A DNA stretch of 40,086 nt, from the NCBI GenBank assembly GCA_913056175.1, contig CAJXLM010000022.1:1-40086 (forward strand), given 5' to 3'. The notes under the pieces are model-generated. The model was given only the letters and a program-made list of their open reading frames with translations, made no database searches and was not told the origin of the DNA. Origin of the DNA: an uncultured Opitutia bacterium. Lineage in GTDB: Bacteria; Verrucomicrobiota; Verrucomicrobiia; Opitutales; Puniceicoccaceae. The position numbers and the translations under genes are program-made. This document shows, piece after piece, positions 1 to 40,086 of the stretch (position 1 is its first letter; each line of letters begins with the position of its first letter).

Positions 1-154
1 CCAGCACCACCACCCCGCAGAACTCCGCCACCTTCCCCATCATCGCCAACAGCACACGGCAGTCCTCCTCCCCCAACACCGGCAACCGGTCCACCAGCTC
101 ACTCCGCACGTAGTACACCCCACTCCCCTCCACCTTGTAACGCGCCATCCGCAT
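1..154 (-). CDS. REP-associated tyrosine transposase (Y1_Tnp/IS200-like), N-terminal part, cut by window edge
   Basis: An open frame on the minus strand starts at ATG 154 (a second ATG is at 148) and runs off the left edge of the window after about 51 codons. The visible protein begins MRMARYKVEGSGVYYVRS and reaches a CGVVVL stretch. That is the usual start of REP-associated transposases of the Y1 family, where a YHV-type strand is followed by a helix and then by the catalytic HFH block, which here would lie outside the window. These enzymes are single-stranded DNA transposases linked to dispersed palindromic REP elements. The REP-like hairpin 50-110 bp upstream of the start and related motifs further along support this reading. 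The HUH and Tyr residues are not visible, so the call rests on the N-terminus and the context. Confidence 0.68.
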   Translation of the reverse strand, partial: MRMARYKVEGSGVYYVRSELVDRLPVLGEEDCRVLLAMMGKVAEFCGVVVL

Positions 155-166
155 CGTAACCCCACC

Positions 167-182
167 AGAAAACATGTTTTCT
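167..182. promoter_or_regulatory. 16-bp perfect palindrome upstream of the transposase start
   Basis: The sequence AGAAAACATGTTTTCT is a perfect palindrome and is AT-rich in a very GC-rich setting. It lies 13 bases upstream of the transposase ATG. It could be an operator or a small cruciform; no regulator can be named from the sequence. Confidence 0.4.
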
Positions 183-200
183 CTCTTTGCAAGCTCAATG

Positions 201-267
201 TGGGGGACAGACGTGCAGCAACCCCCCCCCTGTAGGGGAAAGCTTGAGGGCAACGGGGGGGTTGCTG
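201..267 (+). repeat. REP-like element: GGGGGACAGAC guide followed by a hairpin
   Basis: The core TGGGGGACAGAC starts at 201 and is followed a few bases later by a hairpin. Its arms are 13 bp and perfectly complementary (CAGCAACCCCCCC at 216-228 and GGGGGGGTTGCTG at 255-267), with a loop of about 26 bases. A short conserved 5' guide followed by an imperfect palindrome is the architecture of REP elements that sit beside their cognate transposase. The same GGGACAGAC core recurs inside the 152-bp tandem repeats and at the right end of the window. Confidence 0.6.
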
Positions 268-270
268 GGG

Positions 271-1072
271 AAAGGTGCGGGGGGCGTTTTGTTGGGAGGG
301 CGGACTTTCTTGGGGGGCAGTGCGAGGAGGAGGCGGGCGGGGGTCTTGGTCGCGGTGGGCTCGGTCGGCTCCCTCGGGCGGAAGCGGTCCGGGGCGTGGG
401 GTGTCCGGCCCGGTGGGGCCTCCGGGATATCCGTCCGGTAGAGCCCCCCAGGGTTTGCGGCCTTCGGCCGGCTCCGGTTGGCGGGATGCTTCTGTCGGGG
501 ACGGCGGCTTTTTTTTCGAGGTTCACCGTCTCTCCCCTGATTCCCGGCACTTTGGCAATGATGGATAACAGGAGCCCTGAGGTCGACAAGCTTGACCTGC
601 GGGATCTTTTCCCGGAATTCGTGGAAGTAATTTCACCGGCGGAGCGCCATCCTAGCACGATTCCTCCCGCGACGTACCGTTCCCCTCCCGGGAATCCCAG
701 CGGGTTGGTTGCCCGCCACGACACAGCGCCTTTTCCATCCTCGGTCACTCTCCCCCCGCAGAGCTCTCCCGGGCGCCGCACCGCCCGAAGAGCCAAGGCT
801 CCAGAGCTGGAAGAGGCTTCCCCAGGGGGCCTCGAGAATCGTCGACTCCACCGGAGAGACCCTCTGCGCCGTGGAGTTCCCCCGGGAACCCCAGCGTTCG
901 CCGCGAAGATAGCATGCCCTCGAGCGACCGAGGAGGGAGGAGGACAGTCGGCGCTCTACCCCGACGGCCGGAGCGCGCAGCGGCTCGAGTGCGGGCGTTT
1001 CCTCCCGGTGGCCAGAACCAGGTGGGACTCGGGCGCTATCCCGACGAAGTAGATCCGAAGTCGGAACACCCA
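271..1072. other. Non-coding accessory stretch
   Basis: No frame here looks like a known protein; the open frames are low-complexity GC-rich readings. Visible structures are a small CGGCC-TTC-GGCCG hairpin near 461-473 and a run of eight T at 508-515. A less GC-rich patch lies at about 530-660, where one frame reads MMDNRSPEVDKLDLRDLF; I do not recognise it. The patch may be a remnant of a decayed gene. Confidence 0.4.
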
Positions 1073-1665
1073 CGGGCCGAGATCGCATGATCCCCCGATC
1101 CTCGCCGGCCCCGGTTGGGCCCTGTATGAGGGACAGACCGTCTGTAACCCACAGAGGCAAGAACTGCGGAAACCTTTCCCGGGGCGGCTCACCCAAAGGG
1201 TGAAAGGTTCCGGACAATGCTCCGGCGCGCGGAGAACGGGGGGTTCCCCGATCCTCGTCGGCCCCGGTTGGGTTACGTTTGGGGGACAGACTGCTGACTG
1301 CCCAACGATGGAGGAACACCCGCGACCCTTCCCGGGGCGGCTCACTCAAAGGGTGAAAGGTTCCGGACAATGCTCCGGCGCGCGGAGATCGGGAAGTTCC
1401 CGATCCTCGCCGGCCCCGGTTGGGTTACGTGTGAGGGACAGACCGCTGACTGCCCAACGATGGAGGAACACCCGCGAACCTTCCCGGGACGGTTCACCCA
1501 AAGGGTGATAGATTCCGGACCCTGCCCCAGCGCGCGGAGATCGAGGGGTTCCCGATCCTCGCCGGCCCCGGCTGGGCTCTGTGTGAGGGACAGACCGTCC
1601 GCAACCCAACGGCTTAAGAACACCCGGGAACCGTCCTTGAGATGGCTTACTCAAAGGGCGAGATG
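1073..1665. repeat. Tandem array of about four 152-153 bp repeats
   Basis: The block GATCCTCGCCGGCCCCGG recurs at 1097, 1250, 1402 and 1554, giving a period of 153, 152 and 152 bp. Each copy carries the core G(A/G)GGGACAGAC (starts near 1128, 1281, 1433 and 1585). In copies 2 and 3 that core lies in the loop of a GTTGGG/CCCAAC stem. Most copies also carry a perfect CACCC-AAA-GGGTG hairpin. The period is not a multiple of three and every frame breaks, so the array is not protein-coding. Copies differ by point changes, and the last copy is the most divergent. Confidence 0.85.
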
Positions 1666-1821
1666 ATCTGAACGGGACCGAACTGTCGTTTTCTTGGTCC
1701 GTCCCCGCGGGACCGCTTGTTGGGCAAAAGAGCTCTTTGAGGGTGCTACCCTCTCGCCGTTCTCCTCCGCCCCCTCCTTGCTACCGGCGATGGGCGGGTC
1801 GCTTTTCCGGTCCATTGCTGT

Positions 1822-1985
1822 GCTCGCCCGCGTTCGGGTAAAGCGTCTTAGCAGACTCGAAGAGCGAAACCGAAACCACGATCGATCTCGTCAGTGCTTA
1901 CCCGCGTTCGGGGAAAGCGGCTCACCGGACCTGAAGAGCGAGACCGAGAAGACGATCGATCTCTTCAGGGCTCACCCGTGTCCTG
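1822..1985. repeat. Second repeat family, 73-75 bp, two full copies and a partial third
   Basis: Copies begin at about 1822, 1895 and 1970 with GCTYRCCCGCGTTCGGG-like sequence. The two full copies share GAAGAGCGARACCGA and a palindromic CGATCGAT core. In the second copy the core is flanked to give GAAGA-C-GATCGATC-TCTTC (1947-1965). The partial third copy runs into the 3' end of the gene downstream of phoU. The unit is different in sequence from the 152-bp family. Confidence 0.65.
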
Positions 1986-2633
1986 AGAGACCGCCTCATC
2001 GGAGGGGGACTCGAGGGTGGTGGCGAGGTGGGCGAGGAGGAGGGTAACGCGTTCGAGGCGGGCGGCAGTGTTCTTGCCGGCGGGGAGGCCCAGTTCGTGG
2101 TAGGAGAGACGGCCCTGGGCGAGGGTGATGGAACCGGCGGTGGTCCCCAATTCGTCGAGGACGCGGTCGGCGGTGGAGGCGGGGAAGCGGAGGACGAACC
2201 AGGCGGGAAGGTTGGTGGCGACGGAGATGCGCTGGTCGAACTCCGGCTTGTGACCGGCGACGCGGGTGAGCTTGCCGAGATCACTGCGCTCGAGACGGTT
2301 GAGTCCCCGCCGGGACCGGAGGCGAACGATGGCGTCCTTGCGGAGGGAAGTCTCCATGTGGAGGGCGGTGACCGACTGGCGAGTCCCCTTCCACCCCGTG
2401 GCGACCGGTTCGAGGGCGAGTTCGCGGCCCTCCCAGGTCCCGTGGAGGGCGGGCGGTCGCGGCCAGAGGCCGATCCGGGGCTGAGGGCCGCTGACCTCCT
2501 CGAGTCCGAAGCGCCCGGCGAGGCGCTCCACATTCCGGCGGAGGGAGCGGTGGCTGTGGGCGTTGAGACCGAGGGCGACCCCGGCGACCAGCACCAACAG
2601 GCCGAGGGCGAGGAGAACTTCGGGGAGGCCCAT
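1965..2633 (-). CDS. Hypothetical single-pass membrane protein, last gene of the pst operon
   Basis: A 222-residue protein with one strongly hydrophobic N-terminal segment (about residues 5-23, rich in L, V, G and A) followed by a soluble, mostly alpha/beta-looking domain of about 180 residues. The domain has no motif I recognise. The topology is consistent with an N-terminal anchor and a cytoplasmic or periplasmic domain. It starts 9 bases after the phoU stop on the same strand, so it is probably co-transcribed with the phosphate operon. Its last codons overlap the beginning of a 73-75 bp repeat copy, which suggests that the 3' end has been reshaped by repeat expansion. Function unknown. Confidence 0.75.
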   Translation of the reverse strand: MGLPEVLLALGLLVLVAGVALGLNAHSHRSLRRNVERLAGRFGLEEVSGPQPRIGLWPRPPALHGTWEGRELALEPVATGWKGTRQSVTALHMETSLRKDAIVRLRSRRGLNRLERSDLGKLTRVAGHKPEFDQRISVATNLPAWFVLRFPASTADRVLDELGTTAGSITLAQGRLSYHELGLPAGKNTAARLERVTLLLAHLATTLESPSDEAVSQDTGEP

Positions 2634-2642
2634 GCGGGCGGA

Positions 2643-3347
2643 TCAGCCCTGGACGCCGCGCTCGCTCCGGCTCGGCCCCTTGCCACTGTGCCGGAGCTCC
2701 TCCCCGGTGACGTAGTAGACGACCTCCCGGGCGATGTTCTTGGCGTGGTCGGCGATCCGCTCGATCGACTTGGAAATGAGGACCAGCTCCATGAGGGCCT
2801 CGGCGTTGTCCCGCTCGCTCGTCAAGCGCTCGAGGAAACCCTCAAAATTCTCGTGGTTGAGGGAGTCGACCTCGGCGTCCCGGTCGACGACCGAGTGGCA
2901 CTTGGCAACATCCTTCTCGATGAAGGCGTCGACGGCGTCCTTGAGCATGGCGAGGGCAATGGAGGTGGCCTCCGGGATCCCGAGCATTTCGCTGCGGTTG
3001 TCTCCCGGGAGTTCATCCCTCTCGAAGAGCCGGAGCATGCGCTTGGCGATGCTGGAGGCCTCGTCCCCGATCCGCTCGATGTCGTGGGTCGTCTTGATCG
3101 CCATGGCAATCAGCCGCACGTCGACGGAGACCGGCTGGTAGAGGGTCATGTACTGGACGGCGGCCTGGTCGATCTTCAGCTCCAGCTGATCGATTTCCTC
3201 GTCCTCGGCGATGATCTGGCGGCAGATGTCGCGGTCGCGTTTCTCAAAGAGCTCGAGCACGCGGCGAGTGTTGAATATCGCCTTCTCGGCCATCAGGATA
3301 ATGTCCTGTTGGATGCCTTTCAGCTCGGCTTCGTAGTAGCGTTCCAT
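2643..3347 (-). CDS. phoU: Phosphate uptake regulator PhoU
   Basis: A 234-residue all-helical protein built of two PhoU repeats. The family metal-cluster motifs are visible as ERIGDEASSIAK in the first half and ERIADHAKNIARE in the second. PhoU is a cytoplasmic modulator that links the Pst transporter to the PhoR/PhoB two-component system and prevents phosphate overload when phosphate is ample. It lies directly downstream of pstB (64-base gap) in the usual operon position, and its length is normal. A few extra basic and acidic residues form a short C-terminal tail. Confidence 0.96.
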   Translation of the reverse strand: MERYYEAELKGIQQDIILMAEKAIFNTRRVLELFEKRDRDICRQIIAEDEEIDQLELKIDQAAVQYMTLYQPVSVDVRLIAMAIKTTHDIERIGDEASSIAKRMLRLFERDELPGDNRSEMLGIPEATSIALAMLKDAVDAFIEKDVAKCHSVVDRDAEVDSLNHENFEGFLERLTSERDNAEALMELVLISKSIERIADHAKNIAREVVYYVTGEELRHSGKGPSRSERGVQG

Positions 3348-3411
3348 ATCGATTCCTTAACGACGCGGGGAGGAAAGGGCAAGCGGATCGGGGGCGCGCA
3401 CCGTTCGCGGT

Positions 3412-4230
3412 TCAGCCGAAGCGGCCGGAGATGTAGGCCTCCGTCTGTTCCTCGCGGGGGTTCATGAAGAGCTTGGCCGTCGTTTCGTACTCGATGAGGT
3501 CACCGAGATAGAAAAAGGCCGTGCGGTCGGCGACGCGGCCGGCCTGCTGCATGTTGTGGGTCACGATGACGATGGTGTACTCCATCTTCATCTCGGCGAT
3601 CAGTTCCTCCACCTTGGCGGTGGCGATCGGGTCGAGGGCCGAGCAGGGCTCATCCATGAGGAGCACCTCCGGCTGCACGGCGAGGGCGCGGGCGATGCAG
3701 AGCCGTTGTTGCTGTCCGCCGGAGAGGCCCGTACCCGGCTGGTCGAGCCGGTCCTTCACCTCGTCCCAGATGGCGGCCTTGCGGAGGGACCACTCGACGA
3801 TGTCGTCGAAGTCGGACTTGCGGGTGGCGAGGCCGTGGATGCGCGGGCCGTAGGCGATATTGTCGTAGATGGACTTGGGGAAGGGGTTGGGCTTCTGGAA
3901 GACCATCCCGACCCGGGCCCGCAGCTGGACCGGATCGACCTTCGGGTCGTAGATATCCTGTCCGTCGAGGAGGATGGTGCCCTCGACCCGGGCGACATCG
4001 ATCGTGTCGTTCATGCGGTTCAGGCAACGGAGGAAGGTGGACTTCCCGCAGCCGGAGGGGCCGATGAAGGCGGTGACCGCCTTTTCGTAGAGGTCGATGC
4101 TGACTTTCCGGATGGCCTGGGCGGCCCCGTAGAAGACATCGACCTCGTGGGTGGAGATCTTGGTCCGTTCCTGGTGGACCGGGCGTGCGGTCTCCCGGAT
4201 CGGCTGGGTACTGGAAGAGTCGGTCACCAT
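3412..4230 (-). CDS. pstB: Phosphate ABC transporter ATP-binding protein PstB
   Basis: A 272-residue ABC ATPase with Walker [11 protein letters not shown]-loop VFQKPNPFP, signature LSGGQQQRL, Walker [14 protein letters not shown] and the switch His in IVTHNM. The VFQKPNPFP and [10 protein letters not shown] wording is typical of PstB rather than other ABC ATPases. It hydrolyses ATP to drive phosphate import through PstC-PstA. The ATG overlaps the end of pstA by 7 bases, suggesting translational coupling. The first 25 residues are a variable lead-in before the ABC domain. Confidence 0.98.
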
Positions 4231-5513
4231 TTGCGCTCAAACTTGTTGCGAAGGAAGATCGCGAGCCCGTTCATCACGATCAGGAAACTGAGAAGGACGA
4301 GAATCGCGGCGGAGGTCCGGCTGACGAAGCCGCGTTCCGGGCTGTCCGCCCAGATGAAGATCTGGGTGGGCAGAGCGGTGGAGGCATCCAGGGGGGTGGC
4401 CGGCGCGGAGGTAATGAAGGCGTTCATCCCGATCAGGAGGAGCGGGGCGGTTTCCCCGAGGGCCTGGGCGAGCCCGATGATCGTGCCCGTGAGGATGCCC
4501 GGGAAGGCGAGCGGAAGGACGTGGCCGAAGACCACCTGGTGCTTGGAGGCGCCGACCCCGAGGGCGGCCTCGCGGATGGAGGGGGGGACCGCCTTGAGGG
4601 CGGCGCGGGTGGCGATGATGATCGTGGGCATGGTCATCAGCGAGAGGGTCATCCCCCCGACGAGTGGGGCCGACCGCGGCATGCCGAACCAGCCGAGGAA
4701 CACGGCGAGGGCGAGCAACCCGAACACCACGGAGGGAACCGCGGCGAGGTTGTTGATGTTGACCTCGATGAGGTCACTGACCCGGTTCTTCGGGGCGAAT
4801 TCCTCCAGGTAGATGGCCGCCCCGATCCCGAGCGGGAAGGAGATCACGAAGCAGACCAGCAGCGCCCAGAAGGACCCGATGAGGGCACCCTTCAGGCCGG
4901 CGAGCTCCGGGAAGCGGCTGTCCGGGCGGGTAATCAGGCCCCAGTTCAACTTCGTGCGGATGAGGCCCTCCTCCTTGAGAGCGTCGAACCAGGCGACCTC
5001 GCGGTTGTCGACCCGGCGGCGCTGCTCGGGCGTTTCCCGGTCGATCAGCCCCTTGTTCAGCTGATCGTAGGGATCGGAAACCGGTACGGAGATCCGGATG
5101 GTTTCGCCGATCCGGGAGGGATCGGCGGCCACCTTGTCGCGGAGGATGAACTGGGCGCCGTTGGAGGGAAGGCCACCGAGGGCGCGCCGGGTGGCCCGGT
5201 CTTCACCGGCCTCGGGAAAGTACTGGAGAAGGGCCGCCTCGATGACATCGTCGAACCCTCCGCGGGGAAGTTGTTCCTCGGAGACCTCGGCCGGATCCAC
5301 ATAGACATCGAGGGTGAGGTAGGTCTGGACGAAGGCCTTGTACCCCGTGCTGGTCAGCGACAGCAGGAGGATGGCGAGCATGAGAAAGGCGAAGGAGATC
5401 GCGCCGATGCCGAGGATTTGCAGGAAGATCTGGGAGCGATTCCGCTTCCGCACCCCTTTGCGGATCGTCTCGATGGCTCCTTTCTCGGAGCGGAGTACGG
5501 GCGGTAGGTCCAT
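4224..5513 (-). CDS. pstA: Phosphate ABC transporter permease PstA, long form
   Basis: A 429-residue membrane permease, well above the roughly 280-300 residues of the short form. The C-terminal half holds the binding-protein-dependent transport fold with the EAA loop ([19 protein letters not shown]). The N-terminal part adds one membrane segment and a large extracytoplasmic domain of about 140 residues, the arrangement found in PstA proteins with a DUF3333-type extension. It forms the channel with PstC. The start is the ATG 18 bases after the pstC stop; the end overlaps pstB. Confidence 0.95.
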
Positions 5514-5531
5514 GGTGGTGGGGGCGGGTCC

Positions 5532-6908
5532 TCAGTCGTAGATCTCGCGGTACTTGCGGACGATGCGGATGGCAAAGATGTTGATGACCAGCGTCACCAG
5601 GAAGAGCATCATGCCGAGGGCGAAGGCGGCGAGGGTCTTCGGGTTGTCGAAGGAGGTGTCGCCGATCAGCAGGGTGACGATCTGGACCGTGACCGTGGTG
5701 ACGCTCTCCAGCGGGTTGACGGTGAGCTTGGCAATGAGGCCGGCGGCCATCACGACGATCATGGTCTCGCCGATGGCCCGGCTGACGGCGAGGAGAATCC
5801 CCCCGACGATGCCCGGGATGGCGGCGGGAAAGAGGACCTTGGTGACCATCTCCGCCCGGGTGGAGCCCAGCCCGAGGGAGCCCTCGCGGAGGGATTGGGG
5901 AACGGCGGAGAGGGCGTCCTCGGCAAAGGAGGAGATGAAGGGAATGAGCATGATCCCCATGACCCCGCCGGCGGCCATGGCCGTGTTCGGCGAGACCGGG
6001 ATGCCGAGGGAGGCGCCGAAGGAGCGGAGGGCCGGCGCGACCACGAGAATGGCGAAGAAGCCATAGACGACCGTGGGAACCCCGGCGAGGATCTCGAGAA
6101 TCGGCTTGGCGACGGCACGCACGCGCTTGGGAGCGAACTCGTTCAGGTAGATCGCCGACATCAGGCCGACCGGGATGGAGAGGAGGAGGGCGAGGATCGT
6201 GATGACGATCGTGCCGAGGATGACCGGGATCCACCCGAAGGCGCCCTCGGCGGCGACCTGGTCCTCGCGGAGAGGGATCTGGGGCTCCCAGTTGAGCCCG
6301 AAGAGGAATTCCCCGACCGGGACCCGCTCGAAGAAGCGGACCGTCTCGAAGAGGAGGGACGCGACGATCCCGAAGGTCACGAAGATGGCGACCGTCGCGC
6401 AGAAAATCATGAGCCCGGAGAGGGTGCGCTCGACCTTGTGGCGGGCACGAAAGATATCGGAAACCTTCTGGCGGGCGAGGAGGACCAGCAGTCCACTGAG
6501 GGCGGCGGCCACGATCACCATGAGGACCGAGCCGACCTGGCGGAGGGAGTTGAGACGCTCGGCGGCCTCCAGTTTCCACGGTTCGGGCGTGCCGAAGATC
6601 CGGCCGCCGGCAATGGACTTGATTTCGGCGAGGGTGAGCTGGCGGGCTCCCTTGGAGAGGCCGTCGAGGGTGCCCGCGGGCAGGCCGCTCATCACCAGCC
6701 AGTCGATGATCGGACCTTGCAGGATCAACCAGAAAAGGACCACCACCACCGCCGGGATGGCCGCGGTGAGGAAGGAATAGAGCCCGTGGAAGCCGCTCAG
6801 CGAATGGAGGCGGGCGCCCCCCTCGCGGAGGACACTGGCGGCCCTCCGGTTCCAGAGGTAGCCGGCGATCGAAACCGCGAAGAGTACGGTGAAGGCGGTG
6901 AGGGCCAT
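5532..6908 (-). CDS. pstC: Phosphate ABC transporter permease PstC, long form
   Basis: A 458-residue permease, against about 310-340 for the short form. The first roughly 180 residues add several membrane segments and a loop. The remaining part is the canonical permease with YLNEFAPKRVR, the EAA loop (REGSLGLGSTRAEMVTKVLFP) and SRAIGETMIV, all characteristic of PstC. It pairs with the long PstA that follows. It is separated from pstS by 83 bases that contain a strong hairpin, which fits a step-down in expression after the binding protein. Confidence 0.96.
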   Translation of the reverse strand: MALTAFTVLFAVSIAGYLWNRRAASVLREGGARLHSLSGFHGLYSFLTAAIPAVVVVLFWLILQGPIIDWLVMSGLPAGTLDGLSKGARQLTLAEIKSIAGGRIFGTPEPWKLEAAERLNSLRQVGSVLMVIVAAALSGLLVLLARQKVSDIFRARHKVERTLSGLMIFCATVAIFVTFGIVASLLFETVRFFERVPVGEFLFGLNWEPQIPLREDQVAAEGAFGWIPVILGTIVITILALLLSIPVGLMSAIYLNEFAPKRVRAVAKPILEILAGVPTVVYGFFAILVVAPALRSFGASLGIPVSPNTAMAAGGVMGIMLIPFISSFAEDALSAVPQSLREGSLGLGSTRAEMVTKVLFPAAIPGIVGGILLAVSRAIGETMIVVMAAGLIAKLTVNPLESVTTVTVQIVTLLIGDTSFDNPKTLAAFALGMMLFLVTLVINIFAIRIVRKYREIYD

Positions 6909-6926
6909 CGGCGGGGAAAAGGAAAA

Positions 6927-6960
6927 GGACGCCGGGAAGGATCGGACTGTCCCGGCGTCC
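6927..6960 (-). terminator. Hairpin between pstS and pstC, probable attenuator or mRNA stabiliser
   Basis: A perfect 11-bp stem (GGACGCCGGGA at 6927-6937 and TCCCGGCGTCC at 6950-6960) with a 12-base loop lies in the pstS-pstC gap. On the transcribed minus strand it is followed by a pyrimidine-rich CCTTTTCCTTTTCC tract rather than a pure U run. That fits a partial terminator, or a structure protecting the upstream pstS message, as is common after binding-protein genes. Confidence 0.65.
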
Positions 6961-6991
6961 CGTCCAGAATTTCCGGGAGAAGCGCGGCCGG

Positions 6992-8029
6992 TTACTTGCC
7001 GGACATGCTCTTGCCGTTGATCACGGCGTCCTGCAGCCGGGCGCGGCGGTCATCGCTGAGGGAGACCAGCCCGCGCTCGCTGAGGTAGCCCCCCGGGGCA
7101 AGGGCGTCCTCGGACATGTACTCCTCGATGAAGACCTGCATGTTCGGGATGACGCCGCGGTGCGCGTTCTTCACGTAGAAGAAGAGCGGGCGGGAGACCG
7201 GGTAGGACTTGTCGGCGATGGTCTCCGGGGACGGGTCCACGCCGTTGATGGCGACCGGCTTGAGGGCGTCGAGGTTCTCGAAGAGGAAGGAGTAGCCGAA
7301 GATTCCGAAAGAATTCGGGTCGGCGTTGAGGCGCTGCACGATGAGGTTGTCGTTCTCGCCAGCCTCGACGAACTGGCCGTCGGTGCGCATGCGCGAGCAG
7401 TTTTCCTCGACCCAATCGCCGTCGAATCCGCCTTCCTGCACGTAGTCGAGCTCCTCGCAACCGGCGTGCATGGCCAGTTCGACGAAGGCGTCACGGGTGC
7501 CGGAGGTCGGGGGAGGCCCGTAGACGAGGATCTCGGTGTCGGGGAGCTCCGGGTTGATCTGCGACCAGGTCCGGTACGGGTTTTCCTGCCACTCCCCGTC
7601 GACCGGAACTTCGGCAGCGAGAGCGAGGTAGATTTCCTCGAGGGAGAGGTCCCAGTCGAAGTCGTTCTGGCGGGAGAGGGCCATGGAAAGGCCGTCAAAG
7701 CCGATCATCGCCTCGGTGATGTCGGTGACCCCGTTTTCCTGGCAGAGCTCCCACTCGGACGCCTTCATGGCGCGGGAGGCACCGGTAACGTCGGGGTAAG
7801 ACGCGCCGATCCCCTGGCAGAAGATCTTCATCCCCCCGCCAGTGCCGGTTGATTCCACAATCGGGGAGGGTGACCCGGTGGAGTTGGAGAACTGCTCCGA
7901 GACCGCCTGCGTGTAGGGGAAGACCGTGGAGGATCCGACAATGCGGATCTCGTCGCGGGCCATCACGGCCGAGGCGGTGACCGCCGCGCCGAGACCGACC
8001 ACGCTGAGGAGTTTCTTGGTATCCTTCAT
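6992..8029 (-). CDS. pstS: Periplasmic phosphate-binding protein PstS
   Basis: A 345-residue secreted protein. The start is placed at the ATG giving MKDTKKLLSVVGLGAAV, because this begins a normal signal peptide with a likely cleavage after VMA; an upstream TTG would add 14 polar residues. The mature protein opens with the family strand IRIVGSSTVFPYTQ and has ESTGTGGGMK and PPTSGTRDAF, which are phosphate-contact regions of PstS. It delivers phosphate to PstCA and is the first gene of the operon, directly behind a Pho box. Confidence 0.97.
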   Translation of the reverse strand: MKDTKKLLSVVGLGAAVTASAVMARDEIRIVGSSTVFPYTQAVSEQFSNSTGSPSPIVESTGTGGGMKIFCQGIGASYPDVTGASRAMKASEWELCQENGVTDITEAMIGFDGLSMALSRQNDFDWDLSLEEIYLALAAEVPVDGEWQENPYRTWSQINPELPDTEILVYGPPPTSGTRDAFVELAMHAGCEELDYVQEGGFDGDWVEENCSRMRTDGQFVEAGENDNLIVQRLNADPNSFGIFGYSFLFENLDALKPVAINGVDPSPETIADKSYPVSRPLFFYVKNAHRGVIPNMQVFIEEYMSEDALAPGGYLSERGLVSLSDDRRARLQDAVINGKSMSGK

Positions 8030-8137
8030 GGATTCTAGGTTGCTTTCGATGTGAGGTTGGTTGGTTGGCAACTAGGTTGCGCCTCCATGGGGTGAGCCGG
8101 GAGGCGGTCGCCAACAAGAGCAAAGCGGCCGGACTCT

Positions 8138-8155
8138 GTGACATTTTTGTAACAA
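8138..8155 (-). promoter_or_regulatory. Pho box upstream of pstS
   Basis: Read on the minus strand, the site is TTGTTAC-AAAA-ATGTCAC. It consists of two 7-base half sites in direct repeat at an 11-base period, close to the PhoB consensus CTGTCAT-A(A/T)A(A/T)-CTGTCAC. It sits about 108 bases upstream of the pstS ATG and is strikingly AT-rich for this genome. It implies PhoB-type activation under phosphate starvation. No phoB or phoR gene is present in the window. Confidence 0.82.
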
Positions 8156-8252
8156 ACCACAGGGGATTGATCCCGAGTGACTTACCAATCGGTGGATCCC
8201 GCCCCGGAGGACCGCCTCCCGCAGTTCCCCCGGGGGCGGTACCGCGGGTGTT

Positions 8253-9959
8253 TTACTGAGCCCGCGGCAGGCGCAGCTCAAAGCGGCTGCCCCCCGGCCC
8301 CGTGCGGGCGAGGGTGATCTCGCCGCGGTGGGCGGCGAGGATGCGCTTGACGATGGAGAGCCCGAGCCCCGACCCCTCCGACTCTCCGGAGAGGAAGGAG
8401 TCGAAGATCCGCCGCTCCAGCCCGGGGTCGATCCCCGTACCGGTATCCTCGATCGCCAGGCAGAGGATCTCCTCCCCCTCCCCTTCCGCGGCGAGCTCCA
8501 GCCCGATGCGGCCCCCGTCGGGCATCGCCTGGAGGGAGTTGATCAGCAAGTTGAGGATGGCCTGTTGGATCTGGCCCTTGTTCGCGTCGACCTCGGCCCC
8601 GCGGAGAGGATCCGGGCAGGCGAAGGACACCTCCACCCGCGCCTGCTGCAGCTTGATGCGCACCAGCTGCAGGCTTTCCTCGACGAGGGTGGCCAAGCGG
8701 TAGCGCGAGCGCAGGGCCGCCCCCGGCTTGCCGAAGTCGAGCACCCGCGAGACGATGCCCTCCAGCTCGGCGATCTTCTCGCGGATGATGCGGATGTCCT
8801 CGTACCGCTCGTCTCCCTGCGGCCACTCGAAGTCGATCGAGCTGAAGAGCAGTTCGATCACCGTGAGCGGGTTGCGAATCTCGTGGGCAATCTCCGCGGA
8901 GAGCAGGCCGAGAGTGGTGAGCTTGTCGTTGCGGTTCAGCTGCTCCTCGGACTCAAAGATCCGGCGGTAGAGCCGGGCGTTCTCGAGGGCGACCGCCCCG
9001 AGGCTGGCGAGGGCGGTCATCCGCTTTTTCTCGTCGTTGTTGAAGCGGTGGGCGTGGTCCAGGTAGACCGACAGCACGCCGAGCGGTTCCCCCTCGAAGA
9101 GGACCGGCGTGGCCAGCATGGAGACCAGGCCCTCTTCCTGGACCAGCCGGACGAAGTGGTGTTCCTCCGTGCGGGCGAGGTCGAGTACCTCTACCTGACG
9201 TTTCTGGCGGACCGCGGTGCCCAGCGAGCTTTCCTCCACCCCCAGTTCCTCCCCGTAGGCGCGGGGCCCAGCCTCTTCCCGGAGGGCCCGCAGCACCAGG
9301 CGGCCATCCCGGTCGCCCCGGAGGAAGACGGCGGCAAGGCGGGCCCCGAGCAGGAGCCGGGCCGCTTCGGCGACCGAGTCGAGGAGTTGGTCCGGGTCCC
9401 GCTTGGAGACGATCGACTGGCCCAGCTGGACGAGGACCTCCAACTGGGACGCCCGCGTGCGCAGTTGCTGGACCGTCCAGAGCTGGGAGACCGCCCGGGT
9501 GGCCTCGCGGGTGAGGAGGCGCAACAGCGGGAGATCGCCCGGTCCGAAGCGCTCCGGCTGGTCACTGTCCAGATTAACGACCCCGATGACCTGGCCGCGC
9601 TCCTCCATGGGCACGGCGATCTCCGAGCGCACACCCGGGCGGAGGGCCACGTAGCGCGGATCCCGTTCCGTATGCGGGAGGACCAGAGCTTCCCCGTGCA
9701 GGGCGACCCAGCCCGTCACCCCCACCCCAAGTTCCAGGGCGAAGTCCGCGGAGCCGGCCGGCAGGCCCGCGCTCGCCTCGATGCGCAGATCCCGCGTTTC
9801 CGGGTACAGCAGCGAGACGGAGGCACTGGCCGCGCCGAAGAAGGCGGCGATCTCGTCGAGGATCCTCTGGAGGGCTTCCCGCGGATCCTCCACCTCCCCG
9901 ACCAGACTGCTGATGCGGTAGAGAACCTCGAGAGCCTCGCCCTCGCGGTGCTCACCCAT
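8253..9959 (-). CDS. Soluble GAF-GAF sensor histidine kinase
   Basis: A 568-residue protein with no signal peptide and no membrane segment. Two GAF domains come first (about residues 8-165 and 190-330), followed by a HisKA dimerisation domain with the phospho-acceptor His359 in AEIAHEIRNPL. A HATPase_c domain follows, with the N box (ILNLLINSLQAMP), G1 (EDTGTGID) and G2 (GSGLGLSIVK). It should autophosphorylate in response to a cytoplasmic small-molecule or redox signal sensed by the GAF domains; the ligand cannot be told. No response regulator is adjacent, so it is an orphan kinase. Its ATG lies inside the end of the upstream gmhB-like gene (8-base overlap), placing it in the hldA-gmhB transcript. 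Nearness to pstS does not make it PhoR: it lacks membrane and PAS regions. Confidence 0.9.
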   Translation of the reverse strand: MGEHREGEALEVLYRISSLVGEVEDPREALQRILDEIAAFFGAASASVSLLYPETRDLRIEASAGLPAGSADFALELGVGVTGWVALHGEALVLPHTERDPRYVALRPGVRSEIAVPMEERGQVIGVVNLDSDQPERFGPGDLPLLRLLTREATRAVSQLWTVQQLRTRASQLEVLVQLGQSIVSKRDPDQLLDSVAEAARLLLGARLAAVFLRGDRDGRLVLRALREEAGPRAYGEELGVEESSLGTAVRQKRQVEVLDLARTEEHHFVRLVQEEGLVSMLATPVLFEGEPLGVLSVYLDHAHRFNNDEKKRMTALASLGAVALENARLYRRIFESEEQLNRNDKLTTLGLLSAEIAHEIRNPLTVIELLFSSIDFEWPQGDERYEDIRIIREKIAELEGIVSRVLDFGKPGAALRSRYRLATLVEESLQLVRIKLQQARVEVSFACPDPLRGAEVDANKGQIQQAILNLLINSLQAMPDGGRIGLELAAEGEGEEILCLAIEDTGTGIDPGLERRIFDSFLSGESEGSGLGLSIVKRILAAHRGEITLARTGPGGSRFELRLPRAQ

Positions 9960-10533
9960 GGTCCCCTCCGGTCCTCCCGGTCTCCTCCTCCGCCCGCCAG
10001 CGGGCGAAGGCCGCCAGGTCGGGGAAAGCCGGGGCGCCCGTCTCCGGGCAGCGGTCCCCCTCCGCGAGGATGCGGGCGACCCCCATCCCGGCCGCCCGGC
10101 CGGCCTCGACGTCGCGGGGCTGGTCGCCGACCATCCAACAGGCGGCCGGATCCAGGTGGAAACGGTCGACACATTCCCGCAGGTAGCGGGGCGAGGGCTT
10201 CCGGTAGACGGCGGGCTCGTCCGGCCGTTCCGGGGCTACCCCGATCCCGGCAAAGCCCTCCGCCAGCCCGAGCCGTTCCTCCGTCCGCCGGTTGCAGGCG
10301 TCGACCTGCTCGCGGGTGATCCAGCCCCGCCCGATCCCGCTCTGGTTGGTGAAGAGGAACAAGCGATAGCCCAGCTCGCGGAGGCGGTGGATTCCCTCAC
10401 GGGCGCCCGGGAGCAGCTCGACCCCTTCCGGGTCCCCGAGGTAGTGCCGGTCCACGATGAGGGTACCGTCGCGGTCGAGGAAGACGGCCCGCCCGCCCGG
10501 CCCCGGTTCTCCTGCCCGTGGTCGTGGCACCAT
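9952..10533 (-). CDS. gmhB: HAD-IIIA phosphatase, GmhB-like (D,D-heptose 1,7-bisphosphate phosphatase)
   Basis: A 193-residue HAD phosphatase of the GmhB/HisB-N group. The nucleophile and acid/base are D20 and D22 in FLDRDGTL. FTNQSGIGRG is motif II, RKPSP (from R111) is motif III and MVGDQPRDVEAG is motif IV. In heptose biosynthesis GmhB removes the 7-phosphate of D-glycero-D-manno-heptose 1,7-bisphosphate. Its start directly abuts the stop of the heptose kinase gene, which supports that role. The oddity is that the Cys/His cluster which binds structural zinc in classical GmhB, just before RKP, is replaced by ERPDEPAVY with no Cys or His. A histidinol-phosphatase-like or other sugar-phosphatase activity remains possible. 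Confidence 0.8.
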   Translation of the reverse strand: MVPRPRAGEPGPGGRAVFLDRDGTLIVDRHYLGDPEGVELLPGAREGIHRLRELGYRLFLFTNQSGIGRGWITREQVDACNRRTEERLGLAEGFAGIGVAPERPDEPAVYRKPSPRYLRECVDRFHLDPAACWMVGDQPRDVEAGRAAGMGVARILAEGDRCPETGAPAFPDLAAFARWRAEEETGRTGGDHG

Positions 10534-11547
10534 TCAGGGGGCGGGATGGCGCTCGCGGTGGGCGAGAATTTCCCCGGGCGTGGCCGTGGCCGTGCCCACC
10601 TTCCCCACGACCACCCCAGCGGCGCGGTTGGCGAGGCAGGCGGCCGTGCGCAAGTCGGTACCCGCGGCGAGGGCGGCGGTGAGGGCGGCCACCACGGTAT
10701 CGCCCGCCCCGGAAACATCGAAGACACTGCGGGCGTAGGTGGGGATCACTTCCTCTTCGCCCGGCCCCACGCTCACCACCATGCCCTCCGGCCCGAGCGT
10801 GACCACGAGGAAACGCGGCTGCCAGCGCTGGCGGATCCGGCGGCAGACCTCCGCCACCGGGAAGGCCCCCCTTTCCGGCCGTTCCGGCAGCCCGGCCAGG
10901 CGAAGAGCCTCCGTCCGGTTCGGGGTGAGCAAGTCGAGCCCCGGGACCGGATCGGAGAGAGCCGGCTTCGGATCGAGGGCGAGAGGGATCCCGCGGCGGC
11001 CCACCTCCCCGCGCGCCCATTCCAGCCAGGCCGGCGCGATCGCCCCTTTTCCGTAATCCGAGGCAATCACCGCTTGGCAGTCCTCCATGGCGGTGGCGAG
11101 ATCGTCCTCCAGGCCAACCCCCCCGAGCGCGTACCCCTCCCGCGGGGCTTCCCGGTCGATCCGGCAGAGCTGTTGGTTCCGGGCCATCACCCGGGTCTTC
11201 TCGAGGGTTTGCGGTGCCGCCGGCCCGGGAACCCGCCCGACCCCCTCGGCCCGGAGGATCTCCCCCAGCCTTTCCCCCGCCTCGTCGGCACCCGTGCGCC
11301 CGCAGAGGAGGGTGCCGACCCCGAGGGCCGCGAGGTTGAGGGACACATTGGCCGCGCCGCCCCCCGCGAAGGTATCCCGCTCCACCTCGACGACCGGGAC
11401 CGGGGCCTCCGGCGAGATGCGCAGGCTGTCCCCCCAGATGTAGTGGTCCAGCATGACATCGCCGGCTACCAGCACCCGCGTACCCGCGATGGCGGCGAGA
11501 AGTTCCCCGTAGGCCCGGAGATCCGGCTCCAGCCCGGAGCCCGTCAT
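10534..11547 (-). CDS. hldA: D-glycero-beta-D-manno-heptose-7-phosphate kinase (HldE N-domain type)
   Basis: A 337-residue PfkB-family sugar kinase. VLVAGDVMLDHYIWGD near the start is the RfaE/HldE kinase hallmark, FAGGGAANVSLNLAALG is the substrate-side glycine motif, and DVSGAGDTVVAAL carries the catalytic Asp and anion hole. It phosphorylates heptose 7-phosphate at C1 for LPS inner-core ADP-heptose. The nucleotidyltransferase domain fused in enterobacterial HldE is absent, so this is the stand-alone kinase. The start is set at ATG 11547, which overlaps the pepP stop as ATGA; an in-frame GTG at 11559 is the alternative. The next gene is the matching phosphatase. Confidence 0.92.
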   Translation of the reverse strand: MTGSGLEPDLRAYGELLAAIAGTRVLVAGDVMLDHYIWGDSLRISPEAPVPVVEVERDTFAGGGAANVSLNLAALGVGTLLCGRTGADEAGERLGEILRAEGVGRVPGPAAPQTLEKTRVMARNQQLCRIDREAPREGYALGGVGLEDDLATAMEDCQAVIASDYGKGAIAPAWLEWARGEVGRRGIPLALDPKPALSDPVPGLDLLTPNRTEALRLAGLPERPERGAFPVAEVCRRIRQRWQPRFLVVTLGPEGMVVSVGPGEEEVIPTYARSVFDVSGAGDTVVAALTAALAAGTDLRTAACLANRAAGVVVGKVGTATATPGEILAHRERHPAP

Positions 11548-12659
11548 GGGATTTCCCACTCCCGGCTGACCTCGGAGAGCTTCTTCACGCCCTCCGCCCG
11601 CACCGAGACCACATCCTCAATCCGGCAGCCCCCGATCCCGCGCACATAGAGGCCCGGCTCGAGGGTCACCACCATGCCCTCGCCCAGCTCTCCCCCGCGC
11701 GGGGAGACGCGCGGCTCCTCGTGCAACTCCAGCCCCAGGCCGTGGCCGGTCCCGTGGAGGAAGCCGTAGGAGCCCTGCGGCGAGGTGCCCGTCTCCCAGC
11801 CGTCCCGCTCGAACGAACGCACCACCGCGCCATGGACCGCCTCCCCCGTGATCCCCGCCCGGGTCTCGGCGAGGGCGATCTCCTGGGCCCGCCGGACCGC
11901 CTCGACCATGCGCCGCTGTTCCGGGCGGGCCCGGCCCTTGAGGAAGGTGCGGGTGAGGTCGCCGTAGTAGGCCGTGGAATCGCTGCGGGGAAAGATGTCG
12001 ATGATGATCAGCTCGTGGGCGGGGAGCGGACCGTGGCCCCGCTCGTGCGGGTCACAGGCCTGGTCGCCCGCGGCCACGATGGTGCCCTCGGCGGTGCAGC
12101 CCTGATCGAGGCAATGCCTCCCGATGGTGCGACGAAGCTCCTCCGAGGTGAGGATCTCCCCCTCCTCGTCGCGGATCCAGTCCCCGTCGACCCGGGCGGC
12201 CTCCAGGCGCGCGCGCACCCGGGCGAAGGCGCCGGCGATGACCGCGTTGACCTCGGCGATCGCCTTTTCCTCGGAAGCGGTCTTGCGCAGACGTCCGCTG
12301 CAGACCGGACGGTCCAGCCACTCGATGGGGAGGTCCCCCTCCTCGCGCAGGCGAAAGGCCATCCGGCCCGGGAAGTCCTCGGGCAAGCCCAGGGTGGTGG
12401 CGCCTGCCTGCCGGGCCAACCAAAGGACCTGGCCGACCGGGTCGCGGCCCGCGCCCGATTCCTCCCCCAGCGACTGGAGGGAGAGCACTTCCGCAAACCG
12501 GCTCGTCCGGCGGGCGCGGTCAATCTCCAGCGGGGAGAGGGCCGCACGGAAGGAGCCCTCGATTTCCCAGGCGAGAAAGGGGTCCGGCGCGCGGAACCCG
12601 CCCCCGTAGAGGAGATCCGCGTCTTGCTCCGGGGAGGCGTAGAAGACCGTCATCCGCAT
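11544..12659 (-). CDS. M24 family metallopeptidase (Xaa-Pro aminopeptidase-like)
   Basis: A 371-residue protein with a short N-terminal creatinase-like lobe (about 1-150) and a pita-bread M24 catalytic domain. The five metal ligands are recognisable: Asp in IIIDIFPR, Asp in YYGDLTRTF, His in LHGTGHGLG, Glu in VTLEPGLY and Glu in CRIEDVV. The family removes N-terminal residues preceding proline in the cytoplasm using two Mn or Co ions. The start is placed at the ATG encoding MRMTVFYAS; a second ATG two codons on is equally possible. No strong ribosome site is visible. It is the first gene of the hldA-gmhB-kinase transcript and is divergent from the DUF192 gene. Confidence 0.88.
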   Translation of the reverse strand: MRMTVFYASPEQDADLLYGGGFRAPDPFLAWEIEGSFRAALSPLEIDRARRTSRFAEVLSLQSLGEESGAGRDPVGQVLWLARQAGATTLGLPEDFPGRMAFRLREEGDLPIEWLDRPVCSGRLRKTASEEKAIAEVNAVIAGAFARVRARLEAARVDGDWIRDEEGEILTSEELRRTIGRHCLDQGCTAEGTIVAAGDQACDPHERGHGPLPAHELIIIDIFPRSDSTAYYGDLTRTFLKGRARPEQRRMVEAVRRAQEIALAETRAGITGEAVHGAVVRSFERDGWETGTSPQGSYGFLHGTGHGLGLELHEEPRVSPRGGELGEGMVVTLEPGLYVRGIGGCRIEDVVSVRAEGVKKLSEVSREWEIP

Positions 12660-12770
12660 GGCCCGTCTTCTAGCGGAGGCTTCCCCCAAGGGACGAGGCG
12701 AAAACCCGGGTGCCGCCGGGGCGCCTCCCACTTCCCCGGTGCCCCCGCCCCGCCCCGTCCCGATTCCGCC

Positions 12771-13331
12771 TTGCCGGGGAGCGGTACCCCGGCCCACCGT
12801 GCAATCATTCGCACCCTTCGCCACAGCCTCGCCCTCGGTGTCGCCCTCCTCCTGTTGGCCGCGTGTGGTTCCGGACCCGCCGGGACCACGGCCGGGGCCG
12901 GTCCCCACCCCGTCCGGCTCGGTGACGCCGACCTGCAACTCGAGCTGGCCGTCACCTCCGGGGAGAGGAGCCGCGGATTGCAGGAGCGGGAGTTCCTGCC
13001 GGCGGACCGCGGCATGGCCTTCTTTTTTGGCCGGCCGCAGCGGGCGCGTTTCTGGATGCGGAACACGCCCCTGCCCCTCGACATCGGCTTCTTCACCGCG
13101 GACGGCGTCCTCCGGGAGGTCTATCCCCTCCACCCGCACGTGGAGGTGCACGTGCGCTCAGCCCGGCGGGACATCGCCCTGGCCGTCGAGGTAAACCGGG
13201 GCTGGTTCGCCGAGAACGGGATTGCCCCGGGGGCGCGGATCGACCGGGAGGCGCTCCGCCGGGCCCTGCGAGCCGAGGGGCACAACCCGTCGCGATTCCC
13301 CCTGTTGACCGAGAGCGGGGAAGGTTCCTGA
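12771..13331 (+). CDS. DUF192 lipoprotein (start uncertain)
   Basis: The protein carries a lipoprotein signal (RTLRHSLALGVALLLLAAC) with an LAAC lipobox, then a DUF192 domain with the usual GLQEREFLP, GMAFFF, FWMRNTPLPLDIGFF and VNRGWF features. DUF192 proteins are small beta-barrel proteins of uncertain role, often periplasmic. The start is a problem: no in-frame ATG or GTG precedes the signal sequence closely. The coordinates given use TTG 12771, which puts Cys at residue 32. A non-standard ATT at 12807 would give a textbook 20-residue signal peptide. The gene lies 9 bases before the NusG-like gene and is divergent from the peptidase gene. Confidence 0.8.
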   Translation: MPGSGTPAHRAIIRTLRHSLALGVALLLLAACGSGPAGTTAGAGPHPVRLGDADLQLELAVTSGERSRGLQEREFLPADRGMAFFFGRPQRARFWMRNTPLPLDIGFFTADGVLREVYPLHPHVEVHVRSARRDIALAVEVNRGWFAENGIAPGARIDREALRRALRAEGHNPSRFPLLTESGEGS

Positions 13332-13340
13332 ATCGCCCGG

Positions 13341-13964
13341 ATGGGAGATGAGGAAACGGAAGCAGCCCGTTGGTTCTGCCTGCGAAGCACCGTCAAGAAG
13401 GAGCACCAGGCCGCCGGCCAGATCCGCGCGCGGGTCGGGGCCGAGGTCTTCGCCCCGCGCATCCGGTACACCAAGACCACCCGCCGGGGGAAGGTCCGCT
13501 TCACCGAGGCCCTCTTTCCCGGCTACCTCTTCTGCTGTTGCCCGCTTTCGGAGAACCTCCGCCACTTGCTGTCCCTCCCCGGGGTGACCGGGGTGGTCCG
13601 CTACGGCAGTGACATTCCCTCCGTCCCCGCGGGATTGATCGCCAACCTGCGGTCCCGGCTGCCCGAGGAACTCTACGACCACCCCGATCCCGTCATTGAG
13701 GTCGGTTCGGAGGTGCGCATCACCGAGGGCCCCTTCCGCAACGTCGATGCCATCGTCACGCAGGTAGTCAGCTCACGCCAACGGATCCGGGTACTCCTCG
13801 AATTCCTCGGCCGGACGACAGAGGTGGAGGTGCCGCTCGCCTCCGTGCACCGGGAGGAGGACCCCTCCGCGAAATTCCTCGGGGTGGAGCCCGGTGAGCC
13901 CGTCGAGCCCGCGGTCAGCGAGGAGGACGCCCGATCGATGCGAAATCGATCCGGGAGTGGCTGA
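13341..13964 (+). CDS. NusG paralogue (RfaH/LoaP-type transcription elongation factor)
   Basis: A 207-residue protein with an N-terminal NGN domain (about residues 8-110; WFCLRSTVKKEHQAAG, EALFPGYLFCC, LPGVTGVVRYG) and a C-terminal KOW domain (about 120-175; GSEVRITEGPFRNVDAIV). NusG-family proteins bind RNA polymerase and change pausing and termination. This copy is not beside rplK/secE, where housekeeping nusG normally lies, so it is more likely a specialised antiterminator of the RfaH, LoaP or UpxY kind. These often serve long envelope-polysaccharide operons. It probably shares a transcript with the DUF192 gene. Its last 50 bases overlap the 3' end of surE on the other strand. Confidence 0.85.
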   Translation: MGDEETEAARWFCLRSTVKKEHQAAGQIRARVGAEVFAPRIRYTKTTRRGKVRFTEALFPGYLFCCCPLSENLRHLLSLPGVTGVVRYGSDIPSVPAGLIANLRSRLPEELYDHPDPVIEVGSEVRITEGPFRNVDAIVTQVVSSRQRIRVLLEFLGRTTEVEVPLASVHREEDPSAKFLGVEPGEPVEPAVSEEDARSMRNRSGSG

Positions 13965-14694
13965 TCGCCCCCTCCTCGAGGGCCCGCACGTCGGAACCCT
14001 CCAGGTCAACGGGCATTCGTCCCGGGGCCAGCCGGAAGGCGAAGCGCCCCTCCCCGTCGGGCGAGAAGAGCGGGCCCATTTCCATGGGGGCCGGATAGGT
14101 GGCGCGGATCTCGGTCTCCGCGGTGATCCCGTAGGGGAAGTTGATGTTGTGGACAAGCCCGGGACGACTCTCCCACTCCCCCACGGCGAGGGCGTCCGCG
14201 AAGGTGAGGGCCCGGGCCGCCGCCTGCTCCAGGGAGAGGAAGAAATCCCCCTCCACGAACCCGTTGCGCGAGCGCACCTCCTCGAACTGGTTCCGCGGTA
14301 CTACCTTGCTGAGGGCAAGGGCCGGCACCTTGCGGAAGGATCCCTCGAGGGCGGCGGCGACCGTGCCCGAGCTGAGGACCAGCGGGAGGGTGGTGTTGAA
14401 CCCGATGTTGATCCCGGCGACCACCGCATCGGGAGGATCCGCCAGCAGGTGGTCGAGGGCGATGTTGACCGTGTCCGTGGGCGTGCCGGAGACCCGCCAC
14501 CCCGGGCAGCCGAGGGAATCGTCCGCCACTGCCTCCACCGGTTGGGCCCGGGTCACCCGGCGGCCCACCCAGCTCTGCTCGTCGGCCGGGGCCGCCACCG
14601 TCACCCGGAACCGCTCGAGCAGCCGGTCGACGAGGATCCGGAGGAAGAACGAGTCAAAGCCGTCGTCGTTGGTGACCAGCAGGTGCGGCTTCAT
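13915..14694 (-). CDS. surE: 5'/3'-nucleotidase SurE
   Basis: A 259-residue protein with the SurE signature from the first residues: LLVTNDDGFDS holds the paired metal-binding aspartates, VAAPADEQSWVG follows, and GTPTDTVNIAL and AGINIGFNTT complete the active site, with SSGTVAAALEG after it. SurE is a metal-dependent phosphatase that acts on nucleoside monophosphates and is linked to stationary-phase survival. The ATG giving MKPHLLVTNDDG is chosen because the family begins right at this strand; the longer frame adds 16 unrelated residues. It lies 105 bases downstream of the ftsZ-like gene and may be read through from the dcw cluster. Confidence 0.94.
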   Translation of the reverse strand: MKPHLLVTNDDGFDSFFLRILVDRLLERFRVTVAAPADEQSWVGRRVTRAQPVEAVADDSLGCPGWRVSGTPTDTVNIALDHLLADPPDAVVAGINIGFNTTLPLVLSSGTVAAALEGSFRKVPALALSKVVPRNQFEEVRSRNGFVEGDFFLSLEQAAARALTFADALAVGEWESRPGLVHNINFPYGITAETEIRATYPAPMEMGPLFSPDGEGRFAFRLAPGRMPVDLEGSDVRALEEGAISHSRIDFASIGRPPR

Positions 14695-14799
14695 GCGAGG
14701 TGGCGCGCGGGAGAGTCGAAGGTGGACATGCCCCCACTCCAATCCACGAGCCGTCCCCCTGCAACGGTCTTCCCTCCGGTTGCGCCCCCCGGTCTCGAC

Positions 14800-16017
14800 T
14801 CAGGGATGGCGGATCCGGATGCCCCGCCGGAGATAGGTCGGCTTATCGAGATCGATGCCCGCGTAGGGCTCGCTCGCCCCGTCGCGGAAGAACCCCCTCT
14901 CCTGCCCGGCGAGCAAATCGTCAAATTCCTCCTGGCGGGCCCCCGGGCGGGCCGCGGCCTGCCGCCGCTTGGAGGCGAGTTTCGATTGGTGCACCGGGTG
15001 GTCCGGCGACCGGGTTCGCTCCTCCGGCCCCTCCCGGCCGCCCCTTCCGATCTCGGTGCGCGCGATCAGGGTGACCTCGACCTCCCCCCCGAGAGAGGGA
15101 TCGTTCCACAGGCTGACGGTGGCACTCTCCCGCGCGCGGAAGAATGCGGTGAGTCCCGTGGACCACTCCGAGAACGTGCTCATCGGCAGCGGTTCCCGCG
15201 AGCCCACGCTGACCAGGAGGCGATCCGGGCGGGCGCGCTCCCAGCCGGCTCCCGCCAACGGGGAGGCCACCAGCTCCCGCTGGACCGCGGCAAGGTCGGT
15301 GCCAACCGGGACCCGGCAGGTGGAAAAAAGGACCCGGCTCTCCCCGCCCTTCAGGGTGGCCCGGTAGGTCCCCGGATCCACCGTCATCCGCCCCGGGCGC
15401 AGCAGCGGACCGGCCACCCCGGAGATCGCCCGCTGGATCCAGAGGTCGGCCCTCTCGAAGAGACGATCCGCCCGGTCGGACCCATCGACCGTCTGGAGCA
15501 GCAAATCGTTCGGCAGCGGGATCAGGCAATCCGCCACCCTCCGGGCACCCGCGAGGCTTTCCTCGGCCCGGCGGCGGGGCTGTTCCCCCTCGAAGGAGAA
15601 GGGGGTGGCAGCGAGGACCACGCAGGGCGCCCCGCTCTCCGCGGCGAGTGCGGCCACTTCCGGGAGGGCCCCCGTGGCGAAACCCTTGCCCAGGCAACCC
15701 ACCAGGAAGAGCAGGTCCGGCGAACCGAGGGCGGCTACGATCTCCTCACGGCCGTCCACCGCCGCTTGCCGGCCCGCCTCCGGCTCTCCCCCGCAGCCCA
15801 GCCCCCGCAGCGATTCCCGCCCAAGGCGCAGTCCCGGCAGGTCCCGGTCCGCCTCGAGGTCCCGGGCATCCGTGTCGAGCCCGAGCAACCCGACTTCCGC
15901 CCAGCCCTCCCGGCGGTAGCGCTGCAGGGCGCGGAGCGCGCCCCCTCCCAGCCCGACCACCGTGATGCGGGGCCTCCCCCCGGCCCCCGGGCCTCCCCTC
16001 TCGTCCGCAGGATTCAT
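14800..16017 (-). CDS. ftsZ: Divergent FtsZ homologue with degraded GTPase motifs
   Basis: A 405-residue FtsZ-family protein. Recognisable parts are a T1-like loop GLGGGALRAL (22-31; the usual Asn is missing), LDTDARDL (47-54, normally NTDAQAL), SLRGLGCGGEPEAGR (69-83, normally TRGLGAGANPEVGR), ATPFSFEG (137-144) and LPNDLLL (168-174). The tubulin signature GGGTGTG is GKGFATG (110-116). The T7 loop, normally NLDFADV, reads TVDPGTY (212-218), keeping one aspartate and losing the second. A linker rich in charged residues leads to DLDKPTYLRRG (389-399), a good match to the FtsZ C-terminal peptide that binds FtsA. The ATG overlaps the ftsA stop as ATGA. FtsZ forms the cytokinetic ring; here GTP hydrolysis is predicted to be weak or absent. 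Whether a second, canonical ftsZ exists elsewhere cannot be seen. Confidence 0.85.
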   Translation of the reverse strand: MNPADERGGPGAGGRPRITVVGLGGGALRALQRYRREGWAEVGLLGLDTDARDLEADRDLPGLRLGRESLRGLGCGGEPEAGRQAAVDGREEIVAALGSPDLLFLVGCLGKGFATGALPEVAALAAESGAPCVVLAATPFSFEGEQPRRRAEESLAGARRVADCLIPLPNDLLLQTVDGSDRADRLFERADLWIQRAISGVAGPLLRPGRMTVDPGTYRATLKGGESRVLFSTCRVPVGTDLAAVQRELVASPLAGAGWERARPDRLLVSVGSREPLPMSTFSEWSTGLTAFFRARESATVSLWNDPSLGGEVEVTLIARTEIGRGGREGPEERTRSPDHPVHQSKLASKRRQAAARPGARQEEFDDLLAGQERGFFRDGASEPYAGIDLDKPTYLRRGIRIRHP

Positions 16018-17225
16018 GAGGAGCGCAGGAAACGGGAGAACCGCCCGACCCTTCCGGGCCCGCGCCGCCTCGCCTGCGCGGCCTGGCGGTCCGCCTCGGC
16101 CTCGAGGGCGTAGTGGAGGACGCCGAGGACCGTGCTCGACTCCGGACCCTGCAGCTCCTCGGCCACCCAGTCGGGGTGGGAAGCGACCCGGGCGGGAATG
16201 CCGAGAACCCGCTCGGCCAGCGTGTCCACCTTCGCGAGGCGAGAGGTCCCCCCCGTGAGCAGGGCCCCCGAGGAGCCCTCGCGCAGCCGGGACTCCCCGC
16301 ACTCGTCGCGGATCAACTCGAAAAGCTCCTCCAGCCGCACCTCGAGGATGCGGTTCAGCGAGGAGAGATCGATGGCCTTGTCCCCGATGGTCAGGTCCCC
16401 GTACAGGTGCACGGTCTCACCGCGGTCGCCCGGCTCGGTAACGGCGGCGCCCCGCTCGCACTTGAGTTCCTCGGCCGCGTCGGGGAGCACCCGCAGGCCG
16501 ACGGTGAGGTCGTTGGTGAGGTGTCCGCCCCCGACCGGGATGGAGCCCGTTCGCACGATGCTCCCGTGCTCGTAGAGGGCGTAGTCGGTGGTGCCCGCCC
16601 CGATGTCGACCGTCAGGCAGCCCGCCCGCTTCTCTTCCGCGCTGGCGACCATGCAGGCCGAGGCGACCGAGGACACGATGACATCCGCCACCTTGAGACT
16701 CTGGCTGTTGACCAGGTGAATGTGTTCGGAAACCGCCTTCTCCCCGCCGTGGAGCAACCAGTAGGTCACCCCCACCTCCTCCGCCGTCATCCCCACCGGA
16801 TCCTCCACGCGGCGGCCGTCCAACCGGTAGGAGTTGCGGATGAAGTGGATGTAGACCCGGCCCGCGGCCAGTTCCTTGCTCTTCGCCTCGCGGTCCACTC
16901 GTTGCAGGTCCCGGGGGGAGACCCGATTGGAAGGATCGCGAACGCGGGTGACCGCCGGGTGGCTGGCCCCCTCGAGGTGGGCCCCGGCGAGGGCGAGGTA
17001 GACCGAGTCGATGGTCACCCCCGCCCCGGATTCCGCCCGCTCGATCAATTCCCCCAAGCGGTCGCTCGCCTGCCGGAAATTCTGGATGCGGCCCTTGGCG
17101 ATGCCCACTGAGTCCACCTCCGCCCGCCCGATGATGTTGAGGCTCTGGTCGGGGAAGACCTCCCCCACCAGTGCCCGCATCCGCGAGCTGCCTACCTCCA
17201 GTGCTGCGACCACCCGAACGCTCAT
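16014..17225 (-). CDS. ftsA: Cell division protein FtsA
   Basis: A 403-residue actin-like ATPase. Phosphate-1 motif ALEVGSSRMRALVGEV is at the N-terminus, the FtsA-specific 1C domain follows (about 85-165), then phosphate-2 TVDIGAGTTDYAL and the adenosine motif ALLTGGTSRLAKV. The basic C-terminal end (RRRGPGRVGRFSRFLRSS) fits the amphipathic membrane-targeting helix. FtsA anchors FtsZ to the inner membrane and recruits later division proteins. It starts 15 bases after the ftsQ stop and overlaps the ftsZ-like gene by 4 bases. The motifs are normal, in contrast with the degraded FtsZ next to it. Confidence 0.95.
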   Translation of the reverse strand: MSVRVVAALEVGSSRMRALVGEVFPDQSLNIIGRAEVDSVGIAKGRIQNFRQASDRLGELIERAESGAGVTIDSVYLALAGAHLEGASHPAVTRVRDPSNRVSPRDLQRVDREAKSKELAAGRVYIHFIRNSYRLDGRRVEDPVGMTAEEVGVTYWLLHGGEKAVSEHIHLVNSQSLKVADVIVSSVASACMVASAEEKRAGCLTVDIGAGTTDYALYEHGSIVRTGSIPVGGGHLTNDLTVGLRVLPDAAEELKCERGAAVTEPGDRGETVHLYGDLTIGDKAIDLSSLNRILEVRLEELFELIRDECGESRLREGSSGALLTGGTSRLAKVDTLAERVLGIPARVASHPDWVAEELQGPESSTVLGVLHYALEAEADRQAAQARRRGPGRVGRFSRFLRSS

Positions 17226-17240
17226 CGCCCTCCCTTTTTC

Positions 17241-18158
17241 TCAGCCCGCGCGTTCCCGTGCAACCACCACGGGCACGGATTCCCCGAAGCGGAGGTCGAC
17301 CCTCTCCAGCCCGTCGACCTCCTCCGTCTGGACCACATCGAGGATATCGCGGAGCCGCTGCAACTGGCCGCGGTAGTCCCCAAGGGCAAAGAGCACGTCC
17401 CGCACCACCGTGGAGTGAACGCGCACCGTCGAGTAGGGGTCTTCCCTGCCCGGGGAGAAGCCGGAGAGGTCGACAATCCTCCAGGTGGCGGCGATTCCCG
17501 GGTAGGCGGCCCGCGCCGTGTCGAGCAAGTCCGTGATCTCCCGGAAGCCCTCGAGCGGCTCGTAGCGCCCCTGCCCCGTCGCCCGCAGGCGCACCCCCGT
17601 GAGGAAAGGCAGGGTGCCCGTCCGCTGGCCGGAGAGCCCCCGGCCCTCGTAGACCACCCCGTCCCGGCCCACGAGGAGCACCTTGCGCTCCGCCCCCTCG
17701 CGCACCACCAGCCGGGCGACCGGTACCCGTTCCTCCACCGTTACCTGGAGCGCGTCCGGGAACCGGCGCCGGACCGTGGCCGCGCGCACCTGGGGATCCT
17801 CCTGCAGGCGTTCCCGCAGGGCGAAGATGTCCAACTCCGGCAACCGGGCCCCCGCGGGCAGCGCCAGCCGACTCTCCAGCCATGCCCGGTCGAGGGTGCC
17901 ATCGGTTTCGTAGAGAATCTCCCGTACCGGCTCGCCCACCTCCGGGCCCGGCAAACCCGCGCCCGGGAAGAGCAGACGATAGCTCCCGTAGATGGCCAGC
18001 GCCGCGATGGCCACCGCCAGCGCCCAGACCCAGCCCCGGCGCGATCGCGAGCGCCGCCCGCCTCCCCGCCGGCGGGCCGACGGTCCCACCGGCTGCGGGA
18101 TCTTCTGCCAGGAGGGGTTGCGCGGAGGTCGCGCTTGCCGGGAGGGGGGACGGCTCAT
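17241..18158 (-). CDS. ftsQ: Cell division protein FtsQ
   Basis: A 305-residue bitopic protein: a very basic cytoplasmic lead (to about residue 45), one membrane segment (about 45-63, VWALAVAIAALAIYGSY), then a POTRA domain with the family wording LPELDIFALRERLQEDPQVRAA, split here over FALRERL and EDPQVRAATVRRRFP, then VEERVPVA and a beta domain. FtsQ links early division proteins to FtsW and FtsI. The start is fixed by GGGAGG 7 bases upstream of the ATG, and that ATG overlaps the ddl stop as ATGA. Upstream in-frame residues lack sense. Sequence conservation is low, as is usual for FtsQ, so position in the cluster supports the call. Confidence 0.88.
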   Translation of the reverse strand: MSRPPSRQARPPRNPSWQKIPQPVGPSARRRGGGRRSRSRRGWVWALAVAIAALAIYGSYRLLFPGAGLPGPEVGEPVREILYETDGTLDRAWLESRLALPAGARLPELDIFALRERLQEDPQVRAATVRRRFPDALQVTVEERVPVARLVVREGAERKVLLVGRDGVVYEGRGLSGQRTGTLPFLTGVRLRATGQGRYEPLEGFREITDLLDTARAAYPGIAATWRIVDLSGFSPGREDPYSTVRVHSTVVRDVLFALGDYRGQLQRLRDILDVVQTEEVDGLERVDLRFGESVPVVVARERAG

Positions 18159-19102
18159 CCGCGTCCCTCCCGGAAACGCTCGAGGGCCGGGGCCGCCATC
18201 GCCCGGACCAGGGCGGGCAGGTCCAGCCCGTGCGCGGCGGCGGAGCGCGGGTAGAGGCTCTGCGCGGTCATGCCCGGCAGCGTGTTGATCTCCAGGAACC
18301 ACGGCTTTGCCCCCTCCAGGCGGAAATCGACCCGCCCAAAGTCCCGGCACCCGCAGGCCCGGAAAGCCGTCCGGGCGAGCCCGGCCACCGCGGCGGCCTC
18401 CCCCTCCGAGAGCTTTGCGGGGGCCCGGTAGCGGGAGGCTCCCTCCGTGTACTTGTGCTCGTAGTCAAAGATCTCCTGGTCCGGGAGCACCTCGACGATC
18501 CCGAGCACCTCGTCCCCGAGCATTCCCACCGAGATTTCCCGGCCCGGCACGAAGCGCTCGAACAACCACTCCCCCTCCCCGAGCGCGGCCAGACCCTGCT
18601 CCACCTCGGCGAGGCCTCGCCAGAGGTGTACGCCCACGCTGCTCCCGCCCCGGCGCGGCTTGGCCACGCAGGCCTCCCCCAGGCGGTCGCGGAGGGCCTC
18701 GGCGGTCGGACCACCCGGCCCACTCCCATTCCAGCCCGGCGGTACCGGCACGCCGGCCGCGGCGACCCTGTCCCGGGCGGCCACCTTGTCCATGCAGAGC
18801 CGGCTGGCCCGCGCGTCGGACCCCGCGTAGGCGAAGCCGGCCGCCTCCAGTTCCGCCTGCAGGGTTCCGTCCTCCCCGTACTCCCCGTGGAGGATCGGGA
18901 GGATCACCTCGCGTCCGGGATCGAGACCGGGGGGGAGGGAGGGTTTGGCGAGCTCCACCGCCCGAACGACCGGCCCCTCCGCTTCCCCCGGAACCCTGCA
19001 CCGCAACGCCTCGCGCACCGTGGCCCCACTCCGCAGGGAGACCTCCCGCTCCGGCCCGACCCCGCCGAAGAGGACGACGATCGACGGGTGCGGCGAGCTC
19101 AT
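18155..19102 (-). CDS. ddl: D-alanine--D-alanine ligase
   Basis: A 315-residue ATP-grasp ligase. GPEREVSLRSG at the N-terminus, LHGEYGEDGTLQ, YAGSDARASRLCMDK, KPRRGGSSVGV and LEINTLPGMT are the family landmarks. The omega-loop HKY keeps the Tyr of D-Ala-D-Ala enzymes, so there is no sign of D-Ala-D-Lac specificity. It makes the terminal dipeptide used by MurF. The start is ATG 19102, preceded at 8 bases by GGGGAGG and overlapping the murC/B stop as ATGA; the GTG at 19111 lies inside that ribosome site and is disfavoured. Confidence 0.96.
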   Translation of the reverse strand: MSSPHPSIVVLFGGVGPEREVSLRSGATVREALRCRVPGEAEGPVVRAVELAKPSLPPGLDPGREVILPILHGEYGEDGTLQAELEAAGFAYAGSDARASRLCMDKVAARDRVAAAGVPVPPGWNGSGPGGPTAEALRDRLGEACVAKPRRGGSSVGVHLWRGLAEVEQGLAALGEGEWLFERFVPGREISVGMLGDEVLGIVEVLPDQEIFDYEHKYTEGASRYRAPAKLSEGEAAAVAGLARTAFRACGCRDFGRVDFRLEGAKPWFLEINTLPGMTAQSLYPRSAAAHGLDLPALVRAMAAPALERFREGRG

Positions 19103-21345
19103 CGCGTGCACCTCCCCGCGGGCACCTCCCGGTCCCCGGGATCCCAGTGCCCCCCCAGCAACCGGACCTCCGGCTCGAGCCAGACCCCCGAGTGGTCGGC
19201 GACCCGCTCCCGCACCAACCGGACCAGCGAGAGGACCTCGGCGGCCCGGGCTCCCGGCGAGGTCAGGAAAAAATTGGCGTGCTGGTCGGAGACCCGGACC
19301 CCACCCTGCCGCAGCCCCTTCAACCCCGCTCCCTCAATGCAGGCCCCCGCCGAAGCACCCTCCGGATTGCGGAAGACGCAACCCGCGCTCGGCCCTCCCG
19401 GCTGGCGGGCCCGGCGCTCCCCCGCCATCTGCCGCATCCGCTCGCGGATCGCCGCAGGGTCCTCCCGCCCCGCCGCCTCGAGCACCGCCCGGAGAATCGT
19501 CCGCCCTTCCAGTTGCGGACAGGACCGGTAGCCGAAGGCGAGCGCCTCCCGCGGCCACTCCTCCGGCTCGCCCTCCGGCGAGAGCGTCTCCACCCGGACC
19601 ACCCGCTCCTCCATCCAGTGACCCATGGCTCCCGCATTCATGCGGAGACCCCCACCGACACTCCCGGGGATGCCCTCGAGAAACTCGAACCCCGCCCAAC
19701 CCTCGCGGGCGGCCCACCGCGCCAGCCGCTGCAACGGACAGCCCGCACCCACCCGGAAGCGGCCCGCGCCGTCCTCCGCGTCCTGCACGCCTTCCCAGGC
19801 GGGTCCGACCAACCGGAGGACCAGGCCCGGGAAGCCCTCGTCCGGCACCAGCACATTCGACCCGCGGCCGAGCTGGGCCACCGGGATCCCCAGCCGGGCG
19901 GCTCCCCGCAGGGCCGTGGCCAGCGCCGGGACATCGGCCGGCTCCGCATAGAACCGGGCCGGTCCCCCCACCCGAAAGGTCGTCAATCCCTCCAGCGGAT
20001 AATGCTCCCGGACGTCGAGCCCGAGCGGGAGGAGGTGCTCGCGGCTCCAGTGCGCCATGGCTCGTTCCCGGTCGCCCCCGGTGCCGGCGAGGGCGGCGAG
20101 GACCGGGGCCCAGGCGTGGGAATCACCGGCCCCGAGGAAGGCCCAGGTGCCCGGGGCCGGGCTCCCACCCCCTCCACCGCAACCCGGGAACTCCTCCCGG
20201 CGGGACACCCGCCCCGCATAGGGGGCGGCCGCCGCCACCGCCTCCTCGAGCAGCGCGAGCACCTCCTCCGGATCGTCCGCCCCCTTCTCGTCGGCCGGAT
20301 ACACCGGAAAGAGCCAAACCTCGTCGGCCCCGGCGAGGGCCGCGGCCAACTCCCCGGCGAGGTGGCGGGTGCGGCTGTAGCGATGCGCCTGGAAGAAGAC
20401 CCGCAGCGGTGAGGGTCCCCCCGCCGCCCGGAGCCAGCGGAGGACGGCCGCCAGCTCCCGGGGGTGGTGGGCGTAGTCCTCGACCACGGCGCGGTCTTCC
20501 CCGCGGTAGTGCCAGTCCTGCCGTCGCCAGATTCCCGGAAAGTTCCCGCTCCACCCCGTCGGGGCCGGCTCTCCCGTAGCGGCCCGGTAGGCCGCCTCCG
20601 CCGCGCGGCGGTTGGTCTGGCGGAAGCCGTCGGGCTCGGCCGGGAAGCGCTCCAGGCGGACCCCCTCCGGCCAGGACGGCTCCTCTCCGGCAGTTCCCTC
20701 CGCCGGCAGCAGCACGGTGTTTTCCGTGCGGGCCGCCAGGCGTGCCCACGCCTCCCGGAGATCCTCCGGCCGGGCATAGCGGGCGGCGTGGTCCCAATCG
20801 AAGTGGAGGAAGACGGTGATTTCCGGGGCGAAGGCCTCCATCGTCCCGTCGCTCTCGTCAATTTCCGCGACCAGCCACTCCCCGCCGCGGCAGCGCGCCG
20901 GGGCCCACCCACCGAGCGGAAGCCCCCCCACCAGGTAGTCCCAGGCGGAACCCGCCCGTTCCGCGAGGAAGGCGAGCAGGGCCGTCGTGCTCGTCTTGCC
21001 GTGGCTGCCCGCCACGGCGAGGAGGCGCTTGTCCCGGGCGAGTTCGGCAAGCCACTCGCCGCGCCGCCAGCCCCCGGCTTCCGGCGAGCGGGCCCGCACC
21101 CGTTCCAGCCAGGGGTGGTCGGGCCGGATGGCGCTGGAGCGGATCCAGCGGTGGCAGGGTGGCGGTGCCTCCCCCGGACCGAGCAGCGGCCGGCCGAGGG
21201 CGTGGTAGAAACGGGCGGCTTCCGCGGAGAGCGCGTCGTCGTAGCCGGTCACCCGGGCCCCACCCTCGTGCAGGTAGCGGGCCAGCGGCAGCATCCCCAT
21301 GCCGCCGGCTCCCAGCAGGAGGATTTCCTCGCCGGCCCCCTTCAT
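19099..21345 (-). CDS. murC-murB: MurC-MurB fusion: UDP-MurNAc--L-alanine ligase / UDP-MurNAc dehydrogenase
   Basis: One frame encodes 748 residues carrying two enzymes. Residues 1-430 are MurC: GAGGMGMLPLA, the P-loop AGSHGKTSTT (112-121), EIDESDG (161-167), DYAHHPRE (290-297) and HRYSRT (321-326). After a Gly-rich linker, residues 440-748 are MurB: TTFRVGGPA, GRGSNVLV (493-500), the FAD-site GIPGSVGGGLRMNAGA (558-573) and SAGCVFRNP (653-661). MurB makes UDP-MurNAc and MurC adds L-Ala, so two consecutive cytoplasmic steps sit on one chain, in reverse order. In MurB the residue that is Ser in the E. coli proton donor motif (AGS) is Cys656. GGGGAGG lies 8 bases before the ATG, which overlaps the murG stop. 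Confidence 0.96.
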   Translation of the reverse strand: MKGAGEEILLLGAGGMGMLPLARYLHEGGARVTGYDDALSAEAARFYHALGRPLLGPGEAPPPCHRWIRSSAIRPDHPWLERVRARSPEAGGWRRGEWLAELARDKRLLAVAGSHGKTSTTALLAFLAERAGSAWDYLVGGLPLGGWAPARCRGGEWLVAEIDESDGTMEAFAPEITVFLHFDWDHAARYARPEDLREAWARLAARTENTVLLPAEGTAGEEPSWPEGVRLERFPAEPDGFRQTNRRAAEAAYRAATGEPAPTGWSGNFPGIWRRQDWHYRGEDRAVVEDYAHHPRELAAVLRWLRAAGGPSPLRVFFQAHRYSRTRHLAGELAAALAGADEVWLFPVYPADEKGADDPEEVLALLEEAVAAAAPYAGRVSRREEFPGCGGGGGSPAPGTWAFLGAGDSHAWAPVLAALAGTGGDRERAMAHWSREHLLPLGLDVREHYPLEGLTTFRVGGPARFYAEPADVPALATALRGAARLGIPVAQLGRGSNVLVPDEGFPGLVLRLVGPAWEGVQDAEDGAGRFRVGAGCPLQRLARWAAREGWAGFEFLEGIPGSVGGGLRMNAGAMGHWMEERVVRVETLSPEGEPEEWPREALAFGYRSCPQLEGRTILRAVLEAAGREDPAAIRERMRQMAGERRARQPGGPSAGCVFRNPEGASAGACIEGAGLKGLRQGGVRVSDQHANFFLTSPGARAAEVLSLVRLVRERVADHSGVWLEPEVRLLGGHWDPGDREVPAGRCTR

Positions 21346-22472
21346 CCGGCCGACCTCCCCGAAGGCAAGCGAGGCTCGCGCGAGGAGCCCGCTGCCGCGA
21401 TTCCCTCGAGGTCGGCGACGAGATCCTCCTTGCGGTTGGCGTCGATGGCCCGGTCGAGGTTCGTCCGCATCCGGTCGCGCAGTTCCGGCCGCTCGAAGAG
21501 CGCGTCGATCTCCTCGCGCAGGCGGCCGATGTCCGCCTGGGGAAGGACCACGCATCCCCCCTGGGATTCGAGGAAACGGGCGTTGGCCATCTGGTGTTCG
21601 TCCCCGGAGTGCGGGTAGGGCACCAGCACCGAGGGCAGCCGGCACTGGGTCAACTCGGCGATGGAGCCCGCCCCCGCCCGGGAAACCGCGAGGTCGGCCG
21701 CGGAGAGGAGAACATTCATCTCCGCGCAGAAGCTCACCATACGGGCCGTACGGAGGCTCCCCTGCTCGTCGCGCTCCTCGAGGACGCCCTCCGCCCCCTT
21801 GCCCGGACCGCGCACCCCGTAGACGTGGACGCCCTCGCGGAGGAGATCCCGGACTTGCTCGTCCATCCAGCCATTCAAGGGGGCGGCTCCCTGACTCCCC
21901 CCGATCACCACGAGGAGGAGTCCCTCCACGGGGAGGCCGAGGCGCTCCCGGGCCGCCCGGCGGTCCATCCGGCGGAATTCCCGGCGGACCGGATAGCCAA
22001 AGTGGCGGATCCGGGCGGGGGACAACCCCGGCAGGGTCATGCCCGCGGGCAGGTACACCCTCTCGGCGAACCGGCGGAGGAAATGGATCGCCCGGCCCGG
22101 CTGGCGGTTGGCCTCGTGCAAGGCGAGGGGCACCCTGCGGCGAGCCGCCGCCAGGCCGACCCCGAGGGAAAGGAAGCCGCCGAAGGCGAGGACGAGGTCG
22201 GGCGGGTCCTCCCGGATCCAGCGGACCGCCTGCCCATAGCCGGCGACCAGTCCGCCGAGGAAACGGGCCAGCCGGACCGGGCTGCGCCCGGGAGCCGCCC
22301 CCGGCAGGCGGCGGACCTCGAGGTGCGGATATTTCTGGAGGAGCCGCGAGTCCACCTCCTTGCGGCTGACCACAAGGGCGCACCGATGCCCATGGGCGAC
22401 GAGCATCTCGTCCACCGCGATCCCGGGCGAGAGGTGCCCACCCGTCCCCCCGCAGACGATGAGGAACTTCAT
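21342..22472 (-). CDS. murG: UDP-GlcNAc--lipid I N-acetylglucosaminyltransferase MurG
   Basis: A 376-residue GT-B glycosyltransferase. It opens with VCGGTGGHLSPGIAV, the MurG glycine loop, and the second domain has VIGGSQGAAPLN and SRAGAGSIAELTQCRLPSVLVP, the UDP-GlcNAc pocket. MurG adds GlcNAc to lipid I on the inner face of the membrane to give lipid II. The start ATG gives MKFLIVCGG directly and overlaps the ftsW stop as ATGA. The C-terminal 15 residues are a variable basic tail. Confidence 0.96.
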   Translation of the reverse strand: MKFLIVCGGTGGHLSPGIAVDEMLVAHGHRCALVVSRKEVDSRLLQKYPHLEVRRLPGAAPGRSPVRLARFLGGLVAGYGQAVRWIREDPPDLVLAFGGFLSLGVGLAAARRRVPLALHEANRQPGRAIHFLRRFAERVYLPAGMTLPGLSPARIRHFGYPVRREFRRMDRRAARERLGLPVEGLLLVVIGGSQGAAPLNGWMDEQVRDLLREGVHVYGVRGPGKGAEGVLEERDEQGSLRTARMVSFCAEMNVLLSAADLAVSRAGAGSIAELTQCRLPSVLVPYPHSGDEHQMANARFLESQGGCVVLPQADIGRLREEIDALFERPELRDRMRTNLDRAIDANRKEDLVADLEGIAAAGSSREPRLPSGRSAG

Positions 22473-23638
22473 GCCGCGGAGCCGATCTCCCGGGGCCGGG
22501 CGAGGACCGGGGCCTCCCAGAGCCGGAAGGCGCTGAGGATCAATCCGAGGAGGGCGAAGACGAGGACCAGGTTGGAGCCGCCGTAGCTGATCAGCGGCAG
22601 CGACATTCCCTTCGTGGGGAGCAGGCCGGTGACCACGCCCATGTTGAAGAGGGCCTGCCCGCACAGGAAGAGAAGGGCCCCGCAGACAATCGTGAATTCG
22701 AACAGGTCCGGCGCCTTCCGCAGCTGGAGGAAAACCAGGAGGGTGAAGACGACAAAGAGCAGGACGACACTGCCGGTGGCCACAAAACCCAGCTCCTCCC
22801 CGACGACCGCAAAGATGAAATCGGTATGGGCCTCCGGGAGAAAGGAGAGGTGCTGTCGGCCCCGGCCCGCGCCGACCCCGCTGAGCCCGCCCGTGCCGAA
22901 ACCGAGCAGGCTCTGCCAGAGCTGGTAGCCCCCATCGCTGCGGTGGGCGGCCGGCTCGAGAAAGGCGAGGATCCGGTCGAGGCGTTCCGGGCTGCGCAGG
23001 ATGAGGGCGAGGAGCCCGGCAAGCCCGGCGGTGGCCCCGAGGAGCAGGTAGCTGAAGCGGGTCCCCGCGGCGAGCAGGAGGGCCCCGGCCACGGCCCCGT
23101 AGAGCGCGGTGGTCCCGAGGTCCGGCTCGAGGAGGAGGGCCACCGCGAAAGGCGCCACCAGCAAGCCGGGCACGAGGAAGCCGCTCCCGAAGCGGTCGAG
23201 ATGCCGCGCCTCCCGGTCCAGGTACCACGCGAGCAGGCAGAGCATCCCGAGCTTGGCCGGCTCGGAGGGCTGGAAGCGGAAAGCGCCCAGGGCGATCCAG
23301 CGGCGCGAGCCGTTCACCTCGATCCCGATACCGGGGACGAGGACCAGGGCGAGGGCGAGCAGGGAGAGCGCGGCCAGCGGCAGGGCCAGCACCCGCAGCC
23401 GACGCACCCCGAGCCCGTAGGTGCAGGCGCCGGCCCCCACGGCGACGACCAGCCAGAGGAGCTGGCGACGAAAGTAGTCGGCCCCTCCCGTCCGCCCGGC
23501 GTCCCCGGCACTGGAGAGGACCGTCAGGCCGATGGCGAGAAGGGCGCAGACCGTGAGGAGAAGGAGCCACCCCCGCAGCGGGAATCGCCCCGCCAGCGAG
23601 GGGGAGAAATCTCCGTCCGCTTCCCGCCGACTCGCCAT
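22469..23638 (-). CDS. ftsW: Septal peptidoglycan glycosyltransferase FtsW
   Basis: A 389-residue SEDS-family membrane protein with about ten hydrophobic segments. Landmarks are NGSRRWIALGAFRFQPSE, EPDLGTT with the catalytic-region Asp, HTDFIFAVVGEELGF and KGMSLPLISYGGSN. FtsW polymerises lipid II at the septum together with the transpeptidase FtsI. The start is the ATG giving MASRREADG, 31 bases after the lysM gene stop; the longer frame would overlap that gene. RodA is the main alternative SEDS member, but the dcw location and the order before murG argue for FtsW. Confidence 0.94.
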   Translation of the reverse strand: MASRREADGDFSPSLAGRFPLRGWLLLLTVCALLAIGLTVLSSAGDAGRTGGADYFRRQLLWLVVAVGAGACTYGLGVRRLRVLALPLAALSLLALALVLVPGIGIEVNGSRRWIALGAFRFQPSEPAKLGMLCLLAWYLDREARHLDRFGSGFLVPGLLVAPFAVALLLEPDLGTTALYGAVAGALLLAAGTRFSYLLLGATAGLAGLLALILRSPERLDRILAFLEPAAHRSDGGYQLWQSLLGFGTGGLSGVGAGRGRQHLSFLPEAHTDFIFAVVGEELGFVATGSVVLLFVVFTLLVFLQLRKAPDLFEFTIVCGALLFLCGQALFNMGVVTGLLPTKGMSLPLISYGGSNLVLVFALLGLILSAFRLWEAPVLARPREIGSAA

Positions 23639-23669
23639 TCGCCCCCGTGCGTCCGCTGCCGCTCCGCGC

Positions 23670-24911
23670 TCAGCTGCCGCCGCCGCTGTCCCGGCGTTCC
23701 ACCGGGACTTCCTCCACGTTGCCAAAGTCGTCGAAAATCTCGTCCCCGAAGGTTTCCTCGTCCTCGATCGGTTCCGGATCGACCGGGGTGACCGGCGGGC
23801 TCACCCGCGGGGCGGTGGGCTCGTCGGGAGCCGGGCGGACCGGCTCCACCGGTGCGGGAGCGGGCGCGGGCTCCTCCACCGATTCCACGACCACCGTCTC
23901 CTCCCGCCGGACCGGTGCGTCCGCGCCGGTGCCCCGGCCTCCTCCGGCCCCCTCGCGGACGAAGAGCACGGACCCTACCTGGAGACGGCGGGGGTTGGCG
24001 ATCCCGTTGGCCTCGAGCAGCTCGTTCACGCTCATCCCGTAGCGCGCGGCGATTTCCCCGGCCGTCTCCCCGCGGGCGACCTCGTGCTCCCCGGTCAGCC
24101 CGGAGGGAGGAGTCCCCGACCGGGAGCGGGCGGAGGGACGGGGGCTGGATCCGGAGCGAGCCGGGGCCACCTCCCCGGGGACCAGCAACTCCTCGCCGAC
24201 CCGGATGACATCACCGGAGAGATTGTTCAGGGAGCGCAGCCGACTCACCGTGGTGCCGGCCCGCTGGGCGATGCCGGATAGGGTCTCACCCCGCTGGACC
24301 GTGTACAGGCTCGTGTCCTCCCGCGCCGCGGGAACGGTCTCCGCGACGGTTTCCTCGACGACCTCCTCGCCATAACCCTGGGGCACGAGGATTTCCTGGC
24401 CGACCTGCAGCCGGGTGTCCCGGCTCATGCCGTTCGCTTCGAGGAGTGTGGGGAAGGGCACCCCGAATTCCTGGGAGATTCCCCAGAGGCTGTCACCGCG
24501 CTGCACGGTGTAGGTCTCGTAGCCCGCGGTGGGCGATGTCTCCACGACCGTTTCCTCGACAAAGGCCTCGTCCGCGGCGTTGAACCCGGAAAGGCCCTCG
24601 ACCAGCGGGGGTCCCTGCATGCCACCGTCCGGCACCGGCGCGCTTTCCCCGGCGCCGGCCGTCTCCGCCGACCCCTCCGGACGGGTGGGCGCGTACCGCT
24701 CTTCGGGACTCTCCGGGCCGGGCCCGAGCCCGTCGTTGAAGCTCTGGTCGGGCAGCACCGGGCCCTCGGCCTCCGGGTCAGCGATGTCCACCACGCTTTC
24801 CTCCCCGCGGGGCGCCACGGTCTGGCAGCCCGGTTGCAGGAAGATAGCGGAGACGAGGAAAACGTGGCCCAGCAGGACCGCGAGAAGGATGGGAAGGGTT
24901 TTCTTCATCAT
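23670..24911 (-). CDS. Triple-LysM cell-envelope protein of the dcw cluster
   Basis: A 413-residue protein with an N-terminal hydrophobic segment (MMKKTLPILLAVLLGHVFLVSAIF), then an acidic, Pro/Gly-rich linker. Three LysM domains follow, beginning YTVQRGDSLWGIS, YTVQRGETLSGIA and HEVARGETAGEIA. The tail is rich in Pro, Glu and Val and ends acidic. LysM domains bind the glycan backbone of peptidoglycan, so the protein should sit in the periplasm on the wall. A Cys follows the hydrophobic segment (LQPGC) but the lipobox is poor. It lies 32 bases after murD and 31 before ftsW, inside the division operon, so a septal role is likely but unproven. The start is ATG 24911 or 24908; the frame could begin at 24947. 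Confidence 0.88.
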   Translation of the reverse strand: MMKKTLPILLAVLLGHVFLVSAIFLQPGCQTVAPRGEESVVDIADPEAEGPVLPDQSFNDGLGPGPESPEERYAPTRPEGSAETAGAGESAPVPDGGMQGPPLVEGLSGFNAADEAFVEETVVETSPTAGYETYTVQRGDSLWGISQEFGVPFPTLLEANGMSRDTRLQVGQEILVPQGYGEEVVEETVAETVPAAREDTSLYTVQRGETLSGIAQRAGTTVSRLRSLNNLSGDVIRVGEELLVPGEVAPARSGSSPRPSARSRSGTPPSGLTGEHEVARGETAGEIAARYGMSVNELLEANGIANPRRLQVGSVLFVREGAGGGRGTGADAPVRREETVVVESVEEPAPAPAPVEPVRPAPDEPTAPRVSPPVTPVDPEPIEDEETFGDEIFDDFGNVEEVPVERRDSGGGS

Positions 24912-24943
24912 TCGTTCAGGTGTTGGATTCCCGGCCGATCGGA

Positions 24944-26242
24944 TCATTCACGCCTCTCCACGAATAAAACCGCGGCCCCCGGCTGGCCAGCCTGATCCGA
25001 GGAGCGGCGGACGAGTTCGCGAAAGTGATCCCCGCGCTGGGCATAGCTCCCGTACTGGTCGAAACTGGCGAAGCCCGGGCTGAAGAGGAGGGTACCGCCG
25101 GGCCGGGACGCCAGATGGGCGAGCACCCGCGGCCAGAGGGTCTCCAGGTCCGGGGCGGCATCCGCCGGCACCCCCGCCCCGGCGAGAGCCGCGGCGAGGG
25201 CCGCACCCGTCGACCCGAAGCAGAAGGCCGCCTCGACGAGCGGGGCGAGGGCGTCGGCCATCGTCCGCGGGTCCTCCCCCTTGCCCGATCCACCCCCGAT
25301 CCAGAGCACCGGACCCGCCGCGGCCCGGGCCGCGGCCACCGCGGCGTGCCCGTTCGTCGCCTTGGAATCGTTGACCACCCGCCAGCCGTGCAGGGTGCCG
25401 AGGCTCTCGCAGCGATGGGGCAGGCCCCGGAAATCGCGCGCCGCCGCCGCGAGGGCGGCGGGATCCCGGCCCGTCGCCGACCACCAGGCCGACGCCAGCG
25501 CGTACAGCTCGCGGAAGGGGGGCCGCGCGAAGAGGGAGCCCGGCGGGGGGACCTCCCCGGCATCGGCCGCAACCGTTCTCACTCCTTCGGGAAGCACCTC
25601 GCCGCGGACCTGCGCGGCCCTCGCCACATCCGCACCGACCCAGGCCCGCCGGGCCCCGGCGACCAGCCGGAGCTTGCTGCGGAAGTAGTGTCCCTCGTCG
25701 GGGTGCCAGTCGAGGTGGTCCACCGCGAAATTCGTCCAGAGCGCCGCGTCGGGCGCGGGGGCCGGCCAGTCGTGAATCTGGAAGGAGCTCGCCTCGACGA
25801 CCGCCCAACGGTCGGGTGCGCCCTCCTCCAGGCAGGCGCGGCTCCAGGCGCGCCCGAGGTTGCCGCAGGCGGTGGCCTTCTCACCCGCCGCCTCGAGGGC
25901 GGCGGCGAGGAAGGAGACGAGCGTGCTCTTGCCGTTCGTCCCGGTCACCGCGAGGACCGGCCCCGGCCAGCAGTGGGCCGCGAGCGCACATTCGCCGAGG
26001 AGGAGCCCGCCCCACCCCTGCCGCCAGGGATGGTCCGGCGGGAAGCCCGGGCTGATCACCGCCGCGTCCGTGGAGGAGGGATCGGGCGCGCGGCGCGCCT
26101 CCGCCCCGGGGGCGGCCTCGTCGCAGGGGAGGGCCGTGTACCCCCGGGCCCGCAGCAGGGCGGCGGCTGCCCGCCCGCTCTCGCCGGCACCGAGCACGGC
26201 CACGCGGGCGGGAGGCGGGGGGAAGACGGGAAGCGGTTCCAT
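24944..26242 (-). CDS. murD: UDP-MurNAc-L-alanine--D-glutamate ligase MurD
   Basis: A 432-residue Mur ligase. A short Rossmann N-domain (VAVLGAGESGRAAA), the P-loop VTGTNGKSTLVSFL, VEASSFQIHDW, NFAVDHLDWH, NDSKATNGHA and LFSPGFASFDQY appear in order and are specific to MurD. It adds D-Glu to UDP-MurNAc-L-Ala in the cytoplasm. The ATG lies 8 bases after the mraY stop. The long frame continuing upstream is an antisense-type reading of mraY and murF and is not part of the protein. Confidence 0.95.
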   Translation of the reverse strand: MEPLPVFPPPPARVAVLGAGESGRAAAALLRARGYTALPCDEAAPGAEARRAPDPSSTDAAVISPGFPPDHPWRQGWGGLLLGECALAAHCWPGPVLAVTGTNGKSTLVSFLAAALEAAGEKATACGNLGRAWSRACLEEGAPDRWAVVEASSFQIHDWPAPAPDAALWTNFAVDHLDWHPDEGHYFRSKLRLVAGARRAWVGADVARAAQVRGEVLPEGVRTVAADAGEVPPPGSLFARPPFRELYALASAWWSATGRDPAALAAAARDFRGLPHRCESLGTLHGWRVVNDSKATNGHAAVAAARAAAGPVLWIGGGSGKGEDPRTMADALAPLVEAAFCFGSTGAALAAALAGAGVPADAAPDLETLWPRVLAHLASRPGGTLLFSPGFASFDQYGSYAQRGDHFRELVRRSSDQAGQPGAAVLFVERRE

Positions 26243-26250
26243 GGTCGCTC

Positions 26251-27351
26251 TCAGCGGAGGCGGAGGGAGGCGAGCCCGGCGATCGCGCAGAGCAGGGAGA
26301 GAATCCAGAAGCGGATGACGACCTTGTTCTCGTGCCAGCCCTTCAGCTCGAAGTGGTGGTGGATCGGGGCCATGAGGAAGACGCGCCTCCGCCGGGTCTT
26401 GTAGGAAAAGACCTGGAGGAGCACGGAGACCGCCTCCACCACGAAGATCCCGCCCACGAGGATGAGGGTGAAGGGCTGGTGGATGAGAAAGGCGATGGTG
26501 CCGACGAGCCCGCCGAGGGCCAGCGATCCGGTGTCCCCCATGAAGATCTCCGCCGGGTGGGAGTTGTACCAGAGAAAGGCGAGGCTGGACCCGAGGAGGG
26601 CCGCGCAGACCACGGTGAGCTCGCCGGCCCCGGGCAGGTAGCTGATCAGCAGGTAGTCGGAAATGATCGCGTTCCCCGCGAAGTAGGCCATCAGGCCGAA
26701 GGCGAAGGCCGAGGTGACCGTGCAGCCGATGGCCAGGCCGTCGATCCCGTCGGTGAGGTTGATGGCGTTGCTCGAGCCGGCGAGGACGAGGAAGAAGAGC
26801 AGGAACACCGCCACGAGGGGAAGGCTCTGCACGGCGACATCCTTGTAGAAGGGCACCCACAGCTCGCGGGCGTTGGCCGCCATGCCCGGTTCGAGGAAGA
26901 GGAGGCCGAGCGCGAGGAGGGCGATGACGGCCTGGGCGAGGAGCTTGACCCGCCCGGGGAGACCGTCGCTGTTCCGGCGGGAGACCTTCAGGTAGTCGTC
27001 GGCGAATCCGACCGCGGTGAGGGCCGCGTACACAAAGAGCGCCGCGGCCACGAAAAGGTTGGGGCGGGCGAAGAGCAGGGAGGAGGAGACCACCCCGAGG
27101 AAGAGGAGGAGCCCCCCCATGGTCGGGGTGTCCCGCTTGCCCTCGTGGAGGACGGCGAGCTGGCCGACCACTTCCTCGCCCCGGCCGGCCTCGCGCATCT
27201 TCCAACGCTGGAGCGCCCGGATGAGGGGCGGGCCCACGGCGAGCCCGAGGACGAAGGAGAACATCCCCGCGAGCATCGCCCGGAAGGTGATGAAACCGAA
27301 GAGGCGGAGCGGCCCCCAGAGGTCCTCCAGGTGTTCGAGAAAGGAGAGCAT
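26251..27351 (-). CDS. mraY: Phospho-N-acetylmuramoyl-pentapeptide-transferase MraY
   Basis: A 366-residue integral membrane enzyme with about ten membrane segments. KRDTPTMGGLL, VGFADDYLK, NAINLTDGIDGLAIG, FMGDTGSLALGG and APIHHHFELKGW are all present, including the catalytic Asp residues and the HHH loop. It moves phospho-MurNAc-pentapeptide from UDP onto undecaprenyl phosphate, making lipid I. It starts 9 bases after murF. Length and motifs are normal. Confidence 0.98.
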   Translation of the reverse strand: MLSFLEHLEDLWGPLRLFGFITFRAMLAGMFSFVLGLAVGPPLIRALQRWKMREAGRGEEVVGQLAVLHEGKRDTPTMGGLLLFLGVVSSSLLFARPNLFVAAALFVYAALTAVGFADDYLKVSRRNSDGLPGRVKLLAQAVIALLALGLLFLEPGMAANARELWVPFYKDVAVQSLPLVAVFLLFFLVLAGSSNAINLTDGIDGLAIGCTVTSAFAFGLMAYFAGNAIISDYLLISYLPGAGELTVVCAALLGSSLAFLWYNSHPAEIFMGDTGSLALGGLVGTIAFLIHQPFTLILVGGIFVVEAVSVLLQVFSYKTRRRRVFLMAPIHHHFELKGWHENKVVIRFWILSLLCAIAGLASLRLR

Positions 27352-27360
27352 GCGAAAGCC

Positions 27361-28779
27361 TCAGCCCTCCCCAGCGAGGGAATCGAGAACCTTTTCCAGC
27401 CGGTGGACCCGGGAACCCTTGAGGAAGAGAACGCCCCCCCCGGACGGAAGGTGGGCGGGCACTTCCTCCGCCGCCGCCATCCACCGCACCGCCTGTGGCC
27501 CGAGCCGTTCGCGGAGAAGGACCTCCATCGGCCGGGTTTCCTCCCCCACGAGGAGAACCCGGTCTTCCGCGACCACCGGCAGGAATCCGGCGGCCTCGGC
27601 GTGCCAACGGGCCGATTCCTCCCCGAGCTCCACCATGGACCCGACCACCCACCAGCGGGGGGCCTCCGGGAAGGAGCGGGCAAAGAAACGGGCGGCCTCG
27701 CGGAGGGCCGCCGGGTTCGAGTTGTAGCAGTCGGCGTACACCGTCCACCCGCCCCGCCGGAGGATCTCGCCGCGGTGCTGGGCGCTCTGCCAGGTGCGCA
27801 GGCGCTCGCGGAGGAGACCCTCCGCTACGCCGGCCTCCCGGGCCACGACGACCGCGAGAGCCGCGTTGGCGGCCATCGCCTCGGGCATGGGGGGAAGGTC
27901 GCCCTCCCATCCTGCCCCGGCCGGGCCGAGGATCGCCAACCGATCGACCCCCGTGCCGGGCTCCACCCGAAAGGTCCAGGCCGGGCCCGCGGGAGCGAAG
28001 GCCGCCTCGCCCCCGGGCTCCGCACCGGCCGGGCGGAGCCAGCGGGTCCGCGGCCCGTCCAGCTCCCGGAAGACCTCGTACCCGGCACAGGCCGGACCGA
28101 AATAGCGGGTCCCGCCGGGACCTACGGCCGCCGGGAGGATCGCCTTCTGCTCGGCGACTCCCCCGAGGCTGCCGAGACCCTCCAGATGGACCGCCTCGAT
28201 GGTCGTGACGAGGGCCGCGTCCGGCTCGAGGAGGGCCGCCAGGCCCGCCATCTCCCCGCGCTGGTTGATCCCCGCCTCGAGGACCGCGTGGGTATGGTGC
28301 GCGCGCAGGCCGAGCAACGAAAGGGGGACCCCGATGAGGTTGTTGAAGTTCTCCGGACTGGCGAAGGTGTGCTCGCTCCCGAGCAGGTGGGCGAGGCATT
28401 CGCGGGTGGAGGTCTTCCCGCAACTGCCGGTGATCGCGTAGAGGCGGCCCGGCCAACTCCTCCGCCAGGCCAGACCGAGGGCCCGCAGGGCTGCTGCCGG
28501 ATCGGGAACGACTCGCTGGGGCAGGGCTAGGTTCTCGTCGGGCTCGGCCACGAGGGCCCCGGCCGCGCCGCGCTCGCCCGCCTCGGCGAGGAAGTCGTGC
28601 CCGTCTCCCTGCTCCGTGCGCAAGGCCACGAAGAGCTCGCCCGGCCGCAGCCGCCGGGTGTCCACGCCGGCCCCGCTGGCCCCGGCAAAGGGCGTCCGCC
28701 CGGCCCAACGACCCTCGAGAACCGACTCGATCCACTCCCGGCCGAGAACGTGGCCCGGACCCTCCCCGCCCTTCCTCAC
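27361..28779 (-). CDS. murF: UDP-MurNAc-tripeptide--D-alanyl-D-alanine ligase MurF
   Basis: A 472-residue Mur ligase with an N-terminal substrate domain (DTRRLRPGELFVALRTEQGDG, split over DTRRL and GELFVAL), the P-loop TGSCGKTSTRECL, ENFNNLIGVPLSLL and the C-domain motif YADCYNSNPAAL. It adds the Ddl product D-Ala-D-Ala to the tripeptide. The start codon is GTG (28779), whose last bases overlap the murE stop as GTGA. The residue Cys in GSCGKT replaces Asn/Ser of other Mur P-loops, a tolerated change in MurF. Confidence 0.95.
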   Translation of the reverse strand: MRKGGEGPGHVLGREWIESVLEGRWAGRTPFAGASGAGVDTRRLRPGELFVALRTEQGDGHDFLAEAGERGAAGALVAEPDENLALPQRVVPDPAAALRALGLAWRRSWPGRLYAITGSCGKTSTRECLAHLLGSEHTFASPENFNNLIGVPLSLLGLRAHHTHAVLEAGINQRGEMAGLAALLEPDAALVTTIEAVHLEGLGSLGGVAEQKAILPAAVGPGGTRYFGPACAGYEVFRELDGPRTRWLRPAGAEPGGEAAFAPAGPAWTFRVEPGTGVDRLAILGPAGAGWEGDLPPMPEAMAANAALAVVVAREAGVAEGLLRERLRTWQSAQHRGEILRRGGWTVYADCYNSNPAALREAARFFARSFPEAPRWWVVGSMVELGEESARWHAEAAGFLPVVAEDRVLLVGEETRPMEVLLRERLGPQAVRWMAAAEEVPAHLPSGGGVLFLKGSRVHRLEKVLDSLAGEG

Positions 28780-30377
28780 GGTGCCGACTCCGAGCGCATT
28801 CGCTTGACGGACAGGAGCTCCCGAACGACCTGGCGGTCGTCGAAGGGGACCACCGTACTCGCGAATTCCATGAAAGGCTCGTGCCCCTTGCCCGCCACGA
28901 GGAGGGTGTCGCCCTTGCCGAGCGCGTCGATCGCCTCGCTGAGGGCCTCCCGCCGGTCCTCCACGAAACGGATGGCCTCCGGCCGGCTCACTCCCCGCTC
29001 CATGTCCGCAAGGATCCGGCCGAGGTCCTCGGAGCGCGGGTTGTCGGCGGTGGCCCAGACCTCGTCCGCGTAGGTCTGGGCGACGTGGGTCATGAGGGGC
29101 CGCTTGCTGCGGTCGCGGTCCCCCCCGCAGCCAAAGACGAGGAGGAGGCGGCCCGGGGTGATCTCCCGGAGGGTTTCCAGTACATTGCGGAGGGCGTCAT
29201 CGGTGTGGGCATAGTCGACAAAGATCTCGCCGGCCTCCGGCTCCCCCACCCTCTCGAGCCGCCCGGGCACCCCCGGGAAAGTCCGCAGGAAGCGGGCGCA
29301 GGCCGCCAGGTCGAGACCCTCCTCCCCGGCCACGGCGAGCGCGGCGAGGAGATTCCGGACATTGAAACGGCCGGCCAACGGGCTCTGCACGGGGAAGGAG
29401 CGGTCGCCGGCCACCAGCCGGAAGCGCAAGCCCTCGCGGCCCACCTCGACCTCCTCCGCCCGGTAGTCGGCGGGCACCTCCACGCCGTAGGTCACGACAC
29501 CCTCCACCGGGCCAAGGTCCTCGCGGAGACGCCGCCCGTAGGGCTCATCCACCGGCAGGACCATCCGGCCTGGCCGGTGCCCGGTGCTTCCGTCAAAGAG
29601 CTTCCGCTTCGCCCGGTAGTAGCTCTCCATGTCCCGGTGATAGTCGAGATGGTCGCGGGTCAGGTTGAGGAAGACGGCGGTGTCGAAGGCGAGACCGTCC
29701 ACCCGGCCCTGCGCCAGTCCGTGCGAGCTGACCTCCATGACGGCGGAGTCGCAGCCCGCCTCCGCCATCTGGCGGAGGAGACCAACCGTGTCCACCGACT
29801 CCGGCGTGGTCCGGTAGGCGGGCACGGTGCGCCCTCCGAGATCGTAGTGGATGGTGCCGATGAGGCCGCTGCGGGCCTTCGGGCGGGCCGCGGCGAGGAA
29901 TTGGTGGACGAGCCACGCGACGGTGGTCTTGCCGTTCGTCCCGGTGATCCCGACGAGGCGGAGGTCGCGGTCCGGCCAGTTGTAGAAATTGCCCGCGAGC
30001 CGGGCGAGGGCCGCCCCGAGGTCGGCCACCTGCAGGAAGGTGACTCCCTTGTGCAGTCCGGGCCGGTCCTCGCTGAGGACGGCGGTCGCCCCCCGGTCGA
30101 TGGCCTCCTCGACGAAGAGGCGACCGTCCGTGCGCTGGCCGGGCCGGGCCACGAACAGGCTGCCGGGACCGACCCGGCGGCTGTCCGTGATGATGTTGCG
30201 GATGGGGACCTGCAGCGATCCCCGCCGGTCGGCGAGGGTCACCCCGGCGACGAGGTCCCGGAGCGGCCGACCCGACCCGGCGGGGGAACCCCCGCCGGCA
30301 CCGCCACCGCCTTCCACGAAGCGGGGGGAAATGACATCCTGGAGGAAGGAACCGAAGGATTGGCGAAGGGGGCTCAT
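28776..30377 (-). CDS. murE: UDP-MurNAc-tripeptide synthetase MurE, meso-diaminopimelate type
   Basis: A 533-residue Mur ligase. After a 40-residue variable lead come ITDSRRVGPGSLFVA, the P-loop TGTNGKTT (145-152), YRTTPES, MEVSSHGLAQGR, DYAHTDDAL and the specificity motif DNPR (445-448). DNPR is typical of enzymes that add meso-diaminopimelate rather than lysine, so the wall should be of A1-gamma type, as expected for a Gram-negative. The ATG overlaps the ftsI stop as ATGA. Confidence 0.96.
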   Translation of the reverse strand: MSPLRQSFGSFLQDVISPRFVEGGGGAGGGSPAGSGRPLRDLVAGVTLADRRGSLQVPIRNIITDSRRVGPGSLFVARPGQRTDGRLFVEEAIDRGATAVLSEDRPGLHKGVTFLQVADLGAALARLAGNFYNWPDRDLRLVGITGTNGKTTVAWLVHQFLAAARPKARSGLIGTIHYDLGGRTVPAYRTTPESVDTVGLLRQMAEAGCDSAVMEVSSHGLAQGRVDGLAFDTAVFLNLTRDHLDYHRDMESYYRAKRKLFDGSTGHRPGRMVLPVDEPYGRRLREDLGPVEGVVTYGVEVPADYRAEEVEVGREGLRFRLVAGDRSFPVQSPLAGRFNVRNLLAALAVAGEEGLDLAACARFLRTFPGVPGRLERVGEPEAGEIFVDYAHTDDALRNVLETLREITPGRLLLVFGCGGDRDRSKRPLMTHVAQTYADEVWATADNPRSEDLGRILADMERGVSRPEAIRFVEDRREALSEAIDALGKGDTLLVAGKGHEPFMEFASTVVPFDDRQVVRELLSVKRMRSESAP

Positions 30378-32125
30378 GGGGCGGGGGTCTGGTAGGCGAG
30401 GGGAAGATCCGGCGCGGCCGGGGGTGGAGGGGGGTCGATCTGCAGCTGGTGGATCGCGCTCTCCGCGATCGCCCGGAAGACGGGAGCGGCCACGCGGCCA
30501 CCGGAGCCGACTCCCGGGACCTGCGGATCCTCAATGACCACAGTGATGACGACCTCGGGGTCGTTGGCCGGGAGGAATCCGGTGAAGCTGGCCACGTGAT
30601 TCTCGCGGGAATAGCTCCCCTCCACGATCATCTGGGTGGTCCCGGTCTTCCCCGCAGCGCGGTATCCGGGCACCTGCGCCCGCCGGGCGGTGCCGTCCGG
30701 GCTGGCCACCCGCTCGAGGAGCCGGTTCACCCGGTCGGCCACCTCACCGGAGAGGACGCGAGCGGAGGGCCCGGACTCGAAGCGGACCACTGTTTCCCCC
30801 TCCTCGTCGAAGACCCTGCGGACTATGCGCAGCGGGCGCAGCCAGCCGCCGGAGGCGAGCACCATGGTCGCCCGGTGGACCTGGGCGGGAGTCGCCGAGA
30901 TCGCGTGGCCCATGGGCAGGCGGGAGATGGTGAGCCCGTCCCAGTCCGCCGGCGGGTGCAGGATGCCCCGCGATTCCGGGCCAAGTCGCAGCCCGGTCCG
31001 CTCCCCGAAACCGAAGCGCTGGGCGGACTCATGGAGACGCTCCGGCCCGAGCCGCATGCCCAGCCAGGCAGCCCCGCGGTTGCTCGACCGGACGAGGATC
31101 TCCTCCACGGAGAGGACCCCGAAGGTCCGGTAGTCGGAGGGCAGGGAGACGAGGCGGCCGTTGTAGCGGACCCGGCCAATCCCGCAGTCGAATTCCGAGG
31201 AGGGCTCGACCACCCCGGCCTCGAGGGCGGCAGCGGTCGTGACCATCTTGAAGGTGGAGCCGGGCTCGTAGACATTGCTGAGGGCGCGGTTGGGAATGGC
31301 CTCGCCGGCCTCGTTGTAGTGGTTGAGGTCGAAGGTGGGACGGTTGGCGAGGGCGAGGACGTCACCGGTACGGGGATCCGAGACGAGGACGGAGGCGCTC
31401 TTCGGCCGATACTCCGCGACGACCCGGTCCAACTCCCGCTCGACCGCCGCCTGCAGGAAGAGGTCGAGGGTGAGCTCCACCCCGAGCCCCCGCCGCGGGG
31501 CCACCTCCCTCCAGCGGAACTGGGCCAGCTCCCGGCGCCGGCCGTCGCGTTCACTCTCCCGCCAGCCATCCTGGCCCTGCAGGTAGAAATCCATGGAGCG
31601 CTCCACCCCGATGTCGGCCACTCCCTGCGCGTTCACGAACCCGACCACATGGGCCGCAAGGGAGCCGGCCGGGTAGAGGCGGCGGTTCTCGAAATTGCCA
31701 TAGACCCCGCGGATCCCGAGCGCGCGGACCCGGTCGTAGTCCTCCGGGGCAACGGCGTCCGCCAGCTTGACCCACCGAGTGCCCGGGCGGGCAAAAGCCT
31801 CGCGCACTTCCTCCTCGGGCACGCCGAGAAGCGCGGCCAGCTGGGGGATCCGGGCGAAATCCTCCCGGACGAGGGCCTGCGGGTCCACGCCGACCTCCAC
31901 CACGGTGCGCGTGGTCGCGAGGAGATTGCCGGAGCCATCGACAATGGGACCGCGGGCGCCCGGTAAACGTTCAAACCCCTCGCGGGAGGCCTGCGCCTCG
32001 CGCGCGAGAGCATCGTTGTCCACGACCTGGAGCTGCAGGAGCCGGGCAAAGACCGCCGCAAATCCGGCCAGCAGTACCAGCCCGAGAAGACCGTAGCGAA
32101 AACCGCCGATGAAAGGAGGTCCCAT
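30374..32125 (-). CDS. ftsI: Septal transpeptidase FtsI (class B penicillin-binding protein)
   Basis: A 583-residue bitopic protein: one membrane segment (about 11-32), a PBP dimer domain (to about 215) and a transpeptidase domain. The active-site Ser290 lies in GSTFK, the second motif SSN is at 347-349 and KTGT at 493-496. It crosslinks septal peptidoglycan with FtsW as partner. No PASTA domain is present; the protein ends in a Pro-rich tail. The start is set by GAGGAGG 8 bases before ATG 32125; a GTG at 32167 would add 14 polar residues and has no ribosome site. Confidence 0.95.
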   Translation of the reverse strand: MGPPFIGGFRYGLLGLVLLAGFAAVFARLLQLQVVDNDALAREAQASREGFERLPGARGPIVDGSGNLLATTRTVVEVGVDPQALVREDFARIPQLAALLGVPEEEVREAFARPGTRWVKLADAVAPEDYDRVRALGIRGVYGNFENRRLYPAGSLAAHVVGFVNAQGVADIGVERSMDFYLQGQDGWRESERDGRRRELAQFRWREVAPRRGLGVELTLDLFLQAAVERELDRVVAEYRPKSASVLVSDPRTGDVLALANRPTFDLNHYNEAGEAIPNRALSNVYEPGSTFKMVTTAAALEAGVVEPSSEFDCGIGRVRYNGRLVSLPSDYRTFGVLSVEEILVRSSNRGAAWLGMRLGPERLHESAQRFGFGERTGLRLGPESRGILHPPADWDGLTISRLPMGHAISATPAQVHRATMVLASGGWLRPLRIVRRVFDEEGETVVRFESGPSARVLSGEVADRVNRLLERVASPDGTARRAQVPGYRAAGKTGTTQMIVEGSYSRENHVASFTGFLPANDPEVVITVVIEDPQVPGVGSGGRVAAPVFRAIAESAIHQLQIDPPPPPAAPDLPLAYQTPAP

Positions 32126-32224
32126 TCCCGCTGCCTCCTCAATCGCGCGCGCCCGTCCGGGGGGCACCGAAGCTCCGCGGGAACCGGGGTTCCGCGCCTC
32201 TGTCCGACCGTCCGGTCATGGCTG

Positions 32225-32596
32225 TCAGCGCCGCAGGGCCACGCTCCCCTCCTGCTCGAAGGGAATCATGCGCACGGTGTAAGTCCCATCCCCGGCATAC
32301 TCCCGCTCGACCCGGACGACCTGGCGGGTGGACGGTATTTTCAGGGTGGTGCCCGCCCGCCGGAGGAGCACGTCCGGGCGGTGCTCCTCGGCGATGCGGG
32401 CGGCGAGGTACTGGTTGCGCCGCTCGAGGTCGCGCAGCTCCCGCTCCTGCGACTCGATGCGGCTGGCGGTCTCCCCGATCTGCTGCTGGATCCAGACCAA
32501 GGAGAGCCCGCCGAAGAGGGAAACGGCGAGGAGTACTCCGAGGAGGGCGAGGTTGACCGGGGAGAGGGCCGAGGGGCGGGGAGCGCTTCGACTCAT
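32225..32596 (-). CDS. ftsL: Division protein FtsL-like (bitopic coiled coil)
   Basis: A 123-residue protein with one membrane segment (about 14-34), followed by a coiled-coil stretch (QQQIGETASRIESQERELRDLERRN, from about 38 to 62) and a short beta-rich end. Sequence similarity to known FtsL is minimal, as is common, but size, topology and position between mraW and ftsI are those of FtsL. FtsL forms the FtsQ-L-B scaffold and activates FtsWI. GGAGGAGGG lies 6 bases before the ATG, which overlaps the mraW stop as ATGA. Confidence 0.82.
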   Translation of the reverse strand: MSRSAPRPSALSPVNLALLGVLLAVSLFGGLSLVWIQQQIGETASRIESQERELRDLERRNQYLAARIAEEHRPDVLLRRAGTTLKIPSTRQVVRVEREYAGDGTYTVRMIPFEQEGSVALRR

Positions 32597-33546
32597 GAAA
32601 GACCCTCCTCCCTGCGCACGAGCACCCGCAGCCGGGCCGACCGGCTCCGGGGGTTGCGCTCCTCCTCGGCAGATCCCGGGCGCACGGGCTGCCGACCGGG
32701 CAGGTCCGCCACCCGCACGCGCTCGTCCTGCGGGCGGCTGTCCTCCGCGGAGACGGGACGCCCCGCCTTTTCCCGGAAGAAACGCTTCACCCGGCGGTCC
32801 TCCAACGAGTGGAAACTGATCACGGCGAGGCGGCCGCCCTCCTTGAGGAGGCCAAAGGAAGTCGGCAGGGCCCGCTCGAGAGCCTCCAGTTCCCCGTTCA
32901 CCGCAAGGCGAATGCCCTGGAAGGTGCGGGTCGCCGGATGGATTCGCAACCGCCGGCGGGCGGCCGCGGGAATCGCTCCCGCGACCAGCTCCGCCAGCGT
33001 CCCGGTCCGGCCGAGCTGGCCGGTGCCCCGGGCACCCAACAACGCATCGACCACGCGACGCCAAAAAGGTTCCTCCCCAAGATCGCGGACGGCGCGGACG
33101 AGTTCCTCCCGTTCCGCCTCCTCGAGAAACTCCGCCCCGCTCCGGCCGGTGCTCGGGTCCATCCGCATGTCCACCGGAGCGTCCTCCCGGAAGGAAAAAC
33201 CGCGCTCTCCCTCGTCGAGCTGGTAGGAGGACACGCCGAGGTCGAAGAGGATGCCGTCGAAGCGGGGGGCCTCCCCGAGGACGTCCATCTCCCCGAAATT
33301 CATCGCCCGGAAGCGGAAACGGCCGGGCTCCTCCCGCTCCAGCCGGGCCGCCCGGTCGGCCGCGGCGGGATCGCGGTCCAGACCGAGCACCCGGTTGTAC
33401 GGATGGGCCCGGAGGATCGCCCGGGTGTGGCCGCCCCCGCCGAAGGTCGCGTCGAGGTACTCCCCGGGCTCACCCGCCTGCAAGCCCGCCAGTACCTCCG
33501 CCTCCAGCACGGGCTGGTGCCCGCTCCCTGTCGCCGCCTCAGACAT
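32593..33546 (-). CDS. rsmH: 16S rRNA (cytosine-1402-N4)-methyltransferase RsmH (MraW)
   Basis: A 317-residue methyltransferase beginning [14 protein letters not shown]. The SAM loop is [14 protein letters not shown], followed by [24 protein letters not shown] and, near the C-terminus, [16 protein letters not shown], all diagnostic of RsmH. It methylates N4 of C1402 in the ribosomal P site. It overlaps mraZ by 8 bases and ftsL by 4 bases. Confidence 0.97.
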
Positions 33547-33988
33547 GAATCTCCCGCAGGATCCGGTTCACGAGGTCCGGATCGTCACTGCCCTCCTTCT
33601 CGTAGCGCTCCTCCGCATAGATGCTGAAGTAGGTGAAGTTGCCCACGAGGACCGCCTTCTTCCCGATCCCGGCGTGGGCGATGAGCTTCTCGTTGAGGTT
33701 GATCCGCCCCTGTCGGTCGCAGCCGAAGGAATGCGCCATCGCCCCGAGCTGCTTGAGCATCCGCTGCCCCTCGGCGTCCCCGAGGCTGATCTTGGATACC
33801 TGCTCCTCGAAGCGCTCCACCATCCGCGGGGGATACACCGTGATGAAACCGGCCGGGTTCGGGAGCGCGAGGTAGACCTCCGCTTCGTCCCCCTGGAAGC
33901 GCCACTTGGAGGGCACGGTGAGGCGGCCCTTCGCGTCCACAGTGTGCACGAATTCGCCAACATAGAACGCTCGCAACGCCGACACCAT
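33539..33988 (-). CDS. mraZ: Transcriptional regulator MraZ
   Basis: A 149-residue protein with two AbrB-like swapped-hairpin repeats: [21 protein letters not shown] (split as [11 protein letters not shown] and TVPSKW) and, in the second half, [17 protein letters not shown]. MraZ binds DNA as a ring-shaped oligomer and represses its own dcw operon in the species studied. It is the first gene of the cluster, and three putative MraZ boxes lie 36-60 bases upstream. An in-frame GTG directly follows the ATG. No strong ribosome site is visible. Confidence 0.95.
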
Positions 33989-34023
33989 CCTTGCACTTCA
34001 ATCCACCAACTCCCTCACGTTTG

Positions 34024-34056
34024 CCCCACATCGCCCCACTTTGCCCCACTTGTCAA
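34024..34056 (-). promoter_or_regulatory. MraZ boxes and -35 element of the dcw promoter
   Basis: On the minus strand, TGGGG occurs three times at exact 10-base spacing (complements of 34044-34048, 34034-34038 and 34024-34028), each within GTGGGGC. Repeated TGGGN with 5-base gaps is the known MraZ operator. A perfect TTGACA (complement of 34051-34056) abuts the boxes; the matching -10 region (around 34027-34033) is poor. The arrangement places MraZ over the promoter spacer, where it would block RNA polymerase. Confidence 0.82.
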
Positions 34057-34059
34057 CCA

Positions 34060-34358
34060 CCATCCCCCCCTCCTGCCCCCTCTCGCCGGGCCTTCCGCCG
34101 GGAGGAGAGGGACCGGCCCAAAGGCTCTCCGCCATAAGGAAACCGGCTAGGAAACAACGGAACGAGGTTTGGGGGACCCGGGAGTGAGGGACCCCGGGCC
34201 GACGCCCTGCAGGGGTGGGGGAAAGGGTCCGGGGCCATCCGTCGCGAGAGGACCGCGGGGAAGCGGCCCCTCTCCCCGCAGCCGGCCGGCCGGCGGAAAA
34301 CGGCCCGCGGGCGCAAGCATTCTTGCTCCACCCCCCGAAGGCACCTAGCGTCCCGCCT
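34060..34358. other. Divergent intergenic region between mraZ and lpxA
   Basis: This GC-rich spacer has no gene. It contains an inverted repeat GCGGGGA/TCCCCGC (34255-34261 and 34273-34279) and a short perfect hairpin GCAAG-CATT-CTTGC (34313-34326), 33 bases before the lpxA ATG. No clear sigma-70 promoter for lpxA is visible. Confidence 0.5.
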
Positions 34359-35132
34359 ATGGTCCATCCGCTGGCTGTGGTGCATAAGGAGGCCCGGTTG
34401 GGGCCGGAGGTTCGGGTCGAACCCTTCGCAGTGATCGAGGAAGGGGTGGAAGTCGGCCGGGGCAGCACGATCCGCTCGCACGCGGTCCTCCGCCGGGGAA
34501 CCGTCCTCGGCGAGCGGGTGCTGGTGGACAGCGGCGCGGTGGTCGGGGGCGACCCGAACCACCTGGAATTCGACCCGGCGGTTCGTTCCGGGGTGCGCGT
34601 GGGCGACGGGGTGACGCTGCGGGAACACGTCACCGTGCACCGCTCGGTCGAGGAGGGCGGCGCCACGATGGTGGACCGCGAGGCCTTCCTTATGACCCAT
34701 GTCCACGTGGGCCACGACTGCCGTGTCGGCGAGCAGGTGATCATCGCCGCCCACGCGGGTCTCTCCGGCCATGTCGAGGTGGAAGCGGGTGCGTTTATCG
34801 GAGGCATGGCCGGGATCCACCAGTTCGTGCGCGTCGGGGCCGGTGCCATGGTCGGGGGCCTCGCCCGGATCCGCGCGGATGTCGCCCCCTACACAATGGT
34901 GGCGGAGGAGGACCGGCTGGTCGGCCTGAACCGCGTCGGGCTGCGGCGTTCCGGGGTGGACGCGGCCGCCCTCTCCGAACTGCGCTCCCTCTTCCGGGAG
35001 ATCCTCGGGTCGCCGGGCTCTCCCCACGAAAAGGCCAACGGAGCCCCGGCACCCCGATCCGAGGAGGCCCGCCGCTTCCTTTCCTTCTTCGTCCCCAACC
35101 AGCGCGGCTATGCCCGGAGAATCCGCACCTGA
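34359..35132 (+). CDS. lpxA: UDP-N-acetylglucosamine acyltransferase LpxA
   Basis: A 257-residue left-handed beta-helix protein of hexapeptide repeats. VVGGDPNHLEF, LMTHVHVGHDC with the catalytic-type His119, and GGMAGIHQFVRVG line up with LpxA, and the helical C-terminal part follows (GLNRVGLRRSGV). LpxA moves a hydroxyacyl chain from acyl carrier protein to UDP-GlcNAc, the first step of lipid A. The start is the ATG giving MVHPLAVV because the family begins with this strand; the frame is open further upstream but without sense. It is first of a plus-strand run and overlaps pdxA by 23 bases. Confidence 0.9.
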   Translation: MVHPLAVVHKEARLGPEVRVEPFAVIEEGVEVGRGSTIRSHAVLRRGTVLGERVLVDSGAVVGGDPNHLEFDPAVRSGVRVGDGVTLREHVTVHRSVEEGGATMVDREAFLMTHVHVGHDCRVGEQVIIAAHAGLSGHVEVEAGAFIGGMAGIHQFVRVGAGAMVGGLARIRADVAPYTMVAEEDRLVGLNRVGLRRSGVDAAALSELRSLFREILGSPGSPHEKANGAPAPRSEEARRFLSFFVPNQRGYARRIRT

Positions 35133-36135
35133 GCCCGAGCTCCTCACCCAACCGGATCCGCAGCCGGTCCGGGAGGACTGCCTCCGCCTGCCCCTCGCGG
35201 TGACGTGTGGGGACCCGGCGGGGATCGGGCCGGAGATCGTGGAGAGCTGGTGGGCCCGGCAGGGGGACGCCGCCCGCGACTATGTCTTCGTGGGCCCGCC
35301 GGACTGGCTGGCGCGGCTCCGCGCCATCAGGCCGGTGCGCGGGGTGGAGATCGGTCGCACCGGAGCCACGCCGGGGCGACCGAACCTGGAGTCCGCCCGG
35401 ACCGCGCTGGCCTCCCTCGAGTCCGTCGCCAACGGCTGCCTGCAGGGCTTTTATGGCGGGGTGGTGACGGGCCCCGTGAACAAGGCGTGGCTGGCCCGCG
35501 CGGGGTTTCCCCATCCGGGCCAGACGGAGTTCTTCGCCCACCGCTGGGGCGGCGACCCGACCATGGCCTTTGCCGGCGGGCGCCTGCGGATCGCCCTGGT
35601 CACCTGGCACATTCCGCTGCTCGAAGTGCCCGCCCGGATCACCGCGGCCACCCTCGAGCGCACCGTCCACCACGCGGTGGCCCTCGCCCGGGCAACCTCG
35701 GGCGTGGAGGATCCGCGGATCGGGGTGTGCGGGCTGAATCCCCACGCGGGCGAGGGCGGCGTCCTCGGCCGGGAGGAGGTCGAGCTGCTCAACCCGGTAC
35801 TCGCCCGCCTGCGCGAGCGGCATCCCCAGTTGAGCGAGTGCCTGCCGGCGGACACCCTTTTCCTCCGCCACCTCGAGGGCGAGTTCGACGGGGTGGTCGC
35901 CCTCTATCACGACCAGGGCCTCGCCCCAATGAAGACGGTCGAGTTCGAGGACGCCGTCAACGTCACCCTCGGCCTGCCCTTCGTCCGGACGAGCCCCGAC
36001 CACGGCACGGCCTTCGAGTTGGCGGGCAAGCGGGAGGCCTCCGACCACAGTTTCTCGAACGCGGTCCGCCTCGCCCGCCTCTTCCTGCGGGACGGCGAAT
36101 CCGGCACGGCGGTCCTCGACCCGGGGGCGACCTGA
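35110..36135 (+). CDS. pdxA: 4-hydroxythreonine-4-phosphate dehydrogenase PdxA
   Basis: A 341-residue protein of the PdxA/isocitrate-dehydrogenase-like fold. Landmarks are TCGDPAGIGPEI near the start, VVTGPVNKAWL, GQTEFFAHRWG, LNPHAGEGG, ALYHDQGLAPMK and TSPDHGTAF, which include the metal-binding histidines. It oxidises 4-phosphohydroxy-L-threonine in the pyridoxal phosphate pathway. The 25 residues before the conserved core are variable, so a later start is possible, but no better one is seen. Confidence 0.96.
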   Translation: MPGESAPEPELLTQPDPQPVREDCLRLPLAVTCGDPAGIGPEIVESWWARQGDAARDYVFVGPPDWLARLRAIRPVRGVEIGRTGATPGRPNLESARTALASLESVANGCLQGFYGGVVTGPVNKAWLARAGFPHPGQTEFFAHRWGGDPTMAFAGGRLRIALVTWHIPLLEVPARITAATLERTVHHAVALARATSGVEDPRIGVCGLNPHAGEGGVLGREEVELLNPVLARLRERHPQLSECLPADTLFLRHLEGEFDGVVALYHDQGLAPMKTVEFEDAVNVTLGLPFVRTSPDHGTAFELAGKREASDHSFSNAVRLARLFLRDGESGTAVLDPGAT

Positions 36136-36184
36136 GTCGGCCGGCCGCGGGAAGGGGCTCGGTCGCCGGGAAAAGGGAGGCATC

Positions 36185-36931
36185 GTGAGCGGGGGACGAA
36201 GCCGGTGGCGGGCCATCTGCGCCTACGACGGGACGGATTTCACGGGCTGGCAGAGCCAGGCCAGCCGCGATGCGGTCCAGGACCGGATCGAGGAGGCCCT
36301 CGGCAGGGTGCTGCCGGGCGCCCCACGCATCCACGGGGCCAGCCGCACGGACGCCGGGGTGCACGCGCGGGGACAGGTCTTCCACTTCGACGCCGCCTGG
36401 GCCCATCCGGCGGAGGCCCTCCGCCGCGCCTGCCACGCCCACCTGCCCGCCACGGTCCGGTTGCGCCAGCTGGAAAGGGCCGCCCCGGACTTCCACGCGC
36501 GTCACGACGCCCGCGGCAAGCGCTACCTCTACCGCATCGGCTTCGGCGAGCCGGACCCGCTGCAGGTTCGCTACCGCTGGTATCCGGGCCGCCCGCTCGA
36601 TGTCGGCAGACTGCGCGCGGCACTCCCCGCGCTGTGCGGCCGACACGACTTCTCGGCCTTCGCCGGACGGGTCGACCCGGCGGAGAACCCGGTGAAAACC
36701 CTGGGAGGGCTCGCATGGGAGGAGGAGGACGGCGGGGGATGCCTGCGCGTGGAAGGGGACGGCTTCCTCTACCGGATGGTGCGGTCCCTTGCCGGGACGC
36801 TGGTGCGGGTGGCCGCCGGGCGTCTCGACCCCGCCCGGCCGGTCACCCTTCTCCACGGCGGGGTGCGCACGCCGGAGGTGGACACGGCCCCGGCGGCCGG
36901 GCTGATCCTCGACGAGGTGTTCTATGGCTGA
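36185..36931 (+). CDS. truA: tRNA pseudouridine synthase TruA
   Basis: A 248-residue enzyme. YDGTDFTGWQSQ opens the protein, the catalytic Asp is in GASRTDAGVHARGQ, and HDARGKRYLYRI, HDFSAFAG and GDGFLYRMVRSLAGTLV follow. It makes pseudouridine at positions 38-40 of the tRNA anticodon stem. The start codon is GTG, preceded at 5 bases by GGGAGG. Its end overlaps the comF start by 8 bases. Confidence 0.96.
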   Translation: MSGGRSRWRAICAYDGTDFTGWQSQASRDAVQDRIEEALGRVLPGAPRIHGASRTDAGVHARGQVFHFDAAWAHPAEALRRACHAHLPATVRLRQLERAAPDFHARHDARGKRYLYRIGFGEPDPLQVRYRWYPGRPLDVGRLRAALPALCGRHDFSAFAGRVDPAENPVKTLGGLAWEEEDGGGCLRVEGDGFLYRMVRSLAGTLVRVAAGRLDPARPVTLLHGGVRTPEVDTAPAAGLILDEVFYG

Positions 36932-37703
36932 AGAAGCCGAGACCCTCCCGCCCGAAGCCCGCTTTCGGGAGCGCCCGCTGCGCCACTTGGGCCGCAACCT
37001 CATCGACCTCCTCTATCCCCGCGATTGCCCGGTCACCGGAGAGCCCCTCGACGGGGGCCCGTTCTGCTTCCTCCACGCCTCGGTCGCCGGCCGCCTCCCG
37101 GCGATCCTCGCCCCGCGCTGCCCGCGCTGCGGCTCCGCCGTCGGCCCGAACGCACCGGACGGGGAACCCTGTCCCCGCTGCCGGAACCTGCGACCGCGGT
37201 TCGGAGAGGCCCGCTGCGGCTACCAAATCTCCGACGATGTCCGCCTGATCCTCCACGAGTTCAAGTACCGGAAACAATGGGGGCTGGGTTCGGACTTCGC
37301 CCGGCTGCTCCTGCGCGTCCCGGAGTTCGTCGACTTCCTCCGGGACGCGGTGGTCTGCCCGGTGCCCCTCCATCCGCGCAAGCGGGCCGAGCGGGGCTTC
37401 AACCAGGTGGAGGCCATCCTCCAACCCCTCGCCCGGGAACTGCCCGGGGTCTTCACGCCGGGCGACCTGCTCCTCCGGCGTGTTCCGGGAGAATCGCAGA
37501 CCCACCAGAACCGGGAGGAGCGCGCCCGCGAGGTGCGCGATGCCTTCGCGGTGCGCCCGGAGGCACGCCCGCTCAACCGCCACCAGCGGTTCGTGATCCT
37601 CGACGATGTCTTCACGACGGGGGCGACCCTCAACGAGTGCAGCCTGACCCTGCGGAAGGCGGGGGCCCGGAGGGTCGACGTGGCCGCCTTCGCCCACGGG
37701 TAG
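36924..37703 (+). CDS. comF: ComF family phosphoribosyltransferase-like protein
   Basis: A 259-residue protein with an N-terminal zinc-ribbon region (CPRCGSAV and CPRCRN, with further Cys upstream) and a phosphoribosyltransferase fold. The core carries CPVPLHPRKRAERGFNQ and the PRPP-type loop FVILDDVFTTGATLNEC. ComF proteins are cytoplasmic and take part in DNA uptake in naturally competent bacteria; many non-competent species keep them. It is probably translated with truA. No other competence gene is in the window. Confidence 0.92.
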   Translation: MAEEAETLPPEARFRERPLRHLGRNLIDLLYPRDCPVTGEPLDGGPFCFLHASVAGRLPAILAPRCPRCGSAVGPNAPDGEPCPRCRNLRPRFGEARCGYQISDDVRLILHEFKYRKQWGLGSDFARLLLRVPEFVDFLRDAVVCPVPLHPRKRAERGFNQVEAILQPLARELPGVFTPGDLLLRRVPGESQTHQNREERAREVRDAFAVRPEARPLNRHQRFVILDDVFTTGATLNECSLTLRKAGARRVDVAAFAHG

Positions 37704-37763
37704 GCGCCGGGCCGGGGGCTTTCTACCCTTGCTCCCCTCCCCCTCCCTTCCCATTCCTTGCCC

Positions 37764-38234
37764 ATGGCCACTCCGACCGCCGCCGAGCAGGAGTACCTCT
37801 CCTGGGACCGCTTCGCCCAACTCCTGGAGACGCTCACCAGTCGCCTGCTCGATGCCCACGCGGCCGAGCCGTTCGACCGGGTCGTCGGGATCAGCCGGGG
37901 GGGCCTCCCTCTCGCCGTGCCCATCTCCCACCGGCTCCGCGTGCCCCTCACCCCAGTCGAGATCAAGAGCTACAAGGACGACCGCAGCCAAGGCGAGGTC
38001 CAGTGCGAGACTCCCCTCGAAGTCCTCCAACGCTGCAAGGGCCGCGTCCTGATCGTGGACGACCTCGCCGACAGCGGGCGGACCTCCGATTTCCTCCTGC
38101 GGGAACTGCCCCGCATCACGGGGGCCGCCTTTACCCTCGCCACTCTTTACTGGAAACGGACCTCGACCGTGCGGCCCGACTACTTCGTCGACGAGGCAAC
38201 CTGCTGGATCGTCTTCCCCTGGGAGAACGATTGA
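37764..38234 (+). CDS. Purine-type phosphoribosyltransferase
   Basis: A 156-residue protein with the PRTase fold: VVGISRGGLPLAVPIS for the pyrophosphate loop, then VLIVDDLADSGRTSDFL for the PRPP loop, and an end VFPWEND, common in xanthine/guanine (Gpt/Hpt-like) enzymes. The likely reaction is transfer of a base to PRPP, giving a nucleoside monophosphate. The exact base cannot be told. The ATG at 37764 is used; a TTG two codons upstream is the alternative. Confidence 0.85.
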   Translation: MATPTAAEQEYLSWDRFAQLLETLTSRLLDAHAAEPFDRVVGISRGGLPLAVPISHRLRVPLTPVEIKSYKDDRSQGEVQCETPLEVLQRCKGRVLIVDDLADSGRTSDFLLRELPRITGAAFTLATLYWKRTSTVRPDYFVDEATCWIVFPWEND

Positions 38235-38311
38235 CCGGTGCCCACGGTTCACCTCCGACCGAGGGCCCGGCCGGGTCTCCTCCCTGCAGGACCCCAACCC
38301 ACCCCTGACCG

Positions 38312-39502
38312 ATGATGCACATCCCTGATTTCCTCCTCGCACCCGGTGCGATCGATGAACTGCCGGCACGTACGGTCCCCTACGGACGGAGAATCCTGCT
38401 GCTCACCGGAGCGGGCACCCTGCAGCGGAACCGACTCGGGGAACGGCTCGCCGATGGCTGCGCGCAGCAGGGGATCGAGTACGAGCACCTCACCGTCGAG
38501 GGCGAACCCTCCCCGGATGGGGTCGACGCGATCGTCCGCCAGTACCAGCCCGAGGGAATCGACGCGGTGGTGGCGGTCGGAGGGGGAAGCCCGCTCGATG
38601 CCGGCAAGGCCGTGGCCGGCCTCCTCCCGAGCGGCCGGTCGGTCATGGACCACCTCGAAGGCGTCGGTCGCGGGGTGCCCTACCAGGGACCCGCCCTGCC
38701 CTTCCTCGCTGCCCCCACCACCGCGGGCACGGGGAGTGAGGCCACCCGCAACGCGGTCCTCAGCCGGGTCGGACCGGAAGGATTCAAGAAGTCCTTCCGC
38801 TCGGAAGCCCTCGTGCCCCGCCTCGCCGTGCTCGACCCGGACCTTCTGGATTCCTGCCCATCGGAACAGCGAGCCGCCAACGGGATGGACGCGTTCACTC
38901 AATTGCTGGAATCCCTGGTGTCCCAGCGGGCCAATCCACTCACCCAGGCCCTCGCCCGGGAGGGGATTCGTGCCTTCGCCACCGCCCTCCCCTGGATCAA
39001 GGGAGAAAGCCTCTGCGAAGAGGAATTGGTCCACGCCCGCGGCCGGGCACTCTTCGCCGCCTTCCTCTCCGGTGTGTGCCTCGCCGCGACGGGTCTGGGC
39101 TCCGTACACGGTCTCGCCTCGCCGCTGGGAGCCCACTACCCGATCCCCCACGGGGTCGTCTGCGGAACCCTCGTCGCCGAGGCCACCAACCAGAACCTCA
39201 AGATGCTCCGCGACCTCCAGCCCGACCACCCCGCTCTCGCCGAGTACGCCTGGGCGGGTGCCATCCTCGGGGCGAAGGACGAGCGCACCGCGCGGGATCA
39301 CCCCGAAAGGGAGGCCGATCGGCTCGTCGACCTGCTCCGCTCCTGGACCGAGGAACTCGCCCTTCCCCGTCTTGGCGCCTTCGGCGTGAAACCCGATGCC
39401 CTCCCCGCCCTTGCGGCCAGTGCCACCGGTGCCTCCGGCAAGACCAACCCGGTCCCCCTCTCCGCGGACGACCTGACCCTCCTCCTCGCCGCCCGCCTCT
39501 GA
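38312..39502 (+). CDS. Iron-type alcohol dehydrogenase family protein with altered metal site
   Basis: A 396-residue group III dehydrogenase. The NAD-binding turn is GGGSPLDAGKA, followed by PTTAGTGSEAT, ANGMDAFTQ and a C-terminal helical domain. Of the four metal ligands of the FucO type (Asp, His, His, His), the Asp in NGMDAF and the His in IPHG are kept. The second (DALTH) is Gln here in DAFTQ, and the third (MAHPLG) is Ser in LASPLG. A subfamily with DALTQ and VHG-x-A motifs exists, so this is probably a lineage feature with a changed metal preference. The substrate is unknown. It starts 77 bases after the PRTase gene. Confidence 0.88.
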   Translation: MMHIPDFLLAPGAIDELPARTVPYGRRILLLTGAGTLQRNRLGERLADGCAQQGIEYEHLTVEGEPSPDGVDAIVRQYQPEGIDAVVAVGGGSPLDAGKAVAGLLPSGRSVMDHLEGVGRGVPYQGPALPFLAAPTTAGTGSEATRNAVLSRVGPEGFKKSFRSEALVPRLAVLDPDLLDSCPSEQRAANGMDAFTQLLESLVSQRANPLTQALAREGIRAFATALPWIKGESLCEEELVHARGRALFAAFLSGVCLAATGLGSVHGLASPLGAHYPIPHGVVCGTLVAEATNQNLKMLRDLQPDHPALAEYAWAGAILGAKDERTARDHPEREADRLVDLLRSWTEELALPRLGAFGVKPDALPALAASATGASGKTNPVPLSADDLTLLLAARL

Positions 39503-40021
39503 ACCTCCCTCGCGGGCCGTTCCCCTCGGGGTCGAAGTCCGTCCGTCCTTCCCGAGCCCGGTCGGCTCCGGAGATCCGTCGGGCAAGGTAGGAAGCGCAA
39601 CCACCGGGGAAGCCGCTGCGGCCCCTCCGCCCCTCCTCCTCCAGTGGACGCAGAGTGACCGCGGCTGCGCCCCGCCAGCCCGCAGGGCCGCCTCACCGAG
39701 CGCCGTCGCCTCCCACTGCCCCGGTCCTGCCCCACACCCTCGCCGCCCTGACCCGATCGCCCGGACCTGACCACCTCGGTTCGTCGTGGCCGCCTTCACC
39801 CTAGCGGCAACCCGTGAACCCCGCGCCTTCCATGCGATTCGGGAACCGACCGTGACCGACCCACCTTCCGCGAAGGAAGCGAGCCGATCCCAGCCCCCCA
39901 CCCAGCCACCCCCTCGTCTTGCCTCCGGTCGTCCCGCAGGAGTCAGCAACAGCGAATACCCCCACCGCCATCCTTCCCCACCCCCCATCCTCGCCTACCG
40001 AAACCCACGACTACCACACTG
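39503..40021. other. Non-coding, C-rich stretch at the right end
   Basis: No plausible gene. The plus strand is strongly C-rich with many CCACC and CCCCC runs, and the open frames are compositional. A short CCTTCC-GCG-AAGGAAG hairpin-like motif lies near 39865-39880. No clear terminator follows the dehydrogenase gene. Confidence 0.5.
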
Positions 40022-40077
40022 CAGAGGGACAGACCGCCACAATGCCCCTTGCGGCGGGGAGACGACAAGGCGAGGGG
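40022..40077 (+). repeat. REP-like element at the right edge
   Basis: The core GAGGGACAGACCG (40024-40036) is identical to the core in the left-end tandem repeats. It is followed by a hairpin with CCCCTTG (40045-40051) against CAAGG (40066-40070) plus GGGG (40074-40077) after a 3-base bulge. The order guide-then-hairpin matches the element beside the transposase at the left end. Confidence 0.55.
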
Positions 40078-40086
40078 TGCGGTTTC

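Follow-up and report, generated by a model that had tools for sequence, protein, structure and literature searches.

Our analysis of this window, a stretch of 40,086 nucleotides that makes up the whole of contig C22 in a 2.61-Mb genome of 84 contigs (completeness 96.49, contamination 0.07), reveals a family of TIRYT-derived genes that has lost its catalytic residues, has multiplied since that loss under constraint on the protein, and is associated with dispersed boxes and REP-like arrays. We consider it probable that these catalytically dead proteins are kept as DNA-binding proteins and that their genes spread in trans or by recombination. The preliminary description had seen here a transposase together with its dispersed target family. 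The family homology stands, as does a box that is dispersed and tied to the family. As worded, that claim fails, since HUH is gone from nearly every readable copy in the present genome and the catalytic Tyr from all of them.

The window's own copy consists of the first 51 codons of an A-type TIRYT/RAYT-derived gene (2-154, minus strand), recognized by a leader and N-terminus that are common to seven A-type 5' ends in the genome, the window copy among them. The frame, MRMARYKVEGSGVYYVRS..., stays open up to the contig end, which cuts off the rest, and it cannot be extended because contig C22 stops there. Profile searches confirm, through RAYT/TIRYT homology, that it is akin to REP-associated transposases, as had been proposed. 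Upstream of the start codon is a conserved 5' leader (155-201, minus strand) that includes CTTGCAA and is present in all seven A-type copies. It is followed by the box GGGGGACAGAC (202-212, plus strand), which reads GTCTGTCCCCC in gene sense and had been correctly located just upstream of the frame. Similarity among the A-type copies stops just past this box, and the flanking DNA beyond it is unrelated among the seven. The box-to-start distance in the window copy is the same as in intact relatives.

Beside the box lies the 13-bp perfect-arm hairpin of the preliminary description (216-267, arms at 216-228 and 255-267). This hairpin is private to the window copy: it is absent from the other A-type contexts, and its fold is modestly better than that of shuffled sequences (z -1.99, with 11 of 200 shuffles as good). 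Over 33 box contexts, the DNA downstream of the box has a mean folding z of -0.35, compared to -0.04 for random places. We therefore reject the view of box and hairpin as one element for the window's box. An Rfam search of the window gave no match. The core does recur, either unchanged or as GAGGGACAGAC, where the preliminary description placed it, both in a tandem array with a 152-bp unit (1094-1658, plus strand), whose four boxes at 1128, 1281, 1433 and 1585 share one orientation, and near the far contig end, where a box reading GAGGGACAGAC (40024-40034, plus strand) has surroundings that resemble the start of contig C12. Directly after the box array comes a second tandem repeat that has no box (1820-1978, two copies of a 74-bp unit).

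Searching the genome with a profile built from seven of its own full-length copies (the A3 profile) returned 68 matches. By hand count, these comprise 8 full-length copies, 35 5' ends and 23 3' ends at contig ends, and 2 other internal matches, namely one decayed remnant (C45:17740-17925) and one distinct, single Y1-like gene (C7:33631-34146) with NHSH and an intact YVDLNP. Because the 5' ends each have their own flanks, the family numbers at least 43 copies in 2.6 Mb, and breaks at its members account for 58 of the 168 contig ends. A search at the DNA level likewise showed that other contigs terminate in near-identical 5' ends, and the 51-aa window protein alone has 28 matches in the genome. 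The groups among the 5' ends are A, to which the window copy belongs, with 7 members, A' with 3, and B with 24 that differ in their flanks. Among the 3' ends there is a group of 7 for A and one of 3 for A'. The pairing of A-type 5' and 3' halves rests on these matching counts, 7 and 7 for A and 3 and 3 for A'. One A-type copy is adjoined by a 160-bp tandem array without a box (C17:364-966).

These copies differ from their relatives in the state of the catalytic residues. PMC6006769 identifies the Tyr in Y---NP as catalytic and assigns metal binding to the Asn. Of 372 genomes in this order, 92 have matches to the A3 profile, with E values down to 1.9e-59. We compared 74 relative loci, composed of all 37 from the genome_contigs collection, 29 fetched at the level of the order and 8 relatives found earlier; the 37 come nearly all from Verrucomicrobiota MAGs, including Opitutales, Puniceicoccaceae and Akkermansiaceae, with one labelled Desulfobacterales. 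In this set, which was not chosen by motif, HUH is kept in 73 of the 73 loci that cover its columns, and Tyr and Asn are kept in 73 of 74. The exception, L125, reads as frameshifted, because a second frame holds AAYIDLNPV.

The copies in the present genome show the reverse. HUH is absent in 12 of the 13 copies that show its columns, Tyr in 11 of the 11 that are readable there, and Asn in 10 of those 11, so that the motifs expected by the preliminary description are missing from the family. Where HUH would stand, the seven full-length copies without it have GIQ, EVQ, EVC, ELL or EIQ, and the five B fragments that reach these columns all have GIQ. The sole copy to keep HFH, on contig C6, also retains Asn and has Gln at the Tyr position. 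The HUH columns lie outside the 51 codons of the window copy, and its loss of Tyr we infer from the corresponding 3' ends. Since the assembly lacks the central part of near-identical copies, it may conceal an intact one. REP_Tyr_transpos (NCBIfam) matches 3 own proteins at E values of 3.4e-11 to 1e-4, all below its curated cut-off, and PF01797 has no match in the genome at E <= 0.001. When run against 4 own full-length proteins, PF01797 gave 14-16.8 bits for three (cut-off 23) and no match for one. A PDB sequence search with one intact relative returned nothing relevant.

The eight full-length own copies form one clade (100/96) in which C6 is sister to the other seven, in a tree for which the program flagged long branches, that of C6 in particular. 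As judged from these alignments and this tree, the family descends from intact HUH-Tyr proteins found in the same bacterial order. The B-type 5' ends diverge by 15% at synonymous sites and by 2% at non-synonymous sites, for a pN/pS of 0.11 over 276 pairs, each of at most 50 codons; pairs of full-length copies have a dN/dS of 0.26-0.62. The low ratio among the near-identical B copies indicates that the protein is under selection. Since the B copies that share the loss of HUH differ only slightly, the family grew after that loss and under constraint.

The box is far commoner in this genome than chance would predict, as had been anticipated. GGGGGACAGAC has 50 exact sites, compared to 0 for the reversed pattern, and GRGGGACAGAC with up to 1 mismatch has 179 sites compared to 45. 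In the window alone, at up to 2 mismatches, there is no enrichment (25 seen, 35.9 expected). GGGACAGAC is a dispersed element tied to the RAYT/TIRYT-related family, and many intact relatives have it too. Of 57 intact relatives, 23 carry the heptamer GGGACAG, on either strand, in the 120 nt before the gene, as opposed to 1, 0 and 0 in three control windows; it lies mostly 48-66 nt and typically about 55 nt before the start. Among 40 intact relatives, 18 have the box upstream and 1 has it downstream; the 57 and the 40 are those of the 74 relatives that pass the HUH and Tyr pattern and have enough flank. In 22 of 59 leaders of intact relatives, the sequence YTTG[AC][CA] occurs in the 60 nt preceding the start (shuffled mean 9.2, maximum 18); it may act as a -35 element or belong to the recognition site.

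The A copies combine a box at -48 to -58, in the opposite orientation, with a second box, oriented like the first, at +210 to +266, which is found within 1 mismatch of GRGGGACAGAC in 7 of 7 A-type 3' ends; random windows of equal size pass this test in 21 of 3000 cases. At up to 1 mismatch, a second box is missing from the three A' 3' ends. With a downstream box in 1 of 40 intact relatives, two-sided flanking is not ancestral on present evidence. The heptamer forms an inverted pair in C6 and C24, and the boxes are direct in the A-type copies and C40.

Boxes are also arranged in arrays, in the window and in C10, C42/C28, C54, C41, C14, C7, C9 and C12. Each array has a unit of its own, about 150-590 bp long, that holds one or two boxes. 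The array borders follow no fixed rule relative to the box. In C14, the DNA from stop codon to box matches the 237-nt unit of the adjoining array, in register, as if the gene had been placed directly after a box within an array. This is the one array in which the insertion register beside a box can be read.

The B-type genes have a different companion. They are followed 3' by arrays of a GGCAKGGRA tag (also written GGCAKGGGA) with a small hairpin flush against it. A perfect hairpin directly follows 46 of 131 tags, compared to a mean of 1.8 and a maximum of 6 in shuffles, and the stems come in several variants, among them GCGCC/GGCGC, ACGCC/GGCGT and GCACC/GGTGC. With up to 1 mismatch, the tag GGCAKGGGAGYGGGC has 117 sites genome-wide, compared to 7 for its reverse. 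The arrays are built like REPs, with an unusual tag. The idea of a guide plus hairpin therefore applies to the sister subfamily B and not to the element next to the window frame.

Comparison with described systems provides a context for these results. TIRYT genes are flanked by TIRs that share GGGGWSAS, and all RAYTs and TIRYTs aligned in the same study retain HUH and the catalytic Tyr (PMC3733652, 2013); most TIRYTs map to subclass 2.1 (PMC6006769, 2018). The present family resembles TIRYTs and TIRtrons in belonging to the same protein superfamily, in a box, GGGGACAG, that fits the flanking motif GGGGWSAS (PMC3733652, PMC6006769), and in the C6 gene, which lies between inverted box copies; TIR families, too, can be moderately repeated and clustered. 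It departs from TIRYTs in lacking HUH and Tyr, in its copy number of at least 43 in one genome, and in A-type boxes that are direct, not inverted.

The sub-cut-off REP_Tyr_transpos match and the tag-plus-hairpin arrays with several stem variants after the B-type genes recall RAYT/TnpAREP proteins with their REPs, REPtrons and BIMEs. However, the B tag is GGCAKGGGA, not GT[AG]G, the catalytic residues are lost, and the many copies here contrast with the low copy number there, where any one tnpAREP is usually present as a single copy and evidence of mobility is lacking (PMC8266576). Nor does the window's box fit a REP of the GTAG type: it lacks a conserved hairpin and agrees with the TIR motif instead. 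Compared by description, TnpAY1 of subclass 2.3 (PMC6006769) has similarly long proteins (median 325 aa), is multi-copy and has no REP found nearby, but it averages 3.9 copies per genome and keeps NHYH and YVDLNP. TnpA of IS200/IS605 (subclass 1.1) likewise occurs as near-identical dispersed copies, whereas the present family has neither HUH nor Y---Q, and no element ends with subterminal hairpins were identified. By its residues, the family does not qualify as an active TIRYT or RAYT, although it descends from such proteins and adjoins sites like theirs. In the accessible parts of the RAYT/TIRYT literature, including PMC6006769, PMC3733652 and PMC8266576, we met no inactive or expanded family of this kind.

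Taken together, these observations support a model in which the ancestor's single-strand-DNA cleavage chemistry was lost and the family then multiplied. The proteins would retain their fold and, without cutting, attach to either the GGGGACAGAC box or the arrays of GGCAKGGGA plus hairpin. Another enzyme, acting in trans on box-bounded units, may have spread the copies. Candidates would be an unassembled intact copy or the Tyr-bearing Y1-like gene at C7:33631-34146. Alternatively, copies may have spread by recombination between box and REP arrays. Bound protein could serve in copy control, in nucleoid organization or in shielding of the boxes. RAYT/TIRYT proteins are presented in the accessible literature as low-copy HUH enzymes, and the present family is read as catalytically dead and has many copies. 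Loss of the chemistry followed by multiplication is a natural separation-of-function case, one that allows a test of whether the DNA-binding half by itself benefits the host or suffices for spread. In addition, the GGGGWSAS motif known from the literature acquires a fixed place relative to the gene, about 55 nt upstream of the start codon, throughout a bacterial order.

A second reading, to which we give clearly less credence, is that the gene spreads as a transposase without transposase chemistry. A constrained, non-cutting protein would recognize the boxes that bound its gene, and would either recruit another enzyme or possess an undescribed active site.

Somewhat less likely again is a spread without any transposition, through homologous recombination and gene conversion among the box or REP arrays, in which case the proteins would have a host function. 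The boxes and REP-like arrays are repeated genome-wide and adjoin the genes, and the C14 gene in register with its array fits this explanation. However, copy flanks are otherwise unrelated: upstream identity among B copies is 0.38, and the A copies share no DNA past the stop codon except for one pair and the box.

That the proteins themselves move DNA through a different active site seems doubtful. Near-identical, dispersed and constrained copies do resemble self-acting mobile genes, the A copies are recent (pS 0.03-0.09 among the 5 compared) while B is under strong constraint, and boxes stand on both sides of the A copies. Seven residues, Y6, R17, V80, G95, P231, H267 and W271 (C24 numbering), are invariant in the seven HUH-less copies and not in relatives, which for this comparison had been picked by HUH and Tyr patterns; Y6, R17, H267 and W271 are examples of candidates. 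Yet seven sequences of one clade are weak evidence for new active residues, mobilization in trans accounts for the same facts, and the RAYT/TIRYT literature, in its accessible parts, offers no precedent.

We regard as improbable an ordinary active RAYT/TIRYT that nicks box DNA via HUH and Tyr and so spreads a REP/TIR element. Besides the family homology and the dispersed box, its best case is C6, which keeps HFH and Asn and whose gene lies between inverted 16-nt boxes, GGGGGACAGACATCGC (C6:62527 and 63731), in a TIR-like layout. Against it stand the losses of HUH and Tyr counted above, and C6 itself has Gln in place of Tyr. A large palindrome around the C6 gene was considered as well, since two box pairs are symmetric there, yet self-BLAST of the 19-kb region revealed no inverted duplication.

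It is very improbable that the copies are decaying relics, left by a once-active family after its expansion and by now neutral. The genome does contain at least one decayed remnant (C45:17740-17925), and two full-length pairs have dN/dS near 0.6. However, all eight full-length frames are open without internal stops, and the B copies speak for constraint and for growth after the loss. An assembly or binning artefact can be dismissed in practice: the genome is in 84 contigs with breaks at these genes, but each copy has different, unique flanks, eight are whole inside contigs, and completeness and contamination are as given above.

Two further box loci add to this picture. An array at C41:1-3697 holds two box types, one CGGGGACAGACATCGC-like and the other GGGGGACAGACCGCCATAAA. 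Another genome of the order (G016) has 11 exact GGGGGACAGAC sites, compared to 2 reversed, four of them within about 2 kb of its contig C20.
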